Source of the DNA: Holtermannia corniformis
Taxonomy: Eukaryota; Basidiomycota; Tremellomycetes; Holtermanniales
Assembly: GCA_001599935.1 (NCBI GenBank)
Contig: BCIJ01000010.1
Location: 139,081 to 203,080, forward strand
DNA length: 64,000 bases
Direction: 5' to 3'
Shown piece after piece: positions 1-64,000 of the stretch. The position numbers and the translations under genes were made by a program. How positions within the stretch are numbered: position 1 is the first letter of the stretch; every line of letters begins with the position of its first letter. Under the pieces are notes generated by a model, which was not told where the DNA came from, did no database searches, and saw only the letters and a list, made by a program, of their open reading frames with translations.

Positions 1-190
1 TGTTGGATTACGCCACTCAGCCAGCCATCAGGGCGGACGACGCGGCGGGCGACGCCGCATCTGGCGAACACTACATCCGGCGCGGATGTAGCCAAGACAA
101 GTCTGGCGCGCAGAGGATGTAGNCAAGGCGCCGAGGATGCGACGCATCCGGCGAGGATACTGCATCCGGCGAGACAGTCAGGGACGTCAG
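1..190. repeat. Degenerate catccggcg-type repeat at window edge
   Basis: The first ~190 bases carry several imperfect copies of a short unit around 'catccggcga' (for example near 34-65, 75-85, 143-155 and 163-175), mixed with gatgtag/ggatgt words, and one ambiguous base at 123. I see no open frame through it. An unresolved base in a repeat suggests a collapsed multi-copy sequence. It abuts a gene fragment whose 5' part is missing, so it may be the edge of an inserted or rearranged segment. Confidence 0.5.
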
Positions 191-261
191 AGTTGTAGGC
201 GAAAGTCTACAAAGAAGCGCCGTAGCGAGCGAGATGCATCACGGTTCTTCCCCAATCTAAC

Positions 262-696
262 ATGTTCATCTTCTCGGGTCTAGCGTCGTTTGACGCGCTA
301 TCGCACGGCGACTTCAAACACGTCGATCATTTCGAGGGCAAGAGGGAGATTGCGGCCTATGCGCGCGCACAGCGACCTCCATTTCGGTTCGTCGACGTTC
401 AACTGGCAAGCTATGATTCGAACGACATTGGTTTGATCCAGCCGTCAAGCGAGACGATCGAGGGCAAGTCGGCGCATGTGTACATGCTCCCGACGGACGG
501 CAAGATTGCAACGCACGATATACAAGCAGCAATTGAGCACCCGGGGCTACAAGAGGGAAACGTGTTAACCGCTGAGGACGAGCTGACGGCCTTCGAGACG
601 GCCGAGTTGATCACCAAGAGTGGGTTGATCGCGGGCCCAGTTAGCGCTGATCAAATAGACTCGGATATACATCTGACATCCGAGCCTGTCGGCTGA
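262..696 (+). pseudogene. 5'-truncated NmrA-like NAD(P)-binding protein fragment
   Basis: The 144-codon frame starts with a hydrophobic strand followed by SGL, a KHVDHFEGKREI-like segment and then FRFVDVQLASY. This resembles the middle of NmrA/isoflavone-reductase-like proteins, where a strand ending in SGL precedes the 'hFdsK' helix. The Rossmann glycine motif that should lie about 100 residues earlier is absent, and the frame is closed by a TAG about 35 bp upstream inside repeat-like DNA. The usual family length is about 300 residues. I read it as a gene remnant cut by the repeat; a short novel gene is the alternative. The family call rests on one motif region only. Confidence 0.45.
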
Positions 697-1275
697 AGCG
701 TTCAAGAGCGCTCTCCCACCTACGAGATGACGCAAATGTACAAAACAATTGGATCTGTCGGTTATTCCGGCAACAGGACTGGCGTCGCGTCCACTCGTTC
801 CTCGAGCCGAAACCGAAGGGGTTCGCAGAATGGGCAAGCAGTGTTGATTGGACCAAGGCTGATTCGACGACGACGAAGCTCACTGCGTGTACTACTGAGA
901 TATGTAGTGTCTTTCGACAGATGGATTGGGACTTCGTGGAGCGGAATCATGAGTCGCGCCTCGCATGCGTCTATGCGATGGTCATGCAGTCTTCTACTGA
1001 CGGTTGCGTTGCGTTATTCGTGTGTCGCGCACGACTCTTGCTTGAGTCGTGTACTGGCTGACAGGCCGTCGTCAACTGGAGACGATCCAACTGGCAGAAG
1101 GGACCTGTCTCCTGACGTGGTACGGCAAGACTAGATGCACGCCGCCAAGACAGCTATTGAGGCTTGCGACAGTAACGCAGTCTAATCAGGCGAAGAGGAG
1201 ACCATGCTCATGAAGTCGAGTAGTACAAGGTGCTGCAAGCACATAACATTCGTCTATCGCCCTCACACCAATTGC
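697..1275. other. Intergenic, no supported gene
   Basis: About 580 bp between the NmrA-like fragment and the small membrane-protein gene. Open frames here (such as 727-1134) are Ser/Arg-rich with no motif, and they overlap equally long frames on the other strand. I see no tRNA-like fold and no clear repeat. Confidence 0.5.
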
Positions 1276-1520
1276 TCAGGCTTGACGTAGCGCAAGGTCG
1301 TACTCTTGCCGGTCTCGCTCCTCTTGCGTCAGCTTGCGGCCACCACCTCCGCCTCTGCGCTTCTCGAGCCAGGTCTTGGTCAGGAAAATCGCGAGCCAGA
1401 TGAAAAATGCGCCAAACACGACGGCAAGGATGACTGCAGCATGTCAGATTTAGATAGGCGACGAAGTCTGCACGACGTACTGATAGCTTCCTTTGGAAAG
1501 TCAGCCGATGCGTCGGTCAT
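1276..1520 (-). CDS. Tiny single-pass membrane protein (65 aa), two exons
   Basis: Rebuilt from splice signals: exon 1 is 1520-1481, the intron is 1480-1434 (gtacgt...ctgac...ctgcag, 47 bp) and exon 2 is 1433-1276. The join is in phase and gives 65 residues. A short acidic N-terminus (MTDASADFPKEA) is followed by about 20 hydrophobic residues (AVVFGAFFIWLAIFL), a basic stretch, five glycines and a charged tail (LTQEERDRQEYDLALRQ). The layout suggests a tail exposed to the cytosol or matrix after one transmembrane helix. I do not recognise the family. Small respiratory-chain or ER accessory subunits have this shape, but nothing here is diagnostic. Support is the clean intron and the coding-like composition of both exons. 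Confidence 0.6.
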
Positions 1521-1850
1521 TGTTAGCGAGGCGGCAAGCCGAGACGAGAAGCTGGAACGTCTTCAGCTGGTCACATTGAGCTTTCGGCTGCTGTTCGGAT
1601 GTATTGATCCTTTGTAGGCCTCGAACGCGGCAACATCAGTATGTCAGTAAAGGAATAGATCAGGAGGAGACCTGAACGGAGGTCGGCAAGTGGTTCACTA
1701 AAATGCAACCTCCCAGCAACCCCCTAGCAACCGTCTAGCAAAACTCGCACAACCCGTACCGGGCGTCCGAGCTGGTGTACCAACATGCTCTTCACCTTGC
1801 ACTGGTCATCCTCATCTTGAGATATTCTGTTATCGAGTTTGTCAGAGAGG
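1521..1850. promoter_or_regulatory. Divergent promoter region of tiny membrane gene and TAF6
   Basis: 330 bp separating two divergent genes. It includes a short run of imperfect 'ccagcaac / ctagcaac / ctagcaaaac' repeats near 1712-1745, which could be factor sites or UTR sequence. No TATA box stands at a convincing distance from either ATG. Confidence 0.35.
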
Positions 1851-3535
1851 ATGAGTTCACTACCTACCGTTGGAGTCTATCCCGTCGATTCGGTCAAGGT
1901 ACGCCCGTGCTCTGGCCGGCACCCCGCTGACAAGCCAGGACGTGGCCGAGTCGCTGTCAATCGACGCGCTCAGCGCAGGTGCAGCTGAAGCCCTCGCCGG
2001 CGATGTCGAGTACAGGATCCACTTGATCCTCCAAGAGGCAAAGAAATTCATGGTACATGGCAAGCGGCGGACACTGCTCCCAGAAGACGTTACGTTCGCC
2101 TTGGACGCACTCAACGTCGAGGTAGGTCCACCGCTGCGAGGGATCACGGCTGACTCTTTAGCCTGTACTGCAGCCACCTCGTCCGCTCGCTCAACCCTCG
2201 TTCCAAGCTTTGTCCGTTCCGTCGTCGTCGTCCACAGACCCGCAACAGGTCTACTACCTGCAAGACGACGAGATCGATCTCGCAACCTATCTCAAAACGC
2301 CTCCGGTCCCAGCACGGAGCGTCAAGAAAACGGCTGGAGTCAGCTGGAAAGCTCACTGGCTGGCTGTTGAAGGTGTTCAGCCTGCGATCCCAGAAAACCC
2401 TATTGTCAAGGAGGAAGGTGAGTGCGTGATGACGAGACTTGGCTAACATGCAGCTCCCGCGATCAAACCCCGTAGTACCCTGCCGCAACCTACGACGGGC
2501 TCGGCGTCGCTACCGGCGTTGGCCAAATCGGTCCTCTCGCAAGAGCTGCAGCTATACTTTACCCGGCTGACGACGGCGTTGATCCCTTCGGCGGCGTCGA
2601 CGTCTCAGGCCGAGAGGCACCGGCTGGCTGGTCTGGCTAGCCTGCGAGCAGATCCAGGACTCGGAGCGATAGTCGTCTACCTCGTCAAGTGGGTCAGTGA
2701 GAGTGTGACGCGTTGCTTGGGCGGTCAGACGGTCGTGCTCGCGGCTCTACTGGACGCCGTTGAAGCCCTACTCGAGAACGAAGCCCTCTTCATGGAGCCT
2801 TATGTGAGTCCCTTGTCAACGCGATACTACCCACTCACATGACAGCTCCACCAACTCCTCCCCTCGCTCATGTCAGTCCTCCTCACCGTGCCCCTCGGCC
2901 CGCACCCTCCAATCTCTCAATCGCCCACGACTTTCGAAGTACGCCAGCGTGCGGCCAGTATCCTCGGGAAACTCTGTACAACTTACGGCCGGAACCACGA
3001 AGGCCTAGTGCCGCGCATCACGGCGACCCTCGTGCGTGCGCTGCAATCCCCGCCATTTCCGTCACCGTTGGGAGCCGCTGCGCCCCCCGTGGGACGATAC
3101 GAGGGCGCAGTGCTTGGTCTCACCGCGCTGGGCTCGCACGCCGTCCGCACGGGTATCTGGGGCGAGAACGGGCAAGCGCTTCAATCGCTCGGAACGCTGA
3201 TCGGAAGCTTGGGTGATCGAAAAGCGACAAAGAGCTTGATCAAAGCGACAATGGTATGTTCATCCTCCCCTCCGTCTGCTGCCGCCACGCTGATGGACAA
3301 ACAGATTGCATGTACACACCTCGTTCCACCCATCGACAAGACTCAACCCGCACCAGAACCGAGACCGCAAGTGCTCGCAGACGCGTTTGGACCCACGCTG
3401 GTCCCAGCATTGGAGAAACGGGCGGCGTTGGGCGAGGCGTTGTTGCGCTTGCGTGGAGGCGAGAGCAAGGGCGCAGACGCGAATGTGGCTGTCGCCGCTG
3501 AGGCTGAACCGGGTGCGATGGAAGTCGATGGCTAG
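1851..3535 (+). CDS. TAF6: Transcription initiation factor TFIID subunit TAF6
   Basis: TAF6 is a histone-fold subunit of TFIID (and SAGA in fungi) that pairs with TAF9 in the nucleus. Exon 1 (1851-1898) encodes MSSLPTVGVYPVDSVK; an intron at 1899-1938 leads to DVAESLSIDALS and then DVEYRIHLILQEAKKFM, HGKRRTLLPEDV and ALDALNVE. This is the TAF6 histone fold (residues ~10-75). Further gt...ag introns follow near 2121-2162, 2417-2453 and 2803-2845. After a Pro/Ser linker come the helical HEAT repeats of the C-terminal TAF6 domain (YFTRLTTALI, VYLVKWVSESV, RQRAASILGKLCTTYG, YEGAVLGLTALG). The 51-bp stretch at 3253-3303 has splice-like ends but also reads in frame. The last ~60 residues are low-complexity. 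Length and domain order fit the family. Confidence 0.9.
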
Positions 3536-4390
3536 ATGTATCTATTTCGAGCTGACGACTTGTGTTTGCAAGTTTCCACAATGACTGACAAAACTGACAC
3601 GATTGGCTTGACCTCTACCGAGTTCTGGATTCGTTCTCGCTTTTGCAAACCTTGAATCGGGTCATGGTTTCAACGCTGAGAGCCTCGACACCATGCTGAA
3701 CCGGCTCGGCGATCCGCTGTACCATTAGGGACCGATGACTATAATCTTTAGCCACGGGTCAAACGACGGCGCTTACATTGCGAGGCGTGCGGCGACGAGA
3801 TGGACGTCGCTCATGTGGGAACGTATATCGCTCGCAACGATACCAGAGGTCAGACTGATGCAAGTTGTACGACGGGCGATGGCTGGCAACTTGTATAACG
3901 TACCGAGAACTCGTCAAAGCATTGCTGATAGCCGCGATTGTGTTGCTGGGGCATACAACACATAAAACCAAGAAGACGTTGCATGGGGTACTCTGAGCTA
4001 CCCGGGGGAATCGCTGGGCTACACGCACGAGACTGCGCGAGAAGCACAGCCCTTTGCTTGCCTGCTTGATTGCCAACGAGGTAAGTAACTCTTACCGTGC
4101 ATTGACTGGGATCGAGGAGGCGCAGTATGCAGCGATCTCAACACAGTCTGGGTGGATGCTGTTATCCAATTGTTCCAGCGCGTACGTACAGCCGACCCTC
4201 CGTTGAGCTGATATCGACTCAAGGCCGCTTCTCCGTTGTGCAGCTGAAGTCGAATGGCGACTTGCCCCGGCCGCAGCAGAGAACAATGGTCCGTGGCCGG
4301 CGAGCTCCATCCTCCTTTAAGGGCCATCCATTTTGGCGGCAGTGGATCGCGGATCTTGCTATCGGCCGCGTTATCGCAGTGTACACAGCG
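3536..4390. other. Intergenic, no supported gene
   Basis: About 850 bp between TAF6 and the small Cys protein. Frames on both strands are short and lack motifs. The longer plus-strand frame from 4127 is only the upstream extension of the gene starting at 4442. The first bases will include the TAF6 3' UTR. Confidence 0.5.
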
Positions 4391-4398
4391 TATAAATG
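4391..4398 (+). promoter_or_regulatory. TATA box of small Cys protein gene
   Basis: TATAAATG lies 51 bp before the ATG at 4442. This spacing recurs at several other small Cys-protein genes in the window, and it argues for the ATG at 4442 rather than one further upstream. Confidence 0.5.
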
Positions 4399-4441
4399 CA
4401 GGAGCGTGCGACGATCCGTCACAATCGTGTTGCCAAACAGC

Positions 4442-4669
4442 ATGCAAGCTATCCGCTCGTATTTGAAGGGATCAAGCCAGTCCTCGCCCTGCTCAAACTC
4501 TGACAAGGGTGATCTGTACCACAAAGGCCCGATATCTACACTCACGACGACGGTGGACGGGAGGTCAGAGACTGTTCTCACATGCGATGCTTGCACGTGC
4601 GAAGTGGATGAGGATCATTTCAAGGATTACGTCGAGAGGAACAAGACTCCCCGCGAGCCTGCGCAGTAG
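4442..4669 (+). CDS. Small Cys protein, CxC family (75 aa)
   Basis: Function unknown. The 75-residue product has a lone Cys (SSPCSNSDK), then a Thr-rich strand-like stretch, then VLTCDACTCEVDEDHF and a charged end. The order 'single Cys, about 20-30 residues, Cys cluster, acidic/helical tail' matches the small proteins at 26.6-29.9 kb, so I place it as an outlying member of that family. There is no signal peptide or transmembrane segment. A longer frame upstream (from 4127) lacks coding character and would place the TATA box inside the gene. Membership rests on pattern similarity only. Confidence 0.5.
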   Translation: MQAIRSYLKGSSQSSPCSNSDKGDLYHKGPISTLTTTVDGRSETVLTCDACTCEVDEDHFKDYVERNKTPREPAQ

Positions 4670-4796
4670 GTCAGGTCAGGTACTGCAGGAATCTGGGCTG
4701 TATGCACACGGGTTCTCTCGGATGCAGAGATGGCATGGCTTTCAATATCCTTGAATGCATATGCAGCTACAATCACACCCATACCGCCATGACCTT

Positions 4797-6987
4797 TCAC
4801 GAGTTGTCGGCGCAGGAGAACGGCCTGTGACGGTGAGCGTGACAGTTAAGCAAAGGCACAGAGAACGACTTACGCTCGCGTGCTTCCCGAAGTCAACTGC
4901 TCGTGAATAGCAACGCACGAGCCGTACCTGCAAAAGGTCAGCACTCGGACGGCACGCTGTGATCGACTTACGTTCCGCCGACCAGAATGAAGGCGCCAAT
5001 GACTATAACGACCACGTTCCAGGCGTACGTGAGCTTGTACTGCATCGTGTGCTTCTGCGAGCTGTTGCGGTTGTCGTAGATCCACATCATGCCCATGAGC
5101 GAACTGCCGTCGTCAGTCCGTTACACGGTCGCAGGTGGCTGGCTTACATTGACAGAAGAGTGCCGAACAAGGCGCCTGCTTTGGTCAGCGATCGCAAGGT
5201 GCACGGGATTGCGCGCACCGATGAGCCCGACGAGGTTGCCGAAGAATGGGATCGACATGGCAATGATGAAAGCAATCACGCAAGCGCCGACCACGCAGCC
5301 GCTGCCCGAATCAGCAAGTGACCCCTGGCAGCAGCGACGACTCACTACCATGTAATCTTGTGGCGCATCGTGTTCTCACTGAGGTGCTTGGTACCCGACA
5401 GCATGCGGACAAATACTGTCAAGTCAGTAGACGATAGTCTCGTGACGACCACTCACCGACTTTGGCTGCGACGTGCACGTTCATGATGCACGAGGCAAGC
5501 AAGCCGCAGAGGGCGATTCCGTAGCAGATGCGCTTCAGGAGGGGACCAGCACTACCGAGAGCTGGCGAGGCAATGTACGTCCCGACAAAGTGGTAGACGA
5601 CCTGACCTGTCAGCCGAGGTACAAAGGAGCAGACCGGCTTACGATGCCAACGACGATGTAGAGCGACGAGACGATGCTTTGGCATGCGATGAGTGACTCT
5701 GTTATTATCAGCACCGTCAGTCTTCTGGGTCGCGACGCACTGTTGTAGTCTGCCGGGGCACGCATTTCGGAAACAAAGTTGAAGTAGTATGGTGTCCCGG
5801 CGAACGAGACTGAGACTGTGAGCTGAGTTTCTGGGCTTGCGCGGGACTCACAAACAACAGTTGAGATGGCGTTGATCGCATCGACAAAGCTCGGGTTGTT
5901 GGTCGTCTTGACACCCTTGTCCCATGGACCGGTCGCAGGAGCCTCGCTTGGGCGATCTTGTACGCCAACAGCAACCATCAAACTGCAAGTGTTAGCGACA
6001 ATAGGCAATCACCCGGAAACGGACACGAAGACTGAAGTGATGATGCACGTCACGCCGATCCATCCGATCCATGAAATCTTGTGAAGTGTCTGGAAAGAGG
6101 CGAGGGCAATCGTGATGACGGCCGCGACGGCGACGAAGACGACGGTACATGTGGCGTGCAGGGTGATCGCGTTGAAGGCGATCGAGACGGACAGCAAGGC
6201 CGAGCCGGCGATCCCGATGAGGAAACACTGCAATGTGAGAAAAGTCGGACGGGGAACGACCGACCTACGAGGTACGCAACGTTGAGGACCTCCTTGCCGA
6301 CTCGTCCGAACAGCATTTGTCCGACGCTACTTGGTAAGCACGGCGTTGTCAGGGTCATTCCATACTCACTCGGACACATCGTAGATCTCGGGGTGGTTGC
6401 GCTTGAACACTGCTCGGATCAGCTCGTCGTCCGTTTGGGCTTGCATGCGAACCTCCAACGACGTAGCCAGACCCTAGGCATGTCAGCATGGCAGTCAACT
6501 AGCAAGTACTCACATGTCGTGATGACAGCAATTGAAACGATAATGATAATCCCTGGAACCAACCCGAGCGTGTCGAGGACGGAGGGCTAAAGCATGAGCG
6601 CACTTCGGCAAGGTTCAATACACGTACAAGAGCCAAGACACCCAGTCCGATCATCGCCTCTGATCCCATCAGCACTGGCCCCAAGGCATCGTCCACAACG
6701 CACTCATCATCAATACTGTCGCTCGCTAGGTCTGGTCAGCATAGTTTTCTTAGCGAGACAAAACGCACCATCCTGCACTGTCAGCTTGATTATGTAGATC
6801 GCCGTCATTGGACTCACCACCCCAGATTGCGGTAGTTTGTCGCGCCCTCGCCCATCTTTCCCCACACGGCATCCTCAACAACCGTCGCCGAGTCGACGCG
6901 GTGCAAGCTCACACCGCCCTCCTCGATAGTGTCGTTGCTCAGCTTCTTGTCGGTGTTGGCGGGTGGCGGGACCTCGGGATAGGTCAT
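4797..6987 (-). CDS. Neutral amino-acid permease, MTR-like (Aa_trans/AAAP family)
   Basis: A plasma-membrane, probably proton-coupled amino-acid importer similar to Neurospora MTR. The N-terminus is cytosolic (MTYPEVPPPANTDKKLSND...), followed by WGKMGEGATNYRNLGWW, the pre-TM1 signature of MTR-type carriers. Membrane segments are split over many short introns: GIAGSALLSVSIAFNAITLHA, FVAVAAVITIALASFQTLH, ISWIGWIGVTCIITSVFVSVS, FAGTPYYFNFVSEM, YGIALCGLLASCIMNVHVAAK, CVVGACVIAFIIAMSIPFFGN and VVVIVIGAFILVGGTYGS. The C-terminus PFSCADNS directly before the stop (4797-4799) is the typical end of this group. The last two introns (about 4863-4912 and 4928-4970) splice cleanly. Exact inner exon borders are not all resolved. 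Confidence 0.85.
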
Positions 6988-8024
6988 GGTTGCTAAGGTC
7001 TGCTGCTGCGTTGCTCGCCCGCTCACTGCTTGCTTTTGGTCAACTTGGACTCGGAAAGGCACGAGATGGATTTGATGCGTGCCATTATGTAGTCGCGGCT
7101 CTGCCGCGCTACAAGCGAACAGGCGGGGAAGCCCTGCTTGGCGCCGGGCTCCATATACGCGCCGCGGGGTTGAGGATGATCGTACAGATGGCATTGGCCG
7201 ATCCACGATCCATCTGATCCAAGAGAAGGATGCATTGCAGTGGAGCGAGGATGATCCCAAGCGTGTTGAAAATTTCCATCATCAAGTCGTCGCTCGGCAG
7301 GCACTCTCACGTGTCGACGACTGTGATCCAAGTCTGCGGCCGGAAGCTCGCTCGAGCGTCGCACGGTGTTGGACCTTGAAATGGCACTTGTCCATCGGCT
7401 GTCGTGACGAGGCTTGTCGACGGCTTATCCGCATCACTTGGTGTCCACCCAATTCGTGTTCGCGGCATCGAACTGATCAGACAAGGGATTGCCGCGGTTG
7501 CATCTTCGTCAGCGGCACGAGCTGATAGGGCTCAAACCAGTCGCACTTGATTCGACTGAGGGGTCTTGAAGTTTATGCGACGTTGAGGAATGCCCATGGG
7601 TCGACCGTCCAAATGGACCTGACTGCGGTCTGTCACGCCGAGCTCCCACAGGCCTTTGGCCACCACAAGCAGCTTCCTAAGCTCTTGTGCGAGTATTGAT
7701 CGTGTCCAGACATTTTGCCAGTCTTTCCCGTTGCCATTCGTGATGTACGTCTCGGCCAAAGGACCCAGCGTTGCTCGCCAAATTTGAAGGTCAGGCCCTT
7801 TCTACGCGCCGTCGCTGACAATCGTCTTGTATACCTGCGCAGTGGAGAGCAATACTGACATTACAATTACTCTCTACCGCCCACCTGGTTCACAGCTGCT
7901 CTTCGAGGATGTGCAGACACGCGTTACGTAGATCCAGATCAAGTTGATGAACGGCTGTGACCAAATGCATATCTACAATCATACGGTCCATCTTCAAGCC
8001 CATAGTGTGTCGCCGGCGTGCCGA
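6988..8024 (-). pseudogene. Possible decayed minus-strand gene, family not recognised
   Basis: This kilobase has coding-like pieces on the minus strand that do not join into one frame. They include GNGKDWQNVWTRSILAQE, KCDWFEPYQLVPLTKMQ and RASFRPQTWITVVDT (followed by a plausible gtgaga donor), then a hydrophobic piece EIFNTLGIILAPLQCILLL. Stops and frame changes separate them. It could be an intron-rich gene I failed to assemble or a relic. It lies between the 3' end of the AsnRS gene and the 5' end of the permease. Low confidence. Confidence 0.25.
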
Positions 8025-11000
8025 TCACGGCCTCGCGCGGCCAGGGTAGCGAGGGTAGATTGTCGTTTCTCGCACGTTGTAGCGGTTGAGAGCCCACGCG
8101 ATGATCCTGCGCAAGTGTGAGTACAACAAGGCGACAAAAAAGTATCCGTACCGTTCGACACCGAGACCGTAGCCGCTGCAATGACCGTCAGAATAGCTCA
8201 GAGCCTGAACGCACGTAGGACTGACCCGCTTGGTGCCCCGCCATACCTGCGCTGATCGCTGAACCAGTAGTATGGGTCCGGGTTGATGCCCTCTGTTGCC
8301 GTCAGCAAGCTTCAGACTCGGAGATGGAGACTGACCCCGCTTGTAGCCCTCCATGAGCTCGTCGAGGTCCGAAATACGCATCGAGCCGCCAACGACCTCG
8401 CCGACGTTCGGCATCAGCACGTCGACACTCTCGGTAAAGTCCTCGTCGCCAGCCTGCAGGGTTAGTACCAGCCCGCCACACTTCGCATGGCTTACAATCT
8501 TCTTCATGTAAAACGACTTGAGGTGCTTTGGAAAGTTGCACATCATGACCGGCACGTTCATCGTGTCCTAGCCGATCAGCGTTGGTGGTCGCGACGACGG
8601 GTTACTCACAACCATGCGGCGCTCGGCAGCCTCGGCAATGTCATCACCGACAACGTGGTCCTCGCCATCGTCCTTCTTGATCCCGTTCTCGTTGAGCCAC
8701 TTGATGGCGTCCTTGTAGTCGAGACGCTTGAACGGTCGCTCCGGAGCCCTGCCAAGTCAGCGTGCGCTCAAACCGCCGTTGCAACCCACTTGAAGCCAGG
8801 GTTGAGCGCCTTGATGATCTCGGCCGAAGCGGGGTTCTGCAGCAAGTTGTCGACAACGTCGCAGATCTGTCCAGTCAGCCAGCGCTCCCACGCCGTCCGC
8901 AACGTACAATATCCTCCAAGTGATCCAGCAAGTCCTTGAACTCGATAAACACCAGTTCGGCTTCGAGGTGCGTAAACTCGGCCAAGTGTCTGCGCCGTCA
9001 GTCAAACCCCAGGCACTGACAGAACCCACCTCCGAGTGTGCGAGTTCTCCGCGCGGAACGATTCGGCAATGCAGTAGACGTCACCGAGCGCAGGCATGGC
9101 CGTCTCGAGGTACAGCTGTGAGCTCTGGGTGAGGTACGCCTCGGAGCCATAGTAGTCAAACTTGAACAGGGTCGCGCCGCCCTCGACAGACGTCTGCACA
9201 ATGTGTGGCGGGGTGATTTCGACCACGCGGCGCTTGTGGAACTCTTCGCGGAACGAGCGGAGGAGAAGCGCACGGAAGTGAAGGACGGAAGCGGCCGTTT
9301 CACCACGGATCTCGAGGTGGCGCAAATCGGCACGGATCGAGGGGTCGGTATCCTGCGCGTGTCAGGACAGGCATTGCAGGACCTGGTGTACATACCTTGG
9401 TGAACAGGCCTTCGTACGCCAATTCGCCCGCCGGCGCACGCCCGACGATGCGCCACCAGTCAACCTTGACCTCGATCCCGCCAGGAGCCTCTTGCCCCTC
9501 CTTGACCTTGAGAACGGTTCCGACAAACTCGACCGTGCTCTCGACAGTGAGGTCGAGCGCGTCGATTGTCTGCATGCATTCGCCAGAGAGCAGGCACTGG
9601 GCGAAACCGGTACCGTCACGGAGCACGACAAACGTCTGAGTCTTTTGAACGCGCAGGCGGTGGACCCAGCCGAAGGTGCGGATGCGGGAGTCGATTTGCG
9701 AAGGGAACGAGTAGATCTTGGACTGTGGTATGGGTCAGTACAGTTGCGAGAATGATTTGGGAACGCCACACGGCACGGCTGAGCGAGCACCACTACTGAG
9801 CATTGTACGACATGAAGAATCAGGTGAGCAGACACCGTGCATACCTACCTCGTGTCAGCTCGATGCCGCCTGACCTGCACATGCAGTGAGGCGTCCGAGC
9901 TGGCTCTAGGTAAGCCGAGTGGCGTGCATCCTACGATCTACACGTCCATCTTATTATTTTGAGAACGACAACCCCAGGCTGGCGTTCCCAGCGCCTCGGA
10001 GACGGATTGGGCAAGCAGCGCACGCCTGAGCAAACCGAATCGACGCGCTGAAGCCGCAAGCCACGAGCTGATCGAGACTGCTGATTAGATATCCACGAGG
10101 CAGCCAGTATCGCACGGCTGCTAGATCGTCTATCCTCGAGCGGATAGAAGCCTTAGCACAGAGTGCGATGCAGAGACGACAAGGCTCGGATCGGCTACAA
10201 ACACCTTCAGACGAATCCGTGCTCGGTCTGCCAGCCCACATCTGACAACTTGTGGGCTGGACACCCTACGCTGCTCGTATATCATTACGGTCTCAGGGGT
10301 CAGGCAAGCGATGAACACAAGCCGTGTACGCCTCGAGTCGAATAAAGCCGAACGCACGTAGCTCGCTCTATGAAAGCGGTTACAGCTTCCGAAACGCGAG
10401 GCACGCGCCGTCCTTTGACAAATAGGTACAGACGTGCTGTTTGACCTTGCGCGTGTCGAGCCACGTAGCTGCGTCGGACTCGACGCAGCTTTGGCCCAGG
10501 GTTATATTCCTAGTGCATCACCGATGGTCCCGGCGTTGCTTTGTGCTCCCAAGTACCTCCGTGTCGGACAAAGCATAGCGCGCGGAACGAAGGAACAGCC
10601 GAGCTGTTCTGGCCCTCTGCGCGATGCGAAACGGCTTGGTCGGTGCGTCAATGCGTGATCCGCGCCCTGGAATGCAACGCGGATCCAGCATGAAGTAGCC
10701 ACCATTACTGCGTCTGCAGCCTCAAGGTGCTCAAGGCAAAGAGCTAGAGGCTGAGATCGTCGTGGCTCGTCTGACGGAGTCACTTTGACCTGTGTAAACT
10801 GGTGCAACGTTCAATGAACACGCGCGACTGCAGCAGCCTTGTCATCGTGTCTCACACTAAAGTGCCGTGCTCAAGCTGTCAGTCAGGGATCAAACGTACA
10901 GCTCCTGATCGCGACAACGCCCGACCGCGCGCGGCGGGACCTGTGCTCCGTATGTACAGCTGTACGCACCCCTATGAACAGCTTGAGCGTGCAGCGCGCA

Positions 11001-12028
11001 CTACTAATCGCCAATCGAGCACAGCGACACGACTCGGCGAGATGTCCGCACGAACGGCAGCTGACGCAGGGCCCAGACACGAGCTGGGCCGCTTGGTCAG
11101 ACGTCTAGCTTTGCGATAGCATTCATCGTCGCCGAGTTGCGACACATCAGCAGCAGTACGACAGAACGGAGGAGGGACGCTTGAGTTGATCCGTGTGGGA
11201 TAAACGGGAACGGCGTGCGCCGCGTTCGATTGCATTGCGGGTCGATGAACTCTGAATATGACGAGGGAGGGATGTGCAGTGGATGGTGGGATCAACTGCC
11301 AAATCTACTAGCGCCGAGCTTGATGCTTCTTGCCTGCCTCTGCTCACGCGAGCAAAGACCGAGGAATGTGAATTCAGCTCGGCGTCCGTGTAGAGAGACG
11401 AGGAATCCGATCACCCGATCCGGCCCAACCGCCAAAACCAATCCAGCGCAGACAAAGGCCTACCGCGCTAGACCCCAACTCTCACACGCACCTTTTTCAA
11501 CGCCTTGCCCTCGTCATCGAGCGTCAAGACGACCTTGGCCGCCTCGACCCGCCTCAGTCGATCCCTCTCCTCTGCCTCGCGTTTCTCCGTTGCGAGTCTC
11601 TCGCCATCTTTCGTAGCCTTGTCCACGCGCTTCCAGTGCGCGTCAATGCCCTTGACGAGCTTCTTCTTGCTGCTGGCGGTGATCTCTTGGTATTCGGCCG
11701 GTTGGTCTGCTTCGGCTGCCGGTTTCAGGATCAACAGCTTGACGAGCGACAACGGGTCGGCTTGGGCTTGGTCGCGATCAGGGTTGAGAGAGAGGTACGC
11801 TGCGAGCGGGGTCGCGAATGGAGCTTGGACCGAGCCGGTTCCAGTCGTGTCGGAGCCGTTCTTCTCATCGACGTGCAGGGTCGTAGTACCTACACCGGAA
11901 CCGACATCAGCTCCCAACCGACAGTCTTATCAGTGCCCTCTCAAGCACGGACCTTTGCTTGAAATACCCAGCTTGTCGCCCACGGCGCCGGCGAGCGCCG
12001 CGACTTTATCGATCGTCGCTTCGGCCAT
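8025..12028 (-). CDS. DED81: Cytosolic asparaginyl-tRNA synthetase, with an apparent 1.77-kb intron
   Basis: Class II synthetase charging tRNA-Asn. The start (12028-12026) begins [19 protein letters not shown] short intron (about 11882-11944) leads to [18 protein letters not shown], the N-terminal domain specific to eukaryotic AsnRS, then the Lys-rich helical linker ([27 protein letters not shown]). The exon ends ...GKALKK at 11492 with donor gtgcgt. The next coding block starts at 9722 after ctgac...ccacag with [20 protein letters not shown], the OB-fold anticodon-binding domain ([19 protein letters not shown]). The catalytic domain follows ([80 protein letters not shown]). Both junctions are phase 0 and the family alignment is continuous across them, so I annotate one gene. 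An alternative downstream start near 9803 would omit the N-terminal domain. Confidence 0.85.
9723..11491 (-). other. Candidate giant intron within the AsnRS gene (1,769 bp)
   Basis: Bounded by a phase-0 donor (gtgcgtgtgag at 11491) and an acceptor with ctgac just before ccacag (ends 9723). Typical introns in this window are 45-55 bp. I see no convincing ORF inside. Frames of 60-107 codons lack motifs, and the small plus-strand frame at 10163-10345 has only scattered Cys/His. It may hold a non-coding RNA, a decayed insertion, or separate transcript starts. Confidence 0.5.
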
Positions 12029-12615
12029 TGGATGATTCTGTCAGTGGGGTCAGTACAAGCGTCAGTATGGGTGTTAGTGTGCTTGCTGATCGTACTTTAT
12101 GCTGAGGATTGCAACAGATTCCTTTATGCAGTCGAGTCGAGTTGCGTTTGGCTCGTGGCGGGCAAATCCGCGGATCACGCGCGCCTACTCCACCGTTCGT
12201 CAACTTAGCAGTGCGGGCGCAGGGCTACATGGAATCGTTCTTCCGACAGACAGCGCGGTAGTGGGATGGACAGGGAGAGGGTATGACAGATGGTAGCAGT
12301 GGGTACTGATAGATGGAACATCTTCACTATCAGTACAAGGAGTAAAGTCGTCGGCCAAGCAGACCGCCTATGAGCATTTAGTCGCGCCACTGCGGGCCTA
12401 TCGCTACGCCATTCGCCAAACCCCCTTAGAATGCTTCTTAGCTGTTGTTATCCTTGTCAGTCTTCTCACTCGCTACACGTTGGTAGAGAGGCCGGCCACC
12501 GTCATCAAGAAGCTCGTAGAGCCGCTGTATACGCAAAACACATATCCACCAGCTGTCCGCGCGTCAAAGCACACACCCGGTCGTCATCCCGCGTTCGCCA
12601 CCCGCACCAACCACA
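12029..12615. promoter_or_regulatory. Shared divergent promoter region of AsnRS and VID27
   Basis: About 590 bp between the two ATGs, which face away from each other. It should contain both 5' UTRs. I see no TATA box close to either start and no ORF of interest. Both genes are housekeeping types, consistent with TATA-less promoters. Confidence 0.5.
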
Positions 12616-15600
12616 ATGTTTGTGCTGAAATCTCGTATGTGTACCGTTGCGTCTCGTCCTCTGTCACTACTGACATGACTTGTGCACAGTGTTTGGCCAG
12701 ATGTGGGGTCCGTACAGCTGATCATGGCAGGTTCCACAGAAGCTGACGCCAGCAGGCAACCCGGCCAACCCGGAGCTGATCCAGATCCCCGCTGGGCAGC
12801 TCTACCTCGTTCGACCCGACTCGATCAAGGGGTCCAGAGAGTGCATGTGAGTCAGCTATGCATATGTAATCGCCACCGATCTGTCAAGAGCCGTGGCTGT
12901 CGACAACACGTAGCTGACATTTCCAGCTTCAAAGACGCAGTCGCGACCATCCGCCGGACCTCGATCGAATACTCGTACCAACTCGTCATCACGCGCGCAT
13001 ACGACGAAGGCGAGGAACAATTACTCGATGAAACGGCGGAATGTTCGCTCTCTTCTGCCCCTACCTCCGCGGCTCAAGCTGACTCCCGCTCACAGCCGAC
13101 GACGAACGCTCGTTCCTGATCGATCAAGCGCTCTCGTTTCGTTTCGGATCCCTAGATGGGGACGCTACCGTTGCGTGGCGTGACCTCGCAGGTGATCCGG
13201 GAGACTTGTGGGAGTTTGTCTGCGCTTCAAAGGTTGGTTGGTATCCGTGCTTTGTGGCGTGGTTGGTTGAGTGTCTGGATGTCTCTCTACGTAGTATTCC
13301 CGGACGGTGCGGATCCCACACCGCCTGGTGTGCACCGGGCAGACAGACAGATCCGACTCTGTTCTTCGACGCAGCTCCGCGCGTCCTGACACACGCGCCG
13401 TGCCATATACTCGTTCGATCTGCTCTGATCTCCTGGTGTGTTGGCGTAAACCTGCTCCCTGCGCCTGGCTGGTTCTGAGTCCGATGTCTCGACTTCGGTG
13501 ACACGGTGATCAGCTCCGCCGTGCTCACGGAGCTATGCAGACTCTGCATAGCGACGGGTGAAGCGCAGCTGTATCGGCTTCCAAAGTCCTGCGCGTGCGG
13601 TCTCCCGACTCCTTATTCTACGCTGCTGAACGGAGAAATCAGCATGCCGCGCGTCAAGCATGCGCCTGTCCTTGGTAATGTTTGTCAATATGGCAAGATG
13701 ACCGTGTTCAAACGCCCTGGACCATGTCTACCTTGATCAGAATTACTCTGCGTCTTCCACAGCTTGGGTAATGATCAGCGAACATCGCTGAATTCCCCTA
13801 GTGTTGGCAAGACGGGGGTTGTGACAGGTCATCAGATCATGTGTCTGCCGCGACCCGTTATCAGTAGATCCGGCTGTACGAAGCCCGCGAGTGCACCTTC
13901 CGCATCTGTCAATGCGTTGGAACGCGTGTATCGCGTTACATGCGCGTCTTGTTATCGCCAGGGGCTGCCCCTGTTGCCCGGGAGTTCTGCGCGCTTCGTG
14001 CGGTTGCTTTGCCGCTTAGGATCGTACATCGACAGCTCTGCAGGGTACGTGCCTGTCTGCTGAATCCTTGCGGTCATCGCATCGCTGTGTCGTACACTGG
14101 CTCAATCCGGTATCTGCCTGCGTCAGACTGGGCCTTGTCCCGGCGCCCAGATCCTGGCGATGTTGAGCTTTGCCTTTGTATGTCAAGTTGGGCAGCTTCT
14201 GCACGGCAACAGATCAGGCATAGCTATACGGGTGCGCCAAGTACTTGGCGTGCAATGCCATGGCCGATCGCCGATTCTGTCCTACAGGAGCTAGCTAGCC
14301 GCGCGGCGAACCCTCTTAATCCGACAGATCGCATTCGATGAGACCGTCTATCGCGTGGCTGAAAGGATCACCGCGTACAGCGCTGGCGTTTGCTGCAAAG
14401 ATCATCCGCTGTTCTCATAGATCATCTTCCATCGGTGGCGATGGTTAGACTTGGCTTGTTCGTTCAGAGACGAGGATCGGCTCGAGCGGTCGGCGTGATG
14501 ACCAACAAGAAGACTGCCATTTGCTGCCACGATCTGTCACCAGTAGATGCATCAGGCGTCCATTCCGGGGCATTGCGAAGCCTTGCTAACGGCCCTTTCG
14601 CATCTAGTCCATAGACAGGCGGCGGCGTGTACTGTGGCGTAGACGTGGTAGTGTCGGCACTGTGCTCTTCTCCTCACGAGTCGTCGCGGTGCGCTGCTCA
14701 GGTCGCTTGCCTGCTTGGGACCAAGACTCGCGCATTCTGCGTGCTCCATGCGCGCCTGCTTATTATGTCCCTCGTGCAATCATGGCTCTGGGGCGAGCAC
14801 AGGTGTGATTGTTGGCGCTGTAGCAGTAGCGAACAAGCGCGTCGCTAATGCTCTACACGGAGTAAAAGGGTGTTTGCAGACACCTGCGGACAGAGCTGCA
14901 AAAGTTTTACTACCTGACATTGACGGCCGGTGATCAGCTATGATCATAGCTACAACGACGAGCTCAGGCAGGCTGCGAAAAGGATGATATGATAGTAGCC
15001 TGGGCTGACCGTGGTCACAGTCTGTACCCAAGGCGACTAGCAGCGTTTTCGAGGTTACCGTCTTGCATTGCATCTACGAGCGGGTAAGTCATTCTTCTCA
15101 ACGACAGAACGAGACTGACGAGACTAGAAATACCAAAGATCGCACGAGGAAGCGTCGGATGCGGACTTGGAGGCTCTCAAGTGGCGGTACGTCGTCCGCT
15201 GTGGTACACGAATGCAGCTGACACCCGCAGCCGACCCGACCCGAGCAGCAGTAAGACTAAGAGCAAGAGCCCGCCGTTGGAGGATGCGTTTGACAACTTG
15301 GCTGTATCGGCCTCATCCTCAACAGCTCCGGTTGAAGCAAAGCCCGAGTCTCCAGCCGAATTGCCCGTCGAGGACCCGTTCGAGGGCGTAGAGATCCGAC
15401 ACCGGACCAAAGCCGAGTTGTACCTGTTTGACACCGAGACGGACATGTTTGTCGCGCAGGGCGAGGAGGAGATTACGATGGACATTGCCGTCAATGGCGA
15501 GTATGACTGTGAGTTGATAACGGAAAGTATTGTCACCGGCTGACGACCCAGACTGGGTCATTGTGCGCCAAAAGATGATCCCATTCATCTCGCTCCCGCT

Positions 15601-17519
15601 CGACGCCGAGATGAACCCGCGGTTCGATATCGCCAACCACGCATTCATGTTCACGTACCGACCCCCGCCAGACCAAGGGATCCCATCTACGTGGTGTCTG
15701 CGCTTTGGCGACGAGGATGCGTTTGCGCAGTGGAAGGATCAATACACGATCTTGATGTGGGAGGGTAAGAACAAGATGAGCTATGCAAAGGCCAAGGCGC
15801 GTTGTTGTGGCGGTGTTGGCTGCTTGCTGACAGACGTGCAGGAGGTCGAGCAGCGATACATCAACCAGGCATATGAGGATGTCGAGATGCGGGATGTTGA
15901 AGAGGAGGAGGAAGAGGAAGAAGAAGAAGAGGAAGAGGCGTCTGGTATGTTTTCGACTGCCGCCGTCGCCGCGCTGAACCCCAGACTCTGCGCAATCCGC
16001 CGATGAATCCGAAGAGGAGACGGACGAAGACCGGTTTGGCGCCCACAAGGGTGTCAAGAACCAGCACCTGACAGTCGGATACAAGAACGACTTGTCGTAC
16101 GTGACGCGCGGCGACATGATTGGCGTCTTCAAGCATGGTGGCGACAAGATGGATCACCGAACGACGATCAACACTGTGCGGGACACAAAGGGCCGAGCGT
16201 TCAACCCGAAAAAGGTGCGTTGTTGCAGTTGAAGGACATGACTGACGAGCCCAGATGATGCTGCACAACCAAGACAGCAACATGCTCATGCTTGATCCGC
16301 TCAACCCCAACTCGATTATGCGAATGGATTTGGAGTATGGCAAGGTTGTGGATGAGTGGAAGGTGTCGGATCATGTCAATGTCGACAACATTATTCCCGA
16401 GTGAGTGCTGCGCTGTGTTCAGGGTTGAGCTGACTTGTTCAGCTCCAAGTATGCACAGATGAACCCAGAGCAGACCCTCATCGGCCACTGTGAGTGATCT
16501 GCACCGATTCACGCCCCGTCTGACACTCGTAGCGCACAATGGCATCTTCCGAATCGATCCCCGTCTGGCCGGCAACAAGCTCGTCGACAGCCAGTTCAAG
16601 CAGTATGCTAGCAAGAATGACTTTTCCGCCGCGGCGACGACGGAATCGGGCAAGTTTGCGGTTGCGAGCAACAAGGGTGATATCCGGCTGTTTGACGCCA
16701 TCGGTAAGAATGCCAAGGTGTGTTGTGTGACAAATCCTAACGATGTCGCTGACCCTACCAGACTGCCCTGCCTGCGCTAGGCGACCCAATCATCGGCGTC
16801 GACGTGTCTGCCGACGGTCGTTGGCTCGTAGCAACTTGCAAGACGTACTTGCTGCTGATCGACACTCTGATCGGTGATGGGCGGTACAAGGGCTCGAGCG
16901 GGTTCGACCGCAGCTTCCCGGCCGATTCGAAGCCGGTCCCGAGGCGGCTTCAGCTCAAGCCGGAACACGTTGCGTACATGGAAGACGAGGTGTCGTTCAC
17001 TCCGGCCCGGTGTGTTGTATGCAGTGTTGGCAAGATTGGTGCTGACCTGACAGATTCAACACTGGGTTGAACGAGGCCGAAAAGACGATTGTGACGTCTA
17101 CGGGCAAGTTTGTCATCACCTGTAAGTTGCTGCATGGCGTAGCAGAGCCCGACTAAGCTCGCGTAGGGAACTTTCGACGTCTCAAGGCCGGTCGGACGGA
17201 CGACTACCAGATCAAGGTGTGTCGACTTGCCTAGCTGGCGTTAGGCTCGACTGACGTCTCGTAGCAATACCAGTCCAAGGTCGTGGCGGACAACTTCAAG
17301 TTTGGTGCCGACAAGAATATCATTGTTGCGCTCGAGCACAATGTGTTGACGGCGAGCAAGCGGGATCTGCTCAAGGTGTGTCGAGTGGGGTAGCGTACAA
17401 AGCACAGCTGACGCCTACAGCCCACTCGACAATCGCTCGCGTCACCGCGCGCGTCCCTCTCGACGCCCGTCAAGAAGATTCGAGACTCGCACAGCAACAT
17501 TGTGCACTCGCCGTACTGA
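12616..17519 (+). CDS. VID27: VID27-family protein, with an apparent 1.79-kb intron
   Basis: VID27 proteins carry an N-terminal PH-like domain, a middle domain and a C-terminal WD40-like propeller; the family is tied to vacuole import and degradation in yeast. Exons begin MFVLKSLFGQMWGNPANPEL, then QIPAGQLYLVRPDSIKGSRE, FKDAVATIRRTSIEYSYQLV and SFLIDQALSFRFG, ending WRDLAGDPGDLWEFVCASK at 13232. The frame resumes at 15021 after ctgac...cacag with SVPKATSSVFEVTVLHCIYE and RKYQRSHEEASDADLEALKW. The middle domain (RTKAELYLFDTETDMFVAQG, DWVIVRQKMIPFISLPLD) leads to a long Glu run (about 15900-15940). The C-terminal domain follows (QHLTVGYKNDLSYVTRGDMI, MLHNQDSNMLMLDPLNPNSI, GKFAVASNKGDIRLFD, DVSADGRWLVATCKTYLLLI, GKFVITWNFRRLK). 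The gene ends HSNIVHSPY. At least ten short introns plus the long one. Confidence 0.9.
13233..15020 (+). other. Candidate giant intron within VID27 (1,788 bp)
   Basis: Phase-0 donor gttggt after ...VCASK, and acceptor ctgaccgtggtcacag before SVPKATSS. Nearly the same length as the AsnRS gap (1,769 bp), in the divergent neighbour. Inside I find no frame with recognisable motifs. The two long introns are not alike over any long stretch by eye, apart from chance-length words such as gtctctctac near the start of both. Confidence 0.5.
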
Positions 17520-17708
17520 TACGGCTGGTGAGATATACACGGCAGGGTGAGGGTGAGGGTTGTCCAGGCTTGGACAGTGTACCATAGGGGATGCAGTTGA
17601 CTTTGCTCGACGTTGTCGCTTTGCTGGCTTCCACGTCGTCACTTGCACGTCCACTTTGACGACCATCTAGACTTGCAGAGTGCAGCGACTGACGACGCCG
17701 AGGGCATC

Positions 17709-20700
17709 ATGAAGCTGTCGAGATGGTTTGTACCGCTGGCCGCGAGCTCGAGCTGGTTGATGGCGTCGGTGCGGGCGCAGGAGGATCAAGACGTCTTTCA
17801 GTACGAGGTGGGTCGGTGCAGCGGTCAAGCTCGAGGATGTGAGCGCAACAGCTGCTGTTTGCATCGTGCTCTCTTCATGCACAAGCTTGACTGCGAGAGC
17901 TCCCCCAAGCACGTCGCTCAACACGAGCTGATCGACTCAGTCCGACATCTCTCGCCTTCGCTCCATAGTCATCAACTCGCTCTACTCTCAAAAAGACGTC
18001 TTTCTTCGTGAACTCCTCTCAAACTCGAACGATGCACTTGAAAAGCTCCGGATCACCGCTCTCAAAGATCGCAGCGTCATGGACGCCGGTGAAGGCAACA
18101 TCACCATCGCCGTCGAGCTCGAGCAAGGCTCAGAGGGCAAGCGAGGCAAGCTGATTATCCGGGGTATGGGTCAGTGATGGGTTGGAGCCGAGCTGATGGA
18201 GGTAGATACGGGTATCGGCATGACCAAAGCTGAGCTGGCGAGGAACCTGGGGACGATAGCTCGTAGTGGGACTTCGGATTTCTTGAAGAACGCCGATAAT
18301 GAAGAGGGCGCGGCGGCGGATGGCAACTTGATCGGGCAGTTTGGTACGTCCTTGTCCCCGCTGCGATGGTACACTGACTTGTCTAGGGCTCGGGTTCTAT
18401 AGCTGGTTTGTACCACATAGCTCACGGCCTGACCTAATCAATCGACAGCTTTCTCGTTTCACCAACCGTCGAGGTTTCGTCCCTGCCGCCTCCGACGTCG
18501 CAGAACCCGAATCCAGTTCAGCACACGTTCTATTCATCCTCGTCAGGTTCATCCTTTACGGTCCAGCCGGACCCTCGAGGGAACACGCTCGGTCGCGGGA
18601 CAGAGATCGTCCTGAACATTGGAGAAGACGACAAGGCGTTCCTCAGCACCCAGCACCTCAAGGACTTGGTGTATGTCCATGCCCATTTTCTTGATCACGT
18701 TGCTGACAGCTGTGTAGGGACAAGCACTCGCAGTACTCGACAACGTTCCCGATCTACATTAGCCAACGCGTCGCCAGAAAAGTGCCAAAAGTCTCAATCC
18801 CATCAGAGGACGATTCGGACAATGCCGATCCGTTCAAGGATGCCGAAGAGGCGGAATCTGAAGACCAAACACCTGCTGAAGAGTTTGAAGACATCTGGGA
18901 GAACGAATGGGTTCGACTGAATGACCGACCGCCGATCTGGATGCGGTGCGTGGCGAACTAGCTTGGGCTGCAAGGGTCCTGACGGCCTCAGTGATCCTAA
19001 AGATGTGACCGAGCCTGAATATCGCGAGTTCTACAAGGCAGTTGCCAAAGAGCCAAAAGCCGAGACACTGGGCTGGACTCACTTCAAGGTGGGTTCCTGC
19101 ATACGCAGGTGCCGGACTGATATCCGACAGGGCGACACTCAATCGGGCGTCTCGTTCCGATCTATCATCTACATCCCCTCGTCGCTACCAGAAGATTTCT
19201 GGAGTAAAGCGACGAGCGGGTTCAACAATGTTCGGTTGATGGTCAAGGTTGGTGGTGTGACTTCGTTGGAGCGGGGCTGAGATGACGATAGCGCGTGTTC
19301 ATCACGGATGACCTTGGCGAGGAATACACGCCTCGTTGGTTGAGCTTTCTGAAGATTACTGTGGATGGTCAGTCCTTTTCGCAGACAGCACACCGCCGCT
19401 GACTAGTGCAGCTGATGACCTGCCGTACGTTGCATACTACCGACCACCGCTTGACTGACACTTCAGGCTCAACGTCTCGCGCGAGACGTTGCAAAACAAT
19501 CGTTTCCTCAAACAGCTCCAACGCATCCTTGTCCGCAAAGCGCTCGATCTCTTTACGAAACTCGCCGAAACGGATCCACAAGGTTTCAAGGCCGTCTCGA
19601 AAACCTATGGGAACGCATTGCGCATCGGGCTCATGGAGAGCAACAAGGACAAGATCAAGCTCGCAAAGCTGTTACGGTTCGAGAGTACTCGGACGAATTA
19701 TACGAGCTTGGACGAGTACGTCGAGAACCGCAAGGTCGGGCAAAAGCAGGTGAGTGGTGGTGTGTCGATTGGGAAATAGCTGATGAAGCAGATCTACTAC
19801 CTTGCGGGGGTTGGCGAGAAACCGGAATCACTTCGACGCTCGCCGTTTGTGGAGAAACTGATTGCGCGGGGGTACGAAGTGTTGCTTCTCAACCTGCCAT
19901 CGGACGAGGTCATGATGGGTGCACTGAGCAACTATGCGTGCGTGACAAGTCTACAAAGTGTCGTTCTGACGTACGCAGCGGTATGACGACCCAGGACGTA
20001 TCAAAGAAGGGACTCAAGTACGGTGATGAGGAAGAGGACGAGGCTGAGAAGCGCGAATTCGAGGCTCAGAAAAAGGGCTTTGCGCCGTTGATCGACTGGC
20101 TCAAAAAGGAGCTCACGGGCCGCATTAGTGACGGTATGTCGATCTTGTTGCTGTTCTCACAAATTGACCCTGCAGTCGTCCTGACCAACCGCCTCGTCAC
20201 ATCACCGTGCACTATCGTCGTCGGTAAGCAGCCGTGGCCATGGCCAACCAAACCATGCTGATCGAGCAGAGCACATGGGCTGGTCTGCCAACATGGCCAA
20301 GATCATGGCGGCCCAAGCGACGTCGGAAGACGATCCAATGTACAAGATGATGCGCGACCTGCCCAAAGTGCTAGAGATCAACCCGAAATCGCCACTGATC
20401 GAGGGCCTGCTGGACCGTGTTCTCGACTTGCCAGAGGAAGACACCGACTCTGCCGACGCCGTCGAGCTGCGAGAGACGGTGTCGGTCCTGATTGACACTT
20501 CGCTCGTTCGTAGCGGCTTCAACGTGCACGACTCGGATTCGTACGTCCGCACGAGCGGCAGAGTGATCGCTCACCTTGCAGGTACTTTACGCGCGTCGAG
20601 GCTTTGCTCCGCCGATCTCTTGGCGTGTCTCTGGCTGCAAAGGGAACTGCAAACGTCAAGCCAGCCCCACCTACCGCTGTTGGACCCGTGCCGGAAGATC

Positions 20701-20834
20701 TCGCACCAGAGGAAGATGGTCAGCCAGACGTGTCGGGTGACAGCGCCAGTTGGGAAGACTGGCAAAACATCAAGGCCAGGCTGCGAGCAGAGACGGAAGA
20801 AGCACAAGAAAGTATCAGCCACGACGAGCTTTAA
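17709..20834 (+). CDS. ER-resident HSP90 chaperone (GRP94/endoplasmin)
   Basis: An HSP90 folding chaperone of the ER lumen. Exon 1 encodes a signal peptide ([20 protein letters not shown] then VRAQEDQ, likely cut after VRA). After an intron of about 133 bp come [20 protein letters not shown] and [13 protein letters not shown], then [20 protein letters not shown] (ATP-binding), SGTSDFLK and IGQFGLGFYSCFLVS (rebuilt over two small introns). The charged linker follows ([20 protein letters not shown]), then [13 protein letters not shown], the middle domain ([46 protein letters not shown]) and the dimerisation domain ([34 protein letters not shown]). The protein ends SISHDEL, an ER-retrieval signal. 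At least ten short introns. The stop lies 71 bp from the convergent RRP5 stop. Confidence 0.93.
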
Positions 20835-20905
20835 CGCCGCACGCATGATGGCCCAAGCCCATGAAGAAGATAGCCTGATGATGCATATGCCGATAATGTC
20901 TGATC

Positions 20906-23900
20906 TTACTCCGCTGCGTCCGCTGCATGCGCCAACACCCATTCCCGCGCCTTGTCCTTGGCTCGGTTCTGCCCATCCTCGTCACCGATGCGACCCTCGA
21001 TAGCCAGCAGTTTCTTGAACAGGAACCTAGCGATGATCAGAGCCTATACTGGTACTGGCTCGTGAACTCACTTTGCCTTTTTGCTGGTCAATTTCTGGTC
21101 CAAAGCGCGATCGACCAGGTTGCTGGCATCCGTCAGCACGGTCCCTCGACCTCGGATCGCACCCACCGAACGCCCTGAATGTCATTCTCCTTGGCGACCT
21201 GGTCGATGTATACACCCCAAACATCCAACCGCTTGGGATAACTGTCGACAATGCCCTCGAAAATGGTCTTGCCTCGCTCCGCGTCTCCATACTTGAACTC
21301 GAGCAAAGCCATCTTTTCGATCGTCTCGACGTCTGCAGATCTTTAGCCCAGTTGAACGGGCTTGTAAGACTCACGCTTCGACTTGTCCAAGCTCTTGAGA
21401 CTTCGTGGCAGCAGCTCGCGAGCAGCATCCACATCGCCTCGCCTGAGGTAAAACTCGGCAGCGCGCGCCCAAGACTCGGGATATTGGCTAAACTTCTTGA
21501 CAGCCTTTTTCAAGATCTCCTCGGCAAGCTGCAATGATCAGCCTTCGCACTATACTTGGTACACAACGCACCTCATTCTTGTCGTTGGCTTGCAAAGCGT
21601 CGGCAAAGCGAAAGTACACCGTCTTGGCGTCGTTGTACTGCGCGGCTTCCTTGAAGACCTTGTCAATGGTCTGCTCGGTGCCAAAGCCGATTTCAAGGTT
21701 GACGAGGGCCATCCAGACATTCAACTTGTCCTCCTCCTCGCGGTATTGGATCGTCTCGAGTGCTCGCCGGCCGATCTTGCGCGCTTTATCAACTTCGTGC
21801 AGTTGCAATTGGAAAGACATGAATTGAATCCAGAGGAATGACGAGTTTGGTGAAGCAAGCAACGCCCGCTCAAACTCGGCAGTGGACTCTGGCTGGCCAG
21901 ACGGAGCGGTGGCAGTGAGGTCGTCCTTGGCCTTCTTCTTGCCGGCCGCTTTGCTCGATGATGCAACCGGTTCCTCGTCCTCCGAACTGGAGTTGCCGTC
22001 TGAAGATCCGGCGGCTTGTCCCTGCCAATCAAAGCCTCCATCGACTTGCAAGGCAGACACTGGGGCGTTGATGGCCGCCTTTGCTTTGGTCTTGGGCTGT
22101 CCGAGATCAGCTGTGACAGTCGTGGATGAAAGACGTACCTTGTCGGAAACAAGCTTGATTCCTGCGTCCACATCATCCTCGTCTGCCTCGTCATCACTCG
22201 AGTCCTCTTCCTTCTCTTCATCACTCTCGCCGTCTTTCTCATCCTCGTCATCGTCCTCACCGCTGAGCATGTCGGCGTCCTCGACGTCCGAACTCGCCAT
22301 CTCGACATCAGGCTGCGCAAAGTCGTCCTCGGCAAAGTAGCTAGCCTTAATGCCGAACGAGATCTTGCCCTTCTCAGTGTCAATCGAAGTGATGACGGCC
22401 TTGACTTGGTCTCCCTCGCGGAACCCCTTGAGAGCCTGAGCGACGTCTTGCTTCTTGTCATCCGAAATCTCAGACTTGTGGCACAGCCCGCTGACTTGCG
22501 AGCCCTCGATCCGCAGAAAGATGCCGAATGTCTCGACCCGCTTGACGACAGCAACGACCTTTTGGCCCTCGGTGTAGTCGGAAAGACCCGTTGAGGCTTG
22601 CTTGCCTTGCGGCTTTGAAGGGTTCTTGCGCAGCGTCATCTCGACTAGACCCTCTGTCGCGTCGATGCTGAGAATCTTGCCTGCCACAACTTGGCCCTCT
22701 GCGAAGCGCGACTGCCAGTCTTTGACATACTGTCCGCGTCAGCGAGCTCTCACGCGGCCACAATAACTCACGTCATCAAACATCTCCCGGATGACTACGC
22801 GGGCGGTGATGTCCCTCGACAGGCTGACGAACAGACCAGCCTTGGGTGCAATACGCTTCACGAGGCCTCGAATGGCCTGGCCCTCTTTGAGCGAAGCGAG
22901 ACTATCGATCTCTGGGTCAACAATTTTGGTCTTGACATGGGGGTTCAAGCGCGACGGTCGCGTCGACAGGTCAACGTTTCGTGAGCCGGCATCGAGCTTG
23001 AGGACGCAGCACTTGACAATGTCGCCCGCTGCAAACTGCACTTGAGGCGCCACTGCGCTCTTCAAGTCATCGACCGTGTCGATGGGATGGATGCGTCCGC
23101 GTACGTGGTTGGATAGCTGGACCAGGGTGCCCAGAGCCGCAGAAAAGCCGATGACGCGGCCCGGCAAGATCTGACCTGGCTGTAGCGAGTCAGCCGTGAC
23201 AGCAACGTGCGAGATGCCGCTCTGTGGCCGGCCACTCGGGTTGTTGGCAACGATCAAGAGGTTCGTCTTGGGATCTTTGGAGACCACAACGAGCTCCGAA
23301 ATCTTTTCGCCAATCTTCAACGACTTCTTGACCTTTGTGACATCCTCCCGTCGGAAATTGGCGAGGTTGCTGAGCGACAGCAGGGCCGTTGATTGACTCG
23401 GCACGAGCGCAAGCACAACCTGCTCGGCATGGATCTGAGCAACGACACCCTCGACCTTGTTGCCAACTTCGATTTCGGCAGCGGCCGTTGCAGCAGGCAG
23501 AGCCTGCTTGACGGATGCGACGAGCTTTTGAGCATCCTCGTCAACCTCGATGATCTTGACGTTGACCGGCTTGCCATCGTAGAAGACGTCTTCGAGGTTC
23601 TGGATGAACGCATTGCTACGCACGTCAGCACCGACACGACTGCAATTGATTCACCCACCTAGCTTCGGCCATTGGCACAAACGCCTTGAGCCCACCAAAC
23701 AGGCTGACCAAGCACCCTCTGCCGAGAAACGAGACGATCACACCAGGCGTGATCATGCCGAGCTTGACGTCGTCAAAGCTGGTCGGGACAGGGTGCGGCG
23801 AGTCCAGGAGCGACTTTTTCAGCGTCAAGAGAACCCGGTTACGAGCCGGCTCGATGGCATAGACCTATCTGGTGTTAGTGAGTTACGCAAAGGGATCAGA

Positions 23901-25959
23901 GGGTACTGACACGGCACTTGACCGTAGACCCAATCTTGAAACGCTTCTCAGGCTGTTTGAGCTTGATATCGGCGTAGTGCTGTGGCCAGACCAAGCCGTC
24001 GACAGCGCCGCGGATATCGATGAACAATGCCTTGTCTGTCAGTCGCTTGACCGTACCCTGTGACAGGTCAGTACCGCCGTTTGCTTAGCAATGGTCGACT
24101 CACCTTGAGCACCTGGCCGACGTGGAGCTCGCCGACTTGCATAAAGACCTGGTCGAGCACTTTTTGCTCCAAACTGAGCAAAAGAATACCGTCGAGGGGT
24201 GAGAACCCAGTCACGCGCGCATGGTGCTTGGTGCCCGTTTGGTATCTGCCTGTCGAGCCCGAGAGCGCCGGAAGCCTCTCGTCAGAGATGTGCGAGATCT
24301 GTACCTGTAAGACTGTATCGTCCGTCATAAGGCGACTTACGTGCACAAAGCCATCGATGCCCTCGGATGTCCGCACGACCAGACCCCACTCCTGAATTAC
24401 CCGGACGACGGTCACGTCGACCTTTTTGCCGATCGGAGCGTACTCGATCACCGTCTGTCCACTGTCTGGCACCTTGGCCTCGTCTAGCTCGAGGATGTGC
24501 GGTGTCAAGCTGAGCGAGAATTGACGCGGCGTGGTGGAGACATTATCCCAGATGATCCTTGCCTTGATCTGGCGTACGAGTCAGTGTCGGTCGAGGTTAA
24601 CAGAATGCGCGCTGTACATACCCGTTTGCCGACTTTGAATACGTCATCTACGTCCTGGTCGCCGAGAGCCAGGTGGGCCACGTCGACTGTACCGTCGAAA
24701 AATCCGCAAATGCGAACGTTGAGGCCATTCGGCATCACGGCTGTGATAAGAGCCGAGACGAGTGCTCCGGGAAGCAAAGAACCAACGGTGGATACCTCGG
24801 CGACCTATGGGTGTCAGTTTATCGAATGCTGGTACATTGCGACGACTCACCATTGAGCGCTGGATGTTGGCAGGGTTGAGAGAGAGCTTGGCAATACGAC
24901 CATTGGATGCGATGGAAGTCACAGAGCATTGCAGCAGTTGACCGGTGACAAGCGTCTTAGCTGCGCAGCGTCAGACTACATGTTCTTGACGACAGCGTCA
25001 CTCACAAGTAATATACTGATTCACCTCCTCGGTCGCCACAAAGCCTTCCAAGGCATTGATCCCGAGCCCGACCCGCCATCCACGGTCTTCCTCGCCCAAA
25101 ACCTCACCCTGGATTTTGAAACCCTCATGCGCCTTGGTCTTCAAGTCGGCCTTGGAGATGTCGGCGTTCACAACCTCGGGCAAGAGCGTGACTTCGACTC
25201 GAGCCGCAAGCCGGAGCACTTCCGAGTATTGGTACTGCTGCATCAACTCGTTGCTGGCTGTTGGGAACAGTTTCTCGACCTGAGCGACGAGATATTGACC
25301 TGGGTGGAAGATGTCGGCCAAGTCTGGGGCGCCGACGTCCGAGGCATTGGATGCAATGTCGGAAGCCTCTTCGGCTGCGAGCAGCGTTGTCAAGCTTGTG
25401 GAGATACTGGTGATGGGAACATGTGCGTAGAGGTTGTTGGGGAGGGAAATGAGAAGGTGGAGAGGGAGGACTTGATGTACGCGAGTCAACAACCGGGTGC
25501 CAGGTTGCAGGCGCTGGACTATCAGCTGATTTCTAAGCGTTTGCGGCAAGATCTCACTTTGTAGTTCAGCAGCTCGACACCTTGTACACATTAACAGGCA
25601 TCCTACACTGCCACGGCTCACTCACGGATCTTGTCCTTGTCCCACTCCTTCTGCTTCTCAAGCTCATCACCCTTCTTGATCCTCGCTGCCTCTCGCTTGC
25701 CGACCTTCTTGACCTTGCGGACCTTTTGACCCTCGGCCTCTTGCTCGGCCTCCATATCAGCCTCCCTCCGGCCTTCCAGCATCGTTTCCTTCATCTCGAG
25801 CGCCGTCAACGTCGTGCCTCCACCTCGAGGAAAGTCAACATCCTCATGCTGCAGAGCCGATGTGAACGCCGGGACCGAAGGCGCCACCGTCCTCGGCTTC
25901 TTTGCCTGCGGCGTACTGCCCTCTGCTACGCCGTGAGTGCGCTTTTGTGCGGGCGCCAT
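20906..25959 (-). CDS. RRP5: rRNA biogenesis protein RRP5 (S1-repeat ribosome assembly factor)
   Basis: A nucleolar scaffold needed for 18S and 5.8S pre-rRNA processing. The N-terminus (25959) is basic (MAPAQKRTHGVAEGSTPQ, KKVGKREAARIKKGDE). A long series of S1 RNA-binding repeats follows, recognisable by strands such as GFVATEEVNQYITCE, GMITPGVIVSFLGRGCLVSL, GLFVSLSRDITARVVIREMF, VRGRIHPIDTVDDLKSAV and GIFLRIEGSQVSGLCHKSEI (about 25.5-22.4 kb). Next is an acidic region (repeated D/E/S around 22.3-22.0 kb), then C-terminal HAT/TPR-like helices (EFERALLASPNSSFLWIQFM, KIGRRALETIQYREEEDKL, EEILKKAVKKFSQYPESWAR, KEWDKDKIRE being the end of the basic N-terminal region). It ends GQNRAKDKAREWVLAHAADA. 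Introns are short and most exons long. Size and domain order match the family. Confidence 0.92.
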
Positions 25960-26620
25960 GGTTGCTGATCCGATGGCAAGATGACAGCGCAGAATGGCGG
26001 CAACAGGTGGACTTGGCCAAAAATCTCAGAAACCCGTATTACGTAATGACGGACAGTGATGGTAGTCCGTTCGAGTGGCAAATCAGTTGCGTGACGGGTA
26101 GCGAGAGCCTTCGTGTAGGCTTTGCAGGGGGAGGAAAGAAGCAGCTGTATGAGAGAGTTGACGTCGATCGTAGGAGTGCCTTCGCATCTTGTTTTGTTGA
26201 ACAAGTGGCATTCGGGCTGCTGAGTACTTGACGAAGCAAGATACAGGCAAAACGCGAACCTCGCCACAAGCGCGCGCTACCTGACTTGTCCCGCGATATG
26301 CTGAGCTCCCAAGTAGCAGAGAATGCCAGTGCTGCTCACAGTCTTGCGAACCCGACTGTTCTGGACTGGAAGAGGGGCTGTCGGTCCAGCCCTCGCATCG
26401 GGCGCCGTACATCTCATTGGAACGCTCTCGCGCGCGGGAAGGGATGCTTCTGATCGCAGTACTCCTACTTTTCATTGTCACACTCGATCGTAGTGCAAAG
26501 AAGGCAGAGCTCACCAGCATCGCAGCTCAAATGTCGACGGAAGGATCCAAGCGACAAGGAAGCTCCGGAGAGCCTACATAACAGACATACCGCGAGCACG
26601 ACCCGGAATCTTCACCGACA
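25960..26620. other. Intergenic upstream of RRP5 and of a small Cys gene
   Basis: About 660 bp. The part near 25960 is the RRP5 promoter and 5' UTR; the part before 26620 serves the next gene, with a weak TATA-like 'cataac' about 40 bp before its ATG. The minus-strand frame 26083-26520 has no motif and I do not call it. Confidence 0.45.
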
Positions 26621-26938
26621 ATGACCGGCGAGAAGGTAGACACTCAAGTCAAAGTGAAAAAGGTAACGTCCCTACACGTGGGTGACCTGACCTGCACACA
26701 CAACTGGCAAACAACGTCGTCAAGCATCAGCCCGCCGTTCAATAGCTTTGAAATAACTGGAGCTTGCTCCAGCTGCGGTAGCTCGGCGATCATAGAGGCC
26801 TATCCGGACAAGCGATTGTATGACGCAGAGAAAGACAAAGTCTTTGCCCGATTTTGGGAAACGGTTGTTTCAGGTGGTAGCAGAGCCGGCGGCAGCTCAA
26901 GCAACGACACCACTGGCACACGTCAGGAAGGTACCTGA
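26621..26938 (+). CDS. Small Cys protein, CxxCG type (105 aa)
   Basis: Function unknown. After about 24 residues (MTGEKVDTQVKVKK...) the frame reads DLTCTHNWQTTSS, then a strand-like FNSFEITGACSSCGSSAIIE, then a helical stretch with DAEKDKVFARFWETV and a Gly/Ser tail. The first Cys is separated from CSSCG by 23 residues. The FARFWE end resembles FMRFWS in the opposite-strand gene at 27806-28036. No signal peptide or membrane segment. I infer a small, possibly metal-binding, intracellular fold. The Cys count is low for a classical zinc ribbon, so dimer-shared or Cys/His binding would be needed. Confidence 0.6.
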   Translation: MTGEKVDTQVKVKKVTSLHVGDLTCTHNWQTTSSSISPPFNSFEITGACSSCGSSAIIEAYPDKRLYDAEKDKVFARFWETVVSGGSRAGGSSSNDTTGTRQEGT

Positions 26939-27410
26939 TGCAGCCATCCAACAGTGTTCAAGGCAGCAGTTGGCGCCTGTCATTTTCCTGCGAGGCATGC
27001 GAAGTCGACATGTACCTTTCAGCGAGCGAGGCTGACTAGCTACATTGCCTTCCACTAGGTGAAAGCAGTGCCATCGGAAGCGCAAGCGCAAACACAAAGG
27101 AGCTATAAGAAGCTACGTAGCCTTCTGTCAGTGCATGCTTGGAAGCTTGAACCCACTTACATCTCGTGCGGAGTATACGGATATAGGCGGACTGCATACT
27201 CGTATATCGGGTGGTAAGTACAGTGTCATGTACCGCGCAGGATAGTTAGAGCGCGAGCCCGCGGGTGAGTCGGGGACACGAAAGGAGCACCGTGTTGCAA
27301 GGCATCAAGCGAAGACGTAGGCAATACAATACACTATATTGGCAGAGGTCAAGGAAGGCTTCGTGGCCTTCAAATGTAAAGGGCGTCATGACGCTGTTTG
27401 CGCAAGAACA
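26939..27410. other. Intergenic between small Cys genes
   Basis: About 470 bp with no supported gene. It presumably contains a 3' UTR and the promoter of the following gene. Confidence 0.4.
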
Positions 27411-27416
27411 TATAAC
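27411..27416 (+). promoter_or_regulatory. TATA box of small Cys protein gene
   Basis: TATAAC lies 46 bp before the ATG at 27457, with a C-rich leader between. The spacing matches the other TATA boxes of this gene family. Confidence 0.45.
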
Positions 27417-27456
27417 GCGCCCCCGCAACAGCCTTCGCCCTCCAACAGGACCAAAT

Positions 27457-27732
27457 ATGAGCACCCCACCTCACGTGAGCCAAGACGAGCTGCCTTCAGT
27501 CGATTTGGTCAGCGATAGCACCAAGCCGCATAAGTCTGGCTGTGGCGGGACTAGCGACGAATACGACTGGAAGGACGGCATTTTCACGCTGACCAGGAGT
27601 TGTGCGTGTGGTAGCCACTGGAAGCTCATTAGTGGACCACATCCGACCGATTTGACCGACGAAGAACAGTCGGCCTTGAAAACCGAGCATTGGGAGACTC
27701 GGAGCGGGTCGGTGCCCCAAGCGGAAGCGTAG
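27457..27732 (+). CDS. Small Cys protein, CxCG type (91 aa)
   Basis: Unrecognised family, clearly related in layout to its neighbours: a short N-terminus (MSTPPHVSQDELPSVDLVSD), then KSGCGGTSDEYDWKDGIF, a strand, TRSCACGSHWKLIS, then TDLTDEEQSALKTEHWE, likely a helix. Nineteen residues separate the first Cys from CACG. The core resembles the product at 29591-29872, where both have a 'DW.G/DG' turn followed by C-x-CGSH. Start chosen at 27457 because of the TATA spacing; the frame extends further upstream without coding character. Confidence 0.6.
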   Translation: MSTPPHVSQDELPSVDLVSDSTKPHKSGCGGTSDEYDWKDGIFTLTRSCACGSHWKLISGPHPTDLTDEEQSALKTEHWETRSGSVPQAEA

Positions 27733-27805
27733 CATAGCCCGGGAACTGCAGTGTGAAGTGTCAATGCATAGGTACATCTCCTACCCCGTTGCCGCTTGGA
27801 AGCTA

Positions 27806-28036
27806 TCATCCACCGCTTGCCGACCAAAAGCGCATGAACAGCGTCTGCGTCTCTTGACTTGTCGCAGGCAAAGTGACATGTTGTCGTAGCACCGATATGC
27901 GGACAGACTCTGCGCCACACCTGCAGATCTGGCTGAGGTAAATTCTTGCCGACGTGCATTCGTCCAACGAGTAACGATGGGATCGGTCGCACTGTTCAGA
28001 GTGCGGCTTCCATTCGACTGTCTCTACCGCGGCCAT
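27806..28036 (-). CDS. Small Cys protein, CxCG type (76 aa), opposite strand
   Basis: It starts MAAVETVEWKPHSEQCDRSH, followed by DECTSARIYLSQICRCGAES, then a polar stretch and a C-terminal ETQTLFMRFWS. Twenty-one residues lie between the first Cys and CRCG. The ending aligns with FARFWE of the 26621 gene. It is convergent with the 27457 gene (74 bp between stops). An 'agataaag' element about 45 bp upstream could act as a TATA box. The ATG at 28036 is preferred; the longer frame above it uses a non-ATG start. Confidence 0.55.
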   Translation of the reverse strand: MAAVETVEWKPHSEQCDRSHRYSLDECTSARIYLSQICRCGAESVRISVLRQHVTLPATSQETQTLFMRFWSASGG

Positions 28037-28697
28037 ATCTTGGGTTTGAGCGGCGGTGAGAATCAAGCTTTATCTACTTTTGAGGACCAGCGGCGCGCCT
28101 TCGCGACTGCACAGGCGCATGCAGAACTGTACAATCTTGACATTGTATGAATGGAGCGTGCGAAAGCGCGTTGCCAATACAGTGGCAACGCTGTTTGTCA
28201 GATGGTACCGTTGATGTACGAGATGCGCTGTGGAGACATGGACGCGTGAAGCTGTACAATAGAGGCGCGAAGCAGGCTGCATGACAGAGCCGCCTTTGCT
28301 AGGTCGGATGCACCTACCTACTCACCACCGTCAGTATCTGCTTTGTCAAGTGGTCAAGAGCAGCAGTGCAGTGCGACTTCCACCTCACGGTGAGTACCTG
28401 ACCGATCTGTGGCTTCCTGAGGCGTCCAACGTGTGACTCACACGGACGCCTCTAGAGTTCTGAGCTCGGATGAATCAGTCTTCGTGAACCGGAGCCTTCG
28501 CACCAGTGATTCAAACAGAAGCACGGAAGACGCCGGTGATGACCCGTAGCCAAGTTCAGAGGACCTACCGGACAAACGACTTGATCTCGGAGGCATTTGC
28601 CTTCGTACTCTACACCCAAGATCTCACTGTACCCTATGTCACCCGTCTGCTATCTTCACCCAACATCCCGCACAAGAATCACTGGAAGCATCAAGTC
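28037..28697. other. Intergenic between small Cys genes, possible relic
   Basis: About 660 bp. A minus-strand frame at 28074-28259 encodes Cys/His-rich pieces (QRCHCIGNALSHAPFIQCQD then CTVLH) that may be a decayed family member, but no good start or TATA box supports it. A plus-strand frame running into the gene at 28698 lacks motifs upstream of that ATG. Confidence 0.35.
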
Positions 28698-28928
28698 ATG
28701 GCTACACCGCAACCAAGTGATTCAACCGCAAAGTGCAGCACAGGTCATCGCATCCGGGTAGAATTCACCAAGCAGCACAGCCGAGAAGGCTCGTACAGCG
28801 AAGCTTCGATAAGATGTCCATGTGGCGCGTTCAGTACAAGTATCAAGTTTGACAGTCTCTTGAATGAAGAGGAGAGACGAAGAGAAAGTGAACGCTTACG
28901 AATTGGCTCACACTTGCAACAACAGTGA
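28698..28928 (+). CDS. Small Cys protein, CxCG type (76 aa)
   Basis: It begins MATPQPSDSTAKCSTGHRIR, then a charged strand region, then ASIRCPCGAFSTSIKFDSLL and a helical tail (NEEERRRESERLRIGSHLQ). Twenty-six residues lie between the first Cys and CPCG, the longest spacing of the set. Start chosen at the ATG that puts the first Cys 13 residues in, as in related proteins; the frame is open 64 codons further upstream. Function unknown. Confidence 0.55.
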   Translation: MATPQPSDSTAKCSTGHRIRVEFTKQHSREGSYSEASIRCPCGAFSTSIKFDSLLNEEERRRESERLRIGSHLQQQ

Positions 28929-29590
28929 GGTTTGCAAGCGAGCGGCTGTACATTGTGGCATGCGAATATCAGCGATGCTTCTGCCAGTCTGGTCCCGAGC
29001 ATCGTACGATGCGGCGTCCAGCAAAGGTTCTTCACATCACTCCCTTGTATCGAGCATGACGTACGGTGCTCTGCGTCGCGGGGAGCTGAGTTGCAGGGCA
29101 TTATCGGACCGGACGATCAGACCTCCTTTTATCAGCTCGGTGTAGGCTCTATTGTCATCAGAGCTCGGGCTCGGTGCATCTTGCAGCAAGGAGATCTCAT
29201 TGCCAGGAGTACAGGTGCAATCTCCCACGCTTTAATGCCGTGGCGTTCTCGTGTCGTGTTCCCGCCATCCCACCCGCGCGCGAGAGCTGAATTCATCGAG
29301 CACCCGCTCCCAGAGGCCATCCGGATGTACCGGTGTAGGCGACTCTGTAGGAGCACAAAACTAGGTACAACAAGACGGGCAAGGAGGAATAGAAGGGGAC
29401 GGTGGTGGGAAAGACGTTTTTGGCCACTCTGAAGAGGGCACAGAAACAGGGATGAGAACGGGACAAGAGGGAAAGAGAGAGAGGGCCAAGCCAGGATGAG
29501 GGCGAGGGCGACGTCGCCGCTCGGCGTTATCTCGAATCGCCGGCATTAACACCCTTCGTCCCCGAACCAGCTCAACTGAGACTTTCGACC
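28929..29590. other. Intergenic between small Cys genes
   Basis: About 660 bp. Purine-rich gaggaa/gggaaa sequence near 29380-29500 may be promoter or UTR. The frames here are mutually overlapping and motif-free. Confidence 0.4.
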
Positions 29591-29872
29591 ATGCCCCAAC
29601 TGCAGTCCTTTGCCATTGACAGTGGGCATAAGCCCACTTGCAAGCATGCGCGGTATACAGCCGATTGGGATGGGGAGAAACTCACGGCTGTGCACGCCAA
29701 GTGCCAGTGCGGATCGCATACCCAAATCAATTTCACGGCGGTCGACTCGCCGGCACTGCCTTCTGACCCTAGCGAGGAGGCGATACGCCAGCTTATACTC
29801 ACTCATAAGTACTTGTGGATGGAGCCACCGGAGCTGAAGCCGCCTACAACTGCAAGCTCCACAGCCCTATGA
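29591..29872 (+). CDS. Small Cys protein, CxCG type (93 aa)
   Basis: It begins MPQLQSFAIDSGHKPTCKHA, then RYTADWDGEKLTAVHAKCQC followed by GSHTQINFTAVD, then PSDPSEEAIRQLILTHKYLW and a Pro/Thr tail. Twenty residues lie between the first Cys and CQCG. The predicted pattern (strand, turn with DWDG, strand ending in C-x-CGSH, strand, helix) gives the clearest view of the family core. No secretion signal. It is tandem with the 28698 gene and directly upstream of the ALDH gene. Confidence 0.6.
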   Translation: MPQLQSFAIDSGHKPTCKHARYTADWDGEKLTAVHAKCQCGSHTQINFTAVDSPALPSDPSEEAIRQLILTHKYLWMEPPELKPPTTASSTAL

Positions 29873-30136
29873 GAGGAAGTGGATGATCGACGATGGATAG
29901 ACACTACACATTGACCCCTTATGCACCTTCACCGAAAAGTCCTAACCCTCACCAAACTTGCCACGTGCACCACGTGATACCGGCGATCTGCGGTGGCACT
30001 TCGTTTCCTCTCGTTTAAACATCGTTTAGCGGTTGCCGGGCAACGTCGAGGCCCCGTGCACTATCAAGGGGAGCAGAAATCGGCAGAATGGACAGCTCCG
30101 CACTCATCTTGGCTTCTCTTGAAGTCTATACTGACC

Positions 30137-31949
30137 ATGTCGTCCACTTTTGTCCAACTCACCCTTCCTTCAGGTCGCAAGTACCAGCAGCCTAGTAGGT
30201 TGCAGTCTGTGCGGGACGACCGTGCTAACCATCGCGCAGTCGGGTTGTACATCGACGGCGAATTCGTCGCATCAGCCAGCGAGCCGGCGATTGCGTCGAT
30301 CGACCCGACGACTGAGAAGGAGATCGTCTCGGTTGCATCTGCTTCTCAGGACGACGTTGACCGCGCTGTCACGATCGCCCGTCGCGCCTTTGAGAGCGCG
30401 GAATGGAACGACATGGAGCCGGAAGCTCGCGGCGCGTTGCTGAACAAGCTTGCCGATTTGGTCGAGCAAGATGCCGACTTGCTCGCCGAAGTGGAGAGCT
30501 GGGACTCTGGCAAGACGTTGGAGACTGCCAAGCAAGACGTTGATGGCCTCCTCGCTACCTTCCGGTGGGTGACTTGTAGTTTTCTAGGGCAGTGCTGATC
30601 TTTGTAGCTACTATGCCGGCTGGTCAGACAAGATTGTCGGCGAGCTGCACCGCTTCGCCCCATCCAAGCATGGCTACACCGTCCACGAGCCACTCGGTGT
30701 CTGCGCCGGCGTCATCCCGTTCAACTATCCTCTTGGCATGCTTTCGTGGAAGTTGGCACCTGCCATCGCCTGTGGAAACGTCATCATCATCAAGCCGGCT
30801 GAACAAACGCCGTTGAGTGCCCTGGTTTTTGCGACCCTGGTGGAGAAGGCTGGCTTCCCCAAGGGCGTGATCCAGATCATCAACGGTGCCGGAGCTGTCG
30901 CTGGCAAGGGCCTCGCCGAACACATGGACGTCGACAAGATTGCTTTCACCGGTGCGTGCTGCCAGTGCGTTGGGGGTTTTGGAGTTGACAAAGTCAGGCT
31001 CAACTGCTACTGGTCGCCGAATCATGGAGGCGGCCGCCAAGAGCAATCTCAGTACGTCCATCGCAACGTCTTGCCGCGCATACTCACCAACCGCAGAAAA
31101 TGTCACGCTCGAGCTCGGCGGGAAGTCACCCGCCATCGTCTTCAACGACGCCGACCTCGAGCAAGCCGCAAAGTGGTGCTGCCTGATCGGCATGTTCATG
31201 AACCAATCCCAAGTCTGCACCTCGACCGCACGGATCTACGTCCAATCGGGCGTCTATGACCAGTTTGTCGAGCTCTTCCAAAAGATCATGCGAGAGGAAG
31301 TCTTGGTGGGCGCACCGAGCAGCGATGGCATCTACCATGGTCCCCAGGTCTCAAAGGCACAGTACGACCGCGTGCTCGAGTATATCCAGATTGGCAAGGA
31401 TGAAGGCGCAAAGTTGGTCCAGGGAGGGTCCAAGCAGGGTGACGAGGGCTACTTTATCGAACCGACGCTCTTTGTCGACGTCAAAAAGGACATGCGGATC
31501 ATCAACGAGGGTATGTTTCCGATGAGCACTCCTGGAGGCGCTGACGCTTCGCAGAGATCTTTGGTCCCGTTTGCTGCATTGCGAAATTCGAGACTGAAGA
31601 GGAAGTGCTCGCCATGGCCAACGACTCGCAGTACGGTCTCGCGTCGTCAGTCTACACGGAAAACATCCGCACGGCACACCGCATGATCCGTAAGCTCCAA
31701 GCGGGGCAAGTCAGCGTCAACAGTGCTGGTGATGTCAGCAACGGTTTGCCTTTCGGTGGCTACAAGGTCAGTCTCGCGGGTTGCTTGGAGCTGTCACTGA
31801 GGCAGACAGTCGTCGGGCATTGGGCGGGAGCTTGGCTCGTACGCGCTTCAGGCGTACACGCAGGCAAAGGTCCGTTCTCCATGCGACGAGCTAAAAGGTT
31901 ACTCATCACCGTGCAGACGGTGCACTGGAACTTGGAGAAGACCTGGTAG
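30137..31949 (+). CDS. NAD(P)-dependent aldehyde dehydrogenase
   Basis: Oxidises an aldehyde to the acid. After MSSTFVQLTLPSGRKYQQP and an intron come VGLYIDGEFV, EIVSVASASQDDVDRAV, YYAGWSDKI, EPLGVCAGVIPFNYPLGMLS, WKLAPAIACGNVIIIKPAEQ (cofactor Lys) and GVIQIINGAGAVAGKGLAEH. Then FTGSTATGRRIMEAAAKSNL (Rossmann loop), VTLELGGKSPAIVF (general-base Glu), MNQSQVCTSTARIYV (catalytic Cys), EIFGPVCCIAKF, FGGYKQSSGIGRELG and a C-terminal AYTQAKTVHWNLEKTW. This is a complete ALDH of family length with several short introns. Its type resembles betaine/aminobutyraldehyde dehydrogenases. The nearby agmatinase and amine permease suggest 4-aminobutyraldehyde as a substrate, an inference from context. Confidence 0.9.
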
Positions 31950-31995
31950 ATTGCTATGTATCACTGTATCGGTTCTGTGGCATAAAGTGCATAGC

Positions 31996-32829
31996 TCAGA
32001 CGAAGCGTGCCGCGCCGTGTGCAGACTCGCTCACGCCAGCTTCCCTGACAACCCACTGCCACCCGCCGTGCTCCACCACCTGACCTCTTGCCCACTCAGC
32101 GCTTTCCTCCCGCAGCACCGGCACGTCACGAGCGCCTTGGCCGATGCTATACACCTCGACCCACTGCCCGTCCTTGAGCTCCTCGCGCCACGCAGTGTAC
32201 CGCCCCTTGGTGTCGTCCCGCAGCCCCAATTGATGGTTCCCGACGCGGGCAACAAAGGCCTTGCCTTGGCCTTCACCACCAAGCGACTCGAGGAACACGA
32301 CAGGCGAGCCTCGAGCCAGTTCCTCCACCTTCCAGACTTCCTCGAACGCCGCATTGACGTCCTTTTCGGCTTCGGGAGCGTCGGGGTTGGGCATCTGGCC
32401 GACCTCGAGGAGGAAAGTAGGTGATGTATGGGTCATGCGGACGTCGTAGACGTCGTCTAGGGCGAGATCTTGCGACTTGATCTCGGGGTCAATGAGGTCA
32501 TTCTCGGGACTGAGCTGGGGCAGAGCGCCGGAAGCTAGCATGCGGGAGTCGATGACGTTGATGAAGCGCAACTTGGCCGTATCTACCTATGGTCAGCCGT
32601 GATCGTTGACCCTGCTTCGCTGACCCTCAGTGCTTCCTGCCAGTGTCAAACAGGTTCCGCCCATCGACCAGTCGATTTCAGGCGTTGCGCGGGTGCGGAA
32701 CACGCGCAAGTCGACAAAGTACTGCCCAGCTTTGAGATACAGTACATTGCTTGGATCTTGCGCTTCAGCGGGTGGCCACCGTAGCGACTGGCGTGTGAGA
32801 ATCGAAGCTGCGACTGTAGGCTTGGACAT
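31996..32829 (-). CDS. HRI1-family protein
   Basis: Cytosolic/nuclear protein family of unclear role, known from yeast Hri1. Exon 1 (32829-32641) encodes MSKPTVAASILTRQSLRWPP, VLYLKAGQYFVDLRVF and EIDWSMGGTCLTL. Exon 2 (32586-31996) encodes VDTAKLRFINVIDSR, YDVRMTHTSPTFLLEVGQM, EVWKVEELA and WVEVYSIGQGARDV. The product is 259 residues, as expected (yeast about 244). The join that keeps both frames uses a GC-AG intron (32640-32587, gcagga...ctgaccatag). No GT donor nearby restores the frame. It lies 105 bp downstream of the transcription factor stop on the same strand. Confidence 0.75.
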
Positions 32830-32933
32830 TGTGGTGGTGCAGAGTATCACACCGGCACGCCAAAGGCCGACGAGTAGAAAGCTCGTTCGGAACGAGGTGC
32901 GGGGTAAAAGGGAACGAGGGCACGTGATGCCAT

Positions 32934-35035
32934 TCAAAAGGACAGGGTCGAGAGCCCGAGCGAGTATACGAATCCCTGCCAGTCGTCGGCTGGGTTCTTG
33001 CCCTGATCCAGTGCTATTCTTGTGGTCAGCAACCCTGCGGTCGGGCCGGTCGGACGCACCCTCCCAGACCATGTCGATGAGGATTTGGTTCCGTGTCAGA
33101 TCGCGTCGGTGCATTGGTTCTAGCTTGCGGAGGACGTGGTGCGCGCGCTGGCGCTCTGCGCCGCTAGCGGTGAACGCGGCCTGAGCGAGAGCGATCAGAA
33201 GGCTATGAATGTCAGTCATGTCACTTGCTTGAGCGATCCACGCACCCGCGCGATGTCGGTCCTTCGATGATTGCGTTTTCCACCAAGTCGAGCATCGCCG
33301 TCACCGAAGCCGCAATGCGCGGCTCGGAAGGTGACAAGCCCAACGTTGTCCACAGCCTATCTGTCAGCTAACATCATACCGAGTCGAAACGCACAAATGA
33401 ATCGTCGTCGCATGACTCATGAGCATGTTGCCGAGGGTGATCTGTAGATGTCAGCAAGCTTTTGTGCTACCCAGGACGACTTACTCGCGGATGAATGTGC
33501 GCACTCGCGGGCGAGAGCCAGTACGGTGCCTCTAAAAGGAGTTGTTGAACCTCCTTTTCGATGTTCAGCCGTAACTGGAGGAGGTTCGGGACTCCCACTC
33601 CCGCATCCTGGGGTGGTTCATCGGCCTCGAGCAGCGAGAGCTTGCGGACATCGGGTGCGATAGCGTACAGTCCTTGAGCGGACGCATTGACGCGGGCAAC
33701 CTGTCGAATGTCAGCCGACCGAACCTGACTGTACCACGCTACTGACTCTGGAAAGGTATTCCATCACACCTCTGCAGGTTGTCAACAATCCCGTGGGTGC
33801 GCACGGCAGACTGACCTTGCAACACCAAAACCGCCAGGTACACTATCTGCGATATCAGCTGGCAGATCGTCTGCAGGCTCGGTCAGTCTTGCACGCTTGG
33901 TCACGACCGTACGCACCGTACCACCAATCGTCCCAGGCCTCGAGCAGCTTTGGTTGCTCGTCTTTGATGTACGACGCAACAACGTCGTAGCATGTGATCT
34001 GCTCGCACAGGAACCGCCGTGTCCGAGTGTCTCGTGCAGCTATGAATGCTCGAGGACCGCCGCAGATGGTGATGAGGGATACGGCTAGGGTCAATGGCCG
34101 GAGCCAGTCGGTGCCGGCGGAGAAGCGCTGCCAAGAGTCAGTCATGCTCGACGCCGATCCGACACCCGCTCACGTCCAGATAGATCAAGCTGAGGCATGC
34201 TGCGATTGCAATGTCGAAATCGTCGGCGGTCGACTTGCCCGGCGACAGCGCCTGGGTGAGCAGCTTGAGAGCCTCTTCGCGCAGGACTTTGCTCTGCAGC
34301 ACAAACGAGTTCTCCTGCGGCTGGCCGGCTGCATCGAGCAAGAAGCCGGATCCACTGACGCGGTAGCCGATTTCGAACGACGCGAATGCAAAGATGGCCT
34401 TGCGCAGGGCCTCTTGAAAAGCATTCACGCCCGGAGGGGACCGAAGAGCCAGGCGGCAATGCAAGGTGACCCACGGGTTCTCAAGCGGGGTAGCGGGCAG
34501 GATGAGAAAGTTGTGTATGGACTCGGTGAGGTAGTGGTGGAACAGAAAGCGTTGCTCGGTCAACGGAAAGTAGACGAGCAGCTCGTCGGGTGAAGGAGGG
34601 ATCGAGATGAGGGATGTGATCTCTGGGCCTTCTTGCACGGCATCGTTGGTCCACCGAACGTTGGACTGTGCCGGTCCTGGTGGGTTCGAAGGTCCAGCTT
34701 CGGCGTTACTCTCTGGCGAGTAGATTGAATCGCTGCGAGACGGTTGACGGGGTGGGTACGGTCGAGCCGACTTTGCGCTCGACTGCAAGTTTGGATACTC
34801 GCACTGCCGAATGCGATCAGCTTGAACGGTTCACAGAGCATCCACTCACGAGCTCATCGCGACGTGCACAAGCGGCACACTTTGGCTTTTCTTCAGAACA
34901 CTTTACTCGTCGGACTCTGCAAGCCTTGCACCCTCCCGCACTCTTTGTATGCCACTTTTTCACGCGCGGCTTGGCCGAGTTCCTGACCTCCCTCTGCGAC
35001 TCCTGGCCATTCTCCGACACTGTTATCGACTCCAT
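32934..35035 (-). CDS. Zn2Cys6 fungal transcription factor
   Basis: Nuclear DNA-binding regulator. It starts MESITVSENGQESQREVRNS; the zinc cluster CKACRVRRVKCSEEKPKCAA then CARRDEL is completed across an intron by CEYPNLQ, giving the canonical C-x2-C-x6-C-x5-C-x2-C-x6-C. The fungal regulatory region follows (TEQRFLFHHYLTESIHNFLI, AFQEALRKAIFAFASFEIGY, FDIAIAACLSLIYLDV, RDTRTRRFLCEQITCYDVVA, EAWDDWWYGAYG, ITLGNMLMSHATTIHLWTTL, RAHHVLRKLEPMHRRDLTRN). The last intron (ctgac, ends agaatag) joins to ALDQGKNPADDWQGFVYSLG then LSTLSF and the stop. It sits between HRI1 and the amine permease, so it is a candidate local regulator of the permease, agmatinase and ALDH genes. Confidence 0.85.
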
Positions 35036-35183
35036 GTCGTCGTTGTCGTCGTCGTCGTCCACCCGATCCTGCTTATAGCGTCTGAATGAACGGGAGCAGA
35101 TCCCAGTGTTGGGTTCCTTGAGGGCGGCTGACTCGTTCTGGAGACGGGCTTGCCGTGTGGGTCACTCGTACATGTGCATAGTC

Positions 35184-37169
35184 CTACAAGCCCTTGTCAT
35201 TGCCCTCGAATCCCGTCGCGCTCGCGCCGCCGCCGTTGACGGTGAAAGAATCAAGCGCACGGTCAGCATACTGCTTGGCCACCCACTCGTCCGACGTCGG
35301 GCCGTGAAAGTGGTGGCGGGCATAGAGGAACCAGTCGAGCAGGGAGAGCGTGCCAATGATCCCAAGGACGACAATGGCGTAGTCTGCTAGCCGTTAGCAC
35401 GAATCGCTCACGCTACCCTGGCGACTCACTCATGGTCGCTCCGTCCGGCTCGCTCGTGAGCGGGAACAGCCAGATGACGGTCGCAAACGTCGTCCAGAGC
35501 ACCACGACCGTGTTGGCGACCCAACCAAACTTGCCCAGGCTGAACCATCGACCTTCACCGAGCTTTCTGCCGCTCAGCATCGAGCACACGGTCGGGATCA
35601 GGAAGGACAGGTACGACAGGATGATGGCGCTGCCGACTATCGAGTTGTACGCTGTTGTCGATGCAAGGTAGAGAATACCGACAATGGCGACGGGGATCGA
35701 CGGCAGGATGCTGGCGAGCACTGGAACGTTGAGCCGTGGCGAAATGTGCGAGATCGGGCGGGAAAAGGGAACGGCCTTGTCGCATGCCAGTGACCACAGG
35801 AGCCGGCTGCTGGATTGCAGGCAGGCGTTGCCGGCAACGACAAAGGCCATGATCGTGAACACGAACAACACGGTCGCGCCAACACGGCTCTGCGTCGCTT
35901 GCGCCATGATCTCAAGGAACGGTACGCTTCGCCGGTCAGTGATATTCAACCCAAGCATGAACAACTCACTATGCAAGAGCAACAGCGTCGTAGTCTTGCA
36001 CAGTGTAGAGCAAAGCCAGAGCGGTCGCAAACGCAGTCGCGAACCTGCGGTTCCCGTCAGCCACATTCAAGGTAGTTTGCGGGCCGCTCACGAAGTCAAA
36101 ACGGTGCAGACGAGGCCGATCGGGATGTCCCGCGCCGGCCTCTGCGAGTCTTCGGCCAGATGCGTCGAGCTGTCGAGCCCCAGGTAGCAGTATGCCGGGT
36201 TGATGAGCCCGGTGGAGACGACGACGAACGCGTTCGACCATCCGATGTCGTTGGTGTAGGTGCTCCAGACCGACCTAGCACGGGTCAGCGACGGAACCTT
36301 GTAGTGGAAAGATGGACGCACGCGTGAGGCTGGTAGGATGGCGCACAGGCCACACACGAGATCACGATCGCGAGGAAGACGGTGGTCCCGGCGTAGACTG
36401 TCGGTCGAGTCAGCTGCTGATGATCCGTCTAGGTAACAACTCACTAAAGGCAGTGCCAACCCATGGGACGCGAACAGCCAGCAGGATGTTGTAAAGCGTG
36501 CTGAAAACGAGCATGGCAATGTAAATCAGGAAGACGTGCCACCGCTGGATCACAATGCTTGGGTTCCACAGTTGCGCCAACGACATCATGTACTGGCCGT
36601 GGATCACAAAGACGGTTGCGCTATACGGATTCAGCTTTTGGGGCTGCAAGAGGCGCTGCACCGACCTGATGACCATCCACGCAAAGATGGAGATTGCGCC
36701 TGTTGCAAACGAGATCTGGCGCCGGAACCGAGCAGGCGCGAGAACGCTGGCCCAGACGTACTGATCAATGTCAGCTTGGAACTTTGGCCTGAACGAGGGA
36801 ACGCACTTGACCGCCGGCCGAGGGCATTGCCGAGCTCAGCTCTGCAAGCGTGACGGCAATGAACATGTTCATGATCCCGGTGAACATCAAGCCATAGATG
36901 ATGGTCGCCGCGCCGCCTTGACTGAGACCGACGATCAATGTGCCTGAGAAAAAAAGATCAGTATGCTCCGATGATAGGTTTGCACCACACCAACCCGAGA
37001 TGCCACTCCAGCCGTTTGAGACCTCCAATCCAAACCCGATGATTGCAAGCATGGACATGTTCTTCTTGAGCCTGCCCTCGTGCTCGATCGGGGCCACGGC
37101 CGCGGCCTCGACGACCCTACTGACGGCCGCGTCGGAATCGACATTACTCGTCGTCTTCTTCATGTCCAT
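35184..37169 (-). CDS. APC-family amine/GABA-type permease
   Basis: A membrane carrier of the yeast UGA4/HNM1 type (GABA, choline, polyamine or amino acid). Cytosolic N-terminus MDMKKTTSNVDSDAAVSRVV, then NMSMLAIIGFGLEVSNGWSG, GTLIVGLSQGGAATIIYGLM, NMFIAVTLAELSSAMPSAGG and Q. This set of motifs is typical of that subfamily. Further segments: VFLIYIAMLVFSTLYNILLA, AFVVVSTGLINPAYCYLGLD, HLAEDSQRPARDIPIGLV, ATVLFVFTIMAFVVAGNACL, SSRLLWSLACDKAVPF, YNSIVGSAIILSYLSFLIPT, VVVLWTTFATVIWLFPLTSE, and YAIVVLGIIGTLSLLDWFLY then ARHHFHGP near the end. Many short introns. A second in-frame ATG lies two codons in. It is divergent from the agmatinase (264-bp gap), suggesting shared control; the substrate is inferred from this. 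Confidence 0.85.
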
Positions 37170-37433
37170 TCGATCGGAGTTCAGTGTTCAAGGGCACGGC
37201 GCGTTCCCAACGTTCTATAGCTCGCTCAGAACACTATCGGACCTCGTTTGCGCAGAGCAGTGGCCGGGTGACAAGCTCGTTTAGCGAGGTCAACTGAGCT
37301 GCTGCTCCCCGCGCTCACGGCAACTCGCTTCTACGGGAACGAGCTCGTCGCGCGGGGAAGCCGGAGCGAGGCCAAAAGTCAAGAGCGCGGTTGCTGGTCG
37401 TGTGCTGCTCTGGACGATTGATCACCCGGCAGG
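37170..37433. promoter_or_regulatory. Divergent promoter of permease and agmatinase
   Basis: 264 bp between the two ATGs. CGG-containing words that a zinc-cluster factor might read occur (cgatcggag near 37171, gccggagcg near 37360), but no clear everted or inverted pair stands out. Confidence 0.4.
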
Positions 37434-39119
37434 ATGAGGACACAGGCATTGGCAGTTGCAGCCTTGGGCGTGGTAGCCGGCGTCGTGGCGCACGGCGACC
37501 ACGGTGCGACAGACGACGAGTGGGGTGAGTCCATGTCAGACGTACGGGAGTCGCCAGACCAGAGGGGCTGTTGCGAGCACCGACACATTGTGCAAACTCT
37601 TTCTGCTACAGTGCTGACCGAGTCTAGGACTCAAGTACGGCCCGCTGCCCGACCTCTCGTTTTCCGGCATCAACACCTTTGCCCACCTGGACCACCACAA
37701 GTGCCTCAACACGCAGAAACCGTTCGACGTCGCCATCCTCGGTGTACCCTTTGACGTGAGCTCTCACCAAACGTTGCGATCGTACGCACCTTATCACCGC
37801 ACAGACGGCCGTGTCCTTTCGCCCTGGCGCTCGCTTTGGCCCCCATGCGATCCGCTCTGGCTCCCGTCGGCACGCTCCATCACGAGGCTACTCCATCCCA
37901 TGGGGCTTCAACCCGTTCATCGAGGGATACAACATTGTGCGTGAGCCGGGCAACAGAATGCAGGGCTGACGTGGGCTGTCTAGGTCGATTGCGGCGATAT
38001 CCCAGTTTCACCCTACGACCAGGCCCTCGCGCTCGACCAGATCAGGACAGCCTACAACACCCTGCTTGCCCGACCGGTCGCCACAGAGTATGCTGAAGAG
38101 CACGGCGGGACAAAGAAGCTTGCCCTGGACGGCAAGGAGCACGGCAAGATCATCACCCTCGGTGGCGATCATACCGTCTTGCTCCCGATCTTGGGTGCCT
38201 TGAGTGATATCTATGGTATGCCTGCGATGCCATCTACGAAGCCTGACATCCGTAGGTCCCGTCAGTGTCATTCACTTTGACGCCCACTTGGACACCTGGA
38301 ATGGCAACTTTTACGTCGGCGCCTCGACCGATCAGTCCAAGATTGTATGTTCGCGTCAGGCTCATCGACCTCGCTCACACCTCTTCAGACGCACGGCACG
38401 TTCTTCTGGAAGGCCGCAGAGCAGGGCTTCATCACCAACACGTCTTCGATCCACGCTGGGATTCGAACTCGTCTTTCAGTACGTCCATCCCGCTCGGCAA
38501 CCGCACGCACTGACTTGGCGTTAGGGCATTGAAGACTTGCATCACGACGCTGCCGTCGGGTTCGACCTCTTGACAACAGACGACATTGATGATGTCGGTG
38601 CGCAAGGCATCATTGACCGGATCCGAGCTAGGATCGGAGACAGGCCGGTGTAGTATGTCGAGCAGTCTGGTCGATGGTCGGGGCTGACACTGGCAGCCTT
38701 TCCTTTGACATTGACACGATTGATCCCAGCATGGCACCGGCCAGTGAGTTGCGTCGCGCCTCCAACGTGAGGGTGCTAACCAACCACAGCTGGTACCCCT
38801 GAATCGGGCGGCTGGACCATGCGCGAGGTCAAGCGCATCCTCCGCGGTCTGCACGGTCTCAACTTTGTGCGTTGGCTTGCCTTGATGGAATGTCATGGAT
38901 CTGACGTTATCGCAGGTCGGTGCCGACGTCGTCGAGGTTTCACCCGGATACGACCATGCCGAAGTGACTGCCATGGCCGCCGCCGACCTCGTTCAAGAGT
39001 TCCTCGCACTCATGGTCAAGAAGGGCAAGCGGGTGCCATCGATCTCGCGCGGTGTGTTGGCCGAGCCAGTACCGAGCGCTGATGCAGACGCGGTCGCCTC
39101 GGAGCACGACGAGCTGTGA
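37434..39119 (+). CDS. Agmatinase-type ureohydrolase with signal peptide and HDEL
   Basis: Hydrolyses agmatine (or a related guanidino compound) to an amine and urea using two Mn ions. Exon 1 gives a clear signal peptide ([20 protein letters not shown] then [10 protein letters not shown]). After an intron: [40 protein letters not shown] and ARFGPHAIR. Metal-site motifs: [35 protein letters not shown] and [20 protein letters not shown], then ESGGWTMRE and [13 protein letters not shown]. All conserved Asp/His ligands are visible. The protein ends AVASEHDEL, an ER-retention signal of the same type as on the GRP94 gene here, so the enzyme is predicted to be ER-resident rather than secreted. Eight or so short introns. 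Confidence 0.9.
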
Positions 39120-39415
39120 TGAGACGTACAGCATGATGCATTACATAAGTGAATACGACTTCGGCTCATGGTACACTACAGTGTTCACACACATGGCTGC
39201 TTTATACTGCGATCAAGCGCGAAAGGATGTGCAACATGTGCACTCCTTTAGCCAGTGTAAGGTGGATTCATGTCGGAGCTGTCGCAGTGGCGGGCGTGTG
39301 CCGGATCTTAGTTAATGCTTGATTCAACATTGGAGAGCCGTCGGCTCTGCAACAGCGCTATAAAGCGACGCCTCGACCGCGCACTCTCGATACCACCCAA
39401 CCCCACCATCGAGTA
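39120..39415. promoter_or_regulatory. Intergenic with TATA box (39359-39365) of next small gene
   Basis: TATAAAG lies 57 bp before the ATG at 39416. The rest is agmatinase 3' UTR and promoter DNA with no ORF of interest. Confidence 0.5.
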
Positions 39416-39673
39416 ATGTCTACGACCCTCCAAAGAACTTCCACCGTCTCAAAGTGCCCTGCCGCCGAGCCGCCGCACGAGCACACTGTGACTGCGTCAT
39501 TCGAACAAGCAGATGGCGAGATCAATGTCACCTTCAACGATGAGTGCTCGTATCGTAACAATTGGACGGAGAGCCACTCTGCCGAGTCTTGGGCTCGTCG
39601 TGGTACCCGCGTGAGCACAGGCAGCATGCAGCGCGACGAGACGGGTGCCATCATCAAGGAGCGCCAGGTCTGA
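39416..39673 (+). CDS. Small protein with C-x6-H-x-H motif (85 aa)
   Basis: Unknown function. MSTTLQRTSTVSKCPAAEPP then HEHTVTASFEQADGEINVTF, NDECSYRNNWTES and HSAESWARRGTRVS. Cys, six residues, H-E-H, then twenty residues to the next Cys. Exactly the same spacing (C-x6-HxH-x20-C) is found in the gene at 45778-45536, and the first half of the pattern in four more proteins counting that one. The tail (HSAESWARRG) also recalls TEHWETRSGS of the 27457 product, linking the two groups. No signal peptide; a promoter TATA box is present. Confidence 0.6.
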   Translation: MSTTLQRTSTVSKCPAAEPPHEHTVTASFEQADGEINVTFNDECSYRNNWTESHSAESWARRGTRVSTGSMQRDETGAIIKERQV

Positions 39674-40023
39674 CCTGCTAGTCATAGTCATGCAATCGGT
39701 GACAACACCCTGCACATCGCGGCCAGAGGCCGGGTTTGATTGAGCCTCGCAAGGGAGACAAGCGACCCGCTTATCGCAAGTACATGAAAGGGGATGAGCG
39801 CGCGATAGTAGATCTGTCTCGCACCTGTTGCGGCGTACGGTACAGACTGCTTGAATCCCAGATAGCAAGCGATCGGGACCTCTGGACGATGAGATCACCC
39901 GTGTTCTGACGTAGGTACATACCTTTGTGTGCTCGAACCATTCGACCGGTCACGACCGGTCGAGAAGTCGTGTCGCCGTTTCCGCCAGCACGAACGGAAC
40001 CGGACGATCCCCTCTTCACTCGG
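39674..40023. promoter_or_regulatory. Intergenic with tandem CGACCGGTC palindromic words
   Basis: At 39943-39962 the word CGACCGGTC occurs twice, 11 bp apart and separated by one base pair plus the next C. Each copy lies in a palindromic decamer (CGACCGGTCG, perfect for the second copy). They are about 60-80 bp before the TATA box of the gene at 40061 and look like a paired operator. Otherwise nothing. Confidence 0.45.
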
Positions 40024-40030
40024 TATAAAA
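40024..40030 (+). promoter_or_regulatory. TATA box of small C-x6-H-x-H gene
   Basis: TATAAAA, 37 bp before the ATG at 40061, with a short leader ending ctcaccATG. It is the best TATA box in the window. Confidence 0.6.
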
Positions 40031-40060
40031 CCATACGGAACGCATCGCCTGTTTCTCACC

Positions 40061-40297
40061 ATGTCTGCACCAGCTCCTTCGACCTGCACGTGCAATTGCT
40101 GCACTGGCACTTGCAACCCTTCAGAACCGAATCATGTCCACACTCACGCGTCCACCTGGCAGCCCCTGACCAACTTTTCTGGCGGGTTCAACATCTGGCC
40201 TATGCAGAACACTCCGAGTGTGGCCCAGCCTGGACCGAATCAGGTTGCGCAGTTTGCGACGCAGCCTCAAGCCTTTGGAGGTGCGCAACGCCAGTGA
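40061..40297 (+). CDS. Small Cys-rich protein with C-x6-H-x-H motif (78 aa)
   Basis: MSAPAPSTCTCNCCTGTCNP then SEPNHVHTHASTWQPL, FSGGFNIWPMQNTP and a Gln/Pro/Ala tail. Five Cys lie in the first 18 residues; the last is followed by exactly six residues and H-V-H-T-H. The paralogues lack the CTCNCC start, and this one lacks the later Cys, so it is a diverged member. It could bind metal through the Cys/His cluster (inference). TATA box 37 bp upstream and a candidate paired operator before it. Confidence 0.6.
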   Translation: MSAPAPSTCTCNCCTGTCNPSEPNHVHTHASTWQPLTNFSGGFNIWPMQNTPSVAQPGPNQVAQFATQPQAFGGAQRQ

Positions 40298-40391
40298 TTC
40301 GTAGTCGTGCCACGCCATTCGAAAGCCAGACATGATCGTACATGATTTCATGGATCTGCTTCCTGCCCGTCAAGGGTACCACTGTACAGTC

Positions 40392-43300
40392 TCACTCGTC
40401 GTTGCCCTTTTCAAAGTTTGCAATCGCTTGACCAACGGATCCGGGGCGCGCGCCGTCGCGGCGGAACTGGGCGTGTCAGCTGCAGACCATTAGCAAGCGA
40501 CTGACGTACGGCACCAGCGTTGGCCGATCCGTGTTTCTTGTTCGGCTTGTAGTCATTCACGTCAATGTTGCGGTGCACGCGGGGCTCTTCAGCAGCAGTC
40601 AGCACCGGTGAAGATGAGCGTGCGTCATTGCTACCCAAGCTGGCGCTCGCTGTGTGCGACACGACTCGCTGTGGAGGTGGCCGAGGGCCACGCGCACCTA
40701 CGACGTACATCAGCATCGTCTTGTTACCCAGGATTAGAGCACAACTCACCTCTTGGTCCTCGTAGCCGTGATGCCTCGCCCGAACCCGCCCTTGAGAGGG
40801 TCGAAGCACCGGTACCAATCGTCTTGTCGAGCACCGGCGACTCGTTCGTCGTCGAAGCAGATTGAGGCAATGGCACAGACTCCGGGATCGGCCCCGTCGC
40901 CGCCTGCGCTTCCTCTGCAATCGGCGGGTTCTCGGGACTACCGGCTCGCGGAGGGTGTTGCTTGTGATGCTGCAACTCGAGAAGCTCGTGCAGGTCCGCG
41001 CCATCGGTCAAGCTGCTGCGCGAGATGCGCTGGTCGACAATGGCAGTCCGCTTGCGTACAGGCATGACCCGCTCCGATTCGCGCTTCTTGCGCTCGACGA
41101 GGGCAGGGAACACGTCAGAGTAAAGCGACAGCAGGTCGGCGAAGAACAGCGATGCAGTACGATCTTGAATGGTGAGTTCCGACTCGAATTGCGGTCTCAA
41201 GACGGCTGCGCGGGTTCAGCAAGTTGCGCAGGCGCAGGCACGGGACGTACTCCTCCCAAGCGACAAAGCAAGCTTTGTGATGTACACCTCATCCGTCTCC
41301 TCCGACGTCGTGCTCTTGATCAAGCTAGTGACATGTCAGCTCCATCATAGCTTGGAAGGCCTAGGCTCACCCATGCAAGTGACCGACCAAAGCGTCAAGC
41401 ACGTAGAGTTGAATGCTCGGAAGTCGACCGAGGACATTACCGACTTCCTCCGTCTTGTCCGTGCTCTGGTCTGCGCCAACAGTAGGGTACAGCGCCTTGG
41501 CATCCTGCCAACCTTCCCAGCCCATGACGGGTGGGCTCAATTCGAGCAAGAACAACTTCAAGGTGCCCGCAACGATCGGCACGTTGAACTTTTTGATGGC
41601 TTCGAGCAGGTCATCCGCACTGCGTGATGGATCGTTGAGCTGTGCGCGAAGCTGGTGTGTTTCGACCAGAGGGACTTCATAGATCCAACTCCGGCGTCGT
41701 TCTACTCATCAGCATCAGCCTGACAGTGTGGCTATGCAATTCGCGCGCTCACCTTCGTCCGGCAGTTCTCCGTACATCTCATCAAGAGCCTTGAACAGGG
41801 CAACGAGCACATCAGGGATCGCGCCCTTGGGCCGTTGCGGCGCATTGACAAGGGTCTTCCACCCCTGTTCTCCAGACCACTTGCGCAAGTCGATCCCAAA
41901 CGCCACTTCAGGGTGCTCCTGCTCCAAGCTCTCGTAGATGTGCGGGTGGGGACGCTGGACCAGTCAGTCCTTGTAGGCGGTACGCAAGGTTTGCTACCCA
42001 CGAATGGCCCTGTGCGGTTTCCCTCGATCAAAGCTACGATGCTACATGTGTCAGCGGATATACTGGAACGTGCAAGGACGTACTCGGCATCGGGATGGTA
42101 AGCCTCAATCGACAATCCAGTGCTCTTCTGCAGCTCAGCCAGCTTGGGTGCCAGCTTTGCCAACGCCTCTTCGTACTGCTTCAACACTGCAGACTTTGGT
42201 CAGCTCTACTAAACCACTGCTCCGTTGCACGTACCCGTCTTGACGACGCCTCCACGCTCCTTTTCCCACCGCTCCCAGACCCGAAGTCCCTGCTCGATGC
42301 GTTCTTCGAGCGACAGACGGAGCGATTCGAGCTTTTTGACGCCGTTCCGATATTCATCGTCGGCCTTGTGCGCCTCGCGCCTGGCACGAACGTGGACTGG
42401 TTCATCGGATGACGAGTTGGCGAGCGCCGACGGCAAATACGATCGCAGGAGCGAAGGAAAGTGCGAGTTGCTGGATGAACTCTCGATTGGGTTCTATCCT
42501 AGTCAGGCAGATCCACGATGAGGACAGTACGTACAGAGAGCTTGAGAACATAGTGCGAGTCTGCAGTCGCCTCGAAGCCGCGGCCGACGCCGATCCGGGC
42601 CATCAAGCCCCAGCTCAGGATTTCGGCAGCTGCCTCTTCAGCGCGCTCCCAGTCGCGACCAAAGCCCTCGACATTGTCGACAAGCCAGTCGACAATCTCT
42701 TCTCCCGAGGCCGTGTTGTTGTAAGTTCCCAGAATGGTCGTTTTGGACCGCGTGCGAGGGGCATCCGAGTTGACAGGGGATTCGGCCGAGTAGGGCGGGG
42801 GTGTGGTCAGCAAGTGGTGTTCCAGGTGCTCAAGAAGCGAGCGAAGGGCCGCTTGCGGTAGCGAGAGACCCGAGAGGAGGACAGGCGGCGGCGGTGACGA
42901 TGGCATCGGCGAGCCCGGAATGTTCTTTGGCGGCACGATTGGCAGCGGTGTCGGCATCTCACCGGGGTTGGTCGGCGGCTGAAACGGCTCTTCTCTCCCG
43001 TCATCGTCGTCGTCATCGTCGTCAGGCATTGCAGAGGGAGGCGGCGGCAGACGAGTGATAGATGCCGCACGAAGCTTGGCGCTGATTCGGTCGTTGACGG
43101 TGCCGGACCGGCGGAGGGGCTTGGGCGATGCGGGAACATCCTTGATGGAACCGGACAGAGATGGTTTCTTGGGAGAATGGGTATAGCCGTCGACTGGCGA
43201 CTTGTTCGAGATGGACGGACTGGTAGTTGACGGCGCGAATTTGGCACTGCGCGGTTAGCTTTGGCGACTGGGAGTCTGCCACGTTCGACCTACTCGTCTT

Positions 43301-44050
43301 CGGCGTCATCTGCAGCCCGCGACTTGGCCATATAAGCCTGCTTGAGCTGCGGAACGCTCAGCCGTACGATCATGCATTCGACTCAGCCGACATACCTTGG
43401 CGACATCCGCCGACCCAGTCTCCCATCCCTTCACAGCCCCTTGTTTACCCAACACTTCCTCGCGACCTTTCTTGACCCTCGCTTCATGAGCTTCGCTCCA
43501 AGCTCGGAACGGTGCAAGAACACGGTCCTCGAGTTCTTTGGCAAGTGCTTCATGGGCTTGGCCACGAGCCGATGACGCGCCGGTCAAGGACAGGAGGGTG
43601 TGCTGGAGCGACGCCCCGCCGGAAGAGGTGGCGCTCAACGAGGAGATGGGCGGGTTCTGTAGGGTGTTGGCGAGTTGCCCACTGGCCTTTGCTTGGGACT
43701 GGGCAACACGTCAGCGATGTCACCGAGGGGCGATGTTGAGCACGGACCTGGATGAACGCGATAATGTCCTTGTTCTCGACACATCCCTACGACCTGTTAG
43801 CATGGCCGCACATCGGATAGCACATATTGCAACGCGTGGAGAATACATCGAGTGCAAGTCGGCAGGTGCTAACAGTAGCCGCACTGCTGTAAGAACCCTC
43901 GGCCACTGCGGCCTGCATCCTTTGAGGTGATCCGCCGCATCTCCGGTAACCCACCTTGTCCAGCTGCTTGAACAGCGTCTCCAGGCCTGTGCGGTAGTCT
44001 GACGACCAGAACGAGTTGTGGAATGTCGGCGGAAGGGTGATAGGGGCCAT
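40392..44050 (-). CDS. RGD2-type Rho GTPase-activating protein (F-BAR, DEP, RhoGAP)
   Basis: Cortical regulator of Rho/Cdc42 GTPases. Start at 44050: MAPITLPPTFHNSFWSSDYR then TGLETLFKQLDKV, the FCH/F-BAR entry. More F-BAR helices follow (RVLAPFRAWSEAHEARVKKG, KGWETGSADVAK). After an acidic Pro-rich insert comes a DEP domain (LPQAALRSLLEHLEHHLLTT, GEEIVDWLVDNVEGFGRDWE, MARIGVGRGFEATADSHYVL). More coiled helices follow (LKQYEEALAKLAPKLAELQK). The RhoGAP region has GIDLRKWSGEQGW, AIPDVLVALFKALDEMYGEL, SWIYEVPLVETHQLRAQLND, GTLKLFLLELSPPVM and SIQLYVLDALVGHLH. The tail is Ser/Pro-rich and ends GQAIANFEKGNDE. Yeast Rgd2 has the same domain order. The usual catalytic 'GIFR' reads WIYE here. Confidence 0.8.
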
Positions 44051-44362
44051 GATGGGGGCTGTACACGGCCGAACGCGTCGGGACGGTGCTGAACCTGTGT
44101 GGTTTCGCCGGCTAGACTGTTCTAGGGTGGCTCGAGATGCAGGTGTGCTCTTGCCGGCGCTCTCGAGTGCGTCTTGCTGTCTGGAACAATCTCGAGATGG
44201 TCCAAGAAGCCGTGGGTGGTGGCGAGGATGTTGCAAGCGGGGAAGACGCGAGGCACCCAAGTGGCGTCCTTCTCCGTGGCACTGGGTCACCGCATCGTCG
44301 TAACATCGATCAGGTATAGAGCCTAGATGGTAGACTATTCCGACTGTATATAGTGTAGCAAG
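44051..44362. other. Intergenic upstream of RGD2-like gene
   Basis: About 310 bp: the promoter and 5' UTR of the RGD2-like gene and the 3' UTR of the small gene at 44590-44363. I see no other feature. Confidence 0.45.
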
Positions 44363-44590
44363 CTAAGCATTCTTGCTGTCCGTTGACGAGGCACTGCTGT
44401 CTCCCGTCCCGGTACACGAGGGGGAGGTGATTTGCTTCGACTCTACGACCGTGCCAGCCATTGTACACGTCTCGACCTGTTGGGCCGAGGTGAGATCGGA
44501 TGAATACTTGGCTACAATGTGATGGACATGAGGAGCTGGGTACGTTGAGCAAGATGATTTGAAGCTATCGTATTCCGACCTCGTCGACAT
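44363..44590 (-). CDS. Small protein with C-x6-H-x-H motif (75 aa)
   Basis: MSTRSEYDSFKSSCSTYPAP then HVHHIVAKYSSDLTSAQQVE, TCTMAGTVVESKQITSPSCT and a Ser/Thr tail. Cys, six residues, H-V-H-H, then 18 residues to the next Cys. This is close to the C-x6-HxH-x20-C pattern of the 39416 and 45778 genes. No signal peptide or membrane helix; function unknown. The three-gene run at 44.4-45.8 kb is on one strand. Confidence 0.6.
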   Translation of the reverse strand: MSTRSEYDSFKSSCSTYPAPHVHHIVAKYSSDLTSAQQVETCTMAGTVVESKQITSPSCTGTGDSSASSTDSKNA

Positions 44591-44868
44591 GTCGTGTGAT
44601 GAAGGTGCCTTTTGCGTTTAGTGAACCTGTGTAAGCATCACCATCCACTCTGCTTGCAACACCGAGGTAACAGAAGGCACAGAGCTAGCTCCGCCTAACC
44701 ACAATCTTCAACGGATCAGCAACCCCTTCGTCGTCCTAAAGGAGACGGCTCAGATAAAGCGCCGTTCGCCATCCGTGGGTGGTGAATGCGACATCAGCGC
44801 ATTCCCGCCCAGCCGTAGTGTTTCGAGCATGCTTATACTAGCGCTAGAGTCACTAAGCTAATCAAGTG
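44591..44868. other. Intergenic between small genes
   Basis: Nothing recognised beyond presumed promoter and UTR sequence. Confidence 0.4.
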
Positions 44869-45111
44869 CTACGCGGGTCTATGTGCTTCATCTGTCAGAC
44901 CTCCTGGTGTCTGGAATTGGTGGTCCGCAGGCAGCACAGTCCAGTACGTTGTCTGTTCCATGCCTAGCATGCACACATCACAAACCTGCATCAGAATCAA
45001 AGCCGGCGTCTTGCACGAGTTGGCGGACTGATGGTGTGCGTGAAGGTTTGCAGACTTGGCGCACGTCGTCCACACGACTGTCTGGCTGGCGTCGTATTGT
45101 TGGGTTGCCAT
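44869..45111 (-). CDS. Small protein with C-x6-H-x-H motif (80 aa)
   Basis: MATQQYDASQTVVWTTCAKS then ANLHAHHQSANSCKTPALIL, MQVCDVCMLGMEQTTYW and a polar tail. Again Cys, six residues, H-A-H-H. Later Cys residues form C-D-V-C. A 'gtttgtg' after ILMQ could be a donor, so the C-terminal half could differ. It has no obvious TATA box, unlike several paralogues. Function unknown. Confidence 0.5.
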   Translation of the reverse strand: MATQQYDASQTVVWTTCAKSANLHAHHQSANSCKTPALILMQVCDVCMLGMEQTTYWTVLPADHQFQTPGGLTDEAHRPA

Positions 45112-45535
45112 GATGAGAAGTGGGATGATGCGGTATCAGGCCAGGGCACGAGCGCGGCCCAGCAGGTCGTGCGCTCACAAGTACCAACGCAGCGCTTCGC
45201 CTGGAGAAGGCTTGGTGCGCTGTGAACGGGCTCGTTCACTGGAGCCCTTTGTCTGCGATCTAGTTGTCGTCAGCCCAGCACACACACCCTTGCAAGTACG
45301 GATAGACTCGCAGTGGAGCCCTGTAACATGCATGCCTTCGACCCCTGAGAGAATGAAAGTTATCATTTTGGTTTAATTTGAGATGTCACCGCCTCACAAA
45401 AGCCATCGCGATGCCAACAATGGCAGTCGTGAGGGGAAGCCTATTCCTTTGTTATTCCCTTCCAAGTGGTTAGGATGAGATGCGCAAGAGCAAGCCCTGC
45501 ATCACAACTCAGTGACTCGAGATCGAGTATACAGT
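45112..45535. other. Intergenic between small genes
   Basis: About 420 bp with no supported feature. The frames on both strands are short and mutually overlapping. Confidence 0.4.
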
Positions 45536-45778
45536 CTACTTTTCGCTTTGGCCTGATCCCGCTTGACCTGGCTTCTCGTTGACATTGGTGGCCACATTCC
45601 CATCTGACGACGACGCGGGCGGGGCTTTGGGCCGACTCTTGAGGCTACATACGTCTCTATTGACTGTAATGATGCCGTCGGTACTTGGCGCAGACGTGGT
45701 GTGGAGATGATGTGTGTGGGGCTTAGATGACGCGGGACACTCGGTCGTATACGTGGTGGTAGACGATGGACCAGACAT
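45536..45778 (-). CDS. Small protein with C-x6-H-x-H motif (80 aa)
   Basis: MSGPSSTTTYTTECPASSKP then HTHHLHTTSAPSTDGIITVN, RDVCSLKSRPKAPPASSSDG and a Gly/Gln tail. Cys, six residues, H-T-H-H-L-H, and twenty residues from HTH to the next Cys: identical spacing to the 39416 product, with a similar 'DG-I-x-V' strand before the second Cys. A CATAAAA box (45822-45816) lies about 40 bp upstream. Function unknown. Confidence 0.6.
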   Translation of the reverse strand: MSGPSSTTTYTTECPASSKPHTHHLHTTSAPSTDGIITVNRDVCSLKSRPKAPPASSSDGNVATNVNEKPGQAGSGQSEK

Positions 45779-45815
45779 GGTTGCAATGGATTGAAGTTTG
45801 AAGGTGTATAGCGCC

Positions 45816-45822
45816 TTTTATG
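45816..45822 (-). promoter_or_regulatory. TATA-like box of small C-x6-H-x-H gene
   Basis: CATAAAA on the minus strand, about 38 bp before the ATG at 45778, at the usual spacing for this gene family. Confidence 0.45.
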
Positions 45823-46057
45823 CGCTACGACGCTGCCTGCAAGCGCCTTCGCTGAAGCGCAATCCGCCTTCTGATATGTCGAGGACGCCGACTTCTACTA
45901 GCTAGAAGCCGAGTTTAGGCGCACGGCTGGCAAGGGTGATACTGACAGGTCAGTGTCAATACACTATATATATGTCATTGCGTGATCTACGCCTGATACT
46001 CAAGCGCGATGTCAACTCAAATGACTAGTGCCCGCTCTTGCACTAATGCGGTCAACG

Positions 46058-46463
46058 TCAACCTTGGCAAAGACTTGACAGACTTCCACTCACTGCGGTG
46101 CAGATCCAGTCATTGTCACTGTCGACGTTCTCGCTGTATTCACCGCACACGCCATTGTGCGCCGAATCGTCGCAGGTACAAGAGCGATAGCAATCGTTCG
46201 CGTGCAGGACTTTCGCACCGACGCACTGCGAAACGTTAGCGACGCCACATGGGTCTCGTCGAGAAACATACGCTGTCGCACAGAGTGTCTTCGTTGATCC
46301 AGTCGGCCCCGTTGGTACACGCGCCGTTCATTTCCTCTGGGCCCGAGTGGGCTAGAGTGCAGGGGCAGAGACTGCTACAAGTCAGCGCAGATAGCTCTGG
46401 GTCATCCGCGAGCTTGATCCCTGCTTACGCGATAAAGTCGGACGAGTCGGACGAGTCGGACAT
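46058..46463 (-). CDS. Cys-rich small protein, 11 Cys (101 aa), three exons
   Basis: Not visible as a single ORF. Rebuilt as exon 1 at 46463-46429 (MSDSSDSSDFIA), intron 46428-46375 (gtaagc...ctgacttgtag), exon 2 at 46374-46272 (SLCPCTLAHSGPEEMNGACT, NGADWINEDTLCDS), intron 46271-46226 (gtatgt...cgcag, 46 bp), and exon 3 at 46225-46058 (CVGAKVLHANDCYRSCTCDD, SAHNGVCGEYSENVDSDNDW, ICTAVSGSLSSLCQG). The total is 306 nt in phase. Eleven Cys and an acidic Ser/Asp N-terminus but no signal peptide, so disulfide-rich secretion would need an unconventional route; metal binding inside the cell is the alternative. TATATAAT lies about 62 bp upstream. I do not recognise the family. Confidence 0.65.
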
Positions 46464-46522
46464 CTTGTCTGGATGTGCAAAGCTAGTTCTAGGCTGGGTT
46501 GTGCGCTAGACTGGATGCTCGT

Positions 46523-46531
46523 CATTATATA
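46523..46531 (-). promoter_or_regulatory. TATA box of Cys-rich gene
   Basis: TATATAATG on the minus strand, about 60 bp before the ATG at 46463. It supports the rebuilt gene on this strand over the plus-strand frame at 46009. Confidence 0.45.
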
Positions 46532-47052
46532 CCCGGGGGAAGATCGTGACCTAACATATCATTGGACATTCTTCCACTGCAATACCGGACTAAGATTCAG
46601 CACGCATGCGCTGTGCGTAGCTGCCGATCTACGAATGGCAACAGCGCCCTGATCAATGCATACTAAAGGTAAGTTTACTTCCTTACAGAAGTTGTAAAGA
46701 TGAACTGACATGATTCGATGAGCTCGTAGACTTGCGCGGTATCATTCGCGGCCTCCACAAAGGTGATACACGTCGACATCGGTCATGTCCTTTGGGATGT
46801 CGTGAAGACGCGCACGCAGGTCCGACTCCGCATAGTAAAGGTCGACGATAGGTCAGTCCAAAGTAAATCCGGAAAAGACAGTGATAACTGATGAGGAAAG
46901 CTTGTCCCACGATCCAACATGGAAGATGATTGACAGCGAGGTGGCTGAGAAAAGGTATGCTAGACCGATACCGCCAACAGCGCGCCTTCAGGGTGCGATC
47001 GTCAAGAAAGGTGCAAACACGCCAATCAAGCCTCCGGGAATCCGCACAAAAA
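46532..47052. other. Intergenic before the transposon region
   Basis: About 520 bp with no supported gene. The plus-strand frames from 46881 run into repeat DNA and are not called. Confidence 0.4.
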
Positions 47053-47580
47053 ATGTGGCGCGGATATCCTTTCGAGCATCCTTATCCTCGAGAGGGATAT
47101 CCTCGCTCTGCACAGACATCCTTATCCGTATCCGCATCCTCAAGGATCATGTGTCGCGGATATCCCTTCCGCGCGTCTATGTCATGATCCCGCCTGGATC
47201 CTGTCAGGCTCCGGCCGGCCGGTCCGATCGGCCGCAACCGGCTTCGCTCATTGGATCAGCTCGCACCGCGCAACGGTCGTAGGAACGATCGGGACTGCGC
47301 AAGCTGCGCACAGGAACTACTGGAAGCGGAAGGAATCGGTCGGGTCGACGTCGGTGTCGACGACAGTGACGACGTCGACGACGTCGTCAACGCGCGCGCA
47401 ATCCCGAAGGCCACAGGGTATAAGAGAAGGGGCTTTGGCTGTTGTAGTTCTTCATCTGGTCTTACTTCTCATGCACTCCTGAACCACGGGTAGCTGCCGA
47501 GTCCTCCAGAGCTCACTCTTGACAGTCTAAGGATACAAGGATATGCGCGGATATCCTTGGATCCGCGTATCCTTGAACGC
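47053..47580. repeat. Downstream flank of hAT-like element: GGATATCC/CCGCGG repeat blocks
   Basis: Two blocks (about 47056-47165 and 47528-47578) are built of ggatatcc, ggatccgcg and atccttatcc words. Between them are ggccggccggtccgatcggcc (about 47213-47235) and a gtcgacg-rich stretch (47340-47395). The same words fill the introns of the transposase-like gene and its upstream flank, so I take this as element-associated DNA. I could not fix terminal inverted repeats or a target-site duplication. Confidence 0.55.
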
Positions 47581-47676
47581 TGATTTCGACCCGAGCAGCA
47601 ACAACTTGCGTCTGACTAAAGCTCTGCCGCTGCAATGGATACAGTAGTTTATGCATACAACTACACGTCCATCCAC

Positions 47677-50600
47677 TCACTCAGGCTCTGGAGATTCTGC
47701 CCTGATACTCCCAGACGCCGTCGCTTGGCTGATCGACCGTGTCCGCTGTCGCTGAGCCTCGAACTTGTGCCAGTCGTCCTCTGACAGCAAGCCCTTCTTC
47801 GACCACGAGCCCAGACACATGAGGGCTCGAATCGTCTCGCGCTTGAGCCTGTGGCGGCGGTACGAGACGGTCAAGCCGCCCATCGAGAATGCCCGTTCGG
47901 GTTCGACAGAGGTCGCTGCAGATGTCAGAGACGGCTGCAGACGGCGAGAAACACACCTGGAGCCGACAAGACGTCGAGAGCCAGCTGCGCCATGCCGTTT
48001 CGATGCCAGAGCGACCCTTCGGGAGCCTCCCGCGTCCACCACTCGATGGGGTCGACCAGCGACGTCCCTTCGACCGAGACACACTCGCCATGGATCCAGG
48101 CAGACACGGGATCGAGTAGAGGGTCACTGGTTCCCGCTGCTTGAGGCGGCTTGAGCAGTGTTGGGACCTGGGGTAGAAATCGACCGCGGAAATCGAGGAT
48201 ATCCGCGGATACACGCGGATACGCGCGGATTTGGAGGGATTTGAGCGGATACGCCGTTTGTGGGTTTGTTTGATGTTTGGAAGAGGTAAATCTTGGTCAG
48301 CGCAGCACGTAACAATCAGGCTAGTCATGTGGACGAACCTTGGCGGTGGATCTTGCCTGTGACTGCGGGACGGGCTCAGCCGGTTGGTAAAGCTTGTACA
48401 AGTCCCGGAGCGCGCGGACAGCCCCGTCTTTCCACTCTGTCTCCCACTCTTGCTTCTCCAGGTAAGCCATGCGCAGAGACGGGTGCAGCACTGCATCATG
48501 TCAGCCTGAAAGATCATTTACGGCTGATTTTGAGAAACTCACGCATGGCGACGCGATATAGCACGGATTTGTCGGTCTTCGCATAGTACTTGTTCAGAGT
48601 GAGCAGTGCCATGCGAGCGCCAATGCGTATCGAAGTCGGATGGCCATTGGCTTGAGCGATTGCGGCGAAATGACCCGAGAACTGATCAATCCAGGGAACG
48701 ACCGTGGCNACCGACGCTCGCATCGTGAGCGTGCCGGCGGCTGACTGGAAGATGTCGACAAGTTCCGTGCAAAACTAATGCAAGTCAAAGTCAGCGAAGA
48801 CCAAAAGGATATCCACGGATCCAAGGATATCCGCGATATCCTTGGATATCCTTGATGTGACTCACTGCGAGCGTGGGCGCCAGGTGCTCCAGGATCGTGA
48901 AGTCGAGGTCGGTCAAGCGAATGGCATCGGTGAAGAGCGATTTGCCTTCGAGCGACGCAACCAGCGGCATCGCGTAGAAGTGCTCGCTGCGTATATGAGC
49001 CATGATGTAAGCTTGCGCGCGCAGACTTACATAACAAGGCGGAAATGCAGGCAGTCTTGCAGCATCTCGCCCGTCGANTTCCATCGCGTGATGACATCAC
49101 GCTTGATGAGGCGTGATCCGATCGAGCCGTCGACTTTCTTGGTCGCTATGCAGGCATCGATAGCCTCGAACCAGGCCTTGCGATACCTGGGACCCAGCGC
49201 CATCGTCTTGGCCAGTACACGAGCCTTGAAGAAGCGTCAATCATCTAAAGCCGATCAAGGATCCAAAAGGATCCGCGGATATCCGCACTCACTTTCAGGA
49301 TCAACCTGCGAGCTGCATGCAGCTCGGAGTCCTTCAACCTGTCGAAGAGAAGGTCCCATGATGGCAGGACGTGGTAATTGCCGACCGAGATGTCATGGTT
49401 CTGCAGAACGGGCATGATGGCTTGGTGATCAAGACGCGCCTGTTCCCATGATGCCGCAGTTTTGAGCTCTTCCATGGCCTCGACCTCGTCAGGCGCGTCG
49501 TCTTNGAGCTGCTGCCGCTCGGCAGCAGTCATCTCAGCNGCCTGGGCGGAATAGGCGTCGCGGAGATGCAAGATCTCCTCGGTTGTTGGCTCAGACTCGC
49601 CGGCAGAGAGCCGAGAGCCTTCGACAGCCATCGCCTGTAGTTCTGCCATGTCGGCTTTGGACGTGAAGGGCGTGAGGAAGGCCTGCGCAATGTTTGATGA
49701 GTAAAGTANGATTCGCGGATCTCGCGGATACTGACTTTGACGACGAGGTTGAGAGTATGCGCGAAGCAGCGCACCCGATGAGTCTTGCCCTTGAAGAGGG
49801 GAAGTCCCATGCCGCCGAGACGTTGGCAAAGCTTGCCGTTGACTGAGTGATTGTCGCCNACNAACGTGAAAAGCTAAACCAGGGATCAGGGATATCCGCG
49901 GNATCCGTGATGATCCTTGCTCACGTGATCTTTCAAGTTNGCCTCTTTGAGGGACTCGTACACCAATTCNGCCAGTCGGTCGCCCGTATGAGCCGAGTCA
50001 TCACTGCAGAGCACGTCAGCGGCGTTCAAGAGCGCGCATATCACGTACTAGATGAAGTCGGTCACTGCCGACTCGATGACAGACTTGCCAGGCTCGCGAT
50101 GCACCCAGCTGGCGACCACTCCNACGAAGCTGGCATGATTGCCTGATGTCCAGCCATCGACGGCCAAGTGCAGGCCACGATTGACCCGTTCACGGATCTT
50201 GGCCATCACGATGGGTCTGACGAAGTGGAAAAACTCTACTGTCAACGCAGACAGGTTCGCGGGAGAGGGCGGACGAGGAATGAGGGGGCTGATGGACATT
50301 ATANGTTGTTGGATCTGAAACTACATCAGTATCCGTGCCGATCCGCGCCGATCCGCGGTCGACAGATCATGTGAAGACTCACGCAATCGTCTTTGACAAG
50401 ATTAAAAGGCCTGTTGTGCTTGGCGAAGCTTGTAATGAGGATAAAGAGGAGTTGGGAGCGGTTCATCGAACGCGGACGGTCGGNGGGGACGAGTTGAGCA
50501 CNGTCGGCGTCGATAGCCCTGCCCTTGCACCTGTCGAAGTGCTTTCGGACCTGGCCGCCAGACATGCCCTCGGTGATGTGCCGAATGATGATTGCGGGGC

Positions 50601-51797
50601 AATTCCTGAAACGTATGAGCCTTCATCAAAGCTAGAATGATTCGAGGATCCGTGGATATCCGCGGATATCCACGGATCCTCGAATCATCATTCTACTCAC
50701 CGGCAAGCCACTTGCACCCATGTACGGTCCCATTCAGGCAGCGAGGGATCCACTACACGTCCAGCGTGCTTGGCCTGCTCGTCGGAGAGCAGCTCAGCGG
50801 GAAACATCGTCAACCAAGACGGGCTCTTGGACTTCGCCTGCGTCTTGATGAGCCGATCAAGCGCTGCAGTCTTGCCCGGCCAATTGCGTGCGGTGTAGAC
50901 CCACGAGCCGCTAGTACTGCTCTTGGACTTGTCGGCAGCCGGAGACGGGCTCGGCGGCGGCGAGGGACTTGTAGCCCTGCCTTTGCCCTTTGGATCNGAG
51001 GTTTTGGCTTTGCCCGGCGTCTTTCGAGGCGTGCGAGGTTTCGCGGGTGCCTTTTGAGGTGCGGCTGGCCTGGCAGGAGCGTCGCCNGTCTTTGTCCGCG
51101 TCCGCTGAGCTGGCGGTTCAGCCTCGAGCTCATCCTCGCCCTCTGCTTGGGCTTCAGCGTGGGTGCGCTTTAACGGGGATGGCGCCACTGGTGTGGATGG
51201 ACGTGGGAGGCGGGGGGCGGGAGGGTTTGGCTGCGATGCTGAGTAGATATTAGCGAAAGGATCGCACCATCCGCGGATATCCGCGGATCCGCACTTACAA
51301 GATGCCCATCGCGGGGACGTTCTGGTTGATGGCGCGGGCGGCTTGGCGGGTGTTTGAGGATTCTTTTTACCAGGCGAACCCTTGCCCTGAGCTCGAAGGC
51401 GTTCGCGGTGCACTACAAGATCGTCAGGATCGTGATTAGGCGTATCCGCGATGCAGCTTACATTCTCCCATTGTTTTTAGCTTGGGACTGGCGTGCGGCT
51501 GAGAAGAGACAGAGGGCGTCTTCGAGCCGCTGGCTACACCAGGTAGCGCCTTGTTGTGCGACTTGTAGTACTCGCGAAGTACCNTAATGAGNGATTGGAC
51601 GTTNTTGATGTTGTCNTNGTCNTTCTCGNNNGAATCNCCGCGAAACTGCTCGGCGCCNGNGCCAGCAGTGGCCTCAAGCAGCTCTGCATCAGGGTCAGCT
51701 TTGATGCAGANCGTCCAATCCATCCAGACGCACCGGCTGGCTCGAGACCCTTTTCGAGCAACGTGCATTCGTCCAACAGAGCCTTGAGGTGCGCCAT
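47677..51797 (-). mobile_element. hAT-family transposase-like gene, intron-rich, with ambiguous bases
   Basis: Reading from 51797: MAHLKALLDECTLLEKGLEP, a low-complexity Ala/Pro/Lys region, and WPGKTAALDRLIKTQAKSKS. A BED-like finger follows (NCPAIIIRHITEGMSGGQVR then KHFDRCKG). Then IRERVNRGLHLAVDGWTSGN (hAT catalytic block), THRVRCFAHTLNLVVK, KRDVITRWNSTGEMLQDCL (one base ambiguous) and SAWIHGECVSVEGTSL. The C-terminal dimerisation domain follows (DPIEWWTREAPEGSLWHRNG, MAQLALDVLSAPG, SVEPERAFSMGGLTVSYRRH, LKRETIRALMCLGSWSKKG), ending AESPEPE. About ten short introns interrupt it, each carrying GGATATCC/GGATCC palindromes. More than twenty N bases fall inside, as expected if reads of several copies were merged. 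The frame is otherwise open, so it may be recent. Confidence 0.8.
50632..50700 (-). repeat. Intron consisting mostly of a 52-bp perfect palindrome
   Basis: The intron runs from gtgagt (50700) to ctag (50632). Positions 50637-50688 form a perfect inverted repeat centred between 50662 and 50663 (centre ...atatccgcggatat...). Thus 52 of 69 bp pair with themselves, leaving only the splice ends outside the hairpin. Confidence 0.85.
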
Positions 51798-51869
51798 CTT
51801 GCTGCCAGTGAGTTGGTGTAGTCGTCTGAGAGGGACACGAAGTTGCTGCNAGCGNGTGGATGTTCTGCA

Positions 51870-52160
51870 AGACAGTCAGAAACGCTCGAGCCGCCGTTTG
51901 AGATGTCGTCGGCGTTTCGGCGAAAGCACCTTAACCCCCCCTTTCCTCAAGGATATCCGCGTTTCCGCGTATCCGCGTTTTCTCNNAAGTGCGGATATCC
52001 TTGCTTGCTGATCTTGTATCCGCGTTTTGATCCTTGCCACTCACGTGCAGATCCTTGTTTCCTTGGCGAGGGTCAGCGCGCGGATAACCAGGGATATACA
52101 CCCGTTTTTCTTACGGCAGCTCAAATCAAGGATATCCGCGCTGATTTTTTTGAATCCGCA
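51870..52160. repeat. Upstream flank of hAT-like element: repeat blocks
   Basis: The stretch has many 'aaggatatccgcg', 'tatccgcgtt' and 'gatccttg' words (51945-52140) in both orientations plus two N bases (51985-51986). It matches the downstream flank in composition. It may contain the element promoter and subterminal transposase-binding sites. Confidence 0.5.
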
Positions 52161-52343
52161 AGCCTCGCAGGAAAGAGTGACTCGAGCCGACAATCGATGG
52201 TGTGGCGTTGCTGCGATGTGCAGAAGTCGCAGGATTGGCTCGGGGCATGGCGATACATGAAATGGTATCCCCGACGGGTAGAATGGTGCGACCTCTAGGT
52301 ATCGCTCTGCCGAGCCAGAGATGTGAAGGGCTGTCGAGCCATG

Positions 52344-53413
52344 TCACTGTACAGCAGTGGGATCCTCGAGCTCATCCGCCCATTGGATGAGATCGGCCAT
52401 GATGCGGGTGGCACCGGACCGATATCCGCCCCCGAACATTAGCGCATGCTGCGCCGTGAGCACGAGCCTTCCGTCGACCCCGAGCGACTCACGTTCAAAT
52501 GATGATACAGCTCGTACAGCTTGATCCTCTGCTCATGATACGGCTCGCTCCGCGGCATTTGTTCATGATACGCGTCGTAGAAATCTTTTGTGAACCCGCC
52601 AAACATGTGGGTGATTCCCAAATCGGCTTCATTGTGCCCATAATAGCTTGACGGATCAAAGATGATTGGCGCTGAGAGTGAGGTGGACCAGCCGACGTTA
52701 CCGGACCAGAGGTCGCCATGGAGGATGACAGGATTTGGCGCGGGGCTAAAGTCGCGCAACAGGACTGGAATGACTCTACTCGGACGTCAGCGAGGACTTG
52801 CGCAACCGACGTTGGTATGGTCATACTTTTGCTCAAGTTTTGTCCAGAGGTGGTTGACCTTGATATCGTCGAGGCGATCGATGATACTGCCTAGCCTGCG
52901 GTCTCGATAGAACTCTTCCCAGGTCTCTGTCCATGTATTGTCTTGCTCTGTCACACCACAGAAGGTCGGACATACAAACCCATAGCCATGCGGCCTGAGG
53001 TCCTCGTTCTCCCCACTGTATTCGCCGCCGGCAACACTACGGTGCATCTTGGCCAGCGCCGTGCCCAACGCGCGCTGCTCGTCGCTTCCGCCGACGCGGT
53101 CCAGGTCGTGCTTTTCAGTCACCATCCCGGCCCGCTCATGACGCTCATCAAATGACAACGGGTAGATTGTAGGTATCAATCTCGGATTCGCCAGAGCCAT
53201 GGCCCGTAGCGAAGTATGCTCGCCGATGAGTTGTGGGAGTTGCGATGACGTCTTGGCGAAATAAGATGATGACGGGGTGGACAGCGTCGTTCCGCTCATG
53301 AACAAACTGGAGGACGAAGCGATAGAGGCAGGGAGCGAGGCCAAGATGAGAGGGTCTCTGTGCTTGCGGATTGCGCGGACGCAGCGAGTGGAGGTCTGCG
53401 CGGTCGATTTCAT
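52344..53413 (-). CDS. Fructosamine/ketosamine-3-kinase family protein
   Basis: Phosphorylates ketosamines on glycated proteins so that they decay (deglycation); cytosolic. Start at 53413 (MKSTAQTSTRCVRAIRKHRD). Then SYFAKTSSQLPQLIGEHTSL and RAMALANPRLIPTIYPLSFD, TEKHDLDRVGG, GTALAKMHRSVAGGEYSGEN, PHGYGFVCPTFCGVTEQDNT, WTETWEEFYRDRRLGSIIDR. Then the catalytic loop PNPVILHGDLWSGNVGWSTS, the metal loop PIIFDPSSYYGHNEADLGIT, MFGGFTKDFYDAYHEQMPRS and RIKLYELYHHLN. A final intron (gtgagt...gcgcag) joins HALMFGGGYRSGATRIMADL then IQWADELEDPTAVQ. The catalytic Asp and metal Asp are present. Length is normal for the family. Confidence 0.88.
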
Positions 53414-53526
53414 GTGATTCGCTGCGCACCAAAATGACGTGTCAATCCTCCAACCTCGGCCGATCGTATGCAGCTGTCATCGCTGTCCTTGTCTTCAACT
53501 TTTGGCGCGACTGTCCGCCGTGAGGG

Positions 53527-54143
53527 ATGTCAACTGATAGAGGCAGACGTTTGGAGCATCAGCAGAAGGCGGTCAGTCTGGAAGCTCGAGTCTGACGAAT
53601 CGGCACTGATTCGGACTATAGTACGAATTGCAAGTTCGAGGTGGTATCGAGGTATATTAGGCGTAGCATACATGTCCAATTGCTGATGGTTTCCAGGGAG
53701 CTGCAAAGGGCACAGTATTTGGCGCACTAGCTGTTGGGCTTGCACACGCATCTTGGCCTTCTTTCAGGTCGGTCGGTGGTAGTGAATGCGCCGACAAACT
53801 GAGCCGCGGATAGCCGTCAGACTTGGGCCCTCAAGGCTTTCCTGACCTCGTCGGGTTCGTACGCAACTCTGGGAGTGACAGTAGTCGCTGACATTTCACA
53901 GCAAGTATCGTCGGCTTTGTCATCGGTGCCGGTACATGATGCCTAGGATGGGTGCAGAACAGTACTGACGACGGATTAGACAAGTACCTCTTGGAATACG
54001 AACATACTCAGCGACAGACAGAGAACGACTTTAGGAGGCGTGCACGCAACGCTTTGGCTCGTGAAGGCGTGATTGCTAGTGAAGGCGAGATCCGCAAGTG
54101 GCGCGCAAGGGAGGAAAACGTCCCGGCAAACGGGCAGAAGTGA
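53527..54143 (+). CDS. Small membrane protein in six mini-exons (126 aa)
   Basis: Rebuilt exons: 53527-53571, 53622-53651, 53697-53767, 53814-53854, 53902-53931 and 53980-54143. All five introns are 45-50 bp gt..ag, and the sum (381 nt) is in phase. Product: MSTDRGRRLEHQQKAYELQV, RGGIEGAAKGTVFGALAVGL, AHASWPSFSRQTWALKAFLT, SSASIVGFVIGADKYLLEYE and HTQRQTENDFRRRARNALAR, ending EENVPANGQK. Two hydrophobic helices (GAAKGTVFGALAVGLAHA and KAFLTSSASIVGFVIGAD) with a short basic loop, and a charged helical C-terminus. The shape is that of small fungal mitochondrial or ER membrane proteins, for example HIG1/RCF-like, but no family signature is certain. Its stop is 9 bp before the ATG of the next gene. 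Confidence 0.65.
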
Positions 54144-54152
54144 TCTGCAGCC

Positions 54153-55490
54153 ATGTCGAACGACAAGATCCACCTTGGATTGGAACGTATCCTTGCCCTC
54201 GTCAAGCACCTCACGCCGTCACCTTCGGGCCTATTTGACACTCCGTCTGTCCATCTCACCGGCACCAATGGCAAAGGCTCCGTCTCGGCAATCGTCGAGT
54301 CATCCTTGCGCGAAGCAGGGCTTCGGGTCGGGCGCTACAACAGCCCGCATCTTCTTTCAGTCAACGACGCAATCCGCATCAACGGCAGACCTGTTCCGAG
54401 AATAGATTACGACAATGCTCACGAAGAGGTCGAGAATCTATCCAAAGCGCAAAACATCGGTGCCTCCCTCTTCGAGCTGACGACGGCTACCGCTTTCTTG
54501 CTGTTCCACCGCGCACCGCTCGATATCGTCGTCATCGAATGTGGAATGGGCGGGATTCGCGACGCGACAAACGTACTGGACCCAGCTCGCAATCTGGTCT
54601 GCGCTTTGACGCAGGTAGATCTGGACCATCAGGCGTTTCTTGGCGACACGGTCGAGGCTATCGCTAGGGAAAAGGCAGGGATCGTTCCACCCGGTGGAGT
54701 CCTGGTTCTTGGCCGGCAAGACCACTCTAGTGTCGAAGATGTTGCCAAGGACGTCTCTGAAGCGAAGGGCGCAACGCTCGTCCGCGCGGCCACAGCGAAG
54801 GCTGCGCCATCCCATAACAAAGAAAATCACCTCCTTTCACTGGATCCTTTTCGTCCACCTCGCCCGCAGACGATCTCAATCGACCTCACATCAGGGACAA
54901 TCACCACCACACTTCCCCTGCCTGGTCCTCATCAGATTGACAACCTCGCACTGGCCGTCACTATCCTCGACACTCTGCGCTCAGGTCGATCGATCACGAT
55001 CGCACCAGCACTTGCGAACATTTCCAACGAGCATATTTCAGACGGGGTTAGACACACTCGCTGGCCTGGCCGCTGTACATGGCTCAAGTCACCTTATGGA
55101 CCCATTCTCGTCGACGGAGCACACAATGCTGGGGCCGCGACGCTCCTGCGAGAATACGTCGACTCGCTCGGCCTCCGAACACCAATCACTTTCATAATCT
55201 CCCTGTCGCATTCACCACCCAAAACGCCAGCATCAATCTTGGAACCCCTCATCCGACCGCATGACCGGGTCGCGTTGGTCTCGTTCTCCACACCTGTTGA
55301 GGATATGCCATGGGTGCGACCGGTCGAAATTCGAGACATGGCGCAAGCTTTGCCCCACAATCCTGTTTGGCAGCAAGGCGACTTGCGTCGTGCGCTTGAA
55401 TGGGCTCAAGAACACAAGACTCTTATCGTCGTTTGCGGAAGCCTGTATCTCGTTGCAGACTTGTACCGGCTCCTCGGCTTGGAAGCATGA
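54153..55490 (+). CDS. FOL3: Dihydrofolate synthase / folylpolyglutamate synthase
   Basis: Joins glutamate to dihydropteroate (or to folates) with ATP. A single uninterrupted frame of 445 residues: HLGLERILALVKHLTPSP, the P-loop VHLTGTNGKGSVSAIVESSL, RVGRYNSPHLLSVNDAIRIN, FELTTATAFLLFHRAPLDIV, VIECGMGGIRDATNVLDPAR, ALTQVDLDHQAFLGDTVEAI, AREKAGIVPPGG, the substrate-domain strand TRWPGRCTWLKSPYGPILVD then GAHNAGAATLLREYVDSLG, and a C-terminal LIVVCGSLYLVADLYRLLG. Lack of introns is unusual in this window. The short form and the DxxHQ motif fit the FOL3 (dihydrofolate synthase) branch; the longer polyglutamate synthase (MET7) is less likely. Confidence 0.88.
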   Translation: MSNDKIHLGLERILALVKHLTPSPSGLFDTPSVHLTGTNGKGSVSAIVESSLREAGLRVGRYNSPHLLSVNDAIRINGRPVPRIDYDNAHEEVENLSKAQNIGASLFELTTATAFLLFHRAPLDIVVIECGMGGIRDATNVLDPARNLVCALTQVDLDHQAFLGDTVEAIAREKAGIVPPGGVLVLGRQDHSSVEDVAKDVSEAKGATLVRAATAKAAPSHNKENHLLSLDPFRPPRPQTISIDLTSGTITTTLPLPGPHQIDNLALAVTILDTLRSGRSITIAPALANISNEHISDGVRHTRWPGRCTWLKSPYGPILVDGAHNAGAATLLREYVDSLGLRTPITFIISLSHSPPKTPASILEPLIRPHDRVALVSFSTPVEDMPWVRPVEIRDMAQALPHNPVWQQGDLRRALEWAQEHKTLIVVCGSLYLVADLYRLLGLEA

Positions 55491-55635
55491 AGAACATGAC
55501 GCATTGTTCAGCCGCTGCTATCCTTTCTGTACGCTGAAGCACCCTCCTCTGTGCTGATCACTTTTCGAGCTCCGCCGGCTACTTAGAGTGAGCATTTGAT
55601 GCTGCACGTTGTCCAGCTGACAAGCACCAACTCCA

Positions 55636-56400
55636 ATGTACGGCTCCGAGTACATCAGCAGTATCCCATCCGCAATCTACCAGGCCCCTTCGTGGATAGC
55701 CAGCAGCTTGTGGTCCTATGCCAGCCCCATTTTTCCAACGTGGGAACCGGTGAAACCCGAATCACCAGATCCAACGAATGCCCCCTTCGACCCGCCCCGA
55801 GAGTATGCCCGCTCCGAAAACGTCATGCCCTACTTCGAGGCCATCCGAAGCACTCAAGCGCATTTCGAATCGTTCGTCAATGCGCGAAACAAATTTCAAC
55901 TACAAGATTTGCAGCGCGTCGAAGTCGATCTCGGACTGTGCGGTGCAGTCGTGACATCTGCTGCGTGTACTGCCAGATGCGCACTACAGGCCGCCCTATC
56001 CGAATACCAAAACTTGACAACACCCATACAAGACTACTATGGTACGCAAGTGCTGGACGACATTCAACGCCAACTCGATACGGACGTCGTCCTCGGGATG
56101 GCCGAAGCCTCGACAAGGCCGACGACGGCGAGCAGCGTGCTCCGAGCCCCCGCTTCAACGACGCACCCTGTTCGTATACCGTTAACAGATCCAGCCGCGC
56201 GAAAGCCGATGACTAATCGCGAGCTCCCTCGCGACCACTCATTCCCGACAGCGGCGGCGATCAGCTCGCAGCAGCCTTCAGGCAAGTCATCGCACCTGCT
56301 TTCGTCGATCCGCAATTCATGGCGCCACAGAAGGAGTGCTAGACGGCCTACAACTTACGGATCACCAGAGCAGACCGAACGCCGTGCATGGCGTTTGTAG
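55636..56400 (+). CDS. Hypothetical protein, Ser/Pro-rich (254 aa)
   Basis: No family recognised. The N-terminus is aromatic (YISSIPSAIYQAPSWIASSL then WSYASPIFPTW). A middle helical region contains MPYFEAIRSTQAHFESFVNA and LGLCGAVVTSAACTARCALQ. The second half is low-complexity Ser/Thr/Pro and ends strongly basic (SSIRNSWRHRRSARRPT). No intron needed. It heads a run of three plus-strand genes of similar style (56595, 57900). Confidence 0.55.
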   Translation: MYGSEYISSIPSAIYQAPSWIASSLWSYASPIFPTWEPVKPESPDPTNAPFDPPREYARSENVMPYFEAIRSTQAHFESFVNARNKFQLQDLQRVEVDLGLCGAVVTSAACTARCALQAALSEYQNLTTPIQDYYGTQVLDDIQRQLDTDVVLGMAEASTRPTTASSVLRAPASTTHPVRIPLTDPAARKPMTNRELPRDHSFPTAAAISSQQPSGKSSHLLSSIRNSWRHRRSARRPTTYGSPEQTERRAWRL

Positions 56401-56594
56401 ACTGATGCACCAGTTTGGCGGCTTCATGCTCACATTTCCCTTGTTCAAATTATTCTTCAGACCTTCAGCGCTTAACACGCCCCTGCCGAATCCCTTTGTA
56501 GCACCCCTTTGTGCCTCCCCTTTGTCCTACGTTCTCGGTTTCACTTACAATGCGTGCGTTCGCCAGCTGTCAGCATCCAGCAGCTTACCTGACA

Positions 56595-57613
56595 ATGGCC
56601 CAAAATAAACAAGGATGGGATTATTCAATGACTTCGAACGCCTTTTCTGCAGCAGGTGGCGTGGAACAACCCAGCGATATGGAATGGAAGTCTGACGAAT
56701 CGGGTGAGTCTTCGAGGAACCACGCTCACTCTAATGTTGACAAATCATGCAGGCTACCCCTCAGGGCGACAGTCACCAGACATGTCATCCCTTCCAGGAA
56801 AATTTCCGACTTTTTCTGACGCATCCAGCGTGCCATCAGTGCTCGAGGACCTCGAGCGAGGTACGTCTGTGTAAATTGAACCATCCCATTCATAGTCCCT
56901 CAGGCTACAGTGCGCAGTCACCGGCGCCACCGCCAATGATGCCGCCGAGTCCCGAACTCTACACGCCGTCCATAAGCTCGCCGTCCCCCATCCAGAACGA
57001 CTTCAAGCGGTTCAATCAACGTTCGCCGGACTCTGTAAATCCTCCTCCTAACGATTATTTCTCAAGCCGCTTTTCGTCGGCACCCGCGTCTGCCGCAAGC
57101 ACAGCGTGGGGCGACCCGTCTGGTGCTGGCTACACTGGCGCTCCATCCTATCAGGGCCCCAATCCCTACGAGCGGTATGAGGGGTCAGCACCTTCTCGGT
57201 ATATCCCACCTTCTCGGTACATCCCACGTTCTGCGGGCCCCCCGTTCGCCCCGGAATCCCTTGCATCTCCCCCAAGCGCTCGGTTTGACACTGCGCCACC
57301 GCCCGCAAGTGCGAGTAGTAGCTATTTCAGTCGCGCCAACGGGGGATCGCCTACTCCCACGAGCTCTGAAAGATACGCACGCCGCTATCGTCCGACTGAG
57401 GCATGGAAGAGGCAAATGGGTCGGTGGAATGAGTCGCGACTATCTTTCACCGAGGCATTCAAGAAGACAAGCATCGGAAGCCATGCCAGCGAGTACTGGG
57501 GCGTAGCTCGCCGCTATGTCTCCAGAGCATCGGGTGCCATCTCTACTTTTGCGTCCAAGCGGTCAGCACAGCCGGGTAATAGCGTTCCCAGGTCCAAGCG
57601 CAGCCTCTTCTGA
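56595..57613 (+). CDS. Hypothetical Pro/Ser-rich protein with YIP repeat, three exons
   Basis: Exon 1 starts MAQNKQGWDYSMTSNAFSAA; introns at about 56705-56752 and 56862-56904 (both gt..ag, phase 1) give ...DESGYPSGRQSPDMSS... and ...LEDLERGYSAQSPAPPPM. The long last exon is Pro/Ser/Tyr-rich with a tandem SRYIPPSRYIPRS, and ends in a basic, more ordered part (RYARRYRPTEAWKRQMGRWN, AFKKTSIGSHASEYWGVARR then YVSRASGAISTF). It is likely a disordered protein with a helical basic C-terminus; function unknown. Confidence 0.6.
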
Positions 57614-57899
57614 TGTCAGTTGGAATCAGTGAGATGCAAACGGAATACTGCCAATAGTCCAGGCATGGCGAACGGTGCTGTAACTACCTGCTGCGATGCA
57701 TTTCGAGGAATATTCCTCCTTTCCTCGCACGACACACCAAAGCCGAGCACTCCTTTCTCCTCAATGACGTCGCAGACGTGCTTTCAGGGACAGCCCTCGG
57801 ACAAGACTGGCTCGCGTACGACAATCGCAGGTCTACTCATAAGACACTGAGCAGCCGCTTGCAGGGCTAGTCCAAGCGTATCGAGTAAAGCTGTAGCAT

Positions 57900-59084
57900 A
57901 TGCCGCTGGGCATATCGCTAGAGTCTACCCTTGCAAGGAACACCACTCGCATCTATGTCTTGACGAGAAACAGTCACGCAGGTCTCATCAGTACAAGCTT
58001 TCGGGCCCTGTGCGTTGCATGCAGGGTTCCCGACTACGTGGCAAGTGCTCGTACAGGCGATTTTACCAGCGGTGCGCAAGTATTGAATAATTGGCAAGAG
58101 GCAAGCTTCATGTTGGAAGGACTTGACAACTTCCGGACAGGGCTCCGTACCGAGAGGGACCGGTCACAGTCAGCGCCACCGCCCGCTTGGACCTCGGGAT
58201 ACTCTGAATTGACGAGGGACACGTCGGGAGACTGTACGCCCTTCACCTACCGCGGTGTGCAGTCGCACCCGAGGCCTTCGACGCCTCAGGTCGGGCGGTC
58301 GTACACTCACGCCGCGGCCACTTCTACAACGCGAGAAACAACGGTGCAGCACTCTCGACTACACCTCCAGACGCACGAGCTGTCGCGCGAGGGTTCTCAC
58401 CGTAGCACAAGACCTCGTAGCGCGGGCGCCGTCCACAGTGGCTTCGCGACGTCGCCTCTGGAGTCATTGGCGGAGGACCCTTTCAAGGAATCCAGATCGA
58501 ACAGCAGCTGCTCCAAAGCCTCACCTGAATGGCTTGAGTTCGACGTGCCACTGGTGACGAGCCGTCACCATCCACCATGGCCCGAATATGATGTCAACCT
58601 ACCACCGCTGGACCGTTGCGCCTCGCTCACGGCGGAGATGACCGTCTCTTGCCCGACTTGCAATACATTCGTTCCCCTCACGGAAGACTCAGGACTCCCT
58701 CGGAAGCCCAGCAAGCTGCACAAAAGAGCTCCATCGACCAAACCCAGTGAATCAAACCCCAAAGTGAACAGAGTCAAATCTTGGACTGCGCGCCACCTCT
58801 CGCGCTCGGCATCACGCGCTTCAACGACCACGACCGCGTCCTGGGGTTCCCGAGCCAGTCGATCCAATTCTCAAAGCGCATGGGATTGGGACAAAGAGTG
58901 TTTCGAACCACGTTCGCGTGCGAGTACCTTTTATTCAGACGCCCACACCCCGAAACAATTGAGCATCAAGGATGAAGCCAAGCTGTGGCTTAGCAATGCT
59001 TGGTGGAGGTATTGCGAGGCCAAAGACAGCTGTGCACGATCCCTGCGTCGTAGATCCACTCGATCGATGTCATCATTCGGTTGA
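57900..59084 (+). CDS. Hypothetical Ser/Thr/Arg-rich protein with CPTC motif (394 aa)
   Basis: Family not recognised. A mostly disordered Ser/Thr/Arg/Pro sequence has two more ordered parts: PLDRCASLTAEMTVSCPTCN then TFVPL (a C-x2-C), and the C-terminal KQLSIKDEAKLWLSNAWWRY followed by CEAKDSCARSLRRRSTRSMS. The first 70 residues may be non-coding: an in-frame ATG at 58109 (MLEGLDNFRTGLRTERD) is an alternative start. It ends like its upstream neighbours in an aromatic helix and a basic Ser/Arg tail. Confidence 0.55.
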   Translation: MPLGISLESTLARNTTRIYVLTRNSHAGLISTSFRALCVACRVPDYVASARTGDFTSGAQVLNNWQEASFMLEGLDNFRTGLRTERDRSQSAPPPAWTSGYSELTRDTSGDCTPFTYRGVQSHPRPSTPQVGRSYTHAAATSTTRETTVQHSRLHLQTHELSREGSHRSTRPRSAGAVHSGFATSPLESLAEDPFKESRSNSSCSKASPEWLEFDVPLVTSRHHPPWPEYDVNLPPLDRCASLTAEMTVSCPTCNTFVPLTEDSGLPRKPSKLHKRAPSTKPSESNPKVNRVKSWTARHLSRSASRASTTTTASWGSRASRSNSQSAWDWDKECFEPRSRASTFYSDAHTPKQLSIKDEAKLWLSNAWWRYCEAKDSCARSLRRRSTRSMSSFG

Positions 59085-59309
59085 ATGGTCGTTTATCGAG
59101 AGTTCGAAGCCAGTCCATCAGCAATGGCACGGACTGCGTTGCAATGTGGTAGAGCCGAGTAGGCAATTCGGTGCACTCTGCTGGAGTATCCACTGTTTGA
59201 ACACACACGAGCTGGGGCATCATCGCATCTCATTGCTCACAACCGTCTCAAGCACTCTGGGTAGCGCAGTCATGTGACAGCCTTTTCGTGCTGAACATTC
59301 CGCTTCTGC

Positions 59310-61323
59310 TCAGCGATGATCCCCTTCTTGTTCAGGCGGTTCCAGTAACCGCTTTCGCTCTTCTTGAACAGCCGAGCTATGGGAAGTTTCGTCTCGGCTT
59401 GACGATTCAGCGGGGGCGAGCAATGGCTTCACCAGCGAGCACGGGCGCGTTCGCTCGCAGATTGTCGATGATCCAGGGAAGAGGAGGAACGAGTGTGCTC
59501 CTTGCGACCAGTTGGCGTCATAGTTGATGCCTTTTGACCACTGTAACGTTAGGAGATGTGCGACGGCTACGGTCTCAGACTCACGTTTTGGCATGCGTCA
59601 AGCGCGACGTCTACGCCCCATCGCCGCTTCGGATTCGATTCCAACAGACCATTGAGGAAGAGAACGGCTACGATGCGTATCAGGTCTGCTACCCGGTCAC
59701 AGCCACGTAGACTCACTGTGTGAGGTGAGGTTTGTCGGGGCGAGGGCCTGATTGGTCAAGTTTTGGTACGTCAATCGAAGGATGCGTAGCAGCGTTGCTC
59801 TGTTCAGCTGATGAGTACAGCATACGGCCAGCTTCGTAGTCACTGCACGTACCCGACGGAATACATGTCCGCCTTGGCTTGATCGTGCTTTGGAATGTCT
59901 TTGTCTCCCGACCGACGCGCCAGACTCCAAGCCTTGACCTCTGGTGCTTGATAGTCTCGCGTCCCGGCGGTAGAGGGACTGTCGGTAGGATCGAACACTC
60001 TGGCGCTAAGGTCGATCAGCCCTGCCCGTTGGGCTTAGCTCGCACTTACGCTCCGAAATCTACCAGTTTCGTGCGGCGATCGAATCCAACACACATGTTG
60101 TGCGGCTTGATGTCGTGGTGCAAGATGCCGTGATCATGGCACTGCTTGACGGCGAGGAGGAGGTCCCTGGTCCGTGATGTGAGTGCACAGCCGATGGACG
60201 TGGATCAACGTACCTGATGAGTGTGTGAGCGGCTAGTTCGCCATATACGGCGCCGTGTGCCAGCTGGAGGCGGATTGATGGCTGAAGTAACTCCATCCCC
60301 AGCACCATGATAGGATAGGCATAAGCGTCTGTAGCTGGCACACCGTATTCGTGGTAGATGGGCGACAGAGGGTGAGCTTGCTGGAGAAAGTAGGCTTGCG
60401 GCTGTATGGCTGTTCAGCCGACCTTTCATCCACTTCGAAAACTACTGACGAGGTAATTGGCATTAGTCTCGACTGCCTGAGGTGCAAGCGTTGGATCACG
60501 ATACCAAACGCCAGCCACTCCCGACCGATCCTCGGGCACAGCCTTGGCGCCGCGTGCGCGTAGCAGCATGCTCGTCTCCTGCACAAGACCCCTTTCATAC
60601 TGCTCATGACGATAAGAGGTGAGGTCACCATTGAACAGCTCAGTCAACGGTAGTCTGCAAAGGATCAGCTTTGGGGACTCGGAAAATCCCAAGTGGATCG
60701 ACGTCGACTAACTTGACGGCAAGACCCTCGCTATAGATTGCCTGATGGTCGTGGATCCAACCATGTGGCATCTTGAAGACATATGGTATGGCCTTGGCAA
60801 CTTGACCGAAGGTACCTGCTCCCATCCATGCCAGGAGGCGGAGACTGTTTAGTCAGTTTGCACCCAAAGCAGAACATGGTCTTCCCGGCACGTACCCTCT
60901 CTGTGGCATGAGCCAGGATCTGTCAATATCGACCAGCAGGATGTGCGGTGTATCGCGCTCGTACGCTGCAAGGTACGCAGGGCATCCTCGATGAGGTAGG
61001 AATGTTGTCTCGGGGACAAGGCCGACGTCGCAAACTGGGACCATCGTGCAGTCGTAGGCGTCGCGGCGCGTCATGACGCCCGATACCGGATTCGAGGCAA
61101 CATCAAGCGTAGGGAAAGTCTCGTCGGAAGATTCCGTTAGGCTTGATGACAACTCGGGGTCGGAGATTCCGTCAAGGAGACCAGGGTTGATCGGCTGACG
61201 GGGCCGTGTCCTTGTCGCGTTCCACACATGCACTGTAGCGCGGCGCGGGGGAAACTCTTCCGGGGACGCCAGCGAGTCGCTGTTGGACCCTATCCTTACG
61301 GGGATCGCCAGCCTAGTGAGCAT
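59310..61323 (-). CDS. Divergent protein kinase (Ser/Thr type)
   Basis: Start at 61323 (MLTRLAIPVRIGSNSDSLAS). A ~150-residue N-terminal part without known domain precedes the kinase fold: Gly-rich loop LAWMGAGTFGQVAKAIPYVF, ATP Lys in LAVKLVDVDP, catalytic loop HDHGILHHDIKPHNMCVGFD (HRD reads HHD), LVDFGA (DFG), then AGTRDYQAPEVKAWSLARR (APE), SVG near the usual Asp-x-W-SxG, and NPKRRWGVDVALDACQ (final Arg). Many short introns. The C-terminal exon (59594-59310) is Ser/Glu-rich. Catalytic Lys, Asp and DFG are all present, so it is probably active, but I cannot assign it to a group. Confidence 0.7.
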
Positions 61324-61620
61324 TCTGTAGAGTCGCGGAATAGAAGCGACAGTAGAGTGCTGGTGTCAACTTGATGGTCGAAGCAAGGTGCTACGTCTTG
61401 AACATTGCTGCCAGGCTCCGAGACATGGTGGACCTGACCGGGTGGAGGTAATCACATGAAAGTGCGCGGCTGACGGCGGTGCTAGCCGCTCTAGCAACTA
61501 CCAGCACCGCACCGTCTTCACCTTGGCTGTGCTCAGCGGTTTCCTATTGATCGCGCTTCATTCGGGGTGTTTTCCAGCTCCAAAAGCGTGGCGTAGCACA
61601 GAGAAAGCCTCTGGGCCGGT
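61324..61620. promoter_or_regulatory. Divergent promoter of kinase and TRS65-like genes
   Basis: About 300 bp between opposing ATGs. It has a repeated 'ctagc' region (61480-61505) but no TATA box. Confidence 0.4.
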
Positions 61621-64000
61621 ATGAGTTCGGAAAACATCTTCTCCGCGGCGCAATTGCGTCTGAGTGTCCCCTTGCCAGACAACCCCGTTCTGAGCTCGGG
61701 CGCAGTCGATGATGGCGAGCTGCAGACATCGTTGGAGAGCCTGGAACGAGAAGGTAGAGGCCGACAGGTGGCCTACTATGGTTCGTGATGGCCAAGACGC
61801 AGATTGCCGTACTCGAGTTGATGTCCGTGCAGACGAGAAACTCGACTATGTCGTGTCCATGGCGATACCCCATGGCGCCATCTTGCCCTCTAGTCCAGCA
61901 GAAGGTGGTGAATGGTCCGAGGTCGACAGAGAGCGCGATATCCTCGAAGCGTTTCTCGACGTGATCCAGGTGGGTGGATGTCAATGTGTACAGCTCGACG
62001 CGCACGGACCTCCCGCATCTCTGACAAGGCGGCGATGCTGACAGTGCTTGATAGATTACCACCACTGCGACGTTTGTACCTCAGCTAGCTGCGCCAGCAT
62101 CGACTGGTCCGAATGCGGCGTCAGCTTCACGTCCATCCTCGTCCCGCCCCAATACCATACAAACACCTAGCGCATCCTCAACCGCCCTTTTGTCCCCTCA
62201 GCCACCCAGCAGTACAAACGTAGGTCCTAGTGATAGCCTGTCGATCATTCCGCCGCAGACACCAACGCCGCTACCACTCATGGACCCGGCGCCTGTGGAC
62301 TCCAAGAGGCGCTACGCCGGCGTCGAGGGCGTCGTAGTATGGGAAGGCGCGCCCGAGTCTGCAGAGCCCAAAGCGAACGATCAAGGTGGACTACAACGGC
62401 GCCGAAAGCGGAGATGTCCTGAGCCGGCCGCGATCCTTCGGGGTGAAGAGGGGTGGAAGGTGCTGTGGCGCGGCAAAGTGCCCATCGGTAAGACGATCAC
62501 GATCGGTACGTTTTATCATGAGGCTGACATGACACAGCATACCTTCGCACACCGGTGCAAAATCCTCTTTTGGCGCTGACGGCCAGTCTGACGCTACGCC
62601 CGCCCAATGTCGCACGAGGCCACCGAACGTCTAGTCACCTCGGCAGTATCGATTCCCTGTCTTTCAAGAGCGATACCGATGATGGAGACGTTGCAACCGA
62701 AGAGGGCGACGACGTTGCGACCATGGACGAGATTGATCTACTGGATGGATTGGCCGAGACGGAGGGCTTGCCGAGCACTCGCTTGCCGCCGTCGCTTCGG
62801 CCTGCACTAGCGCTACCACCTGTCACACCCAATTCACCCCTCCCCAGTGCGGCCTATACTCCTCAGACTGCACCGCCGCCGCCCACGGCAATCACCAGCA
62901 ACGCCAACCGCTTTTCCGTCCCGGTACCTCCGCAACCCGCAATCGTACCGCCAACAACCTTGCGCAAGTCATTCCGTGCTATCCTAGGTCTGAGCTCGGG
63001 CCTGCGGGTGCGCATGCGCACCGTGATCTTACCACAGCTGCTTGCGGTGGACGCCGAGCTAGACGATGACGATGCAGATGCCGAACGCCGCATCGTGCTG
63101 TGTGTCGAGGTCGAGTCTGGCTTGGGCAACGACGAGGGCGAAGCGGACGGCTATGAGATTGAGCGCATCGAAGTCGATGTCGGCGGTAAAGGAGGCAGAG
63201 TCGACGTCGAGATGGTGACAGCTCAAGGATCAGACAGCGTCTTCCCGTTGTGTTTGAGTCGTGTCGATCAATACAACCTGCTCTATGCCCTATCACCCTC
63301 GGCAAACAACGATGTCAACGAAGGCTCAGTCTTCAACCACGGTCAAGGGGATCTGCAACGACCCGTCTCGATCACCGTCATTGGCAGGCCCTATCACTCA
63401 TCATCATCCGCCGACCGAATCTACCCCTCGTCCCCTTTCCCTTCGCGCTGGAACTGTACCCTCGACCTTTCTACATTCCAACAGCCACTCTCGGGCGCAC
63501 TCACCTCTGCGCTTGCTACCGGCCGAACGAACCGTCCGCCACCGGCCACTCCACCGCCGAACCAGATCGTCGGCGACAAGCGGTACAGTCTTGCATCCCT
63601 CATATCTTCTTCGACTGAAGCGAGCTCTCCACGGAGCCAGCCTGCACCTCGTAGTGCCAGAACTGTCAGTGGTCGCGGGCCCATCTCGGCCTACAGCAAC
63701 CAACCTCTGCCACCGAGTCTGAACGCCACCGCTCAAGAAGTGCGGCAGCGGTCACATCAAGCGTATAGCACTGATGACGGCGAGGGGTTACTCGTATCCG
63801 TTCGACTACTTCCTCAAGCGCAACCACCTTCCGAGGGCTTCACATTCAGTAGTGGCTATTTTGACGGCACCGAGGACAAGTCAAGCGGAACAATCCGTGC
63901 ACTGGAACCATTTTCAGTCGAAGTCTTTGTACACAACCAGACGGATGAAGTGAGGCGTCTGCGCATCAGCATCCCTGGTGCCGATCAACGGCGCGTTCGT
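61621..64000 (+). CDS. TRAPPII subunit TRS65-like protein, 3' end outside window
   Basis: Tether/exchange-factor subunit for Ypt31/Rab11-type traffic at the late Golgi. Start at 61621 (MSSENIFSAAQLRLSVPLPD). Intron 61754-61802 leads to DCRTRVDVRADEKLDYVVSM and DILEAFLDVIQ; intron 61970-62084 leads to a Ser/Pro/Thr linker, then RRYAGVEGVVVWEG and EEGWKVLWRGKVPI. A short intron gives AYLRTPVQNPLLALTASLTL. The TRS65 domain follows: GLRVRMRTVILPQ, RIVLCVEVESGLG, YEIERIEVDVGG, SRVDQYNLLYALSPSAN, DLQRPVSITVIGRPYHS, and after a long Ser/Pro insert PFSVEVFVHNQTDEVRRLRI. Still open at 64000, so partial. The call rests on the LLYA/GRPY strand pattern. Confidence 0.7.

Follow-up and report, generated by a model that had tools for sequence, protein, structure and literature searches.

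Small fungal proteins with a shared C-x6-H-x-H motif and a putative Cys/His metal site

Introduction

Zinc fingers of the C2H2, CCHC and related kinds hold four Cys/His ligands on a small domain that contains a hairpin. Cupins carry a His-x-His metal site on a strand; their motif, G(X)5HXH(X)3-4E(X)6G, is accompanied by a second motif. Metallothioneins are described as cysteine-rich.

We analyzed a 64 kb stretch of DNA from a basidiomycete fungus (the window), in which five short ORFs carry a C-x6-H-x-H motif. Two relatives on another contig, C23, bring the number of proteins under comparison to seven. Like the zinc fingers, the family has four putative ligands, Cys and His, on a small domain with a predicted hairpin. 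However, its ligand order is C-x6-H-x-H-x20-C, and no zinc-finger model of Pfam or NCBIfam matched it; to our knowledge, no zinc finger has such an order. Like the cupins, the family places a His-x-His on a strand, here a predicted one. In contrast to the cupins, a Cys replaces the leading Gly and lies one residue farther, and the proteins have about 80 residues; read directly, the family sequences do not fit the cupin motif, and the second one was nowhere seen.

The likeness to fungal metallothioneins is of another kind. The proteins are small and probably intracellular, their Cys residues are likely metal ligands, the genes lie in groups, and the protein of the ORF at 40061 begins Cys-dense (CTCNCCTGTC). 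The difference is that, along with conserved His, each protein of 75-130 residues has 2 to 5 Cys, and none of the seven is cysteine-rich as metallothioneins are. The family perhaps works like a metallothionein while not being one.

Our leading reading of these sequences and of the predicted structures is a lineage-restricted, fast-diverging family in which the Cys, the His-x-His and the second Cys would form one mononuclear metal site, with zinc the most likely metal and copper the second. We give this reading an even chance. Orphan small genes mostly stay without a function, and a fixed pattern of four residues offers a direct handle on this one.

Five short ORFs share the motif more often than shuffled DNA allows

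The first-pass annotation had described five ORFs of 75-85 aa with a C-x6-H-x-H motif in this part of the window. All five are present, at 39416, 40061, 44590, 45111 and 45778, with the motif Cys at residue 14, 18, 14, 17 and 14, respectively, and the motif ending in HEHT, HVHT, HVHH, HAHH and HTHH in the same order, as had been read. The 39416 ORF (39416..39673, plus strand, 85 aa) has C14-x6-H21-E-H23-T followed by x20 to C44, and it is the member with the best support. The 40061 ORF (40061..40297, plus strand, 78 aa) has C18-x6-HVHT and four further Cys upstream of the motif; it is without a later Cys, and its membership is unproven. On the minus strand lie a likely member at 44590 (44363..44590, 75 aa; C14-x6-HVHH, x18 to ETC) and two members, 45111 (44869..45111, 80 aa; C17-x6-HAHH, x20 to DVC) and 45778 (45536..45778, 80 aa; C14-x6-HTHH, x20 to DVC).

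For 39416 and 45778, the spacing of 20 residues to a second Cys and the D-G-[EI]-I-x-V strand between had also been noted, and both are confirmed. The second-Cys spacing extends beyond these two, to 45111 (also x20) and 44590 (x18). The refined core, C-x6-H-x-H-[HT]-x(18-21)-C with [DE]-x-C at its end, is found in six of the seven proteins, 40061 being the exception. The number of Cys per length is 2/85 in 39416, 5/78 in 40061, 3/75 in 44590, 4/80 in 45111 and 2/80 in 45778, and 5/88 and 3/130 in the C23 relatives C23a and C23b. His-x-His is kept in all seven proteins, 40061 included; as the seven were partly collected via the motif, its invariance is independent evidence for the C23 pair only.

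One alternative is that the motif clusters by chance and that the ORFs are not genes at all; the region was, after all, chosen by its motif. Scanning the six frames of the window, we found nine stop-free occurrences of C-x6-H-x-H, five of them being the ORFs. Requiring an ATG ORF 60-100 aa long, with its motif Cys no later than residue 26, left five in the 39200-46000 region and five in the whole window. Among 1500 dinucleotide-preserving shuffles of 39200-46000, 1473 had no such ORF, 26 had one and one had two. This is a mean of 0.019 against the observed five, a figure that flatters the observation, as the ORF filter was set post hoc, and that still leaves a margin of more than two orders of magnitude. 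The earlier claim that the pattern is hard to explain by chance holds for 39200-46000.

We then widened the count to 264 kb, comprising contigs C10 and C23, of which 36.7 kb is N. There, the motif Cys falls in the first 61 residues of nine ATG ORFs with lengths of 45-180 aa: the five window ORFs, the two C23 relatives, and two more in the window, at 36768 (+) and 17666 (-). These last two were judged chance because neither has any other support. Relaxing the pattern to C-x(5-7)-H-x-H-x(16-24)-C, with every frame allowed and no ATG needed, gives 16 matches in the 264 kb, six of which are family members. Such loose versions elsewhere are a point for chance; the loose pattern is not rare, and therefore the pattern by itself is insufficient for calling members.

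Relatives on another contig are found without the motif

Searching the genome that contains the window (20.2 Mb, 55 contigs) with the 39416 protein, and making no use of the motif, we obtained two matches, C23:254605-254853 (-) with an E value of 7e-11 and 37% identity, and C23:253649-253885 (-) with an E value of 6e-10 and 40% identity. The two ORFs, C23a (88 aa) and C23b (130 aa), lie in tandem on the same strand with about 0.6 kb between them. In both, C-P-x5-H-x-H-T is followed by another Cys, after x20 in C23a and x21 in C23b, and both have an extra Cys next to the site (CPCCVRYHDH in C23a and CPKLRCNHEH in C23b). That the same motif turns up in relatives from a motif-free search speaks against chance. 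Genome searches with C23a or C23b returned the same three loci, and one of them added a frame on contig C29.

The C29 frame (C29:181711-181818) contains C-x6-H-x-H and, after it, a further Cys. Its resemblance to C23a is weak (E 0.067), and we judged it to be chance despite its striking spacing. It runs for 36 residues from stop to stop with no Met, and it overlies what by eye are exons of a different gene in a different frame. Used as a query, it retrieved itself and C23a (E 0.025), nothing else. In the neighborhood of the C23 pair, a minus-strand ORF at C23:264202 ends in a Cys/His-rich tail, GCGHDHTHPAVATTSKKTGCGDANCKDAACHQ, that includes C-H-D-H-T-H.

Aligning 39416, C23a and C23b (the latter from its second Met), we find 23 invariant columns, which, numbered as in 39416, include C14, P15, H21, H23, T24, V25, D42, C44, W50, E52, H54, W59, R62 and G69. 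The three proteins have in common a C-terminal part, W-x-E-x-H[ST]-x2-W-x2-R (W-x-E-x-H-x3-4-W), and a G-x-[LM]. A storage protein for metal would not need such a part, and this favors another view of a real family, that its function lies elsewhere, for example in RNA or protein binding or as a regulator, with Cys and His as a mere structural zinc site. We regard this as rather unlikely. The C-terminal part is absent from 45778, in which the Cys/His pattern persists, and in the profile alignment it is not evident in 44590 or 45111. What persists through the divergence is the Cys, the His-x-His and the second Cys.

Profiles retrieve members from either branch

We built a profile from 39416, C23a and C23b and used it to rank 1088 ATG ORFs in the 264 kb that are 45-160 aa long, with 2000 residue shuffles of each protein as the control. 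The first ORF after the profile's own three was 45778 (rank 4 of 1088, 14.9 bits, E 0.0013), followed by 45111 (rank 5, 13.2 bits, E 0.0043); for neither did any of the 2000 shuffles score as well, and the next ORF came only at E 0.54. In the other direction, a profile built on 45778, 44590 and 45111 ranked 39416 fourth of 1088 (0 of 2000 shuffles as good), C23a fifth (2 of 2000) and C23b seventh (12 of 2000). For 44590, the three-member profile gave rank 19, with 129 of 2000 shuffles as good, and a five-member profile gave rank 6 of 1088, with 16 of 2000. None of four profiles retrieved 40061, whose ranks among the 1088 were 68, 33, 124 and 108, with 173, 99, 603 and 442 of the 2000 shuffles scoring as well.

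Genome searches with one protein at a time gave partial agreement. The 45778 protein matched 39416 at E 0.04 in the genome, and 44590, 45111 and 40061, each searched alone against the 20.2 Mb, matched no other family member. A match of 44590 on C1 (E 0.06) and one of 45111 on C20 (E 0.9) were discarded, as the exact motif is missing in the matched frame.

We also scored codon usage with codon odds derived from seven ORFs of the window with a Pfam match exceeding the cut-off. The annotated frame is the best of six in six of the seven family ORFs, in 44590 only just; in 40061 it is not. This, too, goes against the view that the ORFs are not genes. Measured against 140 window ATG ORFs with lengths of 70-130 aa, the percentile is about 95 for 39416 and the C23 pair and 84 for 44590, followed by 45111 (74), 45778 (59) and 40061 (34). 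The scores of the last three are ordinary, which favors chance, and codon usage by itself would not call them.

Taken with the similarity of 39416, 45111 and 45778 to the C23 pair, which contradicts chance for these three, and with the retrieval by profiles under shuffle controls, we consider a chance origin very improbable. The family is supported as real because relatives on another contig were found without the motif and because the profiles beat the shuffles. The first-pass annotation had thus rightly preferred a family to chance, and its count of five members goes too far: membership is well supported by sequence for 39416, 45111 and 45778, likely for 44590, and unproven for 40061, for which the motif and the position are what speaks.

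A predicted hairpin could bring the four residues together

AlphaFold models were of low confidence. The model from all five window proteins has a mean pLDDT of 53 and strands at 21-32, 35-46 and 49-61, and that from 39416 and 45778 only has a mean pLDDT of 50 and strands at 21-32, 35-47, 59-73 and 79-84. The two concur on a first hairpin, which begins with the His-x-His and turns at D33-G34, and diverge past it. Given a regular hairpin, residues 23 and 44 would be opposite each other. By a crude measure, none of the seven proteins has a strongly hydrophobic N-terminal stretch, the best 11-residue mean being 1.05.

Fold, metal binding, cell location and function, as we infer them from sequence and models, would come together as follows. 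Small (75-130 aa), probably soluble and intracellular proteins would be made from uninterrupted ORFs that are grouped at two places of the genome. In a beta hairpin, the first strand would open with the His-x-His and lead to a D-G or G-G turn; the second Cys would lie late in the second strand, across from the second His, and the first Cys would reach the site from a flexible N-terminus. The metal site would hold the mini-domain together, or the metal might be buffered or carried by it. A mononuclear zinc site is the simplest reading because four suitable ligands appear to converge on a small hairpin, as judged from the sequences and weak models. The first-pass suggestion of metal binding thereby agrees with the conserved residues and with the two low-confidence models. 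Against the metal-site reading, we count the low confidence of the models and their divergence past the first hairpin, the failure to match any metal-site family in Pfam or NCBIfam, the want of a metal transporter or regulator among 30 other window proteins run against Pfam, the missing second Cys of 40061, the upstream stretches with no common 9-base word, the ordinary codon scores of 45778, 45111 and 40061, and the chance frame on C29, where an identical Cys-His spacing and a further Cys recur.

Two conserved cysteines might alternatively make a regulated disulfide or a reactive thiol pair, with the His tuning the thiol or merely at the surface. Six of the seven proteins have both Cys, the core cysteines are the sole two in 39416 and 45778, and the predicted hairpin could, at its low confidence, bring the two together. 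However, conservation is no less strict for the His-x-His than for the Cys, even in 40061 with no second Cys, and a disulfide does not need a spacing from Cys to His-x-His that is fixed at six. A redox role of this kind seems to us distinctly unlikely.

Returning to the metal site, the sequences also allow a bolder version, which we put forward tentatively and hold to be possible, if on the doubtful side. The family would be a new, lineage-restricted class of mini-metalloprotein, maintained in groups of genes, in which nearly everything has diverged but the site with its fixed spacing. Its members would buffer or carry zinc or copper at a single site, replacing metallothioneins or working beside them. 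If metal is bound, a single-site family would be added to the known ways in which fungi handle metal, and a metal site alone would be able to unite a fast-evolving family.

No match to a known family in the collections searched

None of the seven proteins matched a Pfam family above the cut-off, the zinc-finger and cupin models included. At an E value of 0.1, NCBIfam, a library built for prokaryotes, had no match for the family proteins, and the PDB sequences yielded no convincing relative. Matches in Pfam or the PDB to AHSA1, RseA_N, the TIP-associating protein, neutrophil-activating protein A, chitodextrinase and PNPase were rejected because they fell short of the Pfam cut-offs or had E values of at least 0.25.

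In a set of 5.8 billion proteins, 39416 alone found no homologue, and the three-protein alignment gave 44 candidates, none at E <= 10. We checked the coverage of this set with the folylpolyglutamate synthase ORF of the window, which has 7941 relatives there. Among the best 120 of these, one JGI metagenome protein is 64% identical and the other 119 are at 40-53%; those named among the best 120 are basidiomycetes, e.g. Rhizoctonia, Calocera, Mycena and Tremella. Coverage of the lineage is thin, and the family's apparent restriction to it may in part be a sampling gap. Peptide patterns fitted 16 stretches in viral contigs, a collection unlikely to hold a fungal family, and 19 stretches in a set with one genome per prokaryote species, where a fungal family is hardly expected; no relative was among either.

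Three distinct spellings of the motif are absent from 5.39 million open texts, and the accessible parts of the literature on small, orphan or metal-binding fungal proteins contain no such family. The novelty that had been suggested for the family is borne out in the collections searched, in which its lineage is thinly covered.

Genomic surroundings of the cluster

On one flank, the cluster is preceded by an exon of an amino-acid permease (35416-36066, minus strand) and by exons of the arginase family at 38204-38524 (just below the cut-off) and 38895-39116 (plus strand). A DEP-domain gene (42502-43254, minus strand) splits the cluster, and a hAT-transposase remnant (47680-48123, minus strand) lies on the other flank. 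Of the window's further proteins, 30 were run against Pfam, the spliced model at 46462 among them, and none matched a transporter or regulator of metals.

Upstream of the ORFs, TATAAA occurs at 39359..39364 (plus strand), 57 bases before the ATG of 39416, and at 40024..40029 (plus strand), 37 bases before the ATG of 40061, both as matches to the consensus only; an ATAAAA was seen by eye about 40 bases upstream of 45778. Comparing eight upstream stretches of 300 bases, we found no 9-base word common to at least three of them and one 8-base word in three. At 39943-39962, upstream of the 40061 ORF, CGACCGGTC stands twice with one base between the copies, each of which contains the palindrome GACCGGTC. 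Judged by its sequence, the palindrome might be the binding site of a regulator.

Adjoining the cluster at 46090-46462 (minus strand) is a Cys-rich gene of about 101 aa, modeled by eye with two short introns and with a TATA-like string 69 bases upstream of its ATG. It was considered as a relative of the family and rejected, since a genome search returned its own exons only and it has no Pfam family. Beyond it, the 47000-50100 region, by the hAT-transposase remains, contains short degenerate repeats that have GGATATCC-like cores and give RGYPRIS-type peptides in several frames.
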